This document shows positions 1-64,000 of a stretch of DNA of 64,000 nt, piece by piece (within the stretch, counting starts at the first letter, position 1; each line of letters starts with the position of its first letter). Under the pieces are notes generated by a model, which was not told the origin of the DNA, made no database searches, and worked only from the letters and a program-made list of their open reading frames with translations. The DNA is taken from the NCBI RefSeq assembly GCF_024298905.1, contig NZ_CP101154.1:2666001-2730000 (forward strand), read 5' to 3'. Source of the DNA: Natronomonas marina (GTDB lineage Archaea; Halobacteriota; Halobacteria; Halobacteriales; Haloarculaceae). The position numbers were made by a program, and so were the translations under genes.

Positions 1-42
1 GTAGGTGTCGACCGGGCCGAACAGCGTCACCGATGGGTCCAT
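1..42 (-). CDS. N-terminal fragment of unknown protein (runs off window)
   Basis: An ATG at 42 on the minus strand opens 14 codons (MDPSVTLFGPVDTY) up to the window edge without a stop. A TATA-like element lies at about 61-72 on the minus strand, roughly 27 nt upstream of the ATG, the spacing of a leaderless haloarchaeal gene. It is divergent from the histidine kinase gene. Too little is visible to assign a family. Confidence 0.45.
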   Translation of the reverse strand, partial: MDPSVTLFGPVDTY

Positions 43-154
43 ATCTATTCGTCTACGCGGCGTCCATTAATGTGTTTCCAAATTCCGGGGGCCAGCCGAC
101 TCGGAACGTGAAAGGGCCGGAACCGTTTTCCTCGGTGGGTCGGTGGAGGAGGGC

Positions 155-1291
155 ATGGGCGGGGGAAACCGGTGGCCGAAGATCAGAGCGGGGCTGTTGA
201 ACGTCCCCGCGTGGGTCGTGAGCGGCATCGGGCTCGTCCTCGCCGGGCTCTCGCTTTGGTACCTCATCGTCGTCCGGGCCTACTACGTCAGCGGCGGCCT
301 GCTGGACCCGACGCCGGCCGTCGTGCTGGAACTCATCGAGATATCGCTGCTCGGCGGCTTTTCGCTGGTGCTGGTGTATGCGGGCTACTGGCTCGCCAGT
401 TCGCAGTTCGACCGCCGCCGCCTCTGGTGGGCCGGGCTCTGGACGCTCATCGGGCTGACCGGCATCCTCGCTATCGTCGTCCTGGTGAACTCGATGCAAC
501 TGGTCCAGGGCGAGAGCCTCTCGGAGCCGACGTTCATCCAGACCATCCTGCTGGCGGCGGGCGGCGGCGCGATAGCCGGCCTGCTCATCGGCATCTCGAC
601 GGTCAAGGAGACCGTCGAGGCCCAGCGGGCCGAGCGACAGCGCGACACGCTGCTGTTCGTGAACGAACTGCTCCGGCACAACGTCCTCAACGGGATGCAG
701 GTCGTCAAGGGCAACTCGGAGCTGCTCAAGGAGCACGTCGACGAGGAGGGCCGCCCGCTGCTGGAGACCACAAACGAGCGCGCCGAGAGCATCGTCGAAC
801 TCGTCCGGAACGTCCGCGTGCTCGTCGACTCGGTCTCCCGGGCGATGCCGCTCCGGGACGTCGAACTGGCGACAACGGTCGGCCGGACCGTCTCGGAGTC
901 CAGCGGCGCCTATCCCGACGCCGAGTTCGAGGTCGACGTGCCCGCCGACCTGGCGGTCCGGGGCGACGACCTGCTCGGCGCGGTGCTGGAGAATCTGCTC
1001 GCCAACGCCGTCGACCACAACGACGCCGAGACGCCGCGCGTCGTCGTCACCGCCGAACGGGACGGCGACGTGGTCGAACTTCGCGTCTCGGACAACGGCC
1101 CCGGCATCCCGGCCGACGAGCGCGAGCGGTACTTCGAGGCGGGCCAGCAGGACGACTCCAGCGTCGGCCAGGGGCTGGGCCTGTACCTGGTCGAGACGCT
1201 CGTCGAGCGGTACGGCGGCGACGTGTGGATTACCGACAACGATCCGCGAGGAACGACCGTCGGCGTCGAATTACGGCGGGCCGGCGGCTAG
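155..1291 (+). CDS. Membrane sensor histidine kinase
   Basis: Haloarchaeal-type sensor kinase of about 378 residues. The N-terminal half holds four hydrophobic segments and no obvious periplasmic sensor, so it may sense the membrane itself or a partner. The dimerisation/phosphoacceptor helix follows (ELLRHNVLNGMQ, His in the RHN motif), then an HATPase_c domain with an N box (NLLANAVDHND), G1 box (SDNGPGIP) and G2 box (GQGLGLYLVETLVERYGG). The phosphate would pass to a separate regulator; none is adjacent. I chose ATG 155 because a GGAGG sequence at 145-149 sits at Shine-Dalgarno distance; an in-frame GTG at 143 would add four residues. Its stop codon overlaps the stop of the convergent polyprenyl synthase gene. 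Confidence 0.9.
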   Translation: MGGGNRWPKIRAGLLNVPAWVVSGIGLVLAGLSLWYLIVVRAYYVSGGLLDPTPAVVLELIEISLLGGFSLVLVYAGYWLASSQFDRRRLWWAGLWTLIGLTGILAIVVLVNSMQLVQGESLSEPTFIQTILLAAGGGAIAGLLIGISTVKETVEAQRAERQRDTLLFVNELLRHNVLNGMQVVKGNSELLKEHVDEEGRPLLETTNERAESIVELVRNVRVLVDSVSRAMPLRDVELATTVGRTVSESSGAYPDAEFEVDVPADLAVRGDDLLGAVLENLLANAVDHNDAETPRVVVTAERDGDVVELRVSDNGPGIPADERERYFEAGQQDDSSVGQGLGLYLVETLVERYGGDVWITDNDPRGTTVGVELRRAGG

Positions 1292-2349
1292 GTTTCCCGC
1301 TGGACGACGAAATCGGCGAACCCCTCGAGTTCGGCCCTGGGGCCGGGATCGAGGCCGAGTCCCTCGAGGTGGGTCTTCGCACTCGTGGCGAGGTCCTCGG
1401 CGACCCCGCGGGCGTACTGGACGCTGCCGGCCTCCTCGAGGATGGCGATGGCCTCGCGGACCTCCTCGTCGGTGTTGTCCTCGGCCCACAGCAGTTCCTC
1501 GAGGCGGGCGACCTCGGCCGGCGGGGCGTGCTCGGCCGCGTGGATGACCATCAGCGTCTTCTTGCCCTCCCGGACGTCGTTGCCGGTCCCCTTGCCGAAC
1601 TCGCCGCCCTCCTCCATGGCGTGTTCGACGTCGAGGACGTCGTCGGCGATCTGGAAGGCGACGGCCATCTCCTCGGCGTAGCTGGCGACGGCGGCCTCGG
1701 CGTCGCAGTTGTCGGTGACGATGGCGGCCAGTCGGGCGACGATGCGGCCGAGACAGCCGGTCTTGCAGGCGCACATCTCGAGGTACTCGGCCTCCGAGAC
1801 GTGGACGGCCTTGTCGTTGTGCCAGCAGATGTCCATTCCCTGGCCGAGATGCGTCCGGTTGAGTTCGTGGGTCAGCATCTCGTAGGCGGCCAGTCGCGTC
1901 TCGGCCGGCAGGTCCGCCGGATCGCGGGTGATGACCTTCAGCGGCAGGAAGTACATCGCGTTGCCGGCGTTCAGCGCGACGTCGGTGCCGTGGGCCTGGT
2001 GGAGTGCCGGACTCCCCCGGCGGTGGGTCGCGCCGTCCTCGACGTCGTCGACGATGATCGTCCCGTTGTGAAGCACCTCGGGGATCGCCGCGTACTCGAG
2101 GTACTCCTCGGGGTCCTCGCCGAAGGCGTCGACGAGCAACAGAAACAGCACCGCCCGCCAGCGCTTGCCGCCGCGGTCCAGCAGGTCCCAGATCGGGTCC
2201 GCGAGCGCGCGCTGGATCGCCGGCGGGTCGTACGCGTACGTCGGTTCGCCGAAAAACTCCGCGAGATAGTCGTCGTCGACCGTCCGCGGGAGCAGCGACT
2301 CGATGGTCTCGTCGACCACGGGTCGCCACTCCTCCAGTACGCTGCGCAT
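1288..2349 (-). CDS. Short-chain trans-polyprenyl diphosphate synthase
   Basis: Polyprenyl synthetase (IspA/IdsA family) of 353 residues, expected to condense isopentenyl diphosphate with allylic diphosphates for archaeal lipids, quinones or carotenoids. Both aspartate-rich Mg-binding motifs are present: DDVED at about residues 101-105, followed by the RRGSPALH region, and DDVLD at about 236-240. The GKRWR substrate-binding motif is near 61. Small residues lie just before the first Asp motif, unlike the aromatic residue of many geranylgeranyl synthases, so chain length cannot be fixed. The frame stays open upstream to 2844, but ATG 2349 begins the conserved domain and the upstream part is antisense to the NAD-kinase-like gene. 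Confidence 0.9.
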   Translation of the reverse strand: MRSVLEEWRPVVDETIESLLPRTVDDDYLAEFFGEPTYAYDPPAIQRALADPIWDLLDRGGKRWRAVLFLLLVDAFGEDPEEYLEYAAIPEVLHNGTIIVDDVEDGATHRRGSPALHQAHGTDVALNAGNAMYFLPLKVITRDPADLPAETRLAAYEMLTHELNRTHLGQGMDICWHNDKAVHVSEAEYLEMCACKTGCLGRIVARLAAIVTDNCDAEAAVASYAEEMAVAFQIADDVLDVEHAMEEGGEFGKGTGNDVREGKKTLMVIHAAEHAPPAEVARLEELLWAEDNTDEEVREAIAILEEAGSVQYARGVAEDLATSAKTHLEGLGLDPGPRAELEGFADFVVQRET

Positions 2350-2469
2350 GTGTCGGTGCTTGCGGTGCGGGGGTAAAAACCCTCCCGTGGACGGTTCGGC
2401 GGACGGGAGCGGAGACCGGTCGCCGCGTCGACGGGGGACTTTTGAACCCCCCGTTCGTTTCCATCCCCA

Positions 2470-3180
2470 ATGAGCGGACAGCGCGTCGGCGTCGTCGGGG
2501 ACGCCTCCCTCGCGGCGGCCGTCGAGGACGCCGGGGGCCGGCCCGTCGTCGGCCCACCCGACGAGTTCGACGACGTGGCGTTCGTCGTCGCCAGCGGCGA
2601 GACCGCCCTCGTCGAGTGCGCCCGCCAGGGCGTCGGCGCACCAGTCCTCCCCGTCGACGCCGGCAGGGGCGTCCGGTCGGTGCCGGCTACCGGGGGCGCC
2701 GACGCCGTCGAGCGAGTCCTCGCCGGGGAGTACCGGACCGAACGGCGGCCCGTCGTCTCGACCGGAACGGGGGAGCGCGCCCTCTTCGACGTCGCGCTGA
2801 TGGCCGCCGAACCCGCACGCATCTCGGAGTTCTCGGTCCGCCACGACGGCGAGCCGATCGCACAGTTCCGGGCCGACGGCGTCGTCGCCTCGACGCCGGC
2901 CGGCAGCGTCGGGTACAACCGGTCGGCGGACGGCCCCGTCGTAGCTCCGGGAACCGGGGTCGTGGCGGTCGTCCCCATCGCGCCCTTTGCGACCGACGCC
3001 GACCGGTGGGTGCTGCCGACGGCGGCGGTCACCCTCGCGGTCGAGCGCGACGAGACACCCGTCGAGTTGCTCGCCGACGGGCGACCCGAACGCACGGTAG
3101 CGACCGACGACCCGGTCACCCTCACGAGCGACGACGGCATCGAAACGGTCGTCCTCCCCGAGAGCGAGGAGTTCTTCTGA
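2470..3180 (+). CDS. NAD kinase-like protein with degenerate GGDGT motif
   Basis: A 236-residue protein of the ATP-NAD kinase fold. The C-terminal half has the family's second signature as ADGVVASTPAGSVGYNRSA (around residue 135-155), matching the TPTGSTAY region of NAD kinases, followed by the PIAPF segment. The first signature, the GGDGT loop that binds the phosphate donor and supplies the catalytic Asp, is replaced by ASGETAL near residue 42-48. It may therefore be a regulatory or altered-specificity paralogue rather than a working NAD kinase. ATG 2470 is the first start after the divergent polyprenyl synthase gene. A 22-nt gap to a TTG, or 43 nt to the ATG, of the M42 peptidase suggests co-transcription. 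Confidence 0.75.
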   Translation: MSGQRVGVVGDASLAAAVEDAGGRPVVGPPDEFDDVAFVVASGETALVECARQGVGAPVLPVDAGRGVRSVPATGGADAVERVLAGEYRTERRPVVSTGTGERALFDVALMAAEPARISEFSVRHDGEPIAQFRADGVVASTPAGSVGYNRSADGPVVAPGTGVVAVVPIAPFATDADRWVLPTAAVTLAVERDETPVELLADGRPERTVATDDPVTLTSDDGIETVVLPESEEFF

Positions 3181-3223
3181 GGAAATCTCACCGTTTATCC
3201 CGTTGGACGCCCGACAGGGGCGT

Positions 3224-4276
3224 ATGAACGAGGGGCTCGACTACGAGTTGCTGGTCTCACTCACCGAGGAGCGGGGGGTACCGGGATACGAGGACCGCGT
3301 CCGCGAGCAGGTCCGAAGCGCGATCGAACCGCACGCCGACCGCGTCCGCTCGGACGCGATGGGTAACCTCGTCGGGACCGTCGAGGGCGAGGCCGACTAC
3401 GACGTCGTCGTCGCCGCCCACATGGACGAGATCGGATTCATGGTCAGACACGTCGACGAGGAGGGGTTCCTCGAGCTGGACGCGCTGGGCGGGTGGGACC
3501 CCCGGATACTCCGCGCCCAGCGGGTGACCGTCCACACCGACGAGGGCGATCTCCCGGGGCTCATCGGGTCGGTCCCGCCGCACACGCTCGACGAGGCCGA
3601 CCTCGAGGCCGAGCCGTCGGTCGAGGACGTCCACGTCGACCTCGGCCTGGAGAGCGAGACCGTCGAGGAGCGCGTCTCCGTCGGCGACCTCGTCACGATG
3701 GACCAGTCGACGACCCGGGTCGGCGAGTTCGTCACCGGGAAGGCCCTGGACAACCGCGTCTCCGTGTTCGCAATGCTCGAGGCCGCACGCCGTCTCGAGG
3801 CGCCCGACGTGAACGTCCACTTCGCCGCGACCACCCAGGAGGAGGTCGGTCTCCGCGGCGCGGAGGCGCTCGGCGTCGACCTCGGTCCGGACCTCGTGGT
3901 CGCCGTCGACACCACGGTCGCAAACGACGTCCCCGGCTTCGAGGCCGGCGAGCGCGTCACCGAACTCGGCGATGGCGTCGGCATCAAACTGAAGGACGCC
4001 AGTGTCATCACGAACCACAAGGTTCATCGTCGGCTTCGCGCGGTGGCCGAAGCCGACGACGTCGACCACCAGTTCGAGGTGCTCCCGGCGGGTGGCACCG
4101 ACACGGGCGGTCTCCAGCGGGTCTCCGGTGCGACCCCCGCGGGCGCCATCTCCGTGCCGACGCGGTACCTCCACACGCCGACCGAGAGCGTCCACGTCGA
4201 CGACGTGGCGGCCACCGTCGAGTTGCTCGTCGGCTTCCTCGACACCGAGGACGGCGACCACGACTATACACTCTGA
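3224..4276 (+). CDS. M42 family metallo-aminopeptidase
   Basis: Cytosolic zinc/cobalt aminopeptidase of the M42 (TET/deblocking aminopeptidase, formerly endoglucanase) family, 350 residues. Such enzymes usually form dodecameric shells trimming peptides released by the proteasome. Visible metal and catalytic elements are AAHMDEIGFMV (His and Asp near 66-68), KALDNRVS (bridging Asp), TQEEVGLRGA (catalytic Glu pair), VAVDTT (Asp) and the C-terminal HTPTESVH (last metal His). ATG 3224 is preferred over an in-frame TTG at 3203 because it starts just before the conserved N-terminal helix. It follows the NAD-kinase-like gene closely on the same strand. Confidence 0.9.
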   Translation: MNEGLDYELLVSLTEERGVPGYEDRVREQVRSAIEPHADRVRSDAMGNLVGTVEGEADYDVVVAAHMDEIGFMVRHVDEEGFLELDALGGWDPRILRAQRVTVHTDEGDLPGLIGSVPPHTLDEADLEAEPSVEDVHVDLGLESETVEERVSVGDLVTMDQSTTRVGEFVTGKALDNRVSVFAMLEAARRLEAPDVNVHFAATTQEEVGLRGAEALGVDLGPDLVVAVDTTVANDVPGFEAGERVTELGDGVGIKLKDASVITNHKVHRRLRAVAEADDVDHQFEVLPAGGTDTGGLQRVSGATPAGAISVPTRYLHTPTESVHVDDVAATVELLVGFLDTEDGDHDYTL

Positions 4277-4687
4277 TTTTGTACGGCTGTTCGCTCTCGG
4301 CGAGCGGTCGGCAAGAACCTGGGGTGCGAGGTCGTTCGAGAGAGCTTTGCTCTCTCGTGATGACGAGAGACGCCGGATGGGTCTCTCGGACCACGGCTCC
4401 GCCGCCTCGGTATGTTGAACGGCGCCTGCGGCGCCGTGAAACATAGCGTGTACTCCGTCGGCTCGCTTCGCTCGTGCGGATGCTCGATAAAGCAGCCGCG
4501 AGCGCGCCGCAGGCGCGCGAGCGGTTCTCCGGCGGCGAGCGGAGCGAGCCGCCGGCCTTTTTTCATCGACGTTTTTCAAGGAGAGGTTCCCGCAGCGCGG
4601 CCCGCAGGGCCGCGCGAGGAAAACCGACGCGGAAAAAGGTCGCTGCGAATGAACAGATTCAGTACGGGGAGGGACCTAACCGCGACC
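4277..4687. repeat. Intergenic hairpin cluster
   Basis: This 411-nt gap holds no convincing gene. It contains at least five short inverted repeats: 4337-4357 (9-bp perfect arms, loop ttt); 4411-4445 (imperfect palindrome with a perfect core at 4419-4437, loop tgc); about 4501-4519 (one mismatch, loop gca); 4529-4555 (8-bp perfect arms, 11-nt loop) followed by six T; and 4596-4614 (8-bp perfect arms, loop gca). Several share a gca or tgc trinucleotide loop while the arm sequences differ. Confidence 0.75.
4529..4563 (+). terminator. Hairpin followed by T-tract
   Basis: Perfect 8-bp arms at 4529-4536 and 4548-4555 are followed by T6 at 4558-4563. The arrangement resembles an intrinsic terminator for transcripts leaving the M42 peptidase gene. 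It lies about 250 nt past that stop and is one of several hairpins here, so the role is inferred. Confidence 0.4.
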
Positions 4688-5425
4688 ATGAGTACGAACG
4701 AGGTGAGTCGTCGCGGGTTCCTGGCGGCGGCGGGGACCGCCACGGGGGCGGCCGCGGCCGCGACGGCCGCCGCACAGGAGAGTCCGACGGCGACGGCGGG
4801 CGGCGGCAACGAGTCGACGGCTACCGGCAACGAATCGACGGCCAGCGGCAACGAGTCCGAAGCGGGCGGCGGCGGCGGTGGCGGCGGCTCCGGGAACACC
4901 GTCCCCGTCTTCGGGTCCTACCTCACCGGCGCGAACCTCTACAGCGAGGAGAATGTCCAGGACGCGCGCGGCCAGGACGCGGTGACCGTCTCGGTTGGGG
5001 GCGGCTCGAACGGTCTCGCCTTCGACCCGGCGACCATCTGGGTCCAGCCCGGTACCACCGTCACCTGGGAGTGGACCGGCGAGGGCGGCGGCCACAACGT
5101 CAACACGAACGAGGGACCGGCCACCCTCGACAGCGGCTCGCCCGTCAGCGAGGAGGGCGCAACCTACGAGTACGAGTTCACCGAGGAGGACGCCGGTATC
5201 ACCACCTACCGGTGTATCCCCCACGAGGGGCAGGGCATGAAGGGCGGCGTCGCCGTCGGCGACGACGTCGAGACGACGACCATCGAAACGGGCGGCGGCG
5301 GTCCCACCATCACCATCCCCGATCAGGCGCTCGCGCTGACCGTTGCGACCTTCTTCGCCATGACGACGACGCTGGGGCTCGGCTACTTCTTCATGAAATA
5401 TGGAGGAGACTACGAGACCGAGTAG
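4688..5425 (+). CDS. Membrane-anchored halocyanin (type I blue copper protein)
   Basis: Exported copper protein of 245 residues, a mobile electron carrier in haloarchaeal respiration. The N-terminus has a Tat signal (VSRRGFLAAAG), then a Gly/Asn/Ser/Thr-rich linker with NEST repeats and a polyglycine run, then the plastocyanin-like domain. Copper ligands are visible: His in GGGHNVNT and the Cys-His-Met set in YRCIPHEGQGMKG. Unlike soluble halocyanins, the C-terminus carries a transmembrane helix (about the last 35 residues, ending KYGGDYETE), so the copper domain should be tethered outside the membrane. ATG 4688 puts the Tat motif close to the start; an in-frame ATG at 4649 would add 13 residues. 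No oxidase subunits are adjacent. Confidence 0.9.
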   Translation: MSTNEVSRRGFLAAAGTATGAAAAATAAAQESPTATAGGGNESTATGNESTASGNESEAGGGGGGGGSGNTVPVFGSYLTGANLYSEENVQDARGQDAVTVSVGGGSNGLAFDPATIWVQPGTTVTWEWTGEGGGHNVNTNEGPATLDSGSPVSEEGATYEYEFTEEDAGITTYRCIPHEGQGMKGGVAVGDDVETTTIETGGGGPTITIPDQALALTVATFFAMTTTLGLGYFFMKYGGDYETE

Positions 5426-5438
5426 AGCGCCGTCGCCG

Positions 5439-5456
5439 ACCGGCACCGGTTTTTGC
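5439..5456 (+). terminator. Probable terminator of halocyanin gene
   Basis: Shortly after the halocyanin stop there is a small GC-rich repeat (accggcaccggt) directly followed by five T. Archaeal termination depends mainly on T-runs and FttA, so this is a reasonable 3' end for the gene. Confidence 0.35.
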
Positions 5457-5574
5457 GGCTGCCTTTTCGCGTCGAGCAGGTTCGAGAAGTAACGTTCCGT
5501 CGTCGAGTAGCTCCAGCGTCGGGCGTTCGCTCGCTACCGGTGTTCGGTAGTCGATTCGAGGTCCGGGGGAGCCG

Positions 5575-8301
5575 TTACTCCCGCCGGGTCGCCAGGACTG
5601 CGAGCGCGGCCAGCAGTGCCGCAAGCGCCGCGACGAAGCCGAAGCCGAACTGGTCGTCGGCGTCGGACGGCGGCGTCTCGTCGGTCTCGTCGTCGCCGGA
5701 CGCCTCGGTCGGCGTCGGCTCCTCGGCCGGCTCGTCGTCATCGTCGTCGGACGCCTCGGTCGGCGTCGGCTCCTCGGCCGGCTCGTCGGTCGGTGTCGGC
5801 TCCTCGTCCGGCTCGTCGGTTGGCGTCGGCTCCTCGGCCGGCTCGTCGTCGGCCGACCCGCTCTCGTCGTCCTCGAAGTCGAAGACGGTCAGCTGCTGGG
5901 GCGGCCCATCGTTGACCGAGAGTTCGACGACGCCCACGGATTCGAAGACGACCTCCTGGGCGACGTTCTCGGATTCGCCGGGGGCGACCGAGATGGACTC
6001 GCTCGTGACCTCCTCGCCGTCGGCGAACAGCGTCACCTCAAGGGTACCGGTGATCGAGCCGTCGTTCGTGACCGTCGCCGAGACCATGACCGGCGCGCCG
6101 ACCAGGACCTCGTCCTCCGAGAGGGTGATGCCGGTCACCGAGAGGTTCGGTTCGCCGACCGTGAGGGTCGTCGGCTCGAGACCGTTGACCGACAGCTGGT
6201 AGTCACCGAACTCCTCGTAGCTGGTGGTGAACTGGACGGTCCCGGATTCGCCGCCGTCGAGGGTGATGTTCTCGGTCGCCGTCGTGGTCTCGCCGGTCGA
6301 CAGCACCACCTCGAGGGTGTCCGACGTGCTCTTGGTGTTCTCGACGGTCGCCTCCACGCCGACGGGCTCGCCCGGCTCGGCCTCGGTCTTGTTCAGCGAG
6401 TATTCCGTCACGCCGATGTCGACGACCGACACCGTCGTCGGATCGAGGTCGTTGACCGCCACCTCGTACTCGCCGATCTGCGCGAAGCTCGTGGTGAGCT
6501 CGACGGTCGTGGTGTTGCCCGGACCGACCGAGACGGACTGGGTCTCCTGGACCTCGCCGTTGCTCAGCAGTTCGACGTCCAGCGAGTCCGTCGTGCTCTT
6601 GAGGTTCTCGACGGTCGCGGTGACCGTGAGCGTCTCGCCGAGTTCGATCTCGGTTTTGTCGACGGAGTAGTCGGTTACGGAGATATCGGCGACGGTGACC
6701 GTCGTCGGTTCGAGGTTGTTGACCGTCACCGGGTACTGGCCGACCTCCGCAAAGGAGGTGGTGAACTCGACGGTAGTAGTGTTGCCCGGACCGACCGAGA
6801 CCGTCTTGGTGGTCTGGGATTCGGCCGTGAGCGCGGGCACGTCCTCGCCGGTGTAGAGGGTCACGTCCGTCTCGCCGGCGAGTTCGCCGGCGTTCTCGAC
6901 CGTCGCGGTGACGGTGAGTTCCTCGCCGGGTTCGACCTCCGTCGAGGACAGCGAGTAGTCCGTCACCGAGACGTCGGCCGATCCGACCTGGATCGCCGTC
7001 GGCTCGAGGTCGTTGATCGTCACGGTGTGGTCGCCGGCCTCGGCGAACGACGTCGTGAACTCGACGGTGTCGGAGCTGTCGGCCGGCACCGAGACGGTCT
7101 GGGTCTCGGCGTCGGTGCCGTCGGTCACAAGCGTCACGTCGATCTCGCCGCTGGAACTGCCGGTGTTCGTGAGGTCGGCCGTGATGGTGATCGTCTCCCC
7201 GGGGTCGGGGTTCGTCTTGTCGACCGAGTAGTCCGTCACGGCGAGGTCTGCCTGGACGACCGAGACCGTCGTCGGCGACAGGTCGTTGACCGTCACGTCG
7301 TACTGACCCGTCTCCGCGAAGGAGGTCGTGAACTGGACGGTCTCGGTGCCGCCGGCCGCGACCGAGACGGTCTGGGTCTCGGCGTCGGTGCCGTCGGTCA
7401 CAAGCGTCACGTCGGTCTGGCCGTCCTGGCCGCCGGTGTTCTCGACGGTCGCGGTGACGGTCAGCTGCTCGCCCGGCCCCACCTGCGTCGAGGACAGCGA
7501 GTAGTCCGTCACTGAGACGTCGGAGGTGACAACCGAGACCGTCGTCGACGACAGGTCGTCGACCGACACGGTGTGGTCACCGGTGTCGCTGAAGGAGGTC
7601 GTGAACTCGACGGTGGTGGACTCGCCCGCGCCGAGCGAGACCGTCTGGTTCTCGGCGTCGGTGCCGTCCGTCACGAACGTCACGTCCTTCTCGCCGGCGA
7701 TGGCGCCGGTGTTCTCGACGTTGGCGGTGACGGTCACCGTCTCGCCCGGCCCGACAGTCGTGTTGTCGACGGAGTAGTCGGTCACGGAGATGTCGGGCGA
7801 CCCCGCGAGGAGTTCGCTGTCGCCGCTGTGGGAGACTTCGCTTGTGTCGTCGATGGCAGATGTACCGTCGAAGCTGTACGTCTGGTCGTTGGAGGCGTCC
7901 TCCGGGACGGTGACCGTGTAGACGACCGTTATCGTGTCACCGGCCGAGAAGTCCTCCTCGAGGGCGACCTCGATGAAGCCTGGATCGCTCACGCTAACGA
8001 TCGGCAGCACACTGTCTCCATTCACCGTCGGTATATCTACATCGGCGCTGGCAAACTCCGGCGAGAAGTCGTCGCTGATGCCGACCCTGCTCCCGCCGTT
8101 TGCGAGCGTGGCTTCGATGGTCACCTCGACGGTGTCGCCGGGCTGGACCTCGGTGGCGTTGAGAGTCCGCTCGGAGCTGTCGACCTGTGCGGTCACCCCG
8201 CCAGCGAAGGCGACGACCGTCGCGGCCGACAGCGCCACCACCGCGACGATTAGAAGTACTGTCCCCCTGTCTTCGAACGCTAGTGTGGAATTCGTATCCA
8301 T
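5575..8301 (-). CDS. Large secreted CARDB-repeat surface protein
   Basis: Cell-surface protein of 908 residues. Order: N-terminal signal/transmembrane segment (about 15-38), an N-terminal beta domain (SSERTLNATEVQPGDTVEV to about 155) like those of archaeal PGF-CTERM proteins, seven CARDB/Ig-like repeats each starting near SVTDYS and containing VENTG and VEFTTSFAE, a low-complexity linker rich in EEPTPTDEPA, and a C-terminal hydrophobic helix followed by RRE. The tail (QFGFGFVAALAALLAALAV) resembles a PGF-CTERM sorting signal but lacks the canonical PGF, so archaeosortase processing is less certain than for the paralogue at 14769-15908. CARDB repeats are adhesion modules. It is the last gene of a same-strand surface block. 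Confidence 0.85.
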   Translation of the reverse strand: MDTNSTLAFEDRGTVLLIVAVVALSAATVVAFAGGVTAQVDSSERTLNATEVQPGDTVEVTIEATLANGGSRVGISDDFSPEFASADVDIPTVNGDSVLPIVSVSDPGFIEVALEEDFSAGDTITVVYTVTVPEDASNDQTYSFDGTSAIDDTSEVSHSGDSELLAGSPDISVTDYSVDNTTVGPGETVTVTANVENTGAIAGEKDVTFVTDGTDAENQTVSLGAGESTTVEFTTSFSDTGDHTVSVDDLSSTTVSVVTSDVSVTDYSLSSTQVGPGEQLTVTATVENTGGQDGQTDVTLVTDGTDAETQTVSVAAGGTETVQFTTSFAETGQYDVTVNDLSPTTVSVVQADLAVTDYSVDKTNPDPGETITITADLTNTGSSSGEIDVTLVTDGTDAETQTVSVPADSSDTVEFTTSFAEAGDHTVTINDLEPTAIQVGSADVSVTDYSLSSTEVEPGEELTVTATVENAGELAGETDVTLYTGEDVPALTAESQTTKTVSVGPGNTTTVEFTTSFAEVGQYPVTVNNLEPTTVTVADISVTDYSVDKTEIELGETLTVTATVENLKSTTDSLDVELLSNGEVQETQSVSVGPGNTTTVELTTSFAQIGEYEVAVNDLDPTTVSVVDIGVTEYSLNKTEAEPGEPVGVEATVENTKSTSDTLEVVLSTGETTTATENITLDGGESGTVQFTTSYEEFGDYQLSVNGLEPTTLTVGEPNLSVTGITLSEDEVLVGAPVMVSATVTNDGSITGTLEVTLFADGEEVTSESISVAPGESENVAQEVVFESVGVVELSVNDGPPQQLTVFDFEDDESGSADDEPAEEPTPTDEPDEEPTPTDEPAEEPTPTEASDDDDDEPAEEPTPTEASGDDETDETPPSDADDQFGFGFVAALAALLAALAVLATRRE
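5700..5860 (-). repeat. 30-nt repeats encoding a Pro/Thr/Glu linker
   Basis: Within the CARDB gene, about four copies of a unit around ggcgtcggctcctcggccgg occur, three of them at exact 30-nt spacing (about 5761, 5791, 5821). They encode the ten-residue unit EEPTPTDEPA and form the wall-spanning stalk before the C-terminal anchor. They are coding repeats, not CRISPR. Confidence 0.75.
6120..7800 (-). repeat. Tandem CARDB-encoding DNA repeats (273-nt period)
   Basis: Seven tandem units; adjacent units in the right half are spaced exactly 273 nt (91 codons), as seen from the gagtagtc marks at 7226, 7499 and 7772. A 54-nt stretch at 7088-7141 recurs identically at 7361-7414. Such identity points to recent duplication or gene conversion between units and to repeat-number change. 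Confidence 0.8.
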
Positions 8302-8511
8302 AGATCACGACCCCCAATCGGATGGCTTCCAGGGTAGGACACATCCGTTTCGACCACCGCCGCGACCGACGATGGTCCCCCCGCCAACCACCCAATCATG
8401 GACACTAATCACATGTCACGGACAGGCATTTATTCTTTGCGCATACTTTGGCGGCCAAAGACAGGACGGCGCCCGCGAGGGTGGTGTCCGAACGGCGACG
8501 CCGAACGTCGA
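8302..8511. promoter_or_regulatory. Intergenic region upstream of CARDB gene
   Basis: This AT-richer gap separates the protease stop from the CARDB start. On the minus strand a TATA-like element (aagaataaatg) lies near 8428-8442. If used, the CARDB mRNA would carry a leader of roughly 100 nt, which is unusual beside the many leaderless genes here. Confidence 0.35.
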
Positions 8512-11199
8512 CTACCCCGTGACGGTCGCGTTGGTACGCCACTCGTCGATCGTCCCCCGGAACGACGCCGTCGAGAGGTGGCCGACCCGCCAGTCCTCGC
8601 TGGCCTCGCGCAGCCCCTCGTTTCCGATGGTGCCGTCCTCGGCGGCGTACGCCGTTATCGGCGGTTCCTCGACGAGGAGGTCGTCACGGACGGCGTCGTC
8701 CGGCGTTCCGACGACGTACTCGTAGACGCCCGTCGGGCGCGTCGCCGTCTCGAACTCGAAGGCGACCGTCGCCGTCTCGCCCGGCGCACCGTCGACCGAG
8801 CGGCCGGCCACCGTCTCGCCGCCGACCGAGAACTCGGCTGTCCCGTCGCCCGCGATGTCGCCGACGTTCTCGACGGTGGCCGAGACCGTCGCCGTCTCGC
8901 CCGCCGTCACGGTCGCGGGTGCCTCGACGCCGGTGACGACGAACTCGCTGGTCAGGTACTCGAAGGTGGCCGCCGCGCTGTCGTCGCCCGTCTCGATCCG
9001 GTGGTCGTACTCGCCGCCCGCGAACTCGTCGAAGGTGACGGTCCAGGAGACCTCGGCCGTCTCGCCGCCGGACAGCGTCACCTGCCGGTAGAACGACCGC
9101 TGCGTGCCGCCGATGTCGACCCGGTAGGCGACCGACTGTGTGTCCGTGTAGTCGCCCGTGTTCTCGACGACCGCGGTCGTCTCCAGCGTCCGGTCGGCGC
9201 CGACCGTCTCCCCGAACGCGGTCTCGGTGATGCGGAACGACGCCGGACGGGGGTCGGCCATGGCCTCGGTCGGCCCGGTCTCGACGACGACCGTCTCGTC
9301 GGTCCCCGCCACCGTGTGGTTCAGCGCGAGCGTCCCCGTCGCGTCGCCGTCGACCGAAACCGAGAGAGTCACCCGGGATGTGCCGTTCTCGACCGCCACC
9401 GTCTCGCCGGCGGCTACCTCCTCGCCGTCGACGCGGAGCGTCACGTTCTCGGCGCCGAGCGTCCCCCGCTCGCCGTCGACTGCCACCGCGTACGTCTCCA
9501 GGTTCGCCACCTCCAGTTCGACGTCGAAGCTCTCGCCGGCGGCGACGACGTCCGGCTGGCCGGCGTGAGTCCGGACGTCGACCGTCTCCGAGACGACGAG
9601 GTTGGTGCTCCCGCTTCCGCCGGCGGCGACGTCGACAGTCCTGGAGGCAGCGGTGTAGCCGAACGGGTCGACCGTCACGGTCCGGCTTCCGGGCGGGACC
9701 GGTATCGAGAACCGCCCCGACTCGTCCGTCAGGCCGGTCGTCCCGTGGGCCGTCCGGACGACGACGCCGACCGCCGGGGCACCGTCGGCCGTCTCGACGG
9801 TGCCCGCCACGCTGCCGTCGTGGACGGCGGCGGTGACGGCGCGGTGGGCGTCGACGACCCCCGCGCCGTACCGGTCGTCGGGTTCCGTCGAGGGGTCGGG
9901 GTGCACGGCCGACTCCCGGAGGACGGACTTCGCCTCGGCCCGCGAGAGACTCCCGTTGGCCGAGACCATCAGCGCGAGCGTCCCCGAGGCGTACGGCGCG
10001 GCGGCGCTCGTCCCGGAGACGGCGGTGTAGCCGCCGCCCGGGGCCGCGCTGACCACGTCGACCCCCGGTGCGGCGACGTCGGGGACGACGAACGTCGCCG
10101 GCCACGAGGCGGGCGCGTCGTCGCCCCAGGCCTCGCTGGTGTCGACCGTCTCGCCGCTGGAGAAGCCCGGAACCTCGCCGTCGTCGTCGACCGCGCCGAC
10201 CGCGACGGCGTCGTAGACGTTGCCCGGCGACCCCGTCTTTCCCTGGCCCGTGTTGCCGCTGGAGGTCACCACGACGGCGCCCGACTCGGAGGCCGTCCGT
10301 ATCGGCTCGACGAAGGCCTCCTCGTAGACGCTGTCGTCACTGGCGGGGATGCCGAAACTCATACTGATGACGTCCGCGTCGCGCTCCAGCGCCCACTCGA
10401 TGCCCGCGATGATCTGGGCGAAGGTACCGCCGTCGTCCAGCACCTTCCCGTGCAGCAGTCGCACGTCGGGAGCGACGCCGATGTACTCCCCACTTGCGGA
10501 CCCGCCAGCGACGACGCCCGTGACGTGGGTGCCGTGCCCGCTCGGGTCGTGCGGTTCCGTGTCGAGGCGGTCGCCGCTGGCGTCGAACTCCGCCCAGCCG
10601 TTCTCGGCGAGGTCGATGTCGGGGTGGTCGTCGTCGACGCCGGTGTCCAGCACCGCCACCGTCGCGTTCGCCCCGCGGGTGTCGAACGACCCCCAGGCCG
10701 CCCGGGCGTTCACCTGGCCGAGGCCGTCCTCCTCGGCGTCGTGGGTCTCGGTCTCGACGACGCCGTCGGTGGCAACCGGCGTCGACGGCCTCGTCTCGAA
10801 GTTCAGGTATATCTCCTCGACCGCCTCGATGCCCGCGAGGTCGGTCCCGACGTCGACGCCCTCCGTGGCCCGTATCAGGACCGCGTTCGTGACCCAGAAC
10901 TGCCGGAGGACAGTCACACCGTCCGTGCGACGGAGCCGTTCGACCGGAGCGGACTGCGCCTCTAGGCGGGCCGCCCGCAACGACTCGGCGTCGTCGCGGC
11001 GCGTCCCACCGTCCGTCTCGAACCCCACGAGCAGTTCCCGCTCGCCGTCGGCGGACTCGACGCCCGGGTGGACGTAGACATCCTCGGAGCCGTTGTCCGC
11101 CGCCGCGGGCACGGCGACGCCCGGCAGCGCGACGACGGCCAGGGTGGCCACGAGCACGAGGGCCGCGACCGTCCGCGGCGACGGCGATGTGACGCGCAT
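8512..11199 (-). CDS. Secreted subtilisin-like serine protease (S8) with dockerin-like tail
   Basis: Halolysin-type protease of 895 residues. A Sec-like signal peptide (about 1-34) precedes an I9-like propeptide (about 50-135). The S8 domain carries the catalytic triad: Asp185 in VAVLDTGVDDDHPD, His222 in GHGTHVTG, Ser398 in SGTSAAAP, plus oxyanion Asn316 in SSGNTG. A carboxypeptidase-regulatory-like domain follows (about 465-540), then Ig/CARDB-like repeats (VENTGDYTD, VENVGDIAG). The C-terminus (GLREASEDWRVGHLST onward, ending IDEWRTN) matches the tail of the upstream neighbour (GLRDSVEEWRT, VKAWRT). No PGF-CTERM is present, so it is released or attached through this tail. The gene is 61 nt from its neighbour on the same strand, suggesting co-transcription. 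Confidence 0.9.
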   Translation of the reverse strand: MRVTSPSPRTVAALVLVATLAVVALPGVAVPAAADNGSEDVYVHPGVESADGERELLVGFETDGGTRRDDAESLRAARLEAQSAPVERLRRTDGVTVLRQFWVTNAVLIRATEGVDVGTDLAGIEAVEEIYLNFETRPSTPVATDGVVETETHDAEEDGLGQVNARAAWGSFDTRGANATVAVLDTGVDDDHPDIDLAENGWAEFDASGDRLDTEPHDPSGHGTHVTGVVAGGSASGEYIGVAPDVRLLHGKVLDDGGTFAQIIAGIEWALERDADVISMSFGIPASDDSVYEEAFVEPIRTASESGAVVVTSSGNTGQGKTGSPGNVYDAVAVGAVDDDGEVPGFSSGETVDTSEAWGDDAPASWPATFVVPDVAAPGVDVVSAAPGGGYTAVSGTSAAAPYASGTLALMVSANGSLSRAEAKSVLRESAVHPDPSTEPDDRYGAGVVDAHRAVTAAVHDGSVAGTVETADGAPAVGVVVRTAHGTTGLTDESGRFSIPVPPGSRTVTVDPFGYTAASRTVDVAAGGSGSTNLVVSETVDVRTHAGQPDVVAAGESFDVELEVANLETYAVAVDGERGTLGAENVTLRVDGEEVAAGETVAVENGTSRVTLSVSVDGDATGTLALNHTVAGTDETVVVETGPTEAMADPRPASFRITETAFGETVGADRTLETTAVVENTGDYTDTQSVAYRVDIGGTQRSFYRQVTLSGGETAEVSWTVTFDEFAGGEYDHRIETGDDSAAATFEYLTSEFVVTGVEAPATVTAGETATVSATVENVGDIAGDGTAEFSVGGETVAGRSVDGAPGETATVAFEFETATRPTGVYEYVVGTPDDAVRDDLLVEEPPITAYAAEDGTIGNEGLREASEDWRVGHLSTASFRGTIDEWRTNATVTG

Positions 11200-11260
11200 T
11201 CGGAAGGAGATTCGGTCGATGGTACTTATGCTCCCGGAAACGGCGGGACGCGGAGAGCGG

Positions 11261-14200
11261 CTACTGGGGCTCCTTGGTCCGCCAGGCCTTGACCGTGTCC
11301 CGGAGGGTGTCGGTCTCGATGTAGTTCGTCCGCCACTCCTCGACGGAGTCGCGCAGCCCCTGGTTCTGGACGACGCCGGCGTCGTCGGCGAACGTCGACA
11401 CCGGGACCTCGACCTCGATGGTCGCGTCGATGGTCTGGGTGTCGTCGTTCTCGGGCGCTATCTCGACGCTGCCGGTGTAGGAGCCCTCGGCGGCCCCGTC
11501 GGGGATGGAGACGCTGGCGTTGACGACCTGCGACTCGCCGGCGGCGAGCGTGAAGTCGTTCTGCTCGAAGGAGACCGCCGAGCCGTCGATGCTGGTCGTG
11601 CCGTCCTCGTGGTCGAAGCCGGTGGCCGACAGCGACACCTGCCCGAGGTCGCTGTCGCCGTTGGCCTCCTTGATGGTGGCGCCGAACGACGACGACCCGC
11701 CGCGCTCGACGCCGTCGATGGAGACGTCCGCCGAGGTCGCCATCTTCGGGTCCAGCGTCGGCACGTCCGTGCTCTCGACGTCGAAGTCGACGGTCGTCGC
11801 CTCCGCCTGGACGCTCTGGGAGACCGTCCCGACCTCCGGCGTGACGATCTCGACCTCGTACTCCGTCTCGAGGTCGCCCTCGATGGTGACGAACTCCTGT
11901 TGGTCCTGGCCGGTGTCCCGACCGGAGTGCGTCGAGTTCGGAATCCCCTCTTCGATCCCGTTCGTGTTGTAGTTGTAGCCGGTGTGGTTGCCGTTGCTGT
12001 CGTAGACGTGCAGGTCCGAGTAGTGCGGCTCGCCGGAGTAGTTGAGCTTGATGAGCGCCTTCTGGGTGTCGGAGGCGACCGAGTAGGTGTAGGTCTCCTT
12101 CTGGCCGTCCTGCATGCTGTCGTTGGCGACGGTCTGGACCGTACACTGCTCGTTGACCTTGAACGAGCCGGCCGTGGTGTTCTTCTCGACGGCGTAGTAG
12201 TCCGTCTCGCAGATGCCGACCGGGACGACGTCGTCCCAGCCGGTCGGGACGTCGATGGTCGGCGAGACGGCGAGGTCGACCCGCATCGCCCCCGACAGCA
12301 CGGTCGTGTCCAGCGGCGCGCGGTAGGTGACGTCGAAATCGCGGGTCTCGCCGGGCGACATCGGGCTGTTGTCGCCGGAAATCTGCGGCACGTAGCCCGC
12401 CCAGTCGTTCTGCCCGTGGAACAGCTGGTACTCCGCGTTCAGTTTGGGCTTGTACTCGACGTCGGAGGTGTTCGACACCGTGATCGTGCCCGTCGCCTTC
12501 CCGAGCGAGGAGTCGTTGACGCTCTGGCCGGACCACAGCGACTTGATGGAGTTCCACAGCGACCCGAAGAACCCGAGGTCCTCCTCCTCGGTGACGTTCG
12601 GCAGCGAGACGTCGAGTTCGCCGTCGGCCTCCTGGGCAGCCCCCCACTCGAGGAGGAGAACGAGGCCGTCCTTCAGCAGGTCCTTCGCGCCGAACTTCGC
12701 GCCGTTCTTGAACCCGGTCAGGAAGATGCTGGACTGCGTCTGGGTGGCCTCGTTGTCGGTGTAACTGTTCAGGATGGCACCGAGGTTGACCCCCGTGCCC
12801 CAGCTATCGGCCAGCGGGTTGCTCACGCTCAACTCGGTCGTCTCGACGCCGTCGATGGCGTACTCGGCGGTGTAACCGCCCGCACACTTCGCGGCGGTGT
12901 AGCCGGCCATCAGCCCGGCCGTCCCGATGGCGGCGGCCTTCAACAGGAGGACCGCGGCCGCCCCGACGGCCACCTCCTCCTCGACGTCCTGGGAGTCGAC
13001 GCCCGAGCCCAGCGTCTCGGAGTGGACCTCAAGCCAGGTGTTGTTCGGCACCGACAGCACCTCCTCGGCCTGCCGCTCCTTCTGGTCGATGAACCGCTGG
13101 GCCCGGTTCTCGAAGCGCTCGGCGAGGTTGTTCACCGCCGCCGTGAGCGTCTGGTACTCGCCGGCACCGGGGTCGTAGTTCTGGCCGATGAAGTCGAACA
13201 CTTCCTGCTGGACGTTCCAGCTCTCCCCGACAATGTTGGCGAAGGTGCTGCCGCCGTCGAACAGCAGCGGCGCCTCCTGGCCCTGGGCGGACCCGAGGTG
13301 GTAGGCGGTCATCTGCTGTTTCATCGTCTCGAGGGTACTGTCCGTCGAGACGTTGGCGAACAGTTCGTCGTAGAACTCGTACAGCGCCAGCGCGCGCTCC
13401 TCGGTGACCTGGAAGTCGCCCTTCTCGTTGGCGGAGTTCAGAAGCGAATCGAAGGCCGCCGCGTTCTCCTCGCCGAACTCGCTTTCGGACACCTGGCCGG
13501 CCCGGTAGCCCCAGGAGTTCACCAGCGTGTTCGCGAAGGTGTCGCCGAGTTCGTTGTAGAGAGTAGCGATGTAGTGGGCCTGCGCCTTCATCTGGCTCTC
13601 GAGCAGCGTCTTGAAGGCGTCCTCGTAGCTCTCGAGGGCGGCCCTGAACGCGTCCGTGTCCGTCTTGACGTCGTTGGTGAACCGAAGGTTGTCGAGGAAC
13701 ACCCCCGAGTCGTAGATGCCGTCGCTTGCGTCGGCGACCCGGAACAGAATGGTCAGTTCCTCGCCCTGGTAGGCGGAGATGTTCCTCGTGACGGTCTGTA
13801 GCTCGGTGACGGCGTTGAACGCGGTGTCCTGTGGGTCCGGCAGCGGCGGGCTCGGGCTCTGGGAACTCCCGCCGGGCGTGTTCGCCACCGTATCGGCCAC
13901 GTCGAGCGTCACCGATTTGCCGTTGATGAGTGCGATGTTCTCGAAGCCGTCGGGCGTAAACAGAACCGCCTCGAAGAAGTCCTGGAAATTGGACCCGAGG
14001 AAACTCGGGCTCTCGTCGCTGACGAACCGGTAGTCGAAGCCGATGCCCTGTGCGTCCTCGGGCACCTGGAAACTGATTTCGATGTCGGCGACGTTGAACG
14101 CGTCGTACCCGTCGGGCGAGTAGTCGTTGAACGACCGCCCGTTGGAGACGTTGGTGCTGAGGAACGTTCCGGGGTCGCCCGGTGCGTCGGCCGCCAGCCC

Positions 14201-14635
14201 CGAACTCAGTACGACGAACTCCTCGCCCTCCAGCGGGAACCCCTGCATCCCGCTGCCGCTGTTGACGGTGCTGTCGAAGCGGGTGGCCTGCTCGTTGGCC
14301 CCCGCGAAACTCGCGTTCGTGACGACGTTGTTGAAGTTCGTTGTCGCTATGGCCGCCGCGAGGTCGTCGGAGAAGGCCTCGGCCCGAATCGTGCTCCCCT
14401 GAATCGTCTCGCCCTCGCGTTGCTGCTGGGTGCTCGACGACGCCGAGGCAGCGACGCCGGCGAGTCCGGGAATCCCGGCCGCCGCCGACGCCCGCATCAA
14501 CAACCGCCGCGACAGTCCTATCGACGAATCGTCGTCCTCGGTCGGTCCGTCCCGGTCGCCACCCCTGGCCCCGCCAACAGACCCGTCGGAATCCGACTCT
14601 TCGTCGTCTGTTTGTCGATGGCTATTGCTTGCCAT
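11261..14635 (-). CDS. Giant Tat-exported surface protein with dockerin-like tail
   Basis: A 1,124-residue exported protein of unknown function. After an acidic leader comes a Tat signal (LSRRLLMRASAAAG, about 44-60). The next ~230 residues resemble a choice-of-anchor-L type beta domain (FDYRFVSDESPSFLG; DDFFEAVL-like segment). A long helical region follows (about 290-560, with EEYEDAFKTLLESQMKAQAHY-like heptads), then hydrophobic Gly/Ala-rich segments near 520-560 that could insert in a membrane. After that come a beta-rich region with a pre-peptidase-like domain (DSMQDGQKETYTYSV) and CARDB-like folds. The last ~45 residues (GLRDSVEEWRT, TVKAWRT) match the subtilase tail. A minus-strand TATA box at 14657-14665 implies a leaderless transcript from ATG 14635. 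Confidence 0.75.
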   Translation of the reverse strand: MASNSHRQTDDEESDSDGSVGGARGGDRDGPTEDDDSSIGLSRRLLMRASAAAGIPGLAGVAASASSSTQQQREGETIQGSTIRAEAFSDDLAAAIATTNFNNVVTNASFAGANEQATRFDSTVNSGSGMQGFPLEGEEFVVLSSGLAADAPGDPGTFLSTNVSNGRSFNDYSPDGYDAFNVADIEISFQVPEDAQGIGFDYRFVSDESPSFLGSNFQDFFEAVLFTPDGFENIALINGKSVTLDVADTVANTPGGSSQSPSPPLPDPQDTAFNAVTELQTVTRNISAYQGEELTILFRVADASDGIYDSGVFLDNLRFTNDVKTDTDAFRAALESYEDAFKTLLESQMKAQAHYIATLYNELGDTFANTLVNSWGYRAGQVSESEFGEENAAAFDSLLNSANEKGDFQVTEERALALYEFYDELFANVSTDSTLETMKQQMTAYHLGSAQGQEAPLLFDGGSTFANIVGESWNVQQEVFDFIGQNYDPGAGEYQTLTAAVNNLAERFENRAQRFIDQKERQAEEVLSVPNNTWLEVHSETLGSGVDSQDVEEEVAVGAAAVLLLKAAAIGTAGLMAGYTAAKCAGGYTAEYAIDGVETTELSVSNPLADSWGTGVNLGAILNSYTDNEATQTQSSIFLTGFKNGAKFGAKDLLKDGLVLLLEWGAAQEADGELDVSLPNVTEEEDLGFFGSLWNSIKSLWSGQSVNDSSLGKATGTITVSNTSDVEYKPKLNAEYQLFHGQNDWAGYVPQISGDNSPMSPGETRDFDVTYRAPLDTTVLSGAMRVDLAVSPTIDVPTGWDDVVPVGICETDYYAVEKNTTAGSFKVNEQCTVQTVANDSMQDGQKETYTYSVASDTQKALIKLNYSGEPHYSDLHVYDSNGNHTGYNYNTNGIEEGIPNSTHSGRDTGQDQQEFVTIEGDLETEYEVEIVTPEVGTVSQSVQAEATTVDFDVESTDVPTLDPKMATSADVSIDGVERGGSSSFGATIKEANGDSDLGQVSLSATGFDHEDGTTSIDGSAVSFEQNDFTLAAGESQVVNASVSIPDGAAEGSYTGSVEIAPENDDTQTIDATIEVEVPVSTFADDAGVVQNQGLRDSVEEWRTNYIETDTLRDTVKAWRTKEPQ

Positions 14636-14654
14636 GGGCTATGCCATGATGTAA

Positions 14655-14667
14655 GCATAAAAAAACC
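14655..14667 (-). promoter_or_regulatory. TATA box of giant surface protein gene
   Basis: On the minus strand a T-rich box (ttttttat) is centred about 26 nt upstream of ATG 14635, so transcription would start at or next to the start codon. The surrounding 130 nt is strikingly AT-rich compared with the rest of the window. Confidence 0.55.
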
Positions 14668-14768
14668 TACGGATAAATTATATTCCATATGACTACGTTA
14701 AGGAACGAATACTGATCGTAGAGAGGACCTCCCTCTTCGGGTTCCGACTATTGTAATATCGTCAATAC

Positions 14769-15908
14769 TTATCTGCGGTAACGACGCCCTACCACGAGCG
14801 CCGCCGCGAGCAGGGCGACGAGCGCGACCGGGACGCCGAAGCCGGGGCTGTCGTCGGTGTCGGTCGAGGCGGCGGTGCCGTCCGTCGCCGTCGGGGACGA
14901 CGCCGAGTCCGTCGTCGAGGGGTCCGCGTCGCCGCCGTCCTCGTCATCACTGCTTCCGTCCTCCCCGGTCGGCGACGACTCCGACTCTTGAACCGGCGAC
15001 GCGATGGGCGTCGGGGTCGGTCCCTCCGCCGGCGTCGAGTCATCGGCCGCCTCGACGGTGACGGCCGTCGCCTCCAGATCGTTGACCGTTACGTCGTAGC
15101 TCCCCGCGGCGTCGAACGCCGCCTCGAGATCGACGGTCCTCGATTCACCGCCCCCCAGCGCGACCGTCTCGTTGGCCACCGTACTGCCGTCGACCAGCAG
15201 TTTCACGTCGAGGTTGGCGGGGTCGTTTCGGCCGTTGGCGACCGTCGCCTCGACGGCGAGCGTCTCGCCGACGTTCAGTTCCGTCGCCCCGAGGTCGTAC
15301 CCCGTCACGGCTATCGACCCGTCGCCGACGCTCAGTTGGCCGTCACCCTCGTGGGCGACGGGGTCGGTGCTGTCGATGGCCGCCTCCCCGTCGAAGGCGA
15401 ACACCTGCCCGTCCCCGGTGTCCTCCGGGACGGTCACCTCGTAGACGACCGTTATCGTGTCGCCGGCCGAGAAGTCCTCCTCGAAGCCGACCTCGATGAA
15501 GCTCTCGTTGGTCGCGGCGATGACCGGCAGCGTCGACTCCCCGTTGACCCGGGTCTCGGTTATCTCGACCTCGGCGAAGCCCGGCGAGAAGTCGTCGCTT
15601 ATCGCCACGCGATTCCCGCCCTCGGCCAGTCGCGTCTCGACGGTCACCTCGACGGTCTGTCCCGGGTCGACCTGGGTCGTCCCGAGGGTCCGCTCGGAGG
15701 ACTCCACGGCGGCGACGGCGCTGCCGACCAGAAGCGACGGGAACAGAAGCGCAGACGCGAGGAGTGCGGCGAAGCCGACGACTGCCGCCCGCCGGAGGGC
15801 CGACGGACCGCCGTCGTTCACGACCGAACCACCCCGCCAGCGGGCGCCCGAGCGACCCCCGTCTCGACTGTCGGCGTCTCGATTCTCGAACGGCCGTGTC
15901 CGGGCCAC
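14769..15908 (-). CDS. CARDB-domain surface protein with PGF-CTERM anchor
   Basis: Paralogue of the 5575-8301 protein. It shares the N-terminal beta domain (SSERTLGTTQVDPGQTVEV, ISDDFSPGF, EEDFSAGDTITVVYEVTVPE) but has only one CARDB repeat, then a Ser/Thr/Asp-rich linker and a canonical PGF-CTERM tail (SPGFGVPVALVALLAAALV then RRYRR) for archaeosortase ArtA cleavage and lipid attachment. The start is uncertain. GTG 15908 gives 379 residues with an Arg-rich leader and fits a TATA-like box at about 15944-15954. GTG 15821 gives a more typical short signal peptide (MNDGGPSALRRAAVVGFAALL). It probably heads the surface block, though an AT-rich gap with its own promoter follows. Confidence 0.85.
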   Translation of the reverse strand: MARTRPFENRDADSRDGGRSGARWRGGSVVNDGGPSALRRAAVVGFAALLASALLFPSLLVGSAVAAVESSERTLGTTQVDPGQTVEVTVETRLAEGGNRVAISDDFSPGFAEVEITETRVNGESTLPVIAATNESFIEVGFEEDFSAGDTITVVYEVTVPEDTGDGQVFAFDGEAAIDSTDPVAHEGDGQLSVGDGSIAVTGYDLGATELNVGETLAVEATVANGRNDPANLDVKLLVDGSTVANETVALGGGESRTVDLEAAFDAAGSYDVTVNDLEATAVTVEAADDSTPAEGPTPTPIASPVQESESSPTGEDGSSDDEDGGDADPSTTDSASSPTATDGTAASTDTDDSPGFGVPVALVALLAAALVVGRRYRR

Positions 15909-15996
15909 CCCACCATGTACGTTCCCGCCACGACACCGAGCTACATTTATCTTTCGTCGAGCTGGAAAACTGCCAGGTTCCGGCGGGGCTGGAGCC

Positions 15997-16494
15997 TCAG
16001 ACCGTCTCTATCTCCAGCGTCACGTCGCGTGGCTCGCCCTCCAGGTCGGCGACGATGCGCCGGACGACCCGCTCGGCCTCCGTCCTGACCTTCGGCTTGA
16101 CCTTCTCGACGACCCAGTCCAGCGAGACGAACCGCGGCAGTTCGAGGGCGTCGTCGTCGGCCGACCCGGGCGCGTACTCGACGACGAGCGTGACCCGGGT
16201 CTCCTCGTCGTCGAGACGCTCGACCCGCCAGCGACCGACCGCGTCGACGTCCTTGATTACCCGCCAGTCGATGCGGTTCGGCGAGTCCGTGTCGGTGACC
16301 CGCGAGCGGGCCGTGTACGAGAGCTTCCACCACGAGAAGTCGAGTTCGTACTCCGTGCCGGGCGTCCCGTCGCCGAACTGCCTGACGCCCGTGAGGTGCT
16401 CGGAGTAGCGGGCGTACCGGGGGAAGTCCAGCAGGAACTCGTAGACCTCCTCGGGCGGCAGGTACACCTCGGTCGAGACCTCGACGCTGTCCAC
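15997..16494 (-). CDS. SRPBCC (START-like/polyketide cyclase) family protein
   Basis: A 165-residue cytosolic protein with the helix-grip fold pattern. It begins VEVSTEVYLPPEEVYEFLLDF, typical of coenzyme Q-binding/polyketide cyclase SRPBCC proteins, has a central alternating beta region and ends in a long amphipathic helix (EKVKPKVRTEAERVVRRIV). These proteins bind hydrophobic ligands such as quinones or lipids; the ligand cannot be told from sequence. It lies 64 nt downstream of the Get3/ArsA-like gene on the same strand and may be co-transcribed. Confidence 0.8.
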   Translation of the reverse strand: MDSVEVSTEVYLPPEEVYEFLLDFPRYARYSEHLTGVRQFGDGTPGTEYELDFSWWKLSYTARSRVTDTDSPNRIDWRVIKDVDAVGRWRVERLDDEETRVTLVVEYAPGSADDDALELPRFVSLDWVVEKVKPKVRTEAERVVRRIVADLEGEPRDVTLEIETV

Positions 16495-16558
16495 GTCCCC
16501 CGTTCGGTCGCCGCCTCCCTAAGGGTTGGCGTCCCGACAGGCTGGCCCGGCCGCTTCC

Positions 16559-17494
16559 TCAGAGCCGGTCGGCGACCGTCTCGACGGCCTCTAGGCCGTG
16601 GACCTCGCCGTGCAGTTGCGGGACGAGCGTGATGGGGAGGTCGAACCGCTCGCGGGCCTCCGCGATACGCTTCTGCTGGCTCTCGTGGCGGGACCGACAG
16701 AGGTCGCAGGCGGGTTCGGGGTCCTCGATGACCTTGTTGATGATCGCGCGGCCCGCAGGGACGTCGTAGGCGTCCAGTTCCGCCAGCAGCCGTTCGGTCT
16801 CCAGGACGGCCATCGTCTCGGGAATGAGGACGACCCGGAACTCCGTGCGCTCGGGGTCCCGGAGCGCGTCGGCGACCCGCTCCATCCGCGCTTTCAGTTC
16901 GTCGAGGTCCACGTCGACGTCGACGCCCTCCTCGTCGTCCTCGTCCTCGCCGCCCATGAAGCTCCGCACCGAGTCCGCAAGCGAGGAGACCTGCGAGCGG
17001 ACCGAGATGAGCTTCCCCATCGCGGAACTCATCACGTCCGGCAGTTTCAGCAGCCGGAGGGTGTGCCCGGTCGGGGCGGTGTCGAAGACGATGTAGTCGA
17101 ATCGGGGGTCGTCCATGTAGTCCAGAAAGAGGTCCATCGCGGCGGCCTCGTCGGTGCCCGGCGCGACGCCGGCCTCGATGACGTCGTCGACGTCGCTCTC
17201 GTCCAGCGAGATGCCCAGGTCCTCCAGTTCCTCGAGCGCCGCCGAGACCTGCCCGCGGTACTGGCCGATGCGCTCGCCGGGGTCGACCTCGACCGCCCAG
17301 AGGTCCGCCTCCTCTCGGACCCGGGTCGGCTCGGGGCCGACCTCCGTGTCGAAGACGTCCGACAGCGAGTGGGCGGGGTCCGTCGAGACGACGAGCGTCG
17401 GGCCGTCCTCGCGGCCCCGCTTCAGCGCCGTCGCCGCGGCACAGGTCGTCTTGCCGACGCCGCCCTTCCCGCCGTAGAGTACGAACTCGGTCAC
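16559..17494 (-). CDS. Get3/ArsA-family ATPase
   Basis: Cytosolic ATPase of the ArsA/GET3/TRC40 family, 311 residues with a single ATPase domain, unlike duplicated bacterial ArsA. The deviant P-loop GGKGGVGKTT is at residues 8-17, the switch I-type STDPAHSLSDVF at about 37-48 and a switch II region FDTAPTGHTLRLL near 140-152. The CxxC pair (CDLC, residues 263 and 266) matches the zinc-binding dimer motif of Get3, and arsenite-binding Cys residues are not evident. A role in delivering tail-anchored proteins is more likely than arsenite export. A central acidic insert (EDEDDEEGVDVDVD) is halophile-like. No arsenic genes lie nearby. Confidence 0.88.
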   Translation of the reverse strand: MTEFVLYGGKGGVGKTTCAAATALKRGREDGPTLVVSTDPAHSLSDVFDTEVGPEPTRVREEADLWAVEVDPGERIGQYRGQVSAALEELEDLGISLDESDVDDVIEAGVAPGTDEAAAMDLFLDYMDDPRFDYIVFDTAPTGHTLRLLKLPDVMSSAMGKLISVRSQVSSLADSVRSFMGGEDEDDEEGVDVDVDLDELKARMERVADALRDPERTEFRVVLIPETMAVLETERLLAELDAYDVPAGRAIINKVIEDPEPACDLCRSRHESQQKRIAEARERFDLPITLVPQLHGEVHGLEAVETVADRL

Positions 17495-17578
17495 GGTCGG
17501 AGGTGGGCCGCGGGCGGCTTAAACCGTACGCGGGCCTGAACCGGGGCGTTTGTAGGGGCGGACGCGGAAGCCCCACGC

Positions 17579-18340
17579 ATGAGCCAGACCGACACCCCGC
17601 GCGTCGCAATCGTCGGCGGCGGCGTCGCCGGCCTGACCGCCGGCACCTACACCGCACGCGCCGACTTCGACACCGTCGTGGTCGACCACGGCGAGTCCAT
17701 CCTCCGGCGGAACGCCCACCTCGAGAACGTGCCCGGCTTCCCGGCCGGCGTCAACTCGCGGCTCTTTCTGGACCTCCTGGAGGAACAGGCGGGCCGCAAC
17801 GGCTGTCTCTTCGAGCAGGGCCTCGTGACGGACCTGCAGGCGACCGACGAGGGGTTCCGCCTCCGCGTCGAGAGCGACGAGGAGTTCGACCTCGCCGCCG
17901 ACTACGTCGTCGTCGCCTCCTGGTCGGACACCGACTACCTCGCCGACGTCGACGGCGTCGGCCTCCTCGACCGCGGCTCGAAGACCTACGTCGACGTCGA
18001 CGAGTGCGGCCGCACCGGCGTCGACGGCCTCTACGCGGCGGGCCGAATCGCCGAGAAACCCCACCAGGCCGTCGTCGCCGCCGGTCACGGCGCGGAGGTG
18101 GCCGTCGCCCTCGTCGACGATTCCGACGTGCCGTACTACCACGACTGGGTGGCTCCCGAGGGGTACTTCACCGAGCGGGGCCGGGAGGTCCCACCGGGCT
18201 GTGAGGAAATCAGCGAGGAGGAACGCCGCCGCCGCGAACGGGAGTCGATCGAGGTGATGTCCGAGGCGTTCGCCGAACAGCACCCCGACGAGCCGACGAT
18301 GCACCCGAGCGTCGTCGAGAAGCGAGAGCGCGACGAGTGA
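17579..18340 (+). CDS. FAD-dependent thioredoxin reductase-like protein
   Basis: A 253-residue NAD(P)/FAD-oxidoreductase-fold protein. The N-terminus has the dinucleotide-binding motif VAIVGGGVAGL (Gly13/15/18), and a second FAD-contact motif appears as GVDGLYAAGRIAE near 145-157. The NADPH-binding subdomain and redox-active CxxC of true thioredoxin reductases are absent, so it is a short flavoprotein of unknown electron donor. The last ~60 residues are highly charged (EEERRRRERESIEV). It is divergent from the Get3-like gene and convergent with gltB, ending only 6 nt before the gltB stop. Confidence 0.8.
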   Translation: MSQTDTPRVAIVGGGVAGLTAGTYTARADFDTVVVDHGESILRRNAHLENVPGFPAGVNSRLFLDLLEEQAGRNGCLFEQGLVTDLQATDEGFRLRVESDEEFDLAADYVVVASWSDTDYLADVDGVGLLDRGSKTYVDVDECGRTGVDGLYAAGRIAEKPHQAVVAAGHGAEVAVALVDDSDVPYYHDWVAPEGYFTERGREVPPGCEEISEEERRRRERESIEVMSEAFAEQHPDEPTMHPSVVEKRERDE

Positions 18341-18346
18341 AACCGC

Positions 18347-21300
18347 TCAGTCGTCGCTGACGACGCCGCCGGCCGCGTCCGTCTCCGCCGAGGGCGTCGC
18401 GCTCTCGGGCGGCGAGTTGCGGACGTCGGCGGACTCCCGCTCGGCGATGATCTCGGCGTAGGCGTCCGGCATCACCTTCACGAACTTCTCGAGTTCCTCT
18501 TCCCAGTTGTCGAGGACGTACTCGGCGCGGTCCGAGTCGGTGTAGGCGACGTGGTTCTCGACGAGGCGGCGGAGCATCCGCCGGTCCTTGGCGTCGAGTT
18601 CGTCCGTCGTCGAGACCATGCCGTAGTTGACCTTCTCCTCGAAGTCGCCCTCCCGGTCCAGCACGTAGGCGACGCCGCCAGACATCCCGGCCGCGAAGTT
18701 CTTGCCCGTCTCGCCGAGGCAGGCGACGACGCCGCCGGTCATGTACTCGCAGCCGTGGTCGCCGACGGACTCGACGACGGACTTGACGCCGGAGTTGCGG
18801 ACGGCGAACCGCTCGCCAGCCTTGCCGTTGATGTAGGCCTCGCCCTGCGTGGCGCCGTACAGCGCGACGTTGCCGACGAGGATGTTCTCCTCGGGTTCGT
18901 AGGGGGCGTCGTTGGGCGTGTTGACGACGAGTTTGCCGCCCGACAGCCCCTTGCCGACGTAGTCGTTGGCGGTGCCGGTCAACTGCATCGTGACGCCGTC
19001 CTGGAGGAAGGCGCCGAAGCTCTGACCGGCGGTGCCGCCGAAGTCGACGGTGATGGTGTCGTCGGGCAGGCCCTCTGTGCCGTACGCCGTCGAGATGCGG
19101 TTCGACAGCGTGGCGCCCACCGCGCGGTTGACGTTCGAGATGTCGCGGTCGAGGTGGACCGGGTCGCCCCGCTCGATGGCGCCCTCGGCGGCGTCGATGA
19201 GGTCCCAGTCCAGCGCCTCGTCGATCTCGTGGGTCTGCGGTTCGGTCTTGCGGCGGCCCTCGCCGGCCGGTTCGGCCAGAATCGCCGAGAGGTCCAGTTT
19301 CTTCGCCTTCTCCTGTTTGACGTCCTCGCGCTGTTTCAGCGCGTCCACGCGACCGATCATCTCGTCGACCGTCGTGAAGCCCAGCTCGGCCATAATCTCC
19401 CGCAGTTCCTGGGCGATGAACGTCATGTAGTTGATGACGTGCTGTGGCTCGCCGGGGAACCGCTTCCGGAGGTCCTCGTCCTGGGTGGCGACGCCGACAG
19501 GACAGGTGTTCTCGTGGCACTGCCGGGCCATCACACAGCCGGAGGTGACAAGCGGCGCGGTGCCGAAGACGTACTCCTCGGCGCCGAGCAGGGCACCGAC
19601 GGCGACGTCGTGGCCGGTTTTCATGCCGCCGTCGACGGTGACCTTGATGCGCGAACGGAGGTCCGTCGAGCGGAGCATCTGGTTGGCCTCCGCCAGCCCG
19701 AGTTCCCACGGGAGGCCGGCGTTCTTGATGCTCGTCTTCGGCGAGGCGCCCGTCCCGCCGGAGTGGCCGGAGATGTGGACGACGTCGGCGTTGGCCTTGG
19801 CAACGCCGGCGGCGATGGTGCCGATGCCGGCCTCCGAGACCAGTTTGACGTTCACGTCGGCGTCCGGGTTCGCCGCCTTCAGGTCGTGGATGAGCTGTTT
19901 GAGGTCCTCGATGGAGTAGATGTCGTGCAGTGGCGGCGGCGAGATGAGGCCGACGCCCGGCGTCGCGTACCGGACGTGGGCTATCATCTCGTTGACCTTC
20001 CGGCCCGGCAGATGCCCCCCTTCGCCGGGTTTCGAGCCCTGCGCCATCTTGATTTGCAGTGAGTCCGCGTTCGTGAGGTACGTCGAGGTGACGCCGAACC
20101 GGCCGGAGGCGACCTGCTTGATATTACACTCCTTCTCTGTATCGAACCGCTCCGGCGGCTCGCCGCCCTCTCCGGTGCCGGACTTGCCGCCGAGCCGGTT
20201 CATTGCGATAGCGTTGTTCTCGTGGGCCTCCGGCGACAGCGATCCGAGGCTCATCGACGCGGTAGCGAACCGGGTGACGATCGACTCGACAGGCTCGACA
20301 TCCTCGATGTCGACGGGGGCCCGATCCGAATCGAACTCCAGGAGGCCCCGGAGTGTCTGGAGCGTCTCCGTCTGGTCGTTCATCATCTCGGCGAACTCGC
20401 GGTACTGCTCGTAGTCGCCCTGCCGGACCGCCTTCTGGAGCGCGCCGACCGACTCGGGGTTCCACTCGTGGAACATCCCCGACGAGCGGTGCTCGTACTC
20501 GCCCTGGTGTTCGAGGTCGGGGTCCTCGCCGAAGGCGACCCCGTAGCGCCGCCGGAGGTCGTCCTCGATGTCGTCGACATCGATGCCCTCGGTCCGGGCG
20601 GTAGTGCCCTCGAAGTACTCGGCGACGAACTCCGAATCCAGCCCGACCGCCTCGAAGATCTGGGCGCCCTGGTAGGACTCGACCGTCGAGATGCCCATCT
20701 TCGCCATCGTCTTCAGCAGGCCGTCCTCGACGGCCTTGATGTAGGCCTCGATGGCGGCCTCCTCGTCGGCGCCGTCCGGTCCCGCCACGAGGTCGGTGAT
20801 GGACTCGTAGGCGAGGTAGGGGTTGACCGCGCCGGCGCCGTAGCCGATACAGGTGGCGACGTGGTGGACCGCCCGCGGGTCGGCCGACTCCAGCACGAGG
20901 CCGACGTGGTTCCGGAGGCCGTTCCGGACGAGGTGGTGGTGGACGCCGCCGGTCGCCAACAGCGCCGGGATGGGGATAGCCTCCTCGCCGGCCCCCCGGT
21001 CCGAGAGGACGACGATGTCGTGCTCGCGGGCGGCCTCGGTCGCCTCGCGTCGAACCGCTTCGACGGCGGATTCGAGGTCCGTCTCGGGATCGAAGGTGAT
21101 GTCCAGTACGTACGACGAGAGGTCGCGCTCCGAGCCGTCGAGTTCCTTGATCGCGGCCGTCTCGGCGTCCCGCAGCACGGGCGAGTCGACCACCAGCTGG
21201 CGGGCGTGGGCGGGCGTCTCGTCGAGCAGGTTCCGCTGGTAGCCGAGCCGGGACTCCAGCGACGTGACCAGCTCCTCGCGGATGTAGTCCAGCGGCGGGT

Positions 21301-22876
21301 TCGTGACCTGTGCGAACAGCTGCTTGAAGTACGAGAACAGCGGGCGGTTGAACTGCGAGAGCACGCTGAGCGGCGTGTCGTCGCCCATCGAGCCGACGGG
21401 GTCCTTGCCGTCGCGGGCCATCGGCTCGACGAGGTGGTTCATCTCGTCGTGGGTGTAGCCGTACAGCGCCTGGTGGCCGCGGAGCCCGGAGACGTCGCCC
21501 CGCGGGGCCGCCCCCTCGTCGGCGATCTCGTCGAGGTGGACCTGCTCGTCGTCGACCCACTCGGCGTACTTCTCGTCGACGAGTTCGTCGAATATCTCGT
21601 CGTCGGGGATGACGCGGCCCTCCTCGGGGTCGGCGAGGAACAGCTGGCCGGGCTGGAGGCGGTCGCGGCGCTCGATGTCACCGAAGTCGGGTTCCAGGGC
21701 GCCGGCCTCGCTGGCCATGATGAGGCGGTTGTCGCTCGTGACGTCGTAGCGGCACGGCCGGAGGCCGTTGCGGTCCAGCACGGCACCGACGCGGTCGCCG
21801 TCGGTGGCCGCCACCAGCGCCGGGCCGTCCCACGGTTCGACGAGCGAGGCGTGGTAGTCGTACCACTCCCGGCGCTTCTCGGGGACGCGGTTGGCCTCGC
21901 CGCGCCACGCCTCGGGAATCAGCATCCGGAGGGCGTGCGGCATGTCGCGGCCGCCCTGCATCAGCAGTTCCAGCGCGTTGTCGACGGAGGCGGTGTCGGA
22001 CTGCTCGGGGTCGTTGATGATGGGTCGCAGCGTGTCGATGTCGTCGCCGAAGGCCGGGTCCTCGAGGTCGTCCTCGCGGGCCCGCATCCAGTTGATGTTG
22101 CCCTGGATGGTGTTGAACTCGCCGTTGTGGATGATGTTGCGGTAGGGGTGTGCGAGGTGCCAGGCGCCGAGCGTGTTCGTCGAGAAACGGGCGTGGACCA
22201 TCACGAACGTCGACCGCATCCGCTCGTCGGTGAGTTCGGGGTAGTACTCCGGGAGCTGTTCGGCGGTGAGCAGGCCCTTGTAGACGACGGTCTCCCGATC
22301 CAGCGAGCAGATGTAGAAGCGACCGTAGCCGTCGGGCTGGCGCTCCTCGACGGTGGTTTCGAGGTCGCGGCGGGCGACGTAGAGCGCCCGGTCGAAGGCG
22401 TCGGCGTCCAGGTCCGAGCGGACGAAACACTGGGCGACGAGCGGTTCGGAGTCGACGGCGGTCTCGCCGAGCGACTCGTTGTTCGTCGGGACCTCCCGCC
22501 AGTCGAACACCTCCAGACCGTGGTCGGCCAGCACCGATTCGGTGAGGTCCTGCAGGCCGGCGACCGCATCGCGGTCCTGGGGCATGAAGAGAGAGCCGAC
22601 GGCGTACTCGCCGCGGTCCGGGAGGGCGTCGACCTCGTCGTCGAAGAACTCGTGAGGCGCCTGCAGCAGGATGCCGGCGCCGTCGCCGGTGTCGGGTTCT
22701 GCGCCGGTCGTCCCCCGGTGTTCGAGGTTCTCCAGCAGTTCGATACCGTCGGCGACCGGTCGGTTGGTCCGGTCCCCGTCGAGGTCCATGACGACCCCTA
22801 CGCCGCAGTTGGCGCGGGCGTCGTCGGGGTCTACGAGTCCGGTCGAACTCGTAGAGGAGTGCGTTCGCTCAGGCAT
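18347..22876 (-). CDS. gltB: Glutamate synthase large subunit
   Basis: Converts 2-oxoglutarate and glutamine to two glutamates. The 1,509-residue protein has all domains in order: an N-terminal class II glutamine amidotransferase whose nucleophile is Cys24 (RANCGVGVV) after a 23-residue propeptide; the central domain; the FMN-binding synthase domain (GSKPGEGGHLPG, SGHSGGTGASP) with the 3Fe-4S cluster motif CVMARQCHENTC; and the C-terminal GXGXG structural domain (SGGVAYVLD). No gltD (NADPH-oxidising small subunit) is present, so reduced ferredoxin is the likely donor. ATG 22876 follows a TATA-like box at 22900-22907 on the minus strand. Confidence 0.95.
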   Translation of the reverse strand: MPERTHSSTSSTGLVDPDDARANCGVGVVMDLDGDRTNRPVADGIELLENLEHRGTTGAEPDTGDGAGILLQAPHEFFDDEVDALPDRGEYAVGSLFMPQDRDAVAGLQDLTESVLADHGLEVFDWREVPTNNESLGETAVDSEPLVAQCFVRSDLDADAFDRALYVARRDLETTVEERQPDGYGRFYICSLDRETVVYKGLLTAEQLPEYYPELTDERMRSTFVMVHARFSTNTLGAWHLAHPYRNIIHNGEFNTIQGNINWMRAREDDLEDPAFGDDIDTLRPIINDPEQSDTASVDNALELLMQGGRDMPHALRMLIPEAWRGEANRVPEKRREWYDYHASLVEPWDGPALVAATDGDRVGAVLDRNGLRPCRYDVTSDNRLIMASEAGALEPDFGDIERRDRLQPGQLFLADPEEGRVIPDDEIFDELVDEKYAEWVDDEQVHLDEIADEGAAPRGDVSGLRGHQALYGYTHDEMNHLVEPMARDGKDPVGSMGDDTPLSVLSQFNRPLFSYFKQLFAQVTNPPLDYIREELVTSLESRLGYQRNLLDETPAHARQLVVDSPVLRDAETAAIKELDGSERDLSSYVLDITFDPETDLESAVEAVRREATEAAREHDIVVLSDRGAGEEAIPIPALLATGGVHHHLVRNGLRNHVGLVLESADPRAVHHVATCIGYGAGAVNPYLAYESITDLVAGPDGADEEAAIEAYIKAVEDGLLKTMAKMGISTVESYQGAQIFEAVGLDSEFVAEYFEGTTARTEGIDVDDIEDDLRRRYGVAFGEDPDLEHQGEYEHRSSGMFHEWNPESVGALQKAVRQGDYEQYREFAEMMNDQTETLQTLRGLLEFDSDRAPVDIEDVEPVESIVTRFATASMSLGSLSPEAHENNAIAMNRLGGKSGTGEGGEPPERFDTEKECNIKQVASGRFGVTSTYLTNADSLQIKMAQGSKPGEGGHLPGRKVNEMIAHVRYATPGVGLISPPPLHDIYSIEDLKQLIHDLKAANPDADVNVKLVSEAGIGTIAAGVAKANADVVHISGHSGGTGASPKTSIKNAGLPWELGLAEANQMLRSTDLRSRIKVTVDGGMKTGHDVAVGALLGAEEYVFGTAPLVTSGCVMARQCHENTCPVGVATQDEDLRKRFPGEPQHVINYMTFIAQELREIMAELGFTTVDEMIGRVDALKQREDVKQEKAKKLDLSAILAEPAGEGRRKTEPQTHEIDEALDWDLIDAAEGAIERGDPVHLDRDISNVNRAVGATLSNRISTAYGTEGLPDDTITVDFGGTAGQSFGAFLQDGVTMQLTGTANDYVGKGLSGGKLVVNTPNDAPYEPEENILVGNVALYGATQGEAYINGKAGERFAVRNSGVKSVVESVGDHGCEYMTGGVVACLGETGKNFAAGMSGGVAYVLDREGDFEEKVNYGMVSTTDELDAKDRRMLRRLVENHVAYTDSDRAEYVLDNWEEELEKFVKVMPDAYAEIIAERESADVRNSPPESATPSAETDAAGGVVSDD

Positions 22877-22899
22877 TACCTACCCGTGGCCGACACCGC

Positions 22900-22907
22900 A
22901 ATAAGAG
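22900..22907 (-). promoter_or_regulatory. TATA-like box of gltB
   Basis: The minus-strand sequence ctcttattg is centred 27 nt upstream of the gltB ATG, giving a leaderless or near-leaderless mRNA. The following ~150 nt up to 23081 contains another AT-rich patch (about 22940-22955) but no gene. Confidence 0.45.
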
Positions 22908-23081
22908 ACTTCCCCTCAAACACTAATGGTCGATTTACCCCATACAAGGAAATATAAGGTCGTTCCCGCGTGGTGCAGTCACATCCGCGCCGGGCGGAAC
23001 CCGACCACCTGGGGCGGACACTCCCCGAGGAGTCTGCTGGAGAGCCGAACCCTTTATTGAATCGAGCTTCTGTCGGTACGT

Positions 23082-23372
23082 GTGGAGACGGTTCAACGGA
23101 TGTTGTTTCGTGAGCCGGACGGACGGCGGAAGGGTCTCCTCTTCTCGCTCTTCTCGTTCGTTTGCATCCTCGGGTGGGGGTATTTCGGTATCGTACTCGA
23201 CGGCCCTCACATCATGCTCTTTTTGGGTATCGCGTTTGCGTTCTCCGGGGTCGCCGAATCACTTCCTCCGAACCGACGACGTCAGGCAGGAGTACTGCGA
23301 ATACTCGGCCTCGGCATCCTCGGTGTTTTGATCGTTCTCCTCACGTTGGTCCCAGAACCAGTATTGGGCTGA
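23082..23372 (+). CDS. Small membrane protein, unknown function
   Basis: A 96-residue protein with a short basic N-terminus and three predicted hydrophobic segments (LLFSLFSFVCILGWGYFGIV; HIMLFLGIAFAFSGVAESL; LGLGILGVLIVLLTLVPEP). GTG 23082 is the start; a TATA-like ctttatt at about 23052 fits a leaderless mRNA. Base composition is less GC-rich and codon use less biased than neighbours, and it sits alone between two minus-strand genes. I do not recognise the family. Confidence 0.6.
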   Translation: METVQRMLFREPDGRRKGLLFSLFSFVCILGWGYFGIVLDGPHIMLFLGIAFAFSGVAESLPPNRRRQAGVLRILGLGILGVLIVLLTLVPEPVLG

Positions 23373-23479
23373 GTGAGAGCGATCGGATTTGACAAATACG
23401 CAGGCACGTTCTTTCAGCTAACGCTGTAAACTGTGGGTGAAAACAACCCCTGTGAAGGTCCTACGACACCCTCAGTGGG

Positions 23480-24931
23480 TTAGTAAGATTTGGCGAAGTA
23501 CGCCGTCTCGACGGCGTCCTCGCCGCAGACCCCGCAGGTGTCGTGAATCGGTCCCTCGTCCTCGTCGAGCGGCAGCATGACGATCTCGGCGGCGATCTCG
23601 TCTTTGATCTCGTCCTCGCAGGCCTCGTCCCCGCACCAGCCGGTCTTGACGTAGCCGCCGTGCTGACCGATGGTGCCGAGTATCTCGCCGCGGCCGTGGG
23701 CCTCGCGGACGTTCGCCTCAAGGTTCTCCTCGGCGTCGGCGTAGAGTTTCGCGTGGACGGTGTCGAGTGCCTCGCCGACGGACTCGACGATACCGTCGCG
23801 GTCGGCGACCTCGCTTTCCCCGTCGGGGCGCTGGACGAGCGTGGCCTCGCCGTCCTCGACCTCGTTGGGGCCGACCTCGATGCGGAGGGGAACGCCGTTC
23901 AACTCGTGTTCGTTGAACTTGAAGCCGGGGTTGCGCTCGTCGCGGTCGTCGAGTTCGACGCGGTACTCGGCGTCCAGTTCGGCCGCGAGGTCGGCGGCGT
24001 ACTCCTTGACGGCCTCCTCGGTGTCGGCCTGCCAGATGGGGACGACGACGACCTGCGTGGGCGCAAGCGCTGGCGGCAGCACGAGCCCCTGGTCGTCGGA
24101 GTGGGTCATGATGAGCGCGCCCATCGCCCGCCAGGAGAGCCCCCACGAGGTGGTGTGAGCCGTCCGTTCGTCCTCGTCCTCGTCGGTGTAGGTGATGTCG
24201 AACGCCTCCGCGAAGGAGGTGCCGAGGTAGTGGGAGGTGCCGGCCTGGACGGACTTGCCGTCGGGCATCAGCGCCTCGATGGTCGTGGTGGTGTCGGCGC
24301 CGGGGAACTTGTCGTGTTCGGGCTTGCGGCCGGTCCTGCTCGGGATGGCCATCACCTCCTCGTAGAGCCGTTCGTACTGCCCGAGGCGGGTCATCGTCTC
24401 CTCCCAGGCGCCGTCCTCGTCGGCGTGGGCGGTGTGGCCCTCCTGCCAGAGGAACTCCTTGGTGCGGAAGAAGGGCTTGGTCTCGGTGGCCTCCCACCGG
24501 ACGACCGAACACCACTGATTGAGGCGCAGCGGCAGGTCCCGGTAGCTTCGCACCCACTGGGACATGAACGGCGCGATGATGGACTCGCTGGTGGGCCGGA
24601 CCGCCAGTCGCTCCTCGAGTTCGTCGTGACCGCCGTGGGTCACCCACGCCACCTCGGGGTCGAATCCCTCGACGATGTCCTTCTCCCGTTCGAGGTAGGA
24701 CTCGGGGATGAACATCGGGAAGTAGGCGTTGTCGACGCCGGTCTCCTTGAACCAGCCGTCGAGGTGGTCCTGGAGGTGCTCCCAGACCGCGTACCCGCGG
24801 GGCCGGGTGACGATGAACCCGCCCATCGGCGCGTAGTCCGCGAGGCCGGACTTCTGGACGACCTCGGCGTACCACTCGCCGGGGCTGTGCTCCTTCGACT
24901 CGGTGATGCCGAGTTCCTGCTCGCCGCTCAT
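23480..24931 (-). CDS. proS: Prolyl-tRNA synthetase (archaeal/eukaryotic type)
   Basis: Charges tRNA-Pro. The 483-residue protein lacks the bacterial editing insertion and has the class II core: motif 1 region (MGGFIVTRPRGYAVWEHL), motif 2 (LRLNQWCSVVRWEATETKPF) with FRTKEFLWQEGHTAH, and motif 3 (GLSWRAMGALIMTHSDDQGL). The anticodon-binding domain follows (VVVVPIW). The C-terminal zinc-binding-like module has Cys pairs (CGDEAC, CGVCG) and ends YFAKSY, typical of archaeal ProRS. ATG 24931 starts the conserved N-terminus; the frame is open further upstream but that part overlaps the divergent acetyltransferase gene. Confidence 0.95.
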   Translation of the reverse strand: MSGEQELGITESKEHSPGEWYAEVVQKSGLADYAPMGGFIVTRPRGYAVWEHLQDHLDGWFKETGVDNAYFPMFIPESYLEREKDIVEGFDPEVAWVTHGGHDELEERLAVRPTSESIIAPFMSQWVRSYRDLPLRLNQWCSVVRWEATETKPFFRTKEFLWQEGHTAHADEDGAWEETMTRLGQYERLYEEVMAIPSRTGRKPEHDKFPGADTTTTIEALMPDGKSVQAGTSHYLGTSFAEAFDITYTDEDEDERTAHTTSWGLSWRAMGALIMTHSDDQGLVLPPALAPTQVVVVPIWQADTEEAVKEYAADLAAELDAEYRVELDDRDERNPGFKFNEHELNGVPLRIEVGPNEVEDGEATLVQRPDGESEVADRDGIVESVGEALDTVHAKLYADAEENLEANVREAHGRGEILGTIGQHGGYVKTGWCGDEACEDEIKDEIAAEIVMLPLDEDEGPIHDTCGVCGEDAVETAYFAKSY

Positions 24932-25036
24932 ACCAAGAGGGTGCCGCAGCGCGGTATTAAACCCGGCGTATCGTCGGGAACGGTTGCCACGCCGGAGGTG
25001 GTTACTTGTGGTCCGGCCGCGACCCCCCTGACGACC

Positions 25037-25567
25037 ATGCCAGGACCGGTCTTCGTCGACGGCGAGGACGTCGGGTTGCGTACCGTCGAGCGGGAGGACG
25101 TCGAGTTCCTCCAGGAGGGGATGAACCACCCCGGCGTGCGCCGGTACGCCGGCGGCGACCTGCCGTACAACCGCGAGCGCTACGAGGACGAGCGCTTCGA
25201 CGCCATCTCGGGGGGCGACGTCCTGCACCTGCTCGTCTGTACGGGCGACGAGCGGGTCGGAGACGTCTCGCTGGCTCCCATCGACGACCGGCGGGGGTGG
25301 GCTAATCTCGGCTACTGGGTCCACCCCGACCGCCGGGGCGAGGGGTACGCCACCGAGGCCGCCCGCCTCGCCGTCGCCCACGGGTTCGAGGAACTGGCGC
25401 TGCACCGCGTCTCGGCGACCATCGTCGCGGACAACGAGGCCTCGAAGCGCGTCGTCGAGAAACTCGGCTTCGTCCACGAGGGGACGAAACGGGACGACGC
25501 CTTCGTCGGCGGCGAGTACGTCGACCGGGAGGTGTACGCCGTTCTCGACGACGAGTGGCAGAAATAG
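25037..25567 (+). CDS. GNAT acetyltransferase (RimJ/RimL-like)
   Basis: A 176-residue N-acetyltransferase. The acetyl-CoA loop is visible as VHPDRRGEGYATEAARLAV, followed by the motif-B segment VSATIVADNEASKRVVEKLGF that is characteristic of the RimJ/RimL branch (ribosomal protein or small-molecule acetylation). Substrate is unknown. It is divergent from proS, with 105 nt between the start codons, and convergent with the photolyase-like gene. Confidence 0.9.
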   Translation: MPGPVFVDGEDVGLRTVEREDVEFLQEGMNHPGVRRYAGGDLPYNRERYEDERFDAISGGDVLHLLVCTGDERVGDVSLAPIDDRRGWANLGYWVHPDRRGEGYATEAARLAVAHGFEELALHRVSATIVADNEASKRVVEKLGFVHEGTKRDDAFVGGEYVDREVYAVLDDEWQK

Positions 25568-25579
25568 GTCGGCGCGCAC

Positions 25580-27004
25580 TCACGCCAGTTCCTCGTAGCG
25601 CGCCTCGACGTCCAGCATCGGTTCGGGGTAGTCGACGCCGAGTCCGACGCCGTAGTCGGCCTGCTCCCCCTCGGAGAGTCGCCACGGCCGGTGGGCGTAC
25701 TCCGGCGGTAGCCCCTCCAGTTCCGGTAGCCACGTCTTCACGTACTCGGCGTCGTCGTCGTAGTACTCCGCCTGCGAGCAGACATCGAAGAAGCGGTCCC
25801 GGGAGTCGTTGCCGACGCCGGCCTGGTAGGCCCAGTTGCCCCAGTTCGAGGCGACGTCGTAATCGACGAGCCGCGACTCGAAGTAGGCCGCGCCCCACCG
25901 CCAGTCGATTCGGAGGGCGTCGGCCAGGAACGAGGCGACGTTCTGGCGGCCGCGATTGGACATGTAGCCCGTCCGGTTCAACTCCCGGATGTTGGCGTCG
26001 ACGAACGGGACGCCCGTCTCGCCCGCCGCCCACCGGCGGAACGCCTCGCGGTCCCGGCGCCACCCGGCGTCGGCGTCGCGGATGCCGCCGGGCGCGAAGA
26101 ACGCGGCGCCGTGCTTGCGGAACTGGAACTGGAAGAAGTCCCGCCACATGAGTTCGAAGACGAGCCAGTAGGTGTCCTCGTTTGCGACCCGTTCGGCCTC
26201 GTAGCGTTCGACCTCCCGGTGAACCCAGCGCGGCGAGAGACAGCCGGCCGCCAGCCACGGCGAGAGCTTCGAGGAGTAGTCCGCGCCGAGCAGGCCGTTC
26301 CGGGTCTCCCTGTACTCCCGGAGGTGGTCGCCCTCCCAGACGTACGACTCGACGCGCGCCATCCCCGCGGGTTCCCCACCCTCGAACCGGAGGACAGCCC
26401 GGTCGTCGTCGGTCGGCGCCTCGACGCCGAGTTCGGGCAGGGTCGGCACCTCGCCGGCCGCGAGACCGTCGGGAACCGGAACTGACTCCGGGGCGGGAAC
26501 CGGCGCCCGGACCTCGGTGGCCGCCTCGACCGCCTTCCGCCACGGCGTGAACGTGTCGTCCATGTCGGCGGGCGGCGTCGGCAGGTCCTCCGGGTGGTAC
26601 AAGGTGTGCGTCCAGCGGCGCTCGACGTCGACGCCCGCCCCGAGCGCCCGCCGGACGGCCGACTCGGCGGCCAGTTCCTCGGGGGCCGCCTTCGTCGCCG
26701 CGAAGACGGCGTCCGCGCTGACCTCGCTGGCGACGGACGGAACGACGTCTGCGGGGCGACCCTCGCGGACGAGGAGATCGCCGCCCCGCTCCCGGAGGGC
26801 CCCCCGCAGCGCGAGGACGGCCTCCCGGCGGAACCGGGTCCGGTGGGGGGCGTGCTTCGCCGGGCCGTACTCGCCGTCGCCGCGCCGACGCGGGTCGAAG
26901 GTGTAGACGGGCACGACGCGGTCGGCCGCCGCGACGGCGTCGGCCAGCGTCGGGTTGTCCGTCACCCGCAGGTCGTCGCGGAACCAGACGACAGCAGTGT
27001 CCAT
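25580..27004 (-). CDS. Cryptochrome/photolyase, DASH-like
   Basis: A 474-residue flavoprotein of the photolyase/cryptochrome family. The N-terminal alpha/beta domain (VVWFRDDLRVTDNP) would hold the antenna cofactor. The C-terminal FAD domain contains TYWLVFELMWRDFFQFQF, TGYMSNRGRQNVASFLADAL and a YDVASNWGNWAYQAGVGND stretch, which resemble Cry-DASH (family motif WRDFF ... TGxMSNRGRQ) more than classical CPD photolyases. Family members repair cyclobutane dimers, Cry-DASH mainly in single-stranded DNA, or act as light sensors. UV repair is a common need for surface-brine haloarchaea. The start ATG 27004 is directly before the conserved first strand. Confidence 0.85.
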   Translation of the reverse strand: MDTAVVWFRDDLRVTDNPTLADAVAAADRVVPVYTFDPRRRGDGEYGPAKHAPHRTRFRREAVLALRGALRERGGDLLVREGRPADVVPSVASEVSADAVFAATKAAPEELAAESAVRRALGAGVDVERRWTHTLYHPEDLPTPPADMDDTFTPWRKAVEAATEVRAPVPAPESVPVPDGLAAGEVPTLPELGVEAPTDDDRAVLRFEGGEPAGMARVESYVWEGDHLREYRETRNGLLGADYSSKLSPWLAAGCLSPRWVHREVERYEAERVANEDTYWLVFELMWRDFFQFQFRKHGAAFFAPGGIRDADAGWRRDREAFRRWAAGETGVPFVDANIRELNRTGYMSNRGRQNVASFLADALRIDWRWGAAYFESRLVDYDVASNWGNWAYQAGVGNDSRDRFFDVCSQAEYYDDDAEYVKTWLPELEGLPPEYAHRPWRLSEGEQADYGVGLGVDYPEPMLDVEARYEELA

Positions 27005-27058
27005 GCCGCGCGTAGGGCCGGCGGCCGCAAAAGTCGGCGGAAGGCGGAAATCCGGTCG

Positions 27059-27280
27059 CTACAGGCCCCAGTCGACGCGGTCCCAGAGTCGCTCGTAGCC
27101 GAAGTACGTCCCCGTCTTCACGAGGTTGGCGACGAGACCGATGCTGAGCGCCTGCCCGACGTCGCCGACGACGAGGAAGGCGACGGCGACCGTGATACAG
27201 ACCATCAGCAGGCGGTAGCCGAGCGTCTTGGCGACCGCCCGCGAGAGGTCCTGGTGCGGTTGCCGGCGCGAGAAACCCAT
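27059..27280 (-). CDS. DUF2061 family small membrane protein
   Basis: A 73-residue protein with two hydrophobic helices. The N-terminal KTLGYRLLMVCITVAVAFLV and C-terminal LVKTGTYFGYERLWDRVDWG match the DUF2061 pattern (KTLTYR ... HERLW). Function is unknown; some homologues lie near sulfur-assimilation genes, but none is near here. It is 54 nt upstream of the photolyase-like gene on the same strand. Confidence 0.8.
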   Translation of the reverse strand: MGFSRRQPHQDLSRAVAKTLGYRLLMVCITVAVAFLVVGDVGQALSIGLVANLVKTGTYFGYERLWDRVDWGL

Positions 27281-27350
27281 ACTGGAACGGACGGACGCCA
27301 GAGACGTAACTTTAAGCGATTATCTGAGACAGAGGAGGAACTATTTCCAA

Positions 27351-27677
27351 TTACATCACGGTCCCGAGTCCGAGCAGCGCGGCCATGCCGACGACGATGG
27401 TCGCCAGGACGTTCTCGGTCCGCCAGGCGACCAGCGCCGCGACGCTGGCGGCGAGGAGGCGCTCGTTGCCGATACCGACCGCCGGCGTGCCGTCGACGAC
27501 GACCACGGCGGGGGCGACGAGCGCCGCCAGCACCGCCGCCGGGACGAACCGGAGGGCCCGCTCCGCGCCCTCGGGCACCTCCGAGAGGTACTCGAAGAGG
27601 TAGATGAAGGAAAACCGGATGAGGAAGGTCCCGGCGCCGACGACGGCGATGACGGCCCAGACGCCGAGCGGCGTCAT
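27351..27677 (-). CDS. azlD: AzlD family branched-chain amino acid exporter subunit
   Basis: A 108-residue integral membrane protein with about four helices (WAVIAVVGAGTFLIRFSFIY; LRFVPAAVLAALVAP). The GTFLIRFSFIY and LRFVPAAVLAAL segments are typical AzlD signatures. With AzlC it forms a branched-chain amino acid efflux pair. ATG 27677 overlaps the azlC stop by 4 nt (ATGA), showing translational coupling. Confidence 0.85.
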   Translation of the reverse strand: MTPLGVWAVIAVVGAGTFLIRFSFIYLFEYLSEVPEGAERALRFVPAAVLAALVAPAVVVVDGTPAVGIGNERLLAASVAALVAWRTENVLATIVVGMAALLGLGTVM

Positions 27678-28360
27678 CGCTGCCACCCCGACTCGACGAG
27701 CAGGCCGGCGACGACGCCCCCGAGGGCGCCGGCTATCAGCCCGAGGTTCAGCGGCAGGCCGGCGCCGACGACGGCGCCGACGCCGCCGACCGTGGCCGCG
27801 ACGCCGGCCGCCCGATCGGTGACCGCCGGCATCAGGAGCGCGAGGAAGGTCAGCGGGACGGCGAACGACAGCGGCAGCGAGTCGGGGACCCGCGCGCCGA
27901 CGACGACGCCAGCGACGGTACAGACCTGCCAGACGGCCCACAGGGGGAGGGCCGCTCCGAGGTAGTACCACCGCTTCCGGACCGGCCGGTCGGCACCGAA
28001 CCGGGTCACCGACAGCGCGTAGGCCTGGTCGGTCAGCAGGTACGCGAGGCCGGCGCGCCACCGGGTCGCAGCGTCCCGGAAGTGCGGCGCGATGGAGGCG
28101 CTGTACATCAGCATCCGGAGGTTGATGACCAGCGCCGTCACGACGACGACGGCCAGCGGCGCGTCCCCGCCCAGCAGGTCGATGGCGGCCAGCTGGGCGG
28201 CGCCGGCGAAGACGACGACCGACAGTCCGACCGCCTGCAGTCCCGAGAGTCCGACCTCGACGGCGGCCGCACCCGCGACGAGTCCGAACGGGACGATGCC
28301 GACCAGCACCGGCGCCACCGCCCGAACGCCTTCGGAGAACGACTCGCGTCGTGAGGGCAT
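27674..28360 (-). CDS. azlC: AzlC family branched-chain amino acid exporter subunit
   Basis: A 228-residue membrane protein, the large partner of AzlD. Family hallmarks are PVLVGIVPFGLVAGAAA near the start, VFAGAAQLAAIDLL and the NLRMLMYSASIAPHF motif near 80-95. Several further hydrophobic helices follow. It starts at ATG 28360, and its stop is embedded in the azlD start. No Lrp-type regulator is adjacent. Confidence 0.88.
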   Translation of the reverse strand: MPSRRESFSEGVRAVAPVLVGIVPFGLVAGAAAVEVGLSGLQAVGLSVVVFAGAAQLAAIDLLGGDAPLAVVVVTALVINLRMLMYSASIAPHFRDAATRWRAGLAYLLTDQAYALSVTRFGADRPVRKRWYYLGAALPLWAVWQVCTVAGVVVGARVPDSLPLSFAVPLTFLALLMPAVTDRAAGVAATVGGVGAVVGAGLPLNLGLIAGALGGVVAGLLVESGWQR

Positions 28361-28426
28361 GCCGGGACCTACCGCCGGCGGGGATACAGGTGTTGTCGTT
28401 TCGGGCCGTCCGGACCGGGCCGACCG

Positions 28427-29074
28427 TTACTCGTAGGCGACCTCGGTGCCGGAGGCGACGGGTTTCAGGAGGTAGCGCCCGGTCTGCCCCCGATTTACCG
28501 GTGTGAAGTCCGCCGTGAAGACGGTCCGGGTGTCGGCCCGGATCTCGAAGGACTGGTCGAACTTCAGGGGCGCGTTGCCCGGCGTCGTCACCTCGGCGTC
28601 CCCGCCGCCCGACAGCGTCGCGTCGACGTCGGTGACGATTAGCTGGAGGAACTCGTAGTCGCCGGTCTCCAGTTCCTGCTCGGCGACGAGGTCCGTCTCG
28701 CCGTCCTGCAGTTGGACCAGGTCGGCCTCGACGTCGTCGACGTCGTAGGTCTCGACGCCCGCGTCATCGTCGTCCTCGTCATTGTCGTCTTCATCCCCGT
28801 CGTCGGCGTCGGTCGCCGTGCCGTCGGTCCCGGTCGGCGTCGCCGTGGCTTCGTCGTCCCCGTCATCATCGCCGTCGCCGGCGGGCTTGACCCGGATTTC
28901 GGTGATGGTGACGACGCAGGACTCGAAGTCCCCGATGTCGCCGGGCTGATCGGTCACCTGCGTGGCGAGGGTGCCCGTCGAGCCGTCGCCGCCACCGGTA
29001 CCGCCGAGACAGCCGGCGAGGCCGATTCCGAGTGCCGTGCTCCCCGTCGCGGCGAGGTACTGGCGTCGTCGCAT
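28427..29074 (-). CDS. DUF4382 domain lipoprotein
   Basis: A 215-residue exported lipoprotein. MRRRQYLAATGSTALGIGLAGC has a twin-arginine-like start and a lipobox ending at Cys22. The mature part begins with the DUF4382 pattern (VTDQPGDIGDFESCVVTITEI), interrupted by a long Asp/Glu/Thr-rich acidic insert at about residues 70-105, and ends in a beta-rich region (KFDQSFEIRADTRTVFTADF, GRYLLKPVASGTEV). The function of DUF4382 is unknown; a ligand-binding role at the outer face is only a guess. The gene stands alone between azlC and the cupin gene. Confidence 0.8.
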   Translation of the reverse strand: MRRRQYLAATGSTALGIGLAGCLGGTGGGDGSTGTLATQVTDQPGDIGDFESCVVTITEIRVKPAGDGDDDGDDEATATPTGTDGTATDADDGDEDDNDEDDDDAGVETYDVDDVEADLVQLQDGETDLVAEQELETGDYEFLQLIVTDVDATLSGGGDAEVTTPGNAPLKFDQSFEIRADTRTVFTADFTPVNRGQTGRYLLKPVASGTEVAYE

Positions 29075-29123
29075 ACACGACGGATTCGACAGCGGAGTGA
29101 TAGGTCTGGTGGCCGCGGGTCGG

Positions 29124-29606
29124 TCAGGCGATCTCCATCTCGTGGCCGCACTCGTTGCAGTAGATGACGAACGCCTCCTGGGGTTCGCGGACGCCGTGGG
29201 AGGTGACCTCGCCGCACTCCCCGCAGGGGGCAAAGGACTCGAGGTCCTCCCAGTTGTGCCGGCGGCCGGGCGCCGCCAGCGCCACGGCGACCACCGGCTC
29301 GTCGCTCCTGTTGCGGCCGCACTGGAACTCGCCGGGCTCGAAGTGGACGACCTCGCCGGCCTCGACCTCGACTTCGTCCTCGTCCGTGCCGTGTTCGAAC
29401 GTGGCAGTCCCCTCGACGACGTAGAAGGCCTCCTCCTGGTCGTGGTGGGTGTGGAGGCCACCGGAGAACTGCTCGCCGGGCTGGAGTTCGTAGTGGACCA
29501 CGCCCAGTTCCTCGGTGCCGAGGGCGGCACCGACGTCGCGGCGCTCGCGGTTGACGCCCATCGGGTGCGGTTCGCGTTCCAGTTCCGCTATCTCGACTCG
29601 CTCCAT
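29124..29606 (-). CDS. Cupin protein with C-terminal zinc ribbon
   Basis: A 160-residue protein. The cupin core has the metal-binding motif HTHHDQEEAFYVVEG (three His plus Glu) around residues 52-66 and the second motif with GEFQCGRN. The last ~35 residues form a zinc-ribbon-like module with two Cys pairs (CGECG, CNECG). Cupins of this small type bind a metal and act as dioxygenases, isomerases or sensors; the added ribbon suggests nucleic-acid or protein contact. ATG 29606 is the only reasonable start. The upstream hypothetical gene ends 40 nt away on the same strand. Confidence 0.85.
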   Translation of the reverse strand: MERVEIAELEREPHPMGVNRERRDVGAALGTEELGVVHYELQPGEQFSGGLHTHHDQEEAFYVVEGTATFEHGTDEDEVEVEAGEVVHFEPGEFQCGRNRSDEPVVAVALAAPGRRHNWEDLESFAPCGECGEVTSHGVREPQEAFVIYCNECGHEMEIA

Positions 29607-29646
29607 GGGGGCACCGCGGTCGGACGGGTCAAAAATCCCGTCCCAG

Positions 29647-30126
29647 TCACTCCGAATCGACCGCGAAGGGGCTGTCTCCCTCCCGCCAGGTCCAGCCGGG
29701 AAGCCGCGTCTGGAAGCCCGTCGCCAGCGCCGCCTCGCGGTCGTCGGCGCCGGCCGGCCCGTCGCCGTGGACATGGACATCCGCAAAGTGGAACGTCGCC
29801 TCGGCCAGCAGCGCCAGCGGCTCCCCGCCGGCGACCGTCGAGGCGAGCTTTCGGCCCAGGAACTCGTCGACGACGAAGCCCGGGTAGTCGTCGGTGCAGT
29901 CCAGCTCGCGGAGCAGCCCCGACAGCGCGGCGACGTTGACGGCGCGGTCGCCGTCGGCGAACACCGCGTCGACCTCGCGGCGGTACGCCTCGACGGTGAC
30001 GGAGTCGACCTCGACGCCGAACAGCGGGCCGAGCCGGGCGCGAACGTCGTTTATCACTGCCGGAACCGCCTCGTCGTCGCGGATTCGTTCGTGTTCGTCG
30101 GCGACCGTCTCGGGAGTGACGTGCAT
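29647..30126 (-). CDS. Haloarchaeal hypothetical protein
   Basis: A 159-residue acidic protein that I do not recognise. It appears soluble, begins with charged helices (TPETVADEHERIRDDEAV), contains an EFLGRKLAS segment and ends in a Trp-containing LPGWTWREGDSPF stretch. A minus-strand TATA-like box at 30146-30153 lies 24-27 nt upstream of ATG 30126, supporting both start and expression as a leaderless mRNA. It probably forms a short operon with the cupin gene. Confidence 0.6.
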   Translation of the reverse strand: MHVTPETVADEHERIRDDEAVPAVINDVRARLGPLFGVEVDSVTVEAYRREVDAVFADGDRAVNVAALSGLLRELDCTDDYPGFVVDEFLGRKLASTVAGGEPLALLAEATFHFADVHVHGDGPAGADDREAALATGFQTRLPGWTWREGDSPFAVDSE

Positions 30127-30145
30127 ATCTACCGTTTGCGAAGGA

Positions 30146-30153
30146 TTTTATAT
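30146..30153 (-). promoter_or_regulatory. TATA box upstream of 29647-30126 gene
   Basis: The octamer atataaaa (minus strand) is centred about 24-27 nt from the start codon at 30126, the expected distance for a leaderless archaeal promoter. Confidence 0.55.
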
Positions 30154-30322
30154 GAGTGGTGGGTAAGGGCCGAGTACGAGCGGGTTTTCCGGTGTCTCCC
30201 GCGGTGGTCGAACGTCGACACCGTCCGTCCCAATCCGATGAGACTCGTCGTGAACGTCGTCGGTTCGGCGTGGACGGTGACCCACCGGGGGCTCGGAACA
30301 CCCACGTTCAAAGGTCTATAGT

Positions 30323-32242
30323 ATGAGTGCAGTAGAGCGGCAACTCGAAGATATCAAGGAAACGATCGCGAGCGAAGTTCCGAACGACGTCTCCATCTCG
30401 GACGTGAAATACGAGGGGCCGGAACTCGTGGTCTACACCAGAGACCCGAAGAAGTTCGCCGGCGACGGCGACCTCATCCGACGGCTCGCCTCGCAGCTCC
30501 GCAAGCGAATCACCGTCCGGCCGGACCCGGACGTCCTCTCGCCGCCGCGGGAGGCCCGCGGCCGGATCCGGGAGATAATCCCCGAGGAGGCGGGCGTCAC
30601 GGACCTCGATTTCCACGCCGACACCGGCGAGGTGGTCATCGAGGCCGAGAAGCCGGGCATGGTCATCGGTCGCCACGGCTCGACGCTCCGGGAGATCACC
30701 CAGGACGTCGGCTGGACGCCCGAGGTGGTCCGCACGCCGCCCATCGAGTCCTCGACCGTCTCGAACGTCCGGAACTTCCTCAAGCAGGAACGCGAGGAGC
30801 GCCGCGACATCCTGGAGCGGGTCGGCCGGCAGATCCACCGCGAGGAGATGTCCGACGACGAGTGGGTCCGCATCACGACGCTGGGCTGCTGTCGGGAGGT
30901 CGGCCGGGCCGCCTTCATCCTCAACACCCCCGAGACGCGCGTGCTCATCGACTGCGGCGACAAGCCCGGCGCGGAGGGCGAGGTGCCCTACCTCCAGGTG
31001 CCCGAGGCGCTCGGCGCGGGCGCGGCCAACATCGACGCCGTCGTCCTCACGCACGCCCACCTCGACCACTCGGCGCTCATCCCGCTTCTGTTCAAGTACG
31101 GCTACGACGGCCCCATCTACTGTACGGAGCCGACCCGCGACCTGATGGGCCTCTTGACGCTGGACTACCTCGACGTCGCCGCCAAGGAGGGCCGGACGCC
31201 CCCCTACGAGTCCGAGCAGGTCCGGGAGGCCATCAAGCACTGCATCCCGCTGGAGTACGGCGACGTGACCGACATCGCGCCGGACCTGAAGCTTACCTTC
31301 CACAACGCCGGCCACATCCTCGGGTCGGCCGTCTCGCACTTCCACGTCGGCGACGGCCTCTACAACGTCGCCTTCTCCGGGGACATCCACTACGACGACA
31401 CGCGGCTGTTCAACGGCGCCGTCAACGAGTTCCCGCGCGTGGAGACGCTCGTCATGGAGTCGACCTACGGCGGCCGCAACGACTACCAGACCGACCAGGC
31501 GGACTCCGAGGCGAAACTGAAGCGCGTCATCAACCGGACCGTCGACCGCGGCGGCAAGGTGCTCATCCCCGCCTTCGCGGTCGGTCGCTCCCAGGAACTG
31601 ATGCTCGTCCTGGAGGAGGCGATGCGGTCGGGGGACATCCCCGAAATCCCCGTCCACCTCGACGGGATGATCTGGGAGGCGACGGCCATCCACACCACCT
31701 ACCCCGAGTACCTCCGGGACGATTTGCGGGACCGCATCTTCCACGACGACGAGAACCCGTTCCTCGCCGAGCAGTTCAACCACATCGACGGCGGCGAGGA
31801 GGAGCGCCAGGAGGTCGCCGACGGCGGCCCCTGCATCATCCTCTCGACATCGGGGATGATCGAGGGGGGCCCGATCATGTCGTGGCTCGACCACGTCGGC
31901 GCCGAGGACGACTCGACGCTGACCTTCGTCGGCTACCAGGCACAGGGGACGCTCGGCCGCCGCATCCAGAACGGCTGGGACGAGATTCCGATGAACGACC
32001 GCGTCGAGGGCCGTAGCACGCTGCAGTTGAACATGGACGTCGAGACGGTCGACGGATTCTCCGGGCACGCCGACCGCCAGGGCCTCGAGAACTTCGTCCG
32101 CACGATGAACCCACGCCCCGAGAAGGTACTCTGTGTCCACGGCGACGAGTCCTCCGTCCAGGACCTCTCCAGTGCGCTGTACCACGAGTTCAACATGCGG
32201 ACGTTCGCACCGAAGAACCTCGAAACGTTCAGGTTCAAGTAG
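30323..32242 (+). CDS. KH/beta-CASP ribonuclease aCPSF1 (FttA termination factor)
   Basis: A 639-residue homologue of eukaryotic CPSF73, known in archaea as aCPSF1/FttA. It cleaves nascent RNA at U-rich sites and terminates transcription. Order: an N-terminal KH-like domain (1-70), a second KH domain with GxxG motif VIGRHGS (115-121), a metallo-beta-lactamase core with the zinc motif HAHLDH (244-249), a beta-CASP cap (AFAVGRSQELM; CIILSTSGMIEGGP), and the C-terminal FSGHADRQGL and VHGDESSV segments. Length and domain order are normal for archaea. It is preceded by about 200 nt without a plus-strand gene. Confidence 0.95.
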   Translation: MSAVERQLEDIKETIASEVPNDVSISDVKYEGPELVVYTRDPKKFAGDGDLIRRLASQLRKRITVRPDPDVLSPPREARGRIREIIPEEAGVTDLDFHADTGEVVIEAEKPGMVIGRHGSTLREITQDVGWTPEVVRTPPIESSTVSNVRNFLKQEREERRDILERVGRQIHREEMSDDEWVRITTLGCCREVGRAAFILNTPETRVLIDCGDKPGAEGEVPYLQVPEALGAGAANIDAVVLTHAHLDHSALIPLLFKYGYDGPIYCTEPTRDLMGLLTLDYLDVAAKEGRTPPYESEQVREAIKHCIPLEYGDVTDIAPDLKLTFHNAGHILGSAVSHFHVGDGLYNVAFSGDIHYDDTRLFNGAVNEFPRVETLVMESTYGGRNDYQTDQADSEAKLKRVINRTVDRGGKVLIPAFAVGRSQELMLVLEEAMRSGDIPEIPVHLDGMIWEATAIHTTYPEYLRDDLRDRIFHDDENPFLAEQFNHIDGGEEERQEVADGGPCIILSTSGMIEGGPIMSWLDHVGAEDDSTLTFVGYQAQGTLGRRIQNGWDEIPMNDRVEGRSTLQLNMDVETVDGFSGHADRQGLENFVRTMNPRPEKVLCVHGDESSVQDLSSALYHEFNMRTFAPKNLETFRFK

Positions 32243-32384
32243 CGGCGGCGCGAACCCACTACTGGATGGGTTTCCCGCCTGCATCAGCACCGCTCGAACG
32301 CACGCCGAGTCCCCGAACGTGGCGTCGTGACGCAACCGTCGTCGACCAGCCCAGAAGCACACCGTCCCGGAGCGGACCCTCCCG

Positions 32385-32939
32385 ATGGTCGTAGCGGACG
32401 CGATGCTCGTGGTGACGTTCGCCGACCTGCTTCACGCGACCGAGCAACTGGTCGAGTCGGCGACGGGGTGGCCCGGCCTGGGAATCATCTTCACGTACTC
32501 GTTTCTCATCGCGTTCGTCCTGCCCGGCCCGAGCGAAATCGTGCTCGCGACGCCGCTGGACATCGGGTTCCCCTACTGGATCGAACTGTCCGTTATCGTT
32601 CTGGTGGCCTCCGTTGGGAAGGCGGCCGGGAGCGTGGTCGCGTTCAAGGTCGGACAGGGCGTCAAACACTCCGGGCCGGTGGTGTCGTGGCTCCGGGAGT
32701 CCCGCTTCGACGTCATCGAGTGGTCCGAGAAACGCACGGTCGAGATCGCCAGGGAGTTCGGCTACGTCGGTCTCGCGCTGGCGCTCTGTGTTCCGTTCTT
32801 CCCGGACACCATCTCGGTGTACGCCTTCGCCGTCATCGAGGAGGACGACGTGAAGTTCGCGCTGGCGACGTTCGCCGGCAGCGTCGGCCGGTTCCTGATC
32901 GTCATCGGCCTCATCGGCGGGTCGCTCTCGCTGCTGTGA
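32385..32939 (+). CDS. YqaA/DedA-type (SNARE-associated) membrane protein
   Basis: A 184-residue membrane protein with the VTT/DedA-like arrangement: a hydrophobic segment with AFVLPGPSEIVLATPLDIG, a glycine-rich segment VASVGKAAGSVVAFKVG, a charged amphipathic middle, then GYVGLALALCVPFFPDTISVYAF and a final helix. VTT/DedA proteins are lipid scramblases or lipid carriers. ATG 32385 is chosen; an ATG at 32403 is possible. The 142-nt gap after aCPSF1 shows no other feature. Confidence 0.8.
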   Translation: MVVADAMLVVTFADLLHATEQLVESATGWPGLGIIFTYSFLIAFVLPGPSEIVLATPLDIGFPYWIELSVIVLVASVGKAAGSVVAFKVGQGVKHSGPVVSWLRESRFDVIEWSEKRTVEIAREFGYVGLALALCVPFFPDTISVYAFAVIEEDDVKFALATFAGSVGRFLIVIGLIGGSLSLL

Positions 32940-32946
32940 GGTCCGG

Positions 32947-33213
32947 TTACAGCGTCTCCCGCTCGGCGGTGGGGTCGACGCCGGCCGCCGAGAGGTCCTC
33001 CCGGATGCGCTGCCGAAGCGGTCCCGGAACCGACTCGCGGGTGACCGGCACCGCCTCGCCGTCGCCGCGGACCCGCCAGTAGACGACCAGGCCGGTCGGC
33101 TCGTAGTACTCGACGCTGTACTGCTCGGTCGCGCCCTCGTAGTGGACGCGGGCGGCGTAGCCCTCGCTTCGCCACCCCTCGCGCTTGCTGAGCGCCGTCG
33201 TCTGCTCGCCCAT
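32947..33213 (-). CDS. Haloarchaeal hypothetical protein
   Basis: An 88-residue acidic/basic mixed soluble protein with a beta-strand-rich middle (YAARVHYEGATEQYSVEYYE, GLVVYWRVRGDGEAV) and a helical C-terminus (PLRQRIREDLSAAG). It is convergent with the DedA-like gene, 7 nt from its stop. The family is not recognised. ATG 33213 is chosen because it starts the coherent protein. Confidence 0.6.
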   Translation of the reverse strand: MGEQTTALSKREGWRSEGYAARVHYEGATEQYSVEYYEPTGLVVYWRVRGDGEAVPVTRESVPGPLRQRIREDLSAAGVDPTAERETL

Positions 33214-33268
33214 GGGCGGCGAGAGGGCAGCCGGCCGGTTGGGTGTTTCGTCGCGGCGCGACGGCCGG

Positions 33269-33619
33269 TCAGGCCGTCGCAGTCGGCCGACGGTCCGCCC
33301 ACGCCGCGGCAACCCCGACGAGGTAGGCGCCGAGGAAGAAGAGTACGTCGCCCCGCGTCAGGGCGATGGCGGGGATCGACTGTGGGGCCACGCCGACGGC
33401 GCCGAGCGCGACGCCGGAAACCACCGCGAGGACCGTCGCGGGGAGCGCGAGCACCGCCAGCGGGATGAGGACGACCGGCGGGACGGCGGACAGCGACTCG
33501 ACGAGGGCGGTGGGACTGCCGTGCGGGACCAACACGAGAAGCGCCGCGTAGCCGACGACCTGCAGGACGACGGCGGCGACGACGCGGCCGTTCAGGAACG
33601 ACGACGGGGTCGGGGACAT
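33269..33619 (-). CDS. Small integral membrane protein
   Basis: A 116-residue hydrophobic protein with about three transmembrane helices (VVAAVVLQVVGYAALLVLV; PPVVLIPLAVLALPATVLAVV; DVLFFLGAYLVGVAAAW). No conserved catalytic residues are visible and I do not know the family. It precedes the 32947-33213 gene on the same strand by 55 nt. Confidence 0.6.
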   Translation of the reverse strand: MSPTPSSFLNGRVVAAVVLQVVGYAALLVLVPHGSPTALVESLSAVPPVVLIPLAVLALPATVLAVVSGVALGAVGVAPQSIPAIALTRGDVLFFLGAYLVGVAAAWADRRPTATA

Positions 33620-33709
33620 GGCCGTTGCCACACGCCGGACCGGCAAATTCCTGACGGGAAGCACCGCCGACGGCAAACCGCTTTGTGCCCCGGAGGCGAG
33701 CACCCCGGT

Positions 33710-34066
33710 ATGGTGGAGCCTTCGACCCTCCTGGAGCGGGAGCGGCGGTTCTGGCACGGTGACGCGGCGTTCTACGACGCGACCCTGACCGAGGACGCCG
33801 TGATGGTGTTTCCGGCACCCACCGGAGTCCTGGAGCGGGCGGCGGTGATCGAGTCGCTCGGAGACGCCGACCGGTGGCGTAGCGTCGCCTTCAGCAACGA
33901 ACGGGTGGTTGACGTCGGCGATGGAGTGTTCCAGCTGGTCTATCGGGCCGATGCAGTACGGAGCGAGGACGGCGCCGAATACGCAGCCCTCGTCACATCG
34001 GTGTACGTCCGGGGGGACGACGGATGGCGGCTCGCTTCGCACCACCAGACGCCGGTCGAGTCGTAG
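33710..34066 (+). CDS. NTF2-like/DUF4440 family protein
   Basis: A 118-residue protein with the SnoaL/NTF2-like cone fold pattern. It has an N-terminal helix (LLERERRFWHGDAAFYDATL), an LTEDAVMVFP strand, the VIESLGDADRWRSVAFS segment, and a terminal sheet with VTSVYVRGDDGWRLASHHQTP, a very common ending in DUF4440 proteins. These are small-molecule-binding or enzymatic proteins of varied function. Its 3' end is 33 nt from the convergent helicase gene. Confidence 0.8.
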   Translation: MVEPSTLLERERRFWHGDAAFYDATLTEDAVMVFPAPTGVLERAAVIESLGDADRWRSVAFSNERVVDVGDGVFQLVYRADAVRSEDGAEYAALVTSVYVRGDDGWRLASHHQTPVES

Positions 34067-34098
34067 CCGCCGCGAACCGGACTGCGACTGGACGGCGG

Positions 34099-35457
34099 TC
34101 AACGACGCCGCCGAGCGACCCGCTCTTCGGCCGTCTCCGCGGTGACGACCTCGTACAGCAGCGCTCGCCCGACGGTCGAGTCGTCGGTTTCCATCGGCCG
34201 GAGGACGCGGCCGAGGCGTTGCGTGAACTCCCGTTCGGAGCCCGACCCCGACAGCACGACCGCGACGTTGGCGTCGGGGACGTCGACGCCCTCGTCGAGG
34301 ACGTTCGCGGTCACGACCCGCGAGTAGTCGCCCCGCCGGAACCGCTCGAGTATCTCGCGGCGCTCGGCGGCGCCCGTCTCGCTGGTGATGGGCGGAATCA
34401 GGAACCGCTCGGCGATGTCGTAGACGAGGTCGGTGTGAGCGGTGAAGACGATGACCCTATCCTCGCGGTGGCGGTCGAGGATGTCGGCCAGCGCGGTCGT
34501 CTTCCCATCCGCGTTCATCATCACCTCGCGGGCGCGCTGCTTGGCCAGGAGCGCCTCGCGTGCCCGCGGGTCCGACCCCGACCGCTTGACGAGTTTCCGG
34601 TAGTCGCTGCCGCTGTGTAACTGGAGGCCGGACTCCCGGAGGTAGTCGGTGAAGGTGCCCTGGTGTTCCTCGTAGCGGGCCCGCTCGTCGGCCGTCAACT
34701 CGACCTCGACGCGCTTTATGTCGTAGTCGGCGAGGTGCTCGCCGGCGAGGTCGTCCGCGTCGAGCCGGTAGACGACGCCGCCGACCAGTTCCTCGATGGC
34801 CTCGTGAGCGCCGTCGGGCCGCTCGAAGGTGGCGGTGAGACCGAGGCGGGCCGGCGCGGCCATCAGCCGGGCGATGTCGCGGTAGCCCTCGCCGCCGAGG
34901 TGGTGGACCTCGTCGAAGACCAGCAGGCCGAACCGGTCGCCGAGTTCGTCGGCCCGGAGGTACGCCGAGTCGTAGGTGGCGACGGTGACCGCATCGACGC
35001 GCTGTTCACCGCCGCCGAGTCGACCGACGGGTCGGTCGAACTCCGCGTGGAGTTCCCGCTGCCACTGTTCGAGCAGGTCGATGGTGGGCACGACGACGAG
35101 CGCCGAGACCCCGAGGTCGACCATCGCGCCGATGGCGATGACGGTCTTGCCGCTGCCGGTCGGGAGTTCGACGACGCCGCGGTCGCCCGCGTCGTGCCAC
35201 GCCTCGAGAGCCGCCGACTGGTAGCCCCGGAGTTCGTACTCGGTCGAAAGTCCCTCGACGTCGGGCACGGCGAGGACGTCGTCCGAGAGCGGGAGCCCAC
35301 GGTCGCGGACCGTCTCGCGGAGGAAGGCGTACCGGAAGGCGGGAGCGCGGTAGCTCTCCGAGCGGTCGTCGCGGCGGACGAACGACAGCGATTCGAGTTC
35401 GGCCGCCCGCTCGCCGTCGACGCGTATCGTCCCTTCGTCGTACCGGAGCCGGACCAC
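34099..35457 (-). CDS. XPB/Rad25-type DNA helicase
   Basis: Superfamily 2 ATPase of 452 residues. It has the XPB-like N-terminal region (about 1-70), then motif Q/I (YELRGYQSAALEAW; PTGSGKT at about 99-105), Ia (VVVPTIDLLEQWQ), II (DEVHH), III (LGLTATFERPD), and in the C-terminal RecA domain IV (VIVFTAHTD), V (VVTANVLDEGVDVP) and VI (QRLGRVLRP). Archaeal XPB homologues act in repair, often with the Bax1 nuclease; no bax1 gene is next to it. The start is GTG 35457, with a minus-strand TATA-like gttaag about 25-30 nt upstream. It is divergent from grpE. Confidence 0.9.
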   Translation of the reverse strand: MVRLRYDEGTIRVDGERAAELESLSFVRRDDRSESYRAPAFRYAFLRETVRDRGLPLSDDVLAVPDVEGLSTEYELRGYQSAALEAWHDAGDRGVVELPTGSGKTVIAIGAMVDLGVSALVVVPTIDLLEQWQRELHAEFDRPVGRLGGGEQRVDAVTVATYDSAYLRADELGDRFGLLVFDEVHHLGGEGYRDIARLMAAPARLGLTATFERPDGAHEAIEELVGGVVYRLDADDLAGEHLADYDIKRVEVELTADERARYEEHQGTFTDYLRESGLQLHSGSDYRKLVKRSGSDPRAREALLAKQRAREVMMNADGKTTALADILDRHREDRVIVFTAHTDLVYDIAERFLIPPITSETGAAERREILERFRRGDYSRVVTANVLDEGVDVPDANVAVVLSGSGSEREFTQRLGRVLRPMETDDSTVGRALLYEVVTAETAEERVARRRR

Positions 35458-35517
35458 GCGTTCCCTCGCGGGGCCGGCGGCTTAACTCCGACGCCCGACG
35501 CCGCGGCGGTTTCTCAA

Positions 35518-35526
35518 CCCTTATTG
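35518..35526 (+). promoter_or_regulatory. TATA-like box of grpE
   Basis: The sequence cccttattg lies about 28 nt upstream of the grpE ATG at 35550, consistent with a leaderless transcript. Confidence 0.45.
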
Positions 35527-35549
35527 GCGCGGAACGGTTCCACTCGTAC

Positions 35550-36296
35550 ATGAGCGACGAGCAGGGCGAGACCGTCGAATCGACGGACGCCGACGAGGGG
35601 ACGCCGGGCGGGTCCGACGGGAGCGCCGGCCGGAATCCCGGCGAGGGGACGGACGCCGACGGGGCGGCCGCCGGGACGAGCGTCGACGGCGCGGCCGCCG
35701 AGCAGGTCGAGGACGGCGACGCCGAGACCGGTGCCGACGGAGCGGCCGCCGAACCCGTCGCCGACATCGCAGCGCGGGTCGAGGACGGCGACGCCGAGAC
35801 GATTGCGACCGAAATCGCCGGCCTCCGCGAGCGGGTCGCCGACCTCGAGGACGACCTCGCGGAAGCCGAGGCCGAGCGGGACGACCTCGAGGACCGCCTC
35901 AAGCGGAAGGCCGCGGAGTTCCAGAACTACAAGAAGCGCCAGGAGAAACGGCGCGAGGAGATACGGGAGCGGGCGACCGAGGACCTCGTCGAGGAGCTAC
36001 TGGAGGTCCGGGACAACCTCGACCGCGCCCTCGACCAGGAGGAGGGGACCGACATCCGCGAGGGCGTCGAGGCCACGTTCCGGCAGCTGGACGAGATACT
36101 GAGCGCCGAGAACGTCGAGCCGATCGAACCGGCGCCGGGCAGCGAGGTCGACCCGGCGCGCCACGAGGTGCTGTTGAACGTCGACAGCGACCAGCCGGCC
36201 GGGACCGTCGCGGGGCTACAGCGCCCCGGCTACGAGATGGCCGGAAAGGTCCTCCGACCCGCCCAGGTGACCGTCGCGGACGGCGAACCCGAATAG
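35550..36296 (+). CDS. grpE: Nucleotide exchange factor GrpE
   Basis: Co-chaperone that releases ADP from DnaK. The first ~85 residues are a very acidic, Ala/Gly/Asp-rich low-complexity extension with repeated EDGDAET and DGAAAE units. A long coiled coil ([21 protein letters not shown]) and the GrpE core follow ([45 protein letters not shown]), ending in the usual [17 protein letters not shown]. At 248 residues it is longer than bacterial GrpE because of the acidic arm. It lies 133 nt upstream of dnaK, which has its own promoter. Confidence 0.95.
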
Positions 36297-36393
36297 CGGT
36301 TCTGTTTATACCTCCCGGTCGGCGCGAGCGCCCCGGTCGAAAACCGCCCGAAGAGGCGCTGTCCCATTCGACCGTGAGTCGTCGTATCTAGCA

Positions 36394-36401
36394 ACTTTTA
36401 A
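36394..36401 (+). promoter_or_regulatory. TATA-like box of dnaK
   Basis: The sequence acttttaa lies 29-36 nt upstream of ATG 36430. A start site ~26 nt downstream (about 36423) would fall after the in-frame GTG at 36418, which favours ATG 36430 as the dnaK start. Confidence 0.45.
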
Positions 36402-36429
36402 CCGGTTCAGTCCGGTAGTGACGAACAAC

Positions 36430-38391
36430 ATGGCGAGCAACAAGATTCTCGGTATCGACCTCGGTACCACCAACTCGGCGTTCGCGGTCATGGAGGGTGG
36501 CGACCCCGAGATAATCACCAACGAGGAGGGCGACCGGACGACGCCCTCCGTCGTCGCCTTCACCGACGACGGCGAGCGACTGGTCGGCAAGCCGGCCAAG
36601 AACCAGGCCGTCCAGAACCCCGACCGGACCATCCAGTCCATCAAGCGGCACATGGGCGAGTCCGACTACACCGTCGAAATCGACGACGAGGAGTACACGC
36701 CGGAACAGATCTCGGCGATGATCCTCCAGAAGATCAAACACGACGCCGAGGAGTACCTCGGTGACGATATCGAGAAGGCGGTCATCACCGTCCCGGCGTA
36801 CTTCAACGACAAACAGCGGCAGGCGACGAAGGACGCCGGCGAGGTCGCCGGCTTCGAGGTCGAGCGCATCGTCAACGAACCGACCGCGGCGGCGATGGCC
36901 TACGGCCTCGACGACGAGTCCGACCAGACCGTCCTCGTCTACGACCTCGGTGGGGGCACCTTCGACGTCTCGATTCTCGAACTCGGCGGCGGCGTCTACG
37001 AGGTCGTCGCCACCAACGGCGACAACGAACTCGGCGGCGACGACTGGGACGGGGCCATCATCGACTATCTCGCAGATTCCTTCGAAGACGAACACGGCAT
37101 CGACCTCCGGGAGGACCGCCAGGCCCTCCAGCGACTGACCGAGGCCGCCGAGGAGGCCAAGATCGAACTCTCCTCGCGGAAGGAGACCACGGTGAACCTG
37201 CCCTTCATCGCCGCGACCGACGAGGGACCGCTCAACCTCGAGGAGAGCATCTCGCGCGCCAAGTTCGAGTCGCTAACCGCCGACCTCGTCGAGCGGACCG
37301 TCGGCCCGACCGAGCAGGCGCTGTCGGACGCCGGCTACTCGAAGGGCGACATCGACGAGGTCATCCTCGTCGGCGGGTCGACCCGGATGCCGCAGGTTCA
37401 GGAGAAGGTCGAGGAACTGGCGGGCCAGGAGCCGAAGAAGAACGTCAACCCCGACGAGGCCGTCGCGCTGGGTGCCGCCATCCAGGGCGGCGTCCTGGCC
37501 GGTGACGTCGACGACATCGTCCTCCTGGACGTGACGCCGCTCAGCCTCGGCATCGAGGTCAAGGGTGGCATCTTCGAGCGCCTCATCGACAAGAACACCA
37601 CCATTCCGACCGAGGAGTCGAAGATCTTCACGACCGCCGCGGACAACCAGACCTCGGTCAACATCCGCGTCTTCCAGGGCGAACGCGAGATCGCCGAGGA
37701 GAACGAACTGCTCGGCGCCTTCCAGTTGACCGGCATCCCGCCGGCGCCCGCCGGCACCCCGCAGATCGAGGTGACGTTCAACATCGACGAGAACGGCATC
37801 GTCAACGTCGCCGCCGAGGACCAGGGGTCGGGCAACAGCGAGGACATCACCATCGAGGGCGGCGTCGGTCTCTCCGACGAGGAGATCGAGGAGATGCAGG
37901 CCGAAGCCGAGGAGCACGCCGAGGAAGACCAGAAGCGCCGCGAGTTCGTCGAGGCCAGAAACGAGGCCGAATCGTCCGTCCAGCGCGCCGAGACGCTGCT
38001 GGAGGAAAACGAGGACGAACTCGACGAGGACCTCCAGGCCAACATCGAGGCCGAAATCGAGCGCGTCGAGGAGGCCTTAGAGGAGTACGCCGACGTCGAC
38101 AGCGACGACCTGGAGACGGCGACCGACGCCCTCGAATCGGCGACCGAGAGCCTCTCGGAGGAACTGCAGGAGATCGGCAAGCAGATGTACGAACAGCAGG
38201 CTGCCCAGGGCGCGGCCGGCGCCGGCGGTGCTGGCGGCGCGGGCGCCGGTCCCGGCGGCATGGGCGGTATGGGCGGCATGGGCGGTGCCGGTCCCGGTGG
38301 TGCCGCCGGCGCGGGCGGCGCCGAGGGCGACGACGAGGAGTTCGTCGACGCCGACTTCGAGGACGTGGACGACGACGAGGACGAGGAGTAG
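36430..38391 (+). CDS. dnaK: Molecular chaperone DnaK (Hsp70)
   Basis: ATP-dependent chaperone of 653 residues. The ATPase domain has the phosphate loops [17 protein letters not shown] and [16 protein letters not shown] and the adenosine motif [13 protein letters not shown]. The substrate-binding domain contains [14 protein letters not shown] and the allosteric linker VLLDVTPLS, then the helical lid ([18 protein letters not shown]). The tail is Gly/Met-rich then acidic ([11 protein letters not shown] to [18 protein letters not shown]). The unusually acidic composition is halophile-like. It works with GrpE just upstream and DnaJ 3.4 kb downstream. An in-frame GTG at 36418 would add four residues. 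Confidence 0.97.
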
Positions 38392-38450
38392 CAGCCGGCG
38401 AAGACGGCTCTTACGCCGGGGGTCGGTACCGATTCATCCCGGAGACGAGA

Positions 38451-38609
38451 TTACTCCGAACCGACGTGGTCGCCGCCGTGGGCCAGCGTCCGCTCACCGG
38501 CCTCGTAGATATTGATGAGTTCGTTTATCAGTTCGTCGTGCGATTCGCCGTCCCGCTGGAGTCCGTCGAGCCGTTCGAGCGTTTCCTCGCTGATCTGGAT
38601 TTCGGGCAT
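38451..38609 (-). CDS. Small RHH-like/DUF7557-type haloarchaeal protein
   Basis: A 52-residue gene that a length cut-off would miss. It reads MPEIQISEETLERLDGLQRD, then a helix-rich segment with ESHDELINELINIYEAGERT, and ends HVGSE before a TAA. The pattern of one beta strand followed by two helices matches the ribbon-helix-helix fold of small haloarchaeal DNA-binding or antitoxin-like proteins. A minus-strand TATA-like gtttatc at 38634-38640 is about 28 nt upstream. It lies directly after dnaK on the opposite strand. Confidence 0.7.
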   Translation of the reverse strand: MPEIQISEETLERLDGLQRDGESHDELINELINIYEAGERTLAHGGDHVGSE

Positions 38610-38633
38610 GGTCGACGGTTCGGTACACTGACA

Positions 38634-38640
38634 GATAAAC
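38634..38640 (-). promoter_or_regulatory. TATA-like box of the RHH-like gene
   Basis: The minus-strand heptamer gtttatc is centred about 28 nt upstream of ATG 38609, supporting this short reading frame as a real leaderless gene. Confidence 0.45.
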
Positions 38641-38710
38641 CCCCGGACTGGCCAGCGCCACTCGGCCTCGTTCCGGAACAGCCGTCTTTTATTTTGATAT
38701 GAATTAGGAA

Positions 38711-38720
38711 ATTTTATTTT
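38711..38720 (+). promoter_or_regulatory. AT-rich promoter of the orphan Tat protein gene
   Basis: The block attttatttt lies 23-32 nt upstream of ATG 38743, giving a leaderless mRNA. The whole 38680-38742 stretch is far more AT-rich than the flanking genes. Confidence 0.55.
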
Positions 38721-38742
38721 CTATTCTTGTAATCGATAGTCT

Positions 38743-39807
38743 ATGGGTGAGAAAGCTAATCCGACAGGATCGGACGGTATCACGGAATCTGTCGCCCGAC
38801 GCGGCGTGCTCAAGCGACTGGGGACGGCGGCAGCCGTCGGAGCCGGGTCGACCGCGACGTTCACCGGGCGAACCCGGGCCTCCGAATGTAGTTACGGGAT
38901 CGTCATGTCGGAGGGGACCACGTATAACCTCCGTCGAAACGACGAAGCCGACGGCAGACGGACGACGACGTTCCACGTCGACAACAACTGGGGGTTGACG
39001 TTCACCGGGGTAGACAGCAACGAGAACTACACGTTCGAGACGAACGGGGTGTTCCACACCTACATCGACGAGGAGGACTACGTGACCGACTGGAACACTC
39101 AGGAAGAGGTCAAACTGGACGTCGCTCTCAGGGGGAACGACTACGGCGACACCGACATCCTCGAGGCCTCGAAGTGGATGGACGACGGGAGCGTCGAACC
39201 GTTCACGACCCTCTCGGGGCTGTACGGACCGGCATACCTGGACTGGAAGAACGAACACAAGAAGAACAGCGAGAGCGAGGCGTCCAGCGAATCCGAGATC
39301 AAGAGCGCCATCGACCGGAGTGATTACGTCGACAACGACGTTCCGGAGTGGGTTCAGGGAGCAGCGTTCGCCGCGGGCGTCGCCGCCGGTGGCCTCTCCG
39401 GGGGTGCGCTTCCGCTCATCATCGGTGGGACGGCGTTCGCGGTCGACACCATCGCCTTCGTCGAGTGGCTGGCGGACTTCAAGGACGACGCAGGCAAGAA
39501 CACGGAACACCCGTACGAGAACGGCAACGAGTCGTTCTACTACTGGTGGAACCCCGAACATACCCTCGGCCTCACCTCCGTCAATTCCGGATTCACCGTC
39601 TCCGTAGACGGCCAGGAATCCGAGCCGTTCTACGTCGACATCAAGCTGAGCTACGACGTCGACGAGCTAAACGGAGCCTACGGCAAGGACAAGCTGCTCG
39701 ACACCGATAACGTCGCCCACTGGACGATCGAAATCCCGCCGAACGGCGACAATCCGGTCATGTGCAGCGAGACGTACTACGACGGCAAGGGCCACAGCCA
39801 TCTGTAA
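38743..39807 (+). CDS. Orphan Tat-exported protein with Gly/Ala-rich hydrophobic core
   Basis: A 354-residue protein of unknown function. It has a Tat signal (VARRGVLKRLGTAAAVG) at about residues 18-40, then a polar beta-like region (about 45-180), a charged Ser/Glu-rich linker, a strongly hydrophobic Gly/Ala-rich stretch around 206-245 (AAFAAGVAAGGLSGGALPLI then GGTAFAVDTIAFVEW), and a final beta-like region ending in a His-rich KGHSHL. Composition is less GC-biased, with more Lys and Asn than neighbours, and the promoter is very AT-rich, which suggests acquired DNA. The hydrophobic core could be membrane-active, as in secreted toxins or halocins, but no family match is evident. It sits between dnaK and dnaJ. 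Confidence 0.65.
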   Translation: MGEKANPTGSDGITESVARRGVLKRLGTAAAVGAGSTATFTGRTRASECSYGIVMSEGTTYNLRRNDEADGRRTTTFHVDNNWGLTFTGVDSNENYTFETNGVFHTYIDEEDYVTDWNTQEEVKLDVALRGNDYGDTDILEASKWMDDGSVEPFTTLSGLYGPAYLDWKNEHKKNSESEASSESEIKSAIDRSDYVDNDVPEWVQGAAFAAGVAAGGLSGGALPLIIGGTAFAVDTIAFVEWLADFKDDAGKNTEHPYENGNESFYYWWNPEHTLGLTSVNSGFTVSVDGQESEPFYVDIKLSYDVDELNGAYGKDKLLDTDNVAHWTIEIPPNGDNPVMCSETYYDGKGHSHL

Positions 39808-39978
39808 GCGTCACCGGGTTCGATCACGGCTCGACTGTCACTGGCGTAGTTCGATCGTTGCGCCGCACTCGGCGCCTGTCGAAACCGGAGCGTTCCCGGG
39901 GCCGGCGGGAAGGCTCCCTGTCGTCCCGATGTGTACGGTGACATCGCCGGTTCGTCTCGATACGCGGGACGGATAGAG

Positions 39979-41712
39979 TCACTCGGCTTTGTGGAGCCGC
40001 TCGCCGCGATGGAGGCGGGTCGCAATCGAGAAGGTCTGTTCGTGCTCGCGTCGGGTCGGGGTGTGAGCGGCGAGGTAGCGGGCGCCGGCGACCAGCGCGA
40101 GGCGGCGCTCCTCGTCGTCCAGAGCGTCGAACCGACGGAAGGCCGCCGGGACGTTCTGGAGGGTGTGGAAGTCGGCGTCCTCTCGGAGCAGACCGCGGCC
40201 GAGGACGGCCTTCAGGTCGGCGGGGTCGCCGTCGCACTCGAAGTGTTCGACGACGAGGCGGGCGGCGCGGTTGACGGCGCCCTGCTCGTCGAAGCACTCC
40301 AGCAGCTCCGAGCGTATCTCCTGGGGGTCGCGGCCGGCTTCTGCGGTCGGGACCGGCGCTCGCGGGCTGTTGAGGAAGCGGTCCAGATAGACGCTCATCG
40401 CGCCGTCGAAGGCCGCACGGTACAGTTCGGTGGCGTCGGTGCGGTCGGCCAGCTCGTGGGCGGCGTTGGCGTAGACGAGGGTGTGATGCACCGTGTCCCA
40501 GTCGTTGAACTCGTTGTTGGTGGCGAAGTAGGCGACCCGGCGGGTGGCCGCACGAGCGACGGCGTCGGTGAGTTCCCGCTGGGTGGCGCCGGCGGCGATG
40601 GCGTCACAGAGTGCCTCGACGATGGCTTCCGGGTCCTCGCCGAGCAGCGTCTCGACGAAGTCGTCGGGTTCGTCCCACTCCCGGCCGGACCCGGCGGCGA
40701 CGAGGTCGTCGAGGCGTTCGCGGGCGTCGAAGCACAGCGCGGCGATGTCGACGGGCTGGCGCCACGACGAGAGTTCCTCCGAGCGGGTCGCGCCGGTGAG
40801 TTGCGGCACCGTCGAGGCCAGCACCGGCGCGGCGTGTTCCTCCCAGCCGAGGTGGTCCAGCGTCGTCAGCGCGCTGTTGACGAAGTCGAGCGTGTGACTC
40901 GAGTTCATGTAGAGGTGGTCGGTGGCGGCCGCGACCAGTATCTCGACGACGTCGGCGGGCGGCAACGTCTCGACGGCCGTCAGGAGCGTCCGTTCGGCGC
41001 CGTCCTCGTCGCGAACTTCGCAGTTCGCGCGGAACCAGGACTTCAGTCGCTCCTTCGAGAGGTCGCGGTTCTCGAAGGCGTGCTGCTGGAAGCGGGGCGC
41101 CTCGCCGGCGACGTTGTCCGATACCTCTCGGACGCCCGTGAACATCGCCCGCCGCCTGTCGCGACCGCCGACGTCCCGGTGGATTTCCGCCATGTAGGAC
41201 AGTGACGTCAGCCCGCGGCCCCACCCCGAGGCGCGGTACTTCGTGCCGAAGTTCGCCGCCGTCTCCAGCGGCGTCCGGAAGCCGTCCCCGTGTTCGTCAA
41301 CGCCGATGACGGCCTTCGCCTGCACGAGCGTGATGTCCTCCTGCATCCCGTCGGCCAGGCGGTTGCGCCACCGGGTCGCCGGCGGTACCGTCGGCTCCGG
41401 GTCGGGGTCGATGCGGACCTCGCCGTCGCCCACCTCGACGGGGAACGTCTGGACGTCGTCGGCCCACGGGTCGAAGGTGTCGCCCTCAGCCAGTTCGAAT
41501 CGGGCGTGGTGCCAGTGGCAGGTCAGCACGCCCTCCTCGACGGTGCCGCGGACGAGCGGAAATCCCATGTGCGGACAGCGGTTGTCGACGGCGTGGACCT
41601 CCTCCTCGTGGAAGAACAGCGCGACGGCCCGGCCGTCGTACTGGACGACGGTTCGGCCCTCCTCCTCGAGGTCGGCGAGGTCACAGACGGGGACGTAGTT
41701 CTCTGCGGACAT
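39979..41712 (-). CDS. Rieske [2Fe-2S] protein with long helical C-terminal domain
   Basis: A 577-residue protein. Residues 1-105 form a Rieske domain with the cluster ligands in CPHMGF and CHWHHARF (Cys-X-His, 17 residues, Cys-X2-His). The remaining ~460 residues are predicted all-helical, with conserved-looking His positions (YMNSSHTLDFVNSAL, DWDTVHHTLVYANAAHEL, PTRREHEQTFSIATRLHRGE). It lacks the catalytic domain of ring-hydroxylating dioxygenases. The helical part resembles no domain I can name with certainty; a questin-oxidase-like alpha-helical domain is one option. It probably transfers electrons to a metal or substrate site in that domain. A minus-strand gttaac lies 25-30 nt upstream of ATG 41712. 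Confidence 0.8.
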   Translation of the reverse strand: MSAENYVPVCDLADLEEEGRTVVQYDGRAVALFFHEEEVHAVDNRCPHMGFPLVRGTVEEGVLTCHWHHARFELAEGDTFDPWADDVQTFPVEVGDGEVRIDPDPEPTVPPATRWRNRLADGMQEDITLVQAKAVIGVDEHGDGFRTPLETAANFGTKYRASGWGRGLTSLSYMAEIHRDVGGRDRRRAMFTGVREVSDNVAGEAPRFQQHAFENRDLSKERLKSWFRANCEVRDEDGAERTLLTAVETLPPADVVEILVAAATDHLYMNSSHTLDFVNSALTTLDHLGWEEHAAPVLASTVPQLTGATRSEELSSWRQPVDIAALCFDARERLDDLVAAGSGREWDEPDDFVETLLGEDPEAIVEALCDAIAAGATQRELTDAVARAATRRVAYFATNNEFNDWDTVHHTLVYANAAHELADRTDATELYRAAFDGAMSVYLDRFLNSPRAPVPTAEAGRDPQEIRSELLECFDEQGAVNRAARLVVEHFECDGDPADLKAVLGRGLLREDADFHTLQNVPAAFRRFDALDDEERRLALVAGARYLAAHTPTRREHEQTFSIATRLHRGERLHKAE

Positions 41713-41835
41713 ACTCCCAACGAGGGGACTGGGTGTGTTAACCGTTATCTGAAGCGCGTTTTTGTAGGTCCGACGACACCTGCCGGCCGCGACCCGTTCT
41801 TTTGAAGTGTCTCAATCGTCTACAGCCGGTAAGCG

Positions 41836-42975
41836 ATGAGCGAGGACTTCTACTCGGTGCTGGGCGTCGACCGCGACGCGAGCGAGGAGGACATCAAGCG
41901 GGCCTACCGCGAGAAGGCCTCGGAGTACCACCCGGACGTCTCCGACGACCCGAACGCCGAGGAGAAGTTCAAGAGGATTCAGGAGGCGAAGGAGGTCCTG
42001 CTCGACGACGAGAAACGCCGGATGTACGACCAGATGGGCCACGAGCGGTTCCAGCAGGCCGACAAGCGCGGCGCGACCGAGGGCGGCGGCGCCGGCGGCA
42101 TGGGCGGCGGTCCCTTCGGCGGTGGCGGCGCCGGCGGCATGAACGACATCTTCGAGCAGTTCTTCGGCGGCGGTGGCGGCGGCCGGTCGGGTCCCCAGCA
42201 GGGCGCCGACCTCAAGACCCGCCTGACCGTCGACCTCGAGGACGCCTACGAGGGCGTCACCAAGCAGTTGACCGTCGCGCGGCCCGAGCGGTGCCCGGAC
42301 TGCGACGGGAAGGGCCACCCGCCGGAAGCCGACGCCCGGACCTGCTCGGCCTGCAACGGCCGCGGCCAGCAGCGGACCGTCCGCCAGACGCCGCTGGGCC
42401 GCGTCCAGCAGACCCAGACCTGCCAGCAGTGCGAGGGCGAGGGGACGGTCTACTCCGAGACCTGTTCGACGTGTCGCGGCGACGGCCAGGTCCGCAACGA
42501 GGCGACGCTACAGGTCGAGGTGCCCGCCGGCATCCAGAGCGGCCAGACCCTCCGGATGGACGGCGAGGGCGCCCCCGGCGAGGACGGCGGCCGGAACGGC
42601 GACCTGCTCGTCGAAATCGAGGTCGAGGACAGCGAGGCCTTCGAGCGGAACGGCGACGACCTCCGCTACCGGATGCCCATATCCTTCCCGCAGGCGGCCT
42701 TCGGCGACACCGTCGAGGTGCCCACGCTGGACGGCGCAGTCGAGATGGACGTCCCCGCCGGCACCCAGAGCGGCGAGACGTTCCGCCTGCGGAACAAGGG
42801 GATGCCCCACCTCCAGCGGCGGGGACACGGCGACCTCTACGTGAAGGTGCAGGTCGTCACCCCGGAGAGCCTCAACGAGGAGCAGCGCGAGGCTCTGGAG
42901 GCGTTCGCCGAGGCCGGCGGCGAGGAAATCGACGTCGAGCAGGGCTTCTTCGAGAAACTGAAGAACTCCTTCTGA
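41836..42975 (+). CDS. dnaJ: Chaperone protein DnaJ
   Basis: Hsp40 co-chaperone of 379 residues with complete type I architecture: the J domain with the HPD motif (His32-Asp34, EYHPDVS), a Gly-rich region (about 75-125), the zinc-finger domain with four CxxCxGxG repeats (CPDCDGKG, CSACNGRG, CQQCEGEG, CSTCRGDG), and the C-terminal substrate-binding beta domains (VEVPAGIQSGQTLRMDGEG). A T-rich ttcttttgaa about 30-38 nt upstream may be the promoter, so it is expressed independently from dnaK. Confidence 0.96.
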   Translation: MSEDFYSVLGVDRDASEEDIKRAYREKASEYHPDVSDDPNAEEKFKRIQEAKEVLLDDEKRRMYDQMGHERFQQADKRGATEGGGAGGMGGGPFGGGGAGGMNDIFEQFFGGGGGGRSGPQQGADLKTRLTVDLEDAYEGVTKQLTVARPERCPDCDGKGHPPEADARTCSACNGRGQQRTVRQTPLGRVQQTQTCQQCEGEGTVYSETCSTCRGDGQVRNEATLQVEVPAGIQSGQTLRMDGEGAPGEDGGRNGDLLVEIEVEDSEAFERNGDDLRYRMPISFPQAAFGDTVEVPTLDGAVEMDVPAGTQSGETFRLRNKGMPHLQRRGHGDLYVKVQVVTPESLNEEQREALEAFAEAGGEEIDVEQGFFEKLKNSF

Positions 42976-43003
42976 CCCGGCGTCCCCGGCCGGCGCGCGA
43001 CGA

Positions 43004-43294
43004 CTACCGGATGGTGTAGGTCGGTTCGGTCACGTCCTCGCTCTTGCACTCCGGGCACCGCGAGGGACGGTTCGTCAGGTCGTCGAACCGCTCGAAGCCG
43101 CAGTCCCGACACGCCGGCGGCGCCGCGAGCAGTTGCTCGTCGGTGCCCTCCAGCGAGTGGGAGATGTGTTCGACGTGGGAGAGCGCCGCGGCCGTCGTGA
43201 TTCCGAACTCGCCGGCCAGTCGGCCTGCTTCGGCAGTCTCGTCCCGGAGGAAGTCGGCGATGCGCTGCCGGGTGGTCCGCTCTGCACCCTGCAT
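43004..43294 (-). CDS. HTH/zinc-ribbon transcriptional regulator
   Basis: A 96-residue predicted regulator of the archaeal COG3357 type. Residues 1-55 form a winged-helix-like domain (RQRIADFLRDETAEAGRLAG, TTAAALSHVEHISHSL). Residues 60-96 form a zinc ribbon with two Cys pairs (CRDCG, CPECKSED). Such proteins may be general archaeal DNA-binding factors; the target is unknown. It is convergent with dnaJ, 28 nt apart, and lies downstream of the sugar nucleotidyltransferase gene on the same strand. Confidence 0.85.
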   Translation of the reverse strand: MQGAERTTRQRIADFLRDETAEAGRLAGEFGITTAAALSHVEHISHSLEGTDEQLLAAPPACRDCGFERFDDLTNRPSRCPECKSEDVTEPTYTIR

Positions 43295-43324
43295 ATCCGC
43301 TCTCGGGCGCCGAGAGATAAAACG

Positions 43325-44296
43325 CTACTGCCCGGTCCCGTTGGTCAACTGGGTGTGGGCGCCGATGAGCGCGCCCGCGAGGTCGATGTTCTCGATGTGG
43401 GTCTCCTCGTCGATGATGGTCGACTGGGTCTCGCAGTTCCGGACGGTCGCGTTCTCGAAGACGACCGAGCGGTCCAGCGTCGAGTCGATGATCTCGGCGC
43501 CCGGCATGACGTGGACGTTCTCTCCGATAGTCGAGCGCTCGACGGCGGCCGACTCCGCGATGACGCTCTCGCCGTCGAGTTCCCAGGCGATGGCCTCCAG
43601 GTACGACTCCGGGGTCCCGATGTCGAACCACGGCTCCTCGAAGACGAAGGCGTGGACCGGTTCCTGCGACTGGAGCCACTGGAGGAACCAGCCCGGTTCG
43701 TCGGGGTTGTTGTCGCCGTCGAGGTACTCCTCGAACCGGAGCGATTCGGCCGGGAAGCCGTAGCAGGCGATGGAGACGAGCGTGCTGTTCGGCTCGTCGG
43801 GTTTCTCCTGGAAGTCGACGACCCGGTCGCCCTCCAGTTCGACGAGCCCGTAGGACTTCGCCTTCTCGCGGTCGCCGACGTCGTGGGCGGCCAGCGTGGC
43901 CGCGCCCGTCCGCTCGAAGTAGTCGACGAACTCCGAGAGGTCGAAGCCCATGAGGTTGTCGCCGGCAACCACCAGGAGGTCGTCGTCGATGCCTTCCCGG
44001 TCGACCAGTTGCCCCAGCGCGCCGACGACGCCGAACTTCTCTGACTCCTCGGTCGTGTCCTCGACCGAGAGGCGGGGCTTCTCGAAGTCACTCGCTTCGA
44101 GGTGGTCCTCGAACTCCTCGGCGAAGCGCTCGTTCGTCGAGACGTACACCTCCTCGATGCGGTCGTCGTCCTCCAGGGCCCGGAAGATGCGGTCGATGAC
44201 GGTCGTCTCGCCGATGGGCAGCAGCATCTTCGGGCGGTGCTTCGTGATGGGCCACAGACGCGTCGCGTATCCGCCAGCTAGAACGACGGCTTTCAT
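43325..44296 (-). CDS. Sugar nucleotidyltransferase (NDP-sugar pyrophosphorylase)
   Basis: A 323-residue enzyme that joins a sugar 1-phosphate to an NTP, supplying glycans for surface N-glycosylation or lipids. The nucleotide-binding motif is LAGGYATRLWPITKHRPK (6-23), and catalytic/sugar-binding segments are VVAGDNLMGFDL, VDFQEKPDEP and WFDIGTPESYLEAI. The C-terminal ~70 residues form a short left-handed beta-helix-like tail with hexapeptide-type repeats (TIGENVHVMPGAEIIDSTL). Which sugar and NTP cannot be read from sequence. A minus-strand TATA box (tatataag) at 44353-44360 implies a leader of about 30 nt. Confidence 0.87.
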   Translation of the reverse strand: MKAVVLAGGYATRLWPITKHRPKMLLPIGETTVIDRIFRALEDDDRIEEVYVSTNERFAEEFEDHLEASDFEKPRLSVEDTTEESEKFGVVGALGQLVDREGIDDDLLVVAGDNLMGFDLSEFVDYFERTGAATLAAHDVGDREKAKSYGLVELEGDRVVDFQEKPDEPNSTLVSIACYGFPAESLRFEEYLDGDNNPDEPGWFLQWLQSQEPVHAFVFEEPWFDIGTPESYLEAIAWELDGESVIAESAAVERSTIGENVHVMPGAEIIDSTLDRSVVFENATVRNCETQSTIIDEETHIENIDLAGALIGAHTQLTNGTGQ

Positions 44297-44352
44297 TGTA
44301 CGGAACGACAGAACCGCGCGACAAGTGTCTTTTGTTCCGCGTCACCCACGTC

Positions 44353-44360
44353 CTTATATA
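44353..44360 (-). promoter_or_regulatory. TATA box of sugar nucleotidyltransferase gene
   Basis: A strong minus-strand TATA element, tatataag, lies about 60 nt upstream of ATG 44296. With the usual 25-26 nt to the start site, the mRNA would have a leader of about 30-35 nt, unlike the mostly leaderless genes around it. Confidence 0.5.
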
Positions 44361-44480
44361 CGAAACCGTGACCATCGGCGTCATGACCTGAGAAGGGCGA
44401 CGGTCCGTCGAGGCGGTAGTGCGGGACGCGGACCGTCGATACCCGGCGCGAGCGGTGCGCCGAACGTTCCGCCTGCTCGC

Positions 44481-45200
44481 CTACTCGCCCAGCCACGCGT
44501 CCTCGATGCGCAACGACCCGCGTGTGCCGTCGAACTCCGTCTCGTAGTCGAGTTCGATTCGTCGGTCCATGTGAGGGCCGTCGGTGACGAGCGTCTCGAA
44601 CTCGCCACCCTCGCCGAGGAGGTGGACGCCGTACTCGTCGCCGAGCGCCGCCAGTTCCGCGAGCGCGTCCGAGTCGAGCGTCCGACCCAGCCAGGACTCG
44701 TCGAGCCCGTAGGCGGCCACGCGAACGATGGTGATCTCGAAGCCGGCCGAGAGCATGGCGTCGGCGAGGGCACGGGGCTCCTCCTGCCACAGCGGGGCGA
44801 AAAGCTCCGCGTCCAGCCGGTCGCACATCGCCTCGATGCGGTCGGTCTGGTAGCTGCTCTCGACGGCACCGGCGGTGACGCCGTCGATACCTTCGAGTTC
44901 GTCCGACAGATCGACCAGCGCGTCCTCGAGCGGCTCGAGTTCCCGGTCGCCGCGAGTCCCCGAGTCCTCTCGCTCGTCGGCGGCGGTCTCGAAGTCGTCC
45001 GGCCGAACGTCGACCAGGGGGATGCCGATGCTCTCGGCGGCCAGCGAGGCCAGTTCCGTCGCGGGGACGTGGTACATGAACGACTCGCCGGCAGGATGAA
45101 CGGTGACCAGTCGCTCGACCGGTCTGTCGGCCTCGAGCGCCCGATAGAGCGCCCACGAGGAGTCCTTCCCGCCCGAAAAGAGGCTCACCCACGGGTCCAT
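44481..45200 (-). CDS. Diphthine--ammonia ligase (Dph6)
   Basis: A 239-residue ATP-PPi-type ligase catalysing the last step of diphthamide synthesis on elongation factor 2. The PP-loop SGGKDSS is at residues 9-15. The C-terminal signature EGGEFETLVTDGP and the AYGLDESWLGRTLD segment are typical of archaeal Dph6 (MJ0570-related). A low-complexity acidic insert near 72-92 is lineage-specific. It lies 42 nt downstream of the DUF373 gene on the same strand. Confidence 0.88.
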   Translation of the reverse strand: MDPWVSLFSGGKDSSWALYRALEADRPVERLVTVHPAGESFMYHVPATELASLAAESIGIPLVDVRPDDFETAADEREDSGTRGDRELEPLEDALVDLSDELEGIDGVTAGAVESSYQTDRIEAMCDRLDAELFAPLWQEEPRALADAMLSAGFEITIVRVAAYGLDESWLGRTLDSDALAELAALGDEYGVHLLGEGGEFETLVTDGPHMDRRIELDYETEFDGTRGSLRIEDAWLGE

Positions 45201-45242
45201 GCACCCGGTAGCCGACGGGAGGTGAAATGGCCGTCGGTTCGG

Positions 45243-46370
45243 TCACTCCGGGAGTTCGTCGAGCCCGGTCTCGGTCCCGTTCATCCGGGAGGCGAACGCG
45301 ACGCCGAGCAGACTGACGAGGATGCCGGCCGCGACGTACACCGCCAGACGGGACCAAATCGAGAGGACGAACCCCTCGACCGAGACTGCGCCGAGCGTGA
45401 CCGGCGGGACCGATATGGAGGCGAAGACGCCGGCACGCTCGAGGAAGTAGCCCGTGAAGCCGCGTACGACCAAGCCGATAGCGACGACCCCGAACGGCAG
45501 GTTCAGGAGTGCGCTGGAAACCCCTTGCTCGCCGAGCAGGGCGTCGATGAGGCGACCGGTCGCCGCCGCGAGTGCGGCCGCGGCGAACCAGGGGATGCTG
45601 GCGTAGATGAACCGGAGCCCGAGCAGGAGTTCACTCGTCGTCTCCATCCCGTTGGCACTGATTCCGCCGGCGAAGACGCCGATGAGCGCGAGCCCCGCAC
45701 CGACGACGTAGGTGACGAGCGACACCTGCCCGGAGTAGAAGGCGTCCCGGACCCGACCCGGGAGCGTCGAGACGAAGTCGTCGATGCCGAGTCCCTTGTA
45801 GAGGAGGAAGGTACCGATGACGGCAGCGATGGCCGACAGCGCGACGGTCACGCTGTCGGCGAGGAGGAGCAACACCGGGAACGCCAGCAGGGCCGCACCG
45901 ATGGGAACCAGCACGGTCCCCCGTAGCTCCTCATCGCCCAGGAACTGCTTCAGCAGGTAGTAGGTCGACTGGATGTCGTGGGACTGCCGGACGACGACGC
46001 GGTCGACGGCGTCGACGCGGACCCGGCTCTCGATTATCGGGACGAGCCGCTCGTCGCTGGCGGAGTCGGTGACGACGATGGCCGCATCGGGGGCGTACTC
46101 CTCGACGAGCTGGTCGGTCTGGCGGGCGACGGCGCGGTCGCTGTCGACGCCGTCACCGCCGCCGGAGACGACGGCGACGATGGATTCCTCACCCTCGTCC
46201 CGGAGGTCGCGGGCGACCCGGAGCGTCTCCAGCAGGCAGTTGACGCGGCTGTCCTCGGGGTCGTCGACCCCGACGTCGGTGACCAGCGCCTGGACTGCCT
46301 CCCAGCCGACGACGGGACTGACCGGACCGAGCCCGCCCTCTCGGTCGACACAGACCACCAGCGTGCTCAC
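45243..46370 (-). CDS. DUF373 family membrane protein
   Basis: A 375-residue protein. The N-terminal ~150 residues are a soluble alpha/beta domain beginning TLVVCVDREGGLG with DPEDSRVNCLLETLRVARDL and VVSGGGDGVDSDRAVARQ, matching DUF373. The rest contains about seven transmembrane helices. The family is archaeal and widely conserved, but its function is unknown. It follows sppA on the same strand by 60 nt. Confidence 0.88.
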   Translation of the reverse strand: MSTLVVCVDREGGLGPVSPVVGWEAVQALVTDVGVDDPEDSRVNCLLETLRVARDLRDEGEESIVAVVSGGGDGVDSDRAVARQTDQLVEEYAPDAAIVVTDSASDERLVPIIESRVRVDAVDRVVVRQSHDIQSTYYLLKQFLGDEELRGTVLVPIGAALLAFPVLLLLADSVTVALSAIAAVIGTFLLYKGLGIDDFVSTLPGRVRDAFYSGQVSLVTYVVGAGLALIGVFAGGISANGMETTSELLLGLRFIYASIPWFAAAALAAATGRLIDALLGEQGVSSALLNLPFGVVAIGLVVRGFTGYFLERAGVFASISVPPVTLGAVSVEGFVLSIWSRLAVYVAAGILVSLLGVAFASRMNGTETGLDELPE

Positions 46371-46430
46371 GGATACGTCTTCTCTCGAACGGATAAAAGC
46401 TTTCAGGCGTACGGCGGTGCCGGAGCCCGT

Positions 46431-47426
46431 CTACAGGCGGAAGCGGAACTCGCCGTCGGCGTCGGCGAACTGGCCGGCGATACCGGCACCGACGGCGTAG
46501 GCGACCCGCTCGGCGCCGCCCCGGAGCCGGGCGGCGACGCTTACGGTCGGCTCCAGTTCGGTCGTCTCGACCTCGGTGCCCAGCAGTTCCTCGAGTCGCT
46601 CCTCGACGTCCTCGCGTGGGCCGAGATCGTCGACGAGACCCATTTCGTGGGCCTCCTCGCCGAGGAACACCTTGGCTTCGGTCTCGCGGAGCGTCGCCTC
46701 CTCGATACCGCGACCCTCGGCGGCGGTCTCGACGAACTGGTCGTAGTAGTCGTCGACGATGCCCTGCAGGTACGCCCGCTCGTCCTCCTCGAGGTCGGTG
46801 AACGGGGACCCGGCCTCCTTGTACTCGCCAGCGGCGAGCTGTTCGTACTCCAGTCCGGCCTTCTCGAGCAGCTCCGAGGCAGTCAGCCGCGAGCCGCGAA
46901 CGCCGATGGAGCCGACGATAGATCCCTCGCGGGCCCACAGTTCGTCGCAGCCGCTGGCTATCCAGTAGCCGCCACTGGCACAGACGTCGGTCGCGTAGGC
47001 CACCGTCGGCCCGTCGAACCGTTCGGCGGCGAGCCGGATGTCGTCGCTCGGGACGACGGCGCCGCCGGGGGTGTTCAGCCGGAGCAACAGCGCGTCGGCG
47101 TTCTCGTCGTCGTCGGCCCGCTCGAGAAGGTCGACGACGTCGTCGGCGTCGGGCCTGCCGGGCGAACCGGGCGGGAACCCGCCCGAGTCCCGGGTTATCG
47201 GCCCCTCGACGGCCACCTCCGCGACGTTGTACCCCGGCAGGACGTTCCGGGCGACGTTGCCGCCGATGCGGAGACCGACGAGTACGGTCCCAACGACCAG
47301 AAGGACGCCGAGCAACTCGGCGGTCGAGTCCGGCGTTCGAAAGAACAGTACCCATCCGACGACGGCCGCGATGGCCGCGACGAGAAGCGCGACAGCCGTC
47401 CGGGTCAGATCCCTCAGTTCGGTCAT
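46431..47426 (-). CDS. sppA: Signal peptide peptidase SppA (S49)
   Basis: Membrane serine protease that degrades cleaved signal peptides, 331 residues. Two N-terminal hydrophobic segments (about 9-29 and 37-56) precede the protease domain. The nucleophile is Ser151 in CASGGYWIASGCDELWA, and the general-base Lys203 lies in AAGEYKEAGSPF, forming the Ser-Lys dyad. NTPGGAVVPSDDI near 118-130 is the usual oxyanion/substrate region. This short archaeal form has one protease domain, unlike the tandem E. coli enzyme. Confidence 0.92.
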   Translation of the reverse strand: MTELRDLTRTAVALLVAAIAAVVGWVLFFRTPDSTAELLGVLLVVGTVLVGLRIGGNVARNVLPGYNVAEVAVEGPITRDSGGFPPGSPGRPDADDVVDLLERADDDENADALLLRLNTPGGAVVPSDDIRLAAERFDGPTVAYATDVCASGGYWIASGCDELWAREGSIVGSIGVRGSRLTASELLEKAGLEYEQLAAGEYKEAGSPFTDLEEDERAYLQGIVDDYYDQFVETAAEGRGIEEATLRETEAKVFLGEEAHEMGLVDDLGPREDVEERLEELLGTEVETTELEPTVSVAARLRGGAERVAYAVGAGIAGQFADADGEFRFRL

Positions 47427-47498
47427 CGTGAGAGGGCAGACGGCCGGCTAGCTGTTAAGTGTGGCCGACCGGCACTGTGTCGCGGATACGGCGGCGAA

Positions 47499-47681
47499 TC
47501 AGACCGCGGCGTCGTCCTCGGACATCCCGACGAGGAGCGACCCGGCGGCGAGGCCGAGTGCAGCCACACCGGCCAGCAGGTCCGGCACCGGCGTCTGCAT
47601 GGTCCCAGCCGCGAGAATGACGATGCTACTGACGAGGAGGGCCGCCGCACCGATTCCGAGTTTGCGCACGTCCGTTGCCAT
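47499..47681 (-). CDS. Small two-helix membrane protein
   Basis: A 60-residue protein with two hydrophobic helices (LGIGAAALLVSSIVILAAG; LLAGVAALGLAAGSLLVG) and an acidic tail (MSEDDAAV). The minus-strand TATA-like ttaagag at about 47704-47713 is ~28 nt upstream of ATG 47681, supporting the gene. Function is unknown; short double-helix proteins of this kind are common in haloarchaea. Confidence 0.6.
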   Translation of the reverse strand: MATDVRKLGIGAAALLVSSIVILAAGTMQTPVPDLLAGVAALGLAAGSLLVGMSEDDAAV

Positions 47682-47735
47682 GTTCGACCGTTGGTAATTT
47701 CTTCTCTTAAATCTCCCGGAATCGACGGATGCGCG

Positions 47736-47752
47736 TCGGTGTGACACACCGA
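47736..47752. promoter_or_regulatory. 17-nt perfect palindrome, possible operator
   Basis: Arms tcggtgtg and cacaccga flank a single central base (47744), an 8-bp perfect inverted repeat. It lies between the divergent small membrane protein gene and the PUA-NAC-trmI genes, upstream of the former's TATA-like element, a position suited to a dimeric regulator. The binding protein is unknown. Confidence 0.45.
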
Positions 47753-47837
47753 ATCCACCTGCCACACGAAGTGATAAGAGAAGCCATACCACAGTGTTCC
47801 CGAAAGGCGTATCCCCCTCTCACGCCACGTCGGTGAT

Positions 47838-48302
47838 ATGGAGCGTGGGCTCGACGCCCTGGAGACGATCGCCGACTACCAGTTCGGCCGCGGAGCGGGG
47901 GCGGCGCTGTTCGACGGGTCCGTCGAGATCCGGCGGACGAGTTCCGGTCGGCCCCAGCAGGTACTCGTCGACGGCGAGCGGGTCGTCTCCTACGGGACCG
48001 ACGGCCGGTTCACGCTCGGGGCGGCCGGCGGCCGACGGCTCCAGCGGACGCTCGACCCCCCGGCCTACCGGGTGATCGTCGGCGACGACAGCGAACCGTT
48101 CGTCCGCGACGGGAAGAACGTCTTTGCGAAGTTCGTCCGGGAGGTCGACCTGGTCGTCCGTCCGGGCGACGAGGTGCTCGTCGAACACTACGACGGCGAC
48201 CTGCTCGCCGTCGGGCGCGCGGAACTGTCCGCCGACGCTATGAGGGACTTCGAGACCGGAATGGCCGTCTCGGTCCGCGAAGGCGTACCCGGCGACCAGT
48301 AA
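47838..48302 (+). CDS. PUA domain protein
   Basis: A 154-residue protein. The C-terminal ~75 residues have the PUA RNA-binding pattern ([54 protein letters not shown]). The N-terminal half ([20 protein letters not shown]) is typical of archaeal PUA proteins related to the tail of archaeosine tRNA-guanine transglycosylase. It is the first gene of a PUA-NAC-TrmI run, 38 nt before NAC, so a role in RNA modification or ribosome-linked RNA binding is likely. Confidence 0.85.
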
Positions 48303-48340
48303 CGTCAGGCTTTTTGGCGCCTCATCCCCTCGGTCCGGGT

Positions 48341-48742
48341 ATGTTCGGAGGAGGCGGCGGGATGAACCCGCGCAAGATGAAGCAGATGATGAACCAGATG
48401 GGTATCGACCTCACCGACATCGACGCCGAGGAGGTCATCATCCGCACCGAGGACACCGAGTACGTCTTCCACGACGCCGACGTCCAGCGGATGGACGCCC
48501 AGGGCCAGCAGACCTACCAGGTCGTCGGGGAACCCGACGAGCGGCCGCGAGGCGACGGCGAGACAATCGAGACGGACGACGACGACGGCGACGCCGACGC
48601 TGACGCCGGCGGCTCGGAGATTGCCGATCAGGACGTCGAAATCGTCGCCCAGCGGGCCGGCGTCTCCGAGTCCGAGGCGCGAGAGGCCCTCGAGGAGACC
48701 GGTGACCTCGCCGCTGCGGTCCAGCGCCTCGAGTCGGAGTGA
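48341..48742 (+). CDS. nac: Nascent polypeptide-associated complex protein (archaeal NAC)
   Basis: A 133-residue homodimeric NAC that contacts nascent chains at the ribosome exit. It starts with [16 protein letters not shown], the conserved archaeal NAC N-terminus after a Gly-rich leader, followed by the NAC beta barrel ([29 protein letters not shown]). An acidic linker separates it from a C-terminal UBA domain ([20 protein letters not shown]). It overlaps the next gene by 4 nt, indicating translational coupling with trmI. Confidence 0.93.
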
Positions 48743-49485
48743 GCGACCGACGAGTACTGCTCGTCCGGGGCAACCGGGAGTTCCTGCTGGAACCGGGCGA
48801 GACGCTGGAGTCCGACCTCGGCGTCCTCGAACTCCCCGAGGACGTCGAACCCGGAACGACCGTCGAGACGCATCTCGGCGAACCATTCGAGGTGCGCCGC
48901 CTCCGGGGGACGGACCTCTTCGACCACCTCGAGCGAACGGGCGCGCCGATGATGCCCCGCGACGTCGGTCTGGTGGTGGGGCACACCGGCCTGGCGGCGG
49001 GCGACAGCGTCCTCGACGCCGGGACCGGGACCGGCGTGCTCGCGGCGTACCTCGGCCGTCTCGGTGCCGAGGTGACCACCTACGAGCGGGACCCCGAGTT
49101 CGCCGAGGTGGCGCGGGCGAACATGGACCTGGCCGGTGTGACCGACCGCGTCGAGGTCCGGACCGGCGACCTGCTGGAGGCGCTGGACGACATCGAGAAG
49201 ACGTTCGACCTCCTGACGCTGGACACCGCCGACGCGGCCGCCGTCGTCGAGCGCGCGCCCGACCTCCTCGAACCCGGCGGGTTCGTGGCGACGTACACGC
49301 CGTTCGTCGAGTCGGCCCGCGACTGCGTCGAGGCCGCACGCGAGGCCGGGCTCTCGTCGGTGGAGTCCCTGGAGACCATCCAGCGCGAGATGGAGTTCGA
49401 CGACCGTGGCTCGCGCCCCTCGACGGCCGGCGTCGGTCACACCGGCTACCTGACGTTCGCCCGCTTTACTCCACGGCTCGAATGA
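48739..49485 (+). CDS. trmI: tRNA (adenine-N1)-methyltransferase TrmI-like
   Basis: SAM-dependent tRNA m1A57/58 methyltransferase of 248 residues. The N-terminal beta domain ([15 protein letters not shown]) is followed by the Rossmann fold with the SAM motif [16 protein letters not shown] (91-106), the acidic ribose-binding position in TTYERDPEF, and LLTLDTADA in the catalytic region. The GTG start at 48739 overlaps the nac stop (GTGA). Its own last 20 nt overlap the convergent hypothetical gene at 49466-50035. Confidence 0.9.
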
Positions 49486-50035
49486 GGTCCAGCAGTTCCG
49501 ACTCGTAGGCGTCGGGGTCGGTCTCGACCCACTGCTGGAGCCCCGTCGTCGGGTAGGCGCCGCCGGCGACGTGGAAGTGGCCGTCGTGCCACACCACGAC
49601 CGCCCCGAGGACGCCGACATCGGTGTCGTCGAGCGGGAGCCGCGCCCGGTGGGGCGTCATCCTCGCGCGGTGCTCGCCGAGCCGGACCGTCTCGGTGTCG
49701 CCGTGGGCGATGTCCTCGAAGCCCCGCTCGCGGAGTTCCTCGACGAAAGCCGCCTTCGACTCCCGGACGACGTAGGGCCGGGCGACGGAGGCCATCCCGA
49801 ACCCCGGCGAGGGCGTGATGTCGAGCCGGGAGGCGAAGAAGAACCGCCAGACGCGGTCCTCGCCGCCGGCCGCCACGATACGCTCCCGGAGGTCCTCGTC
49901 CTCGTAGATCGCGGTGTGGCCGGTGACGGAGACGCCGAGCCCCTCGAACACCGTCTCGGCCTCCGTCCGCGAGAGCGTCCAGCCGGTCCCGGCGAGCCGC
50001 GACTCCGGGAGCGTAGGTGGGTCGGCTTCGCCCAT
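49466..50035 (-). CDS. Haloarchaeal hypothetical protein
   Basis: A 189-residue soluble protein with no family I can name. It starts with ADPPTLPESRLAGTGWTLSR, has a central FFFASRLDITPSPGFGMASV region and a VVVWHDGHFHVAGGAYPTTG segment near the C-terminus. Its 3' end overlaps trmI by 20 nt on the opposite strand, confirmed by both stops (TAA at 49466-49468 on minus, TGA at 49483-49485 on plus). It lies downstream of tfs on the same strand, separated by 242 nt of hairpin-rich sequence. Confidence 0.7.
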   Translation of the reverse strand: MGEADPPTLPESRLAGTGWTLSRTEAETVFEGLGVSVTGHTAIYEDEDLRERIVAAGGEDRVWRFFFASRLDITPSPGFGMASVARPYVVRESKAAFVEELRERGFEDIAHGDTETVRLGEHRARMTPHRARLPLDDTDVGVLGAVVVWHDGHFHVAGGAYPTTGLQQWVETDPDAYESELLDLIRAVE

Positions 50036-50129
50036 ACGTGGTCGTGACGGCGAGGGTAAGTCAATGCACCTGATGCGGAACTGTTGGCCAGGGCGAACCT
50101 GAGATTCGCTGGAAGGACGGGGATAGTCC

Positions 50130-50198
50130 CCGGACGCGACCGCAGGGAGTGTCCGGTAGCGCGCGCGGACTAACGCGCTCGACCGCAGGGAGAGCGCG
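50130..50198. repeat. Two hairpins with an identical 11-nt loop
   Basis: Two adjacent hairpins have different arms but the same loop gaccgcaggga: arms 50130-50137/50149-50156 (one mismatch) with loop 50138-50148, and arms 50174-50180/50192-50198 (7 bp, perfect) with loop 50181-50191. The conservation of loop but not stem suggests a family of RNA- or DNA-structural elements. No gene overlaps them. Confidence 0.7.
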
Positions 50199-50225
50199 GC
50201 AGGAGCACGCGCGCATATTTTCCCC

Positions 50226-50274
50226 ACGTTTTTGCCGACCCCCTCGCGCAGCGAGAGGGTCGTGTAAAAAGTGG
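50226..50274 (-). terminator. Long imperfect inverted repeat downstream of tfs
   Basis: About 23 nt on each side of a gca loop are complementary with a few mismatches; the inner arms pair 9 of 10 positions. On the minus strand, directly after the tfs stop, the sequence reads ctttttac then the GC-rich hairpin. The U-run plus hairpin suit a transcription end for tfs. Confidence 0.45.
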
Positions 50275-50277
50275 TTG

Positions 50278-50604
50278 CTAGTGATCGTCCTCGCGCCACT
50301 TGTGCTCGCACTCGGTGCAGGTGAAAAACCGGGTCTCGGACTCGTCGGCGGCCCGGATCTGCTTCATCTCGTAGCGGGCCCGGTCGTGGCCGCACTCGGG
50401 ACAGCGAACCTCGGTCGTCGGGCCGATCTCCTCGTCGTCGACCTCGGACATGTCGACGGGACCGCTGTCGGTGTCCTGTCCTTCCGTCGTCGTCATCGCG
50501 CTCTCGGTGCCGGCGTCGCGGGCCTTCTCGAAGCCGCAGGAACGACAGACCCACACCCCGTCCTCGCCGTGCATCATCGAACCGCACTCGTCGCAAAACT
50601 CCAT
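50278..50604 (-). CDS. Transcription factor S (TFS/RpoM-like)
   Basis: A 108-residue transcript-cleavage factor for archaeal RNA polymerase. The N-terminal RPB9-like ribbon has CDECG and CRSCG (Cys4, 7, 20, 23). The C-terminal TFIIS-type ribbon has CPECG and CTECEHKWRE. The catalytic acidic tip, normally RSADE, reads RAADESETRF and retains the Asp-Glu pair. A minus-strand TATA-like element at 50629-50637 lies about 29 nt upstream of ATG 50604 and sits in the divergent promoter shared with the MFS gene. Confidence 0.93.
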   Translation of the reverse strand: MEFCDECGSMMHGEDGVWVCRSCGFEKARDAGTESAMTTTEGQDTDSGPVDMSEVDDEEIGPTTEVRCPECGHDRARYEMKQIRAADESETRFFTCTECEHKWREDDH

Positions 50605-50628
50605 GTTCGTGTGTCAGGCCCCGCGCCG

Positions 50629-50637
50629 TACTTAAAC
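50629..50637. promoter_or_regulatory. Shared AT box between tfs and MFS genes
   Basis: The block tacttaaac works as gtttaagta on the minus strand, ~29 nt from the tfs start. It is also the only AT-rich element upstream of the MFS gene, ~36-44 nt from ATG 50673. Both genes may use overlapping promoters. Confidence 0.4.
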
Positions 50638-50672
50638 GGCCGGGTTCGCCGCCGGTCGGCTTCGGAAGCGTG

Positions 50673-51983
50673 ATGACAGGGGCGTCCCATCGGCCGATAA
50701 TGTTCGGGACGGACCGCCGTGTGGTCGTCTTGGCGCTGGCCCGCATGGCCGACGCCGTCGCGAACTCGTTTCTCATCATCGTGTTGCCGCTGTACATCGG
50801 CAGCGGCGAACTGGTCGTGCCGCTGGAGGGTGCGACGGTGGCCGGCTACCCGCTGACCCTCGAGTTGCTCATCGGCTTCGCGCTGTCGCTTTTCGGCTTC
50901 CTCAACAGCTCCTTCCAGCCGCTGACGGGTCGGGTCTCCGACCGTACCGGTCGCCGGAAGGTGTTCATCCTGTTCGGACTGGCGGTGCTGTCGGTGACGG
51001 CCGTCGCCTACGCCTTCGTCGACACCTACGAGGCGCTGGTCGTCGTCCGGGCGATACAGGGCCTCGGCGGCGCGTTCGTCATCCCGACGACCATCGCGCT
51101 GGTGAACGACCTGGCCAGAAGCGACGCCCAGCGGGGCGGCAACTTCGGCGTGTTCAACACCTTCCGGCTTCTCGGGTTCGGGTTCGGTCCCATCGTCGCC
51201 GGACTCGTCGTCAGGGGCGGCCCCTACCGGCCGGGCGATCTCTTCCTGTCGGGATTCGACGCCGCCTTCGGCGTCGCCGTCTTCGGGGCGCTGGTCAGCT
51301 TCACGCTCGTACTCGTGCTCATCGACGAACCCGACATCACGACGGCCGACACCGGCGACGACCTCTCGGTTTCGGTCCGGGGCGACGAGCGCGAGCAGTT
51401 GCTCGACCCCGTCTTCGTTCTGGGGCTGGGCACCTTCTTCATGGCGGTCACCATCGCCCTGTACGCCACCCTGCAGGAGCCCATCAACGCCCGCCTCGGC
51501 CAGGGCCCGCTGTGGTTCGGCGTCCAGTTCGCCGCCGTCGTCATCGCCAACGTGGTCCTGCAGGTGCCCATCGGCCGCGCGGCCGACCGCCTCGGCCGCA
51601 AGCCGTTCCTCGTGGGTGGCCTGGTCCTTCTGGCCCCGGCCGTCCTCGCGCAGGGACTGGTCACCTCGCCGTGGACGATGCTCGTCGCCCGTCTTTTCCA
51701 CGGTGTCTCGGTGGCGATGGTGTTCGCGCCGGGCCTGGCGGCCGCCGGCGACCTCGCCGAGGAGGGCAAGTCCGGGACGACGCTGTCCGTCCTGACGATG
51801 GCGTTCGGCTTCGGAACGGCCGTCGGCCCGCTGGCATCCGGGGTGTTGTTCGGCTACGGCTTCGTCGTCCCGTTCGCCTTCGGCGCCGTCCTCGCGGTCG
51901 CGGCGCTCGTCCTCGTGGCCACGCAGGTCGAGGAGACCCTCGACGGGGCCCGGTTTTCGACGTTCGTCCCGGGCGAAGACTGA
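50673..51983 (+). CDS. MFS transporter
   Basis: A 436-residue major facilitator with about 12 hydrophobic helices. The cytoplasmic loop 2-3 motif appears as PLTGRVSDRTGRRKVF (about residue 85-100) and its equivalent after helix 8 as IGRAADRLGRKPFLVG, as in drug:H+ antiporters. The central loop is acidic (DTGDDLSVSVRGDEREQ). The substrate is unknown; multidrug or metabolite efflux is plausible. The start is ATG 50673; ATG 50700 is possible. It precedes the S9 peptidase by 57 nt and may be co-transcribed. Confidence 0.9.
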   Translation: MTGASHRPIMFGTDRRVVVLALARMADAVANSFLIIVLPLYIGSGELVVPLEGATVAGYPLTLELLIGFALSLFGFLNSSFQPLTGRVSDRTGRRKVFILFGLAVLSVTAVAYAFVDTYEALVVVRAIQGLGGAFVIPTTIALVNDLARSDAQRGGNFGVFNTFRLLGFGFGPIVAGLVVRGGPYRPGDLFLSGFDAAFGVAVFGALVSFTLVLVLIDEPDITTADTGDDLSVSVRGDEREQLLDPVFVLGLGTFFMAVTIALYATLQEPINARLGQGPLWFGVQFAAVVIANVVLQVPIGRAADRLGRKPFLVGGLVLLAPAVLAQGLVTSPWTMLVARLFHGVSVAMVFAPGLAAAGDLAEEGKSGTTLSVLTMAFGFGTAVGPLASGVLFGYGFVVPFAFGAVLAVAALVLVATQVEETLDGARFSTFVPGED

Positions 51984-52040
51984 ACGCGACGGGGCCCCGG
52001 GCGCCCGAACGGATTTGAGCCCTCCACTCCACGATGGGGT

Positions 52041-53834
52041 GTGTACGACATCGAGCGGTACCTGAGCGTACGGAGCGCCTTCGGCGCCTCGTTCGGCCCG
52101 GAGGGGACGCTGGCGTTCCGCATGGACACGACGGGGACGCCGCAGGTGTGGACCGTCGAGGAACCCGGCGGCTGGCCCGACCAGCGGACCTTCTACGACG
52201 AACGGGTCACCTTCGCCTCCTTCTCGCCCGAGCGTCGGGAACTGGCCTTCGGGATGGACGAGGGCGGCGACGAGCGCCAGCAACTGTACCGGCTGGACCC
52301 CGACGGCACCGTCAGGAACCTCACGAGGGCGGACGCCAAGCACCGGTGGGGCGGGTGGAGCCACGACGGCGACCGGTTCGCGTTCGCCTCGAACCGCCGC
52401 GAGGAGGCCGTCTTCGACGTCTACGCCCAGGGCCGCGAGGAGACCGGCGACGACGCCGACCTGCTGCTCGAGGGCGACGGCTGGCTCTCGCTCGGCGGTT
52501 GGAGCCCCGACGACGACCGACTGCTCGTCCACGAGGCGTACTCCAGTTTCGACCACGACGTCTCCGCCCTCGACGTCGAGACGGGCGAGACGACACACCT
52601 GACCGACCACGGCGACGACGAGATTCGGTACAGTAGCCTCTCGTGGGGGCCGGACGGCGAGGGCGTCTACTGCTGTACGGACCTGGACGCCGACACGCTG
52701 TATCTCGCCCGCCTCGACGCCGAGAGCGGCGACATCGAGACCGTCGAGACGGGCGGGGAGTGGAACCTCGACGGCGTCGCCCTGGACGACGAGACCGGGC
52801 GGCTGGTCTACTCGCGGAACGTCGACGGCTACACCGAGTTGACGGTCGGCGAACTGGCGGGTGCGACCGAAATAGAGACCCACCCCGACCCGGACGTGCC
52901 GGCCGGCGTCGCCGGCGGCGTGAGTTTCGACGACGGCGCCGAGCGGTTCGCCCTCACCGTCACGACCGACACCGACAACACCAACGTCCACGTCGTCGAC
53001 GTCGAGACGGGCGCGGCCGAGCGGTGGACCGACGCCTCGACGGCCGCGATTCCGCCGGAGACGTTCGTCGCCTCCGAGTCGGTCGGCTACGAGACGTTCG
53101 ACGGCCGCGAAATCCCGGCGTTCTACGCGGTGCCGGACGACTCGCCGGATGGTAGAACGCCGGTCATCGTCGACGTCCACGGCGGTCCCGAGAGCCAGCG
53201 GCGGCCCTCCTTCTCGCCGCTGAAGCAGTACTTCCTCGCGCACGGCTACGCGGTCTTCGAGCCGAACGTCCGGGGGTCGACCGGCTACGGCCGCTCGTAC
53301 ACCCACCTCGACGATATCGAAAATCGGATGGACGCCGTCGCCGACCTGGAGGCCGCCGTCGAGTGGCTCCGCGACCGCCCCGAGGTCGACCCAGACCGCA
53401 TCGTCGCCAAGGGCGGCTCCTACGGCGGGTTCATGGTGCTGGCGGCGCTCACGGAGTACCCCGAGTTGTGGGCCGCCGGCGTCGACATCGTCGGCATCGC
53501 CAACTTCGTCACCTTCCTCGAGAACACCGGCTCCTGGCGCCGAGAGCTACGGGAGGCGGAGTACGGCTCGCTGGCCGACGACCGGGAGTTCCTCGAGTCC
53601 ATCTCGCCGATAAACAGCATCGAGAACATCGAGGCGCCGCTGTACGTGCTTCACGGGGCCAACGACCCTCGCGTCCCGGTCGGCGAGGCCGAACAGATCG
53701 CCGAGAAAGCCGCCGACCAGGGCGTCCCCGTCCGCAAGCGCATCTTCGAGGACGAGGGTCACGGCATCTCGAAGCTCGAAAACAGGATCGAGGCCTACGC
53801 CGACATCGTCGAGTTCCTCGACGAGCACGTCTGA
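52041..53834 (+). CDS. S9 family prolyl oligopeptidase/acylaminoacyl peptidase
   Basis: A 597-residue serine peptidase. The N-terminal ~330 residues have WD/TolB-like beta-propeller repeats (FASFSPERRELAF, WSHDGDRFAFASN, LGGWSPDDDRLLVHE), which gate access for short peptides. The C-terminal alpha/beta hydrolase has the oxyanion region VDVHGGPESQ, nucleophile GGSYGGFM, Asp in GANDPRVP and His in DEGHG, completing the triad. The start is GTG 52041. It is likely cytosolic and works in peptide recycling with the M42-type enzymes. Confidence 0.93.
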   Translation: MYDIERYLSVRSAFGASFGPEGTLAFRMDTTGTPQVWTVEEPGGWPDQRTFYDERVTFASFSPERRELAFGMDEGGDERQQLYRLDPDGTVRNLTRADAKHRWGGWSHDGDRFAFASNRREEAVFDVYAQGREETGDDADLLLEGDGWLSLGGWSPDDDRLLVHEAYSSFDHDVSALDVETGETTHLTDHGDDEIRYSSLSWGPDGEGVYCCTDLDADTLYLARLDAESGDIETVETGGEWNLDGVALDDETGRLVYSRNVDGYTELTVGELAGATEIETHPDPDVPAGVAGGVSFDDGAERFALTVTTDTDNTNVHVVDVETGAAERWTDASTAAIPPETFVASESVGYETFDGREIPAFYAVPDDSPDGRTPVIVDVHGGPESQRRPSFSPLKQYFLAHGYAVFEPNVRGSTGYGRSYTHLDDIENRMDAVADLEAAVEWLRDRPEVDPDRIVAKGGSYGGFMVLAALTEYPELWAAGVDIVGIANFVTFLENTGSWRRELREAEYGSLADDREFLESISPINSIENIEAPLYVLHGANDPRVPVGEAEQIAEKAADQGVPVRKRIFEDEGHGISKLENRIEAYADIVEFLDEHV

Positions 53835-53973
53835 GTCGCCCGGGGCCGCCACCGGTCCCGTTGGCCCACCCCGTCGGGGACGCCCCGAACCTATTCTGAT
53901 AGCGTCCCCGGTTCGATGGGTAACATGATAGCGGGAGACGACAGGTAAATGGCGGACACACGGAGAGATACCG

Positions 53974-54264
53974 ATGCTCGACGACCTCACGACCGCAGAG
54001 GGGACGAGCCTGTCAACCGACGCGGTGCCGTCGGAAACCCCCGTCGGGGCCGTGGGAATCCCGGGACTGGCCGCGGCGCTGCTCCGCCGGGTCGCGGCGG
54101 GTCTCCGGGCGGCCGCGTTCTGGACGGCGGCCCTGCTGCCGGCCGCGGTCCTCATGGGCCTGCTGGTGGAGCCGCTCGGCCGGCACCTCCCCGCGCTCGC
54201 GGGCGTGCTCGCGTTCGACGCCGTCTGTGCCCTCGTCGGTCACGGACACGCGCCCGGAGGCTGA
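53974..54264 (+). CDS. Small membrane protein, hypothetical
   Basis: A 96-residue protein with an acidic N-terminus, then two hydrophobic stretches (AAAFWTAALLPAAVLMGLLV; LPALAGVLAFDAVCALVG) and a short tail HGHAPGG. No family is recognised. A plausible haloarchaeal gene with ATG 53974, but the GC-rich composition leaves some doubt. Confidence 0.45.
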   Translation: MLDDLTTAEGTSLSTDAVPSETPVGAVGIPGLAAALLRRVAAGLRAAAFWTAALLPAAVLMGLLVEPLGRHLPALAGVLAFDAVCALVGHGHAPGG

Positions 54265-54353
54265 TTCCGACGGGACGGCGACCCCGACCGAACCGCAGCG
54301 CAGCGGTGGAACTCGCCCGTGGAAACCGCAGTTGACTCGACCACAAGATTATT

Positions 54354-54366
54354 GTTATGTCATAAC
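54354..54366. promoter_or_regulatory. AT-rich palindrome gttatg-t-cataac
   Basis: Perfect 6-bp arms around one central base (54360), within an AT-rich patch (54347-54375). It could be an operator. Only a small gene on one side and a converging gene end on the other are near, so its role is unclear. Confidence 0.35.
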
Positions 54367-54437
54367 ATACCATACACCGTCGGAGGTGATGGGTTACGAC
54401 ACCGAACACCAGCCATCGAGCAGTATCGTCCAGTACC

Positions 54438-54547
54438 GTATCCCGTCCCGAACGGTCGCGTTCGAACCCCGAAAACCCTGTTGGCGCCGTCGGTATCCCG
54501 TCCCGGAGCCCCGCTTTCGAGCCCCGTGTCCGGTTCCGCTATCGCCG
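54438..54547. repeat. Imperfect 55-nt tandem duplication
   Basis: Two 55-nt units (54438-54492, 54493-54547) begin with the same 13 nt, gtatcccgtcccg, and remain similar for the first ~34 nt before diverging. Non-coding, of unknown significance. Confidence 0.4.
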
Positions 54548-54648
54548 CCTGTTTTCGACCGCGTCGAGTACGCCGTCGGTGTCGAGCGTCCGCCTCGTAG
54601 TGGTGAGACGGCGCGATACTCGTGGCACCGGCCCGCACCGTGAATCGG

Positions 54649-56181
54649 CTACAGCCGACCGGGGCGAAGGCCGCTGGCGTACCTGTCGGCGAGCTCGCGG
54701 ATGACGAGTCGGTCCCGCGGGTCGACGCCGAGGACGTCGAGGACAGCCACGTACAGGACCAGTCCGGCGAGGACGCCGACGGGGACGGCCGCTAACCCGG
54801 GAACGACGAGCCGAACCGCCCACATACCCGCGAGCGCGACGGTACCCGCCGCCACCGGGGTGAGAAAGGACCTATCGAAGGGCCACAGTCCCTCGAACCG
54901 ACGCAACAGCAGGACCTGAATCCAGTTCTGGATGGCGATGGCGAGCGAGGTCCCGAGGGCCGCACCCGCGAGACCGAACCGGAGGACGAACGCGTACGTC
55001 AGCCCGACGTTGAGGGCCGCGAGCAGCCAGTCCAGCGCCATCCGTGCGTACTGGTGGTCGGTCATCATGAGGAGCCACCCCGTCGCGCCGACGGCACTCC
55101 CGACGAACACGCCCCCGAGGTAGACGACGAGCGGGACGTACCCCTGGGTGAACGTCGGGCCGAAGACGGCCAGCAACGCCCGTCCGTACACGAGGAGGAC
55201 GGCCAGTATCGGGACGACCGTCGTGACGATCAGCCGCGTCACCGACGAGTAGACGGCGTCCAGCGTCTCGACCCGCCCGTCGGCGTGGAGGTCGGAGGCG
55301 ACCGGTGGCAACAACTGATTGAACGACAGCAACGGTATCCAGGCGACGGTCACCAACACGAGAACCGCGTTGTAGACACCGGCAGCGGCGGCCGAAAGCA
55401 GCGCACCGACGAGGAGGACATCGATCCGGTTCTGGAAAATACTCCCGAGACTGCTCATGGCGACCGGTGCGGCGTGGTCGAAGAACCGTCGCGCCTCCCC
55501 TCGCGCGCCGCGAAACGTCGGCGTGATGCCCGTCGTCCGGGCGGCGAGCGGAACGACGGCGACCGCGAGTACCCCGGTACAGACGAGGATGCCGCCCGCG
55601 ACCCCGACGACCGAGTAGCCAGCCCACAGCGCCGCGACCGCGCCGACGAGGCGGGCCGCCGGTCGGAGGAGTTTGTTGAACGTCACCTCGCCGCGGGCCG
55701 CGCCGACCGCCCGGAAGATGGCGGCACCGACCGTGACGACGCCGAGCAGGCCGACGAGGGCCCCAAAGACGCGCATCGTCGACACGAACGACGGCCGGCC
55801 CACGGTGAGGTCGTCGAGCCACGGTGCGGCGACCCAGATACCGGCGGCCATCAGGAGGCCGAACGTTACCGTCGTCGCGTAGGCCAGCCCCGCGACGACG
55901 GCACGCCGATCCGGGTCGTCACGGTAGGCCGGGAGATACCGCTGGAGTGTGGGGACGCTGCCGAACGTGACGAGCGTGGCGAGCAGCTGGGCGATGCGCC
56001 ACGCCAGCGCGTAGACCCCGTACGCGGCGGGGCCGAGGCCGCGCGCGAGGACGACCTCCACCGCCGTCGTCAGGACGCGCTGCCCGGAGACGCCGGCAGA
56101 GGTGACGACGGCACCGTGAGCTATCCGTACCAGTGCTTCACGCTCCTCCTCGGGGACCGACTCCGCACGATCTCGACGCAC
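54649..56181 (-). CDS. Polysaccharide/oligosaccharide flippase (Wzx/MurJ-like)
   Basis: A 510-residue integral membrane protein with about 14 hydrophobic helices. The family pattern is visible at the N-terminus (GAVVTSAGVSGQRVLTTAVE, RGLGPAAYGVYALAWRIAQL) and in the middle (FFDHAAPVAMSSLGSIFQNR, DVLLVGALLSAAAAGVYNAV). Such flippases move lipid-linked sugars for S-layer N-glycosylation or surface polysaccharide. No glycosyltransferases are adjacent; a sugar nucleotidyltransferase lies 10 kb away. The start is GTG 56181; an ATG at 56185 is out of frame. Confidence 0.9.
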   Translation of the reverse strand: MRRDRAESVPEEEREALVRIAHGAVVTSAGVSGQRVLTTAVEVVLARGLGPAAYGVYALAWRIAQLLATLVTFGSVPTLQRYLPAYRDDPDRRAVVAGLAYATTVTFGLLMAAGIWVAAPWLDDLTVGRPSFVSTMRVFGALVGLLGVVTVGAAIFRAVGAARGEVTFNKLLRPAARLVGAVAALWAGYSVVGVAGGILVCTGVLAVAVVPLAARTTGITPTFRGARGEARRFFDHAAPVAMSSLGSIFQNRIDVLLVGALLSAAAAGVYNAVLVLVTVAWIPLLSFNQLLPPVASDLHADGRVETLDAVYSSVTRLIVTTVVPILAVLLVYGRALLAVFGPTFTQGYVPLVVYLGGVFVGSAVGATGWLLMMTDHQYARMALDWLLAALNVGLTYAFVLRFGLAGAALGTSLAIAIQNWIQVLLLRRFEGLWPFDRSFLTPVAAGTVALAGMWAVRLVVPGLAAVPVGVLAGLVLYVAVLDVLGVDPRDRLVIRELADRYASGLRPGRL

Positions 56182-56295
56182 TCATGTGGCGGTCCGGGTC
56201 TCCGTGTCAAAAATCGCGGGGTTTTCGCCGACCACGGCGACCGGATACAGCCGAGCGTCGACGGTTGTCCGGGTCGCGGCCGTCGTTTCGTCCCC

Positions 56296-58272
56296 CTACC
56301 GGGCGTTCTCGACTTCCTCGAGCGCCTCCGGGTTCTCGATCGAGGACATGTCGCCGAGGTCCTCGCCCGTGTAGGTGGCCTCGATGGCCCGCCGGATGAT
56401 CTTGCCCGACTGCGTCTTGGGGAACTCGTCGACGAACAGCACCTCGCGGGGCCGGAACGGTTTGCCGTGCTCCTCGCCGACCTTCTCGCGCAGTTGCTCG
56501 CGCAGTTCGTCCGTCTCCTCGTAGCCCGGTTCCAGCACGACGTAGGTGACGACGGCCGTGCCGGTGGTGTCGTCGGGGACGCCGACGGCGGCGGCCTGGT
56601 TGACCGCCTCGTGTTCGATGAGAGCGCCCTCGATCTCGGCGGGCCCGACCTTCCGGCCGGCGACGTTCAGCGCGTCGTCGGCGCGACCGTGCAGGTACCA
56701 GAAGCCGTCTTCGTCCTTCTGGGCCCAGTCGCCGTGGTCCCACATCGGCGGGTCCTCGAAGCTCGACCAGTACTCGTGGAGGTACCGCTCGTCGCCGCTC
56801 CACAGCGACTTCGTCATCGAGGGACAGGAGTCCCGGGCGACGAGGTAGCCGCGCTCGTTGTCGTCCTTGATCGAGCGGCCCGTCTCGTCGACGATGTCGA
56901 TGTCCATCCCGAGGCCGGGACCGCCCAGCGTGCAGGGCTTCAGCGGCTGGTTCGGCAGGGGCATCAGGAAGCAGCCGAATATCTCGGTGCCGCCGGAGAT
57001 GTTGATGATGGGGGTGTCGCCGCCGCCGACCTCCTCGTAGAACCACATCCAGGATTCGGGGTCCCACGGCTCGCCGGTGGAGCCCAGCAGCCGGAGCGAG
57101 GAGAGGTCGTGGCCATCGACCCACTCGTCGCCCTGCTTGCGGAGCGCGCGGATGGCGGTCGGGGAGATCCCGAACTGGGTGACGTCGTGGCGGTCGATCA
57201 GCTTCCAGAACCGGTCGGGCTCGGGGTGGTCCGGCGCGCCCTCGTACATCACCATCGTCCCGCCGAAGGTGTGGGTACCGATGAGCGTCCACGGCCCCAT
57301 CATCCAGCCGACATCCGACACCCAGAAGAACCGGTCGGAGGGCTTGAGGTCGAAGCCGAAGTACACCTCCTTTGCGGCCTGCATCTGGGCACCGGCGTGG
57401 GTGTGGACGATGCCCTTCGGCGTGCCGGTCGTGCCCGACGAATAGAGGAGCATCGACTCGTCCGAGGCGTCGAGTTCCTTCGTCTCGTAGTCGTCGTCGG
57501 CCTCGGCGACGGAGTCCGACCAGTAGACGTCCCGGCCGTCGGTCATGTCGGGGTCGCCGTCCTCGAAGCGCCGGTAGACGACCACGTCGGTCACGTCGTG
57601 GTCGGCCTCGTCGATGGCCTCGTCGGCGGTGTCCTTCAGGGTGACCTGCGAGCCGCGCCGATAGAAGCCGTCGGCGGTGAACAGCACGTCGGCCTCGGGG
57701 TCCTCGATGCGGGTGGCGGTTGCCTCGACGCCGAACCCGGAGAAGATGGGAACCGCGATGGCGCCGGCCTTGAAACAGCCGTAGAGGATGGAGATGACCT
57801 CCGGCACCATCGGCATGTACAGCGCGACGGTGTCGCCGGTCTCGACGCCGACCGACTCGAGGTAGCTGGCCACCTGGTTCGACGTGCGGGCGAGTTCGTG
57901 GTAGGTGAAGTCCCGCGTCTCGCCGTCCTCGCCCTCCCAGATGCAGGCGACCTTGTTGCGGCGCTCCTCGTCGCGGGCCGCGTGGCGGTCGACGGTGTTG
58001 TGGGCGACGTTCAACTCGCCGCCGGGGTACCAGTCCGTGAACTGCGGGCCGTCGGTGTCGTCCCGGACCGCGTCGTAGGGCTCGTACCACTCGATTCCCA
58101 GGTAGTCGGGGAGTTCGTCCCAGAACCACTCCACCTCCGACGTCGTCCGCTCGATAAGTTCCTCGTAGTCGTCGATGCCGTACTCCTGCATGAACGCGTG
58201 GACGTTGGTGGACTCGACGAACGCCTCGTCGGGTTCGTACACCACCTCGTCGAACTCCTCGAGGGACTCCAT
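56296..58272 (-). CDS. acs: Acetyl-CoA synthetase (AMP-forming)
   Basis: Converts acetate, ATP and CoA to acetyl-CoA, 658 residues. The adenylate-forming signature is YSSGTTGTPKGIVHTHAG (A3); A5 is SGGTEIFGCF, A7/A8 WDHGDWAQKDEDGFWYLHGR then ADDALNVAGRKVGPAEIE, and A10 PKTQSGKIIRR with the acetylatable Lys. WVSDVGWMMGP is typical of Acs acyl pockets. A related acyl-CoA synthetase (propionyl-type) cannot be excluded. ATG 58272 is preferred; the open frame continues upstream but overlaps the divergent GNAT gene. Confidence 0.92.
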   Translation of the reverse strand: MESLEEFDEVVYEPDEAFVESTNVHAFMQEYGIDDYEELIERTTSEVEWFWDELPDYLGIEWYEPYDAVRDDTDGPQFTDWYPGGELNVAHNTVDRHAARDEERRNKVACIWEGEDGETRDFTYHELARTSNQVASYLESVGVETGDTVALYMPMVPEVISILYGCFKAGAIAVPIFSGFGVEATATRIEDPEADVLFTADGFYRRGSQVTLKDTADEAIDEADHDVTDVVVYRRFEDGDPDMTDGRDVYWSDSVAEADDDYETKELDASDESMLLYSSGTTGTPKGIVHTHAGAQMQAAKEVYFGFDLKPSDRFFWVSDVGWMMGPWTLIGTHTFGGTMVMYEGAPDHPEPDRFWKLIDRHDVTQFGISPTAIRALRKQGDEWVDGHDLSSLRLLGSTGEPWDPESWMWFYEEVGGGDTPIINISGGTEIFGCFLMPLPNQPLKPCTLGGPGLGMDIDIVDETGRSIKDDNERGYLVARDSCPSMTKSLWSGDERYLHEYWSSFEDPPMWDHGDWAQKDEDGFWYLHGRADDALNVAGRKVGPAEIEGALIEHEAVNQAAAVGVPDDTTGTAVVTYVVLEPGYEETDELREQLREKVGEEHGKPFRPREVLFVDEFPKTQSGKIIRRAIEATYTGEDLGDMSSIENPEALEEVENAR

Positions 58273-58392
58273 AGTGGGTGGTGTCCGGAGCCGTCGGCAA
58301 GTAGTTTTCTCACGCGCTGAAACAGGAAATGCGTTTATGGTTTTCGCCGACGAGGGGGAACCGTTTTGCGTCGCCCCGCCGTACCCGGCGAC

Positions 58393-58968
58393 ATGTACGT
58401 CCGGGACGCACGCAACCGCGATGAGGCCTGGCTTCTGGACCACATCGAGGCGATGGGCCTGGACGAGACCGCCTTCCGGTCGCGGGACTACGTCATCGCC
58501 GTCGACGAGGAGTCCAACACCCGGGCGGGGTTCGGCCGGATCCGGATCCACAAGACCGATGGGGAGGTCTGCGAGTTGACGAGCATCGGCGTGCTGGACG
58601 GCTGGCGGCGCCAGGGGGTCGGCGCACACGTCGTCGAGCGACTCGTCGACGGCGCCGCCACGAACGGCTTCGATGTCGTCTACGCGCTGACGAGCGAACA
58701 CGACTACCTCTCGCAGTTCGGCTTCGAGGGACTGCCCGCCGAGGACCTGCCCGAGCGCCTGCAGGCCCGCCTCGAGGAGAAGCGGGAGACGCTGGACCCC
58801 GAGGCCGTCCCGATGCGAATCGACACCGACCGCTTCAGGATGCCCGACCGCCTCCGGGAGCGGTTCAAGACCGCCGCCGAGGCCGAACCCGACGAGGAGC
58901 CAGCCGAATCCGCCGAGGACTTCGGTATCGACCCCGACGACGCGACCTACAAGTACGACACGAGCTGA
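58393..58968 (+). CDS. GNAT family N-acetyltransferase
   Basis: A 191-residue acetyltransferase. The acetyl-CoA loop is GWRRQGVGAHVVERLVDGA, preceded by the beta4 strand CELTSIGVLD. The YLSQFGFEGL motif after it is common in haloarchaeal GNATs. The C-terminal ~55 residues are charged and end in an acidic tail (EPDEEPAESAEDFGIDPDD). The substrate is unknown. Being divergent from acs, with 120 nt between starts, makes control of Acs by lysine acetylation a tempting but untested idea. Confidence 0.88.
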   Translation: MYVRDARNRDEAWLLDHIEAMGLDETAFRSRDYVIAVDEESNTRAGFGRIRIHKTDGEVCELTSIGVLDGWRRQGVGAHVVERLVDGAATNGFDVVYALTSEHDYLSQFGFEGLPAEDLPERLQARLEEKRETLDPEAVPMRIDTDRFRMPDRLRERFKTAAEAEPDEEPAESAEDFGIDPDDATYKYDTS

Positions 58969-59034
58969 TACCCGCCGCGGGCGTTCGGCCGTCTCGTGTG
59001 CGGCCGGTGTCGCGCCGACCGGTCGGCGCGACGG

Positions 59035-61173
59035 TCACTCCGGCGAGATGCCGGTTATCTCGAACCGGGCGCCGCCCTCGTCGCTGTCGGTGACGGCGAT
59101 CTCCCAGCCGTGGGCCTCGACGACCCGTGCGACGACGCTCAGGCCGAGGCCGGTGCTGCCAGCCGTCGAGTACCGTTCGTCGAACACCCGCTCGCGCTCC
59201 TCGGGCGGAATTCCAACCCCGGTGTCCTCGACGAAGAACCCCTCCGTCAGCGGACCGACGCGGACGGTCACGTCCTCGCCACCGTGGGAGACGGCGTTGT
59301 CGAAGAGGTTCTCGAGCAGCCGTTCGAAGAGCCCCTCGTCGGCGTACACCGTGGTCGTCTCCTCGACGAGAAGCGTCGCCTCGGCGTGTCTGATCGAGTC
59401 CCAGGCGTCGCGGGCCGTCCCCTCGAGGTCCATCCCGCTGACGGAGTCGATGGCCGCCTCACCGGTCAGCGCGGCGGTGTCCTGGATGCGCCCCTCGATA
59501 CGGTCGAAGGAACTGCCCACCCGATCGACCGCTTTCCGGGCCGTCTTGAGGTTGTCGTCGATGACCATCATCAGGTTGCGGAAGTCGTGGGCGAGCAGTT
59601 GCGTGGCCTGTTCGACGCGGTCGCGTTCGGCCTCGAGTTCGCGGATCCGGTCGCGGTACTCCTCGACGTCGACCACCGTCGCCGCCAGATGGTCGATACG
59701 GCCGTCCGCCTCGACGGGGGAAATGGAAACGCGGGACGCGACCGTCCCGTCCCCGACCTCGCGGTCGAGTTCGCCGGTCCACTCTGCCCCGTCGCGGGCC
59801 GCCGCGAGCCCCTCTTCGACGTCGTCGGCGAACAGATCCTGGAAGGAAAGCGACGCCGACCGCTCGCCGCCCGTGTCGGTGTACTCCTCGAGCGGGACAC
59901 CGCTCCGCTCGACGGTTCCGTCGGCCGCGAGCACGAACGTCGGCTCGGGCGCGTTCTCGAGGGCGTCCCAGTCGGGGCGAGTTACCGCCGACCCGACCGC
60001 GTCCGGGATGCTCTCGGCGAGCCGTCGGTAGCCGGAGCGGTTCCGCTCGAACACCTCCGTCGGGCCGAGTGGTTCGGAGACCGCCTCCGGCGTCGACGAC
60101 AGCCAGAGGACGGGGACATCCGGGGCCGTCGCCCCGATCGGACGGTAGAAATCGACCAGCGACCGGTCAGACGGGTCCGCCGTCCCGACGACGCAGTCGA
60201 CCGCGTCGAGGCGGTCGAGGACGCCGTCCAGATCCGGTTCGGTGACGACATTCAGGCCGGCGACCTCCTCCAGGTAGGCGGCGACGAGACCCGCGAACCC
60301 GTCTCCCTCCCCGACGACCGCAACGGTGATCGCCGCCGTCTGGTTCGCCGACCCCCGGTCGGCTCCGCGCTCGCGGAGGCCGCCGTCACCGTCGGTGTCG
60401 TCAGCGTCCGCGCCGTCGACGGAGCCCACCTCGGGTTCGGCGTCGTCGGGCGAATCGGTCCCTGTGTGATCGGCTCGCAGTGACGTGGTCCCGCTGGCGC
60501 CGGGCCGACCGGTCGACTCCTCGAGCCGCACGACCCCGTCGAAGGCCGCGGCCAGCGCCCGGAGGATCGACTCCTCGAACTGCGAGGGGTCGAGGTGGAC
60601 GTAACCCGAGATCCCCTCCCGTCGACAGCGGTCGACGACCTCGCGGGCGAACCCCACGGCCGTCGGCGGAGCGCTCTCGTCGGCGAGGCTGTCCAGCGAG
60701 TGGACCCAGACCCACCCGGTCCGGTCTTCGTCCGCCCCCAGGTTCGTCTCGACGAGTTCGGTCACGCTCTCGACGTCCGCGAAATCGGGGACGGTCTCGA
60801 CCGCGGCCGACCCGCCGTCGTGGGTGGTGGCGTTCGAGCGGGTCGCCGAACGGTAGCTCTCGCCGACCGCGATCGTCGGGACGCCCCGCCCGCCGGCGGA
60901 TCCGTTCGTGTCGTCCAGCCAGCGTTCCAGCGGCTCGTCGAACAGCACGAACAGGCCGTCGGTCCGTCCCGCGCTCGTTCCGAGCCGCTCGAGGCACGCA
61001 CCGCGTGCGACCGCCGAATCGGCGAGCAGGAGCACGGTGCCCGTCTCCCCCGGCGCGAGGACGTCGTCGATGGACGCGACCGTCTCGATGTCGCCGTAAT
61101 TAGGCATGGCGAACCCTCCGCTGGACTCGTCCTGCAGGGTGGTTCGGGTCGGCCGTCGGTTCGGTACTGTCAT
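59035..61173 (-). CDS. Hybrid sensor histidine kinase with KaiC-like N-terminal domain
   Basis: A 712-residue cytosolic kinase. Residues about 25-215 resemble the haloarchaeal DUF7504 domain, a degenerate KaiC/RecA-like fold lacking a P-loop (PGETGTVLLLADSAVARG). An acidic linker, a receiver-like alpha/beta domain without clear phosphoacceptor (VAVVGEGDGFAGLVAAYLEE to WLSSTPEAV), a PAS-like domain (PEPTFVLAADGTVERSGVPL) and the kinase core follow, with phosphoacceptor His in LLAHDFRNLMMVIDD and HATPase boxes NLFDNAVSHGGED and FVEDTGVGIPPEERERVFDERY. ATG 61107 (690 residues) is an equally good start. It follows the HTH membrane protein on the same strand. Confidence 0.85.
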   Translation of the reverse strand: MTVPNRRPTRTTLQDESSGGFAMPNYGDIETVASIDDVLAPGETGTVLLLADSAVARGACLERLGTSAGRTDGLFVLFDEPLERWLDDTNGSAGGRGVPTIAVGESYRSATRSNATTHDGGSAAVETVPDFADVESVTELVETNLGADEDRTGWVWVHSLDSLADESAPPTAVGFAREVVDRCRREGISGYVHLDPSQFEESILRALAAAFDGVVRLEESTGRPGASGTTSLRADHTGTDSPDDAEPEVGSVDGADADDTDGDGGLRERGADRGSANQTAAITVAVVGEGDGFAGLVAAYLEEVAGLNVVTEPDLDGVLDRLDAVDCVVGTADPSDRSLVDFYRPIGATAPDVPVLWLSSTPEAVSEPLGPTEVFERNRSGYRRLAESIPDAVGSAVTRPDWDALENAPEPTFVLAADGTVERSGVPLEEYTDTGGERSASLSFQDLFADDVEEGLAAARDGAEWTGELDREVGDGTVASRVSISPVEADGRIDHLAATVVDVEEYRDRIRELEAERDRVEQATQLLAHDFRNLMMVIDDNLKTARKAVDRVGSSFDRIEGRIQDTAALTGEAAIDSVSGMDLEGTARDAWDSIRHAEATLLVEETTTVYADEGLFERLLENLFDNAVSHGGEDVTVRVGPLTEGFFVEDTGVGIPPEERERVFDERYSTAGSTGLGLSVVARVVEAHGWEIAVTDSDEGGARFEITGISPE

Positions 61174-61215
61174 ACATGTTGGAGTTTCGATGGTGGTTCT
61201 CGGCGTCGGGACGAC

Positions 61216-61749
61216 TCACGATAGCAGGGAGTTCAGGAAGATCCAGCGGTTGGCCCACAGCTGTCTGGCGGTCGAGAGGCCGAAGACGACGAGGAAGACG
61301 GTCGCGAGCAACAGCGGCTCGAGTTCGGCGAGGCCGGGCACCCCGAGTTCGGCGGCGACGACGGTCATGAGAGCGAGGACGCCGAGCGACCGGTAGTAAT
61401 CCGCCCAGGTGATCCCGTACCGCGTGACCAGTTCCATGTGAACGTACACCTCGCGTGCGTTCTCCTCGAGTTTGATCGTCTTGCGGTCGCGGTCGTAGGT
61501 GACGACACCTTGCTCGTCCAGTTTCGGGAGGTGAAACTGGTGCAGCGAGTTGTGCACGCTCTCGCGGGCGTTCCGCGGCGGCGGCGACTGGCCGGTCTCC
61601 CGTTCGGCTATCGTCTCCGCGAGGTCCCGCAGCGAGACCTGCCCCAGCCGGTCGCGGAGTACCTCTATCGTCGCGCGTCGCCGGTCGTTCTGCAGTATCT
61701 CGTGTACCGCTGTTCTGTCTATTTTCGGGTTGTAGGTCGGTATTACCAT
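61216..61749 (-). CDS. DUF7344-type HTH protein with C-terminal membrane helices
   Basis: A 177-residue protein. Residues 10-95 form the winged-helix DUF7344 domain found in many haloarchaeal regulators (EILQNDRRRATIEVLRDRLG, VSLRDLAETIAERE, NSLHQFHLPKLDEQGVVTYD). Two transmembrane helices follow (LGVLALMTVVAAELGVPG; LLATVFLVVFGLSTARQL). A strong TATA box at 61818-61825 predicts a start site near 61795, downstream of the in-frame ATG 61812, so ATG 61749 with a ~45-nt leader is the likely start. It may sense a membrane signal and act with the sensor kinase gene 42 nt downstream. Confidence 0.82.
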   Translation of the reverse strand: MVIPTYNPKIDRTAVHEILQNDRRRATIEVLRDRLGQVSLRDLAETIAERETGQSPPPRNARESVHNSLHQFHLPKLDEQGVVTYDRDRKTIKLEENAREVYVHMELVTRYGITWADYYRSLGVLALMTVVAAELGVPGLAELEPLLLATVFLVVFGLSTARQLWANRWIFLNSLLS

Positions 61750-62145
61750 TTGGTTCCCCCCCCGGCGGGCCGGTCCGGACCCGATCGTCTGACGTGCGTC
61801 ATCTAATCCCATGTGGCTATATAAAGAATGGTGATATTTCGTTCATGCACGGGTGTTTAATAGACCGTTATCGACCCCGTCGGGCGTGATCGACCGCTGC
61901 CGGCGCTGGTTGGTAGCCGGCTCCTTACACGTTCCAATGACCCATTAGCCGATTCTACACACCCATTTACCGTGCTATCGGCCCGTTATGGGTGGCTATT
62001 CGACCATTCGAAATCGAATACTGACGTTAGAGGCTCCAATTCTGCCGTTAGCGGTATCTGATGCGGTAATTAGCTAAGTGGGTGGGTGTGCAGGGATAGC
62101 ACACGTTCGGACACCCCGCGAGGGGGGATCCGGACTGGAGAAAGC
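61750..62145. other. Intergenic region before the SipW-type genes
   Basis: No gene is visible. It contains the minus-strand TATA box at 61818-61825, an AT-richer stretch (61830-62080) with an attcgaccattcgaaatcga repeat-like patch near 62000, a plus-strand TATA-like ggtaattagcta near 62067-62078, and a Shine-Dalgarno-like ggag just upstream of ATG 62146. Confidence 0.5.
61818..61825 (-). promoter_or_regulatory. TATA box deciding the start of the HTH gene
   Basis: The minus-strand octamer tttatata lies only ~6-13 nt from ATG 61812, too close for that codon to be on the mRNA. A start site ~26 nt downstream selects ATG 61749 instead. Confidence 0.6.
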
Positions 62146-63138
62146 ATGACAGAAAGATACAAACTGTCGCGGCGGAAGGCGCTGGCCGGGCTCGGGACCA
62201 TCGGGGTCGCGGGCGCCGGCGCTGGACTGGGTACGAGTGCCCTGTTCAGCGACGAGGAAGAGTTCGAGAACAACCAATTGACCGCCGGGACGCTCGACAT
62301 GGCGGTGACGGCCGAGGTCGTTGCAGCGAACGAATACTGGAAAAACCAGGAAATCCTTGGCAACCCAGTCACGGCCGACGGCGACGTTCTGCAGAAATTC
62401 CAGCTCCATGACGTCAAGCCGGGCGACTGGGCCATCATTTGCTTCACCGTGGACTCTGTGGCGGACAATCCGTTCTACCTGACGATCCACGGAGACGCGG
62501 ACGAGTACAAGGAGAAGGAGGGTAAAACCACGGAACCCGAGAAGGATGCTGATAGCACCTGGGTTGACGACGGCTGGGAGTGGGTCAACGCCACGAACGC
62601 CGAACTCGGCGACAAACTCCTCGTCAGCTACTGGGAGCAGTGGGACGGTACGGCGCCGTCCGAAGGTACCCAGAGTGGCGGCAAGACCGAGCTGGGGAGG
62701 ATGGACAACATCACCAACACGGAGTCGAACGCGTACCCGTCTGCCAGTAGTTATTCGGAACCGGGCGAGGACGGGGTTGTTAACTCTGGGCTCGGCTACA
62801 CGGACGCACGCGAGTTCTACTTCGGCAACGATCAGAATCCCAATACATCAGAACCCGACAACGACCCGCTCGGCAACGGCATCGCGAGCGGTGACGGCAT
62901 CCTCGTCGGTGGGACGAGCGATCCCGTCCAGGTTGGGTCAACCGACCCGAACGAAATCAGTCGACCCCGCATGGGCGACCCGGACAATGACAGTGAGGCT
63001 GAACTCACCTTCTACCTGCTGCTCGAGCTCCCCTCGGAGGTCGGCAACGAGATCCAGGGTGACGGAGTGAAGGGTAACCTCCGGTTCAGCGCCGAGCAGG
63101 TCCGGAACAACGACGATCCGCGGAGCGGCGGCTCGTAG
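62146..63138 (+). CDS. SipW/TasA-type secreted protein (paralogue 1)
   Basis: A 330-residue exported protein with the SipW-dependent signal seen in TasA/CalY-like fibre proteins. LSRRKALAGLGTIGVAGAGA is followed by GLGTSALFSDEEEFENNQL and TAGTLDMAV at about residues 8-56. The mature part has beta-sandwich features (HDVKPGDWAIICFTV, DNPFYLTIHG) and an acidic linker-rich middle, and ends in ELTFYLLLELPSE. The context of SRRK also fits Tat export. TasA-like proteins build extracellular fibres in bacteria; haloarchaeal members are usually accompanied by a SipW-type signal peptidase, probably beyond this window. A ggag site precedes ATG 62146. Confidence 0.85.
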   Translation: MTERYKLSRRKALAGLGTIGVAGAGAGLGTSALFSDEEEFENNQLTAGTLDMAVTAEVVAANEYWKNQEILGNPVTADGDVLQKFQLHDVKPGDWAIICFTVDSVADNPFYLTIHGDADEYKEKEGKTTEPEKDADSTWVDDGWEWVNATNAELGDKLLVSYWEQWDGTAPSEGTQSGGKTELGRMDNITNTESNAYPSASSYSEPGEDGVVNSGLGYTDAREFYFGNDQNPNTSEPDNDPLGNGIASGDGILVGGTSDPVQVGSTDPNEISRPRMGDPDNDSEAELTFYLLLELPSEVGNEIQGDGVKGNLRFSAEQVRNNDDPRSGGS

Positions 63139-63243
63139 CGTATCGACTCACGAACGACTTCGACCCACGCTGGCCGACCCCACCTCACGGTGGCTGCGGC
63201 GGTTCGATTCCGCCGGTGGGCCTCTCCCAGGAGACAAGAGCCA

Positions 63244-64000
63244 ATGACACAACGCAAAATCGACATCACACGGCGAAAGATACTCGGCGCCGTCGGGGGA
63301 ATCGGGCTCGCTGGTGCCGGTGCCGGCATGGGCACGAGCGCCCTCTTCAGCGACACCGAAGAGTTCGAGGAGAACAGCCTCACAGCTGGCACGCTCGATC
63401 TGCAGGTCGACTGGGAGGAGCACTACTACAATGGTCAGGCGCCCCCCGACAACGGCGAGAACATCAGTAGTCTGCGGCTCGTCGACGGTCCGGGTGACGT
63501 CGCCGCCGGAGAGGTCGGGCTCCCCGATCCGACTGATCCGGTCGTCGCCGTCAGTGAGGACGATCTCGACGCGTTCATGGACGCCAGTACGACGGACTCC
63601 GTCGGCGGCCCCGAGAGCAACCCGCCCGCGGGCGTGATCAATCTAAGCGACGTCAAGCCCGGGGACTTCGGCGAGGTCACGTACAGCTATCACCTGTACG
63701 ACAACCCCGGGTACGTTCGGCTGGAAGCCAAGGTGACCAAGGATGCCGAGAACGGGGTTACCGAGCCCGAAGCAAGCTCGGACGGGGAGGACGGCACGCA
63801 GAGCAATCCGGGCACGGAAGGCGAACTCGGCGAGGAGGTCCAGGCGGCGCTGTGGTACGACCCAGACTGTGACAACGTGCTTGACGACGGGATGGAGACA
63901 GTCCTCAAGCGGGGCACGCTCGACGAAGTCATGGACTTCCTGGGAGCGTCCGGCGGGGAACCGCCGCTGCTCGATCCGACCGAGAGCGGTGGCCGACTCG
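63244..64000 (+). CDS. SipW/TasA-type secreted protein (paralogue 2, cut by window end)
   Basis: A second, related exported protein that is still open at the window edge (252 codons visible). The N-terminus, ITRRKILGAVGGIGLAGAGA then GMGTSALFSDTEEFEENSLT, parallels paralogue 1 (residues 8-50) and keeps the canonical SDTE where paralogue 1 has SDEE. A later segment, INLSDVKPGDFGEVTYSYHL, matches paralogue 1's HDVKPGDWA, and CDNVLDDGMETVL is a SipW-type beta-sandwich feature. It follows paralogue 1 by 105 nt on the same strand, with an aggag site upstream, and is likely co-transcribed. Confidence 0.85.
   Translation, partial: MTQRKIDITRRKILGAVGGIGLAGAGAGMGTSALFSDTEEFEENSLTAGTLDLQVDWEEHYYNGQAPPDNGENISSLRLVDGPGDVAAGEVGLPDPTDPVVAVSEDDLDAFMDASTTDSVGGPESNPPAGVINLSDVKPGDFGEVTYSYHLYDNPGYVRLEAKVTKDAENGVTEPEASSDGEDGTQSNPGTEGELGEEVQAALWYDPDCDNVLDDGMETVLKRGTLDEVMDFLGASGGEPPLLDPTESGGRL

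What the first reader, a model, noticed from the sequence alone, without database searches (positions are those of the whole stretch)
50130..50198. Twin hairpins with an identical 11-nt loop
Two stems with different arm sequences present the same loop, gaccgcaggga, in the gap downstream of tfs. This suggests a repeat family recognised through the loop, by protein or RNA. Comparable short palindromes are, to my recollection, common between haloarchaeal genes, but their role is not settled.
Basis: partly seen in the sequence, partly recalled or inferred. Interest (0 to 1): 0.5.

Follow-up and report, generated by a model that had tools for sequence, protein, structure and literature searches.

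The report
Gene-end multi-hairpin repeat in haloarchaea
The two look-alike hairpins are parts of a larger repeated DNA element that sits just behind the stop codons of dozens of genes in some salt-loving archaea and may act as a two-way transcription stop.

Summary
The hairpins (50130-50156, 50174-50198) are two stems of a multi-hairpin element, 160-263 nt in 70 measured copies, whose A5/T5 tract lies 7 nt from the tfs stop codon. The own genome has 30 copies at E<=3e-7. Of 20 Natronomonas genomes 12 have 5-56 matches and 8 have 0-1. The 26 matching genomes of 295 from the phylum are all in the same order. In 77 of 94 parsed copies an opposite-strand ORF stops 3-10 nt beyond the tract (random positions 3.5%).

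The 'identical 11-nt loop' is not a free loop, nor what is conserved. It is GA-N-C-GNA-G-N'-GA: tandem G.A mismatches, a covarying pair (125 of 131 Watson-Crick), then C(GNA)G. Arms and tips differ between copies. GNA caps 152 of 170 parsed hairpins 1 and 2; none has GNRA or UNCG. GNA/GNNA are the very stable DNA mini-hairpin loops, so folding as single-stranded DNA is a live possibility.

Best explanation: a gene-end-docked, two-way terminator/insulator repeat; close rival: a PATE-like mobile element. Anatomy, family and placement are shown; function is inferred. My literature searches found no description of it.

The parts
50130..50156 (+). hairpin 1: CCGGACGC / GACCGCAGGGA / GTGTCCGG; tandem GA/GA 8 bp up, then C-G, C-G, GCA cap
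   Evidence: sequence; parse
50156..50159 (+). GTAG at the 5' foot of stem P3; invariant in the 10 aligned own copies
50159..50164 (+). P3, 5' strand (GCGCGC), pairs with 50209-50214
50168..50173 (+). GACT-AA, 5' side of the P3 internal loop; the T pairs as a conserved T.G with GGAG in 95 of 107 rows
50174..50198 (+). hairpin 2: CGCGCTC / GACCGCAGGGA / GAGCGCG
50199..50205 (+). GCA-GGAG, 3' side of the P3 internal loop; GGAG invariant in the 10 aligned own copies
50209..50214 (+). P3, 3' strand (GCGCGC)
50216..50222 (+). TATTTTC: first + strand T tract ending in C, directly after P3
   Evidence: sequence; T-stretch-plus-C is the intergenic termination motif of Haloferax (PMC7237163 passages)
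50224..50233 (+). left arm CCACGTTTTT of the T5/A5 inverted repeat; second + strand T tract
50236..50262 (+). hairpin 3: variable stem with GCA cap at 50248-50250 (one C.A mismatch)
   Evidence: helix 9 varies on both sides in all 8 pairs
50266..50274 (-). right arm AAAAAGTGG; on the - strand CCACTTTTT, the T5 tract a few nt downstream of the tfs stop codon
50278..50604 (-). tfs (TFIIS-like), the gene at whose 3' end the element is docked; stop codon at 50278-50280
4496..4642 (+). second, minimal relative in the window: hairpin 0 (4496-4524), TTC, hairpin 1 CCGGCGGC/GAGCGGAGCGA/GCCGCCGG (4529-4555), T6C, GTTTTT, hairpin, AAAAAGGTCG; no P3
   Evidence: read from sequence; only a weak model match there, E 0.88

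Best explanation
The twin hairpins are hairpins 1 and 2 of a dispersed multi-hairpin element that docks, in one orientation, directly behind the stop codons of genes, mostly housekeeping, in a Natronomonas clade. Shown: the family, its covarying fold on one strand, its placement, its T tracts on both strands. Inferred: it is a two-way transcription stop. The host gene's transcript ends in the T5 a few nt after its stop codon; transcripts arriving from the other side meet the hairpins followed by T4-5C and a second T5 and end before running antisense into the gene. The 11-nt 'loop' is a compact cap (tandem G.A pairs, one pair, C(GNA)G). Because many stems with such a cap seem to do, arms and tips drift and are exchanged between copies.
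For: Stop codon of an opposite-strand ORF 3-10 nt after A5 in 77 of 94 parsed copies against 3.5% of 20000 random positions and 3 of 144 other A5 tracts; 23 of 30 own copies have it at +4..+9. T5 within 12 nt of the stop in only 3 of 273 heuristically called native genes. T tract plus C on the + strand right after the hairpins; in Haloferax a T5C insert gave 95% and a hairpin 59% termination (PMC7237163 passages). Eight pairs of elements in opposite orientation, each arranged as for two converging genes. The same gene ends keep an element, often of another subtype, in several species. Covariation: 94.4% of cells paired, 531 cells changed on both sides against 181 in shuffles, 25 of 33 pairs with such changes. 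Host genes by Pfam: TFIIS-like, 4Fe-4S protein (NuoI-like), PcrB/GGGP synthase, PurH, glutamine synthetase, acyl-CoA dehydrogenase, succinyl-CoA ligase, COX3, DNA polymerase D large subunit, F420-dependent oxidoreductase: 10 of 10 scanned have a family.
Against: No transcript data for any of these species. The A5/T5 tract was part of the search pattern, so its presence in the 94 copies is by construction. Four hairpins and invariant GTAG, GACT and GGAG blocks are more than a terminator needs. In the gene's own direction the T5 precedes hairpin 3 instead of following a hairpin. 17 of 94 parsed and 7 of 30 own copies lack the close stop codon. The left neighbour is converging in 15, tandem in 10, unclear in 5 of 30 own copies, near the genome's 0.477, by a noisy caller that misjudged the window copy, so a need to stop incoming transcripts is not visible. 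The minimal elements at window 4496-4642 and at nuoI of two other species lie in the opposite orientation.
Confidence: 0.42

Rival explanations
1. A non-autonomous mobile element of the PATE kind (palindrome-associated transposable element), moved as folded single-stranded DNA, that lands behind stop codons; termination is a by-product that makes the landing harmless.
For: Sharp 5' end ((A)GCATCCGC, preceded by A in 63 of 70; unrelated flanks), no coding capacity, no target duplication beyond chance, palindromes near both ends, as in PATEs (PMC3119063 sections and passages). 30-56 copies in some genomes, 0-1 in sister species. GTAG at a hairpin foot as in REPs.
Against: Y1 transposase genes do not track copy number: none found in high-copy G011 (88% complete), one with an internal TGA in the own genome, 3-5 in low-copy G003, G008, G017, G019; but PATEs in Haloquadratum move although IS200-type transposases there are broken, so this is weak. 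The element model has no match better than E 0.71 in 20 loci around Y1 genes, where BLAST gives only scattered short matches. The narrow 3-10 nt spacing and persistence at the same genes in several species are unusual for free transposition. No empty site against a near-identical strain was available.
Confidence: 0.33
2. A family of structured non-coding RNAs made from the + strand, ending at the T tracts.
For: Covarying fold; G.U exceeds A.C on the + strand in the fitted alignment, 193 to 18 cells, including a conserved T.G; T tracts follow the fold.
Against: No promoter-like rise in A+T at a fixed distance; TATA-like words in 5 of 70 against 1 of 70 in the control stretch. No Rfam match near threshold. 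No GNRA or UNCG cap in 262 parsed hairpins, while a similar scan of the same genome's rRNA finds 9 GNRA and no C(GNA)G. 125 of the 193 G.U cells come from two columns, and an unfitted parse gives G.T and A.C equal, 12 and 12.
Confidence: 0.12
3. A protein-binding or cruciform-forming site in double-stranded DNA, read from the palindromes themselves.
For: Nearly perfect arms (1528 Watson-Crick pairs against 24 G.T or A.C in hairpins 1 and 2); the T5/A5 inverted repeat with covarying outer pairs.
Against: GNA against its complement TNC is 152 to 4 in hairpins 1 and 2, so one strand is favoured (inheritance by descent could add to this); arm sequences are not conserved.
Confidence: 0.08

Closest known systems
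PATEs of haloarchaea (Haloquadratum, HqIRS elements)
   Same: Short, non-coding, no terminal inverted repeats, no target duplication, palindromes near the ends, heterogeneous between copies, many copies (PMC3119063 sections 28-29 and passages)
   Different: Here the element is locked to stop codons, carries T tracts and a T5/A5 inverted repeat, has GNA-capped hairpins throughout, and its ends were not found at Y1 loci. I did not compare PATE sequences themselves.
REP/BIME repeats with GTAG tag and RAYT transposase
   Same: GTAG at the foot of an imperfect hairpin, variable arms, many copies between genes (PMC3733652 passages)
   Different: REPs are 20-40 bp; this is 160-263 nt with several hairpins, fixed to stop codons, and copy number does not follow Y1 transposase genes.
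Haloarchaeal T-stretch and hairpin terminators (Haloferax)
   Same: T stretch with C behind genes; hairpins that stop transcription (PMC7237163 passages)
   Different: Those are described as short motifs; this is a dispersed multi-copy element with T tracts on both strands.
Extraordinarily stable DNA mini-hairpins, d(GCGAAGC) type
   Same: Cap rule GNA or GNNA on G-C pairs (PMC4686876 passages)
   Different: That paper deals with oligonucleotides; here the rule recurs in a natural repeat. Stability was not measured here.

Membership tests
PATE | no terminal inverted repeats | tested here: met
   ends AGCATCCGC and AAAAAGTGG are not complementary (sequence)
PATE | no target duplication | tested here: met
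   words shared by the two 20-nt flanks of 70 copies are no longer than in permuted pairs; one nuoI 3'-end duplicate in G003 is an exception beside a minimal relative
PATE | near-terminal palindromes | tested here: met
   hairpin 0 at the 5' end, T5/A5 repeat at the 3' end
PATE | palindromes similar to those of IS605-type transposons | tested here: inconclusive
   no model match better than E 0.71 and only scattered short BLAST matches in 20 loci around Y1 genes; TnpB-only elements not searched
PATE | strain-specific insertions | not testable with these tools
   no near-identical strain at hand; species-level presence and absence only
REP/RAYT repeats | GTAG tetranucleotide at one end of a palindrome | tested here: met
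   GTAG invariant in 10 aligned copies, 5' foot of P3
REP/RAYT repeats | single palindrome of 20-40 bp | tested here: not met
   160-263 nt, several hairpins
REP/RAYT repeats | associated Y1 (RAYT) transposase | tested here: not met
   Y1 genes do not follow copy number in 14 genomes
T-stretch transcription terminator | T stretch close behind the gene | tested here: met
   T5 3-10 nt from the stop codon in 77 of 94
T-stretch transcription terminator | stops transcription in vivo | not testable with these tools
   no transcript data
DNA mini-hairpin caps | GNA or GNNA loop closed by G-C pairs | tested here: met
   152 GNA plus 5 GTCA of 170 hairpins 1 and 2
DNA mini-hairpin caps | exceptional stability as DNA | tested here: inconclusive
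   the energy tables at hand give GNA and TNC triloops equal energies; DNA folding does not favour hairpin 1
Rfam RNA families | match over the gathering score | tested here: not met
   two sub-threshold matches only, E 0.41 and 3.2

The most novel reading that the evidence does not exclude
The element acts as folded single-stranded DNA. The strand opposite the gene's coding strand, when displaced (R-loop, replication, transfer), folds into a chain of GNA-capped DNA hairpins with tandem sheared G.A pairs. Selection on DNA rather than RNA shape keeps the caps, which would make this a natural, genome-wide use of the d(GCGAAGC) mini-hairpin rule to mark, protect, terminate or mobilise gene ends.
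Probability: 0.3. Interest if true: 0.8.

Novelty: new variant of a known kind. Interest (0 to 1): 0.55.

Why it matters
A repeat family kept in shape rather than in sequence, fixed to gene ends, with caps that follow a DNA rather than an RNA stability rule, would make two questions testable in one system: how haloarchaea end and insulate closely packed genes, and whether genomes select DNA hairpin shape in vivo. It also shows that a 'shared loop' in a pair of hairpins can be a structured cap with compensating changes.

Tried and rejected
A fixed recognition loop: rejected, caps and inner pairs vary. REP/RAYT membership: GTAG fits, size and transposase do not. Classical MITE: no complementary ends, no target duplication beyond chance. 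Stand-alone ncRNA gene: little promoter signal. Terminator of the left-hand gene: no excess of converging neighbours (noisy). Carriage on plasmids, phages or viral contigs: none found with one exact pattern and one 161-nt query in two collections. A stability ranking of caps failed because the energy tables gave GNA and TNC triloops equal values. Literature: ten answered searches (one search was about DNA mini-hairpins) listed no paper whose title or abstract start describes this element. Most subscription papers are not held, and of the papers opened I saw an abstract, sections or passages only; the PATE tables in supplements were not seen.

Full report
OBSERVATION. The 11-mer occurs 23 times in the 3.99-Mb genome, 3 for the backward pattern; 16 of 23 are flanked by stems of 5 or more pairs with many different arms. 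The generic module is mostly not in a hairpin: 4 of 33 in 464 kb.

THE LARGER THING. Lining up the surroundings shows the hairpins inside a longer layout. In + strand order: (A)GCATCCGC, hairpin 0, TTC, hairpin 1, GTAG at the foot of stem P3, GACT..hairpin 2..GGAG inside P3, T tract with C, CCACGTTTTT arm, hairpin 3, AAAAAGTGG, then the stop codon of a gene on the other strand. The window copy has no recognisable hairpin 0 (by eye). From GCATCC to A5 the length is 160-263 nt in 70 copies.

HOW MANY AND WHERE. A covariance model of the 3' core, built from 10 own copies, finds 43 own matches at E<=1, of which 30 at E<=3e-7. Of 60 genomes near the own one, 41 have a match at E<=0.01; of the 20 of the same genus, own included, 12 have 5-56 matches and 8 have 0-1 (some of the latter are incomplete). 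The genus is Natronomonas by its nearest tfs relatives. A small tree of two gene fragments from ten genomes separates the five high-copy from the five low-copy ones with local support 0.93, so the expansion looks clade-specific. Of 295 genomes from the phylum 26 match at E<=1e-4, each labelled own, same genus, family or order (strict filters). The T-tract pattern occurs 1-15 times in six genomes of other genera of the family, in none of four from other families, with the backward control at 0 in all 24 genomes.

PLACEMENT. Ninety-four distinct copies fitted a regular expression; 36 of 141 loci gave none that fitted. An opposite-strand ORF of 60 or more codons stops 3-10 nt after A5 in 77 of 94 and within 27 nt in 85; 9 have none within reach. 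Controls: 3.5% of random positions, 3 of 144 other A5 tracts. Of the 30 own copies 23 have the stop at +4..+9, one at +27, six none. Ten host proteins scanned, out of 24 own ORFs found, all have Pfam families of ordinary enzymes or machinery. Native genes rarely have T5 so close: 3 of 273 called genes. Eight pairs of oppositely oriented elements lie as if behind two converging genes (L026, L164, L172, L175, L180, L200, L204, L226).

SAME GENE ENDS, DIFFERENT TIPS. By eye, the tfs end carries the element in the window, L083 and L085, and not in eight other Natronomonas or Natronomonas-like loci (L084, L086-L092). The window's hairpin 1 differs wholly from that of L083 and L085 and resembles one seen in other copies such as L040 and L217, so the copy looks mosaic. 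At nuoI an element is present in the own genome, G011, G018 and as a variant G002; G003 and G019 have a minimal relative in the other orientation; G005, G008, G010 and G017 have none. At purH it is present in the own genome and G011, 2 of 10. At glnA in the own genome and, shortened, G014, 2 of 6. At the best-matching acyl-CoA dehydrogenase genes, full or variant forms stand in the own genome, G002, G010, G011 and G014, 5 of 7, orthology not verified.

THE CAP. Positions 3 and 9 of the '11-nt loop' form a Watson-Crick pair in 125 of 131 such tips (G-C 50, C-G 41, A-T 34). Hairpin 1 carries GA/GA 6, 7 or 8 bp above its base (3, 58, 14 copies) in 75 of 94, with 52 different sequences. In one copy the hairpin-2 GA/GA is replaced by GA/TC (L016). 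Of 84 parsed hairpins 1 and 86 hairpins 2, 76 and 76 end in GNA, 4 and 0 in TNC, 5 hairpins 2 in GTCA, none in GNRA or UNCG; hairpin 3 is mixed, 29 GNA and 10 TNC of 67 triloops. Another parser gave 69 and 71 C(GNA)G- or C(GTCA)G-capped hairpins 1 and 2. Background: 13 C(GNA)G and 11 C(TNC)G of 365 triloop hairpins with stems of 6 or more in 464 kb. A similar scan of the genome's rRNA, which looks at local complementarity and not at the true fold, gives 9 GNRA and no C(GNA)G at stems of 5 or more. GNA and GNNA are the loops of very stable DNA mini-hairpins (PMC4686876 passages).

RNA OR DNA. Covariation is strong, but that alignment was fitted to the structure. On it G.U exceeds A.C on the + strand, 193 to 18 cells, 125 of them from two columns: the + strand folds as a single strand, as RNA or DNA. 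A parse that penalised both alike found them equal, 12 and 12 in hairpins 1 and 2, 8 and 8 in P3. Promoter signals before the element are weak. Energy models do not favour DNA folding of hairpin 1 and do not tell the triloops apart. I hold the DNA reading at 0.3.

FUNCTION. T tracts directly behind the stop codon, hairpins plus T4-5C on the other strand, paired elements and persistence at the same gene ends fit a two-way terminator or insulator; Haloferax data show that T5C and some hairpins terminate (PMC7237163 passages). The PATE reading is close behind: sharp ends, no target duplication, near-terminal palindromes, many copies. The two are compatible; a mobile element can carry a terminator.

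NOVELTY. PATEs and REPs are the nearest kinds. The words Halo and Natronomonas do not occur in the main text of the 2025 REP survey (PMC12306157), nor Halo in the GTAG-repeat paper (PMC3733652) or in a survey of inverted repeats (PMC13155455), which does report peaks behind stop codons in archaea. The part of the N. moolapensis genome paper shown mentions no such repeat (PMC3623002). I call it a new variant of a known kind.

Noticed in passing
window 4380-4642: A minimal relative of the element (hairpin 0, hairpin 1, T tracts, A5) behind a peptidase-like + ORF, in the other orientation, with degenerate element-like sequence on the - strand just before it.
   Followed up: partly
G000:C1:840510-841141: GACCGTAGGGA occurs ten times on the - strand at a 69-bp spacing, a tandem array.
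   Followed up: no
L257, between nuoI and nuoJ of G003: Two elements and a duplicate of about 75-80 nt of the nuoI 3' end lie between nuoI and nuoJ; other species have different inserts there, so this gap is a hot spot of change.
   Followed up: partly
L004, L007, L023: A shared stretch around ATTCGGGGAAGTTATTGAGGAAAAC lies near several copies and is probably another repeat or IS.
   Followed up: no
L033, right flank: A palindrome CCCACCCCTTTAGGGGTGGG and the start of a TnpB-like ORF stand directly at the element's right end, as if an IS605-type element had inserted there (recognised from memory).
   Followed up: no
L084 and L089, behind tfs: Two relatives have an unrelated long inverted repeat (GGATTGTTGTA..TACAACAATCC) at the same gene end.
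   Followed up: no
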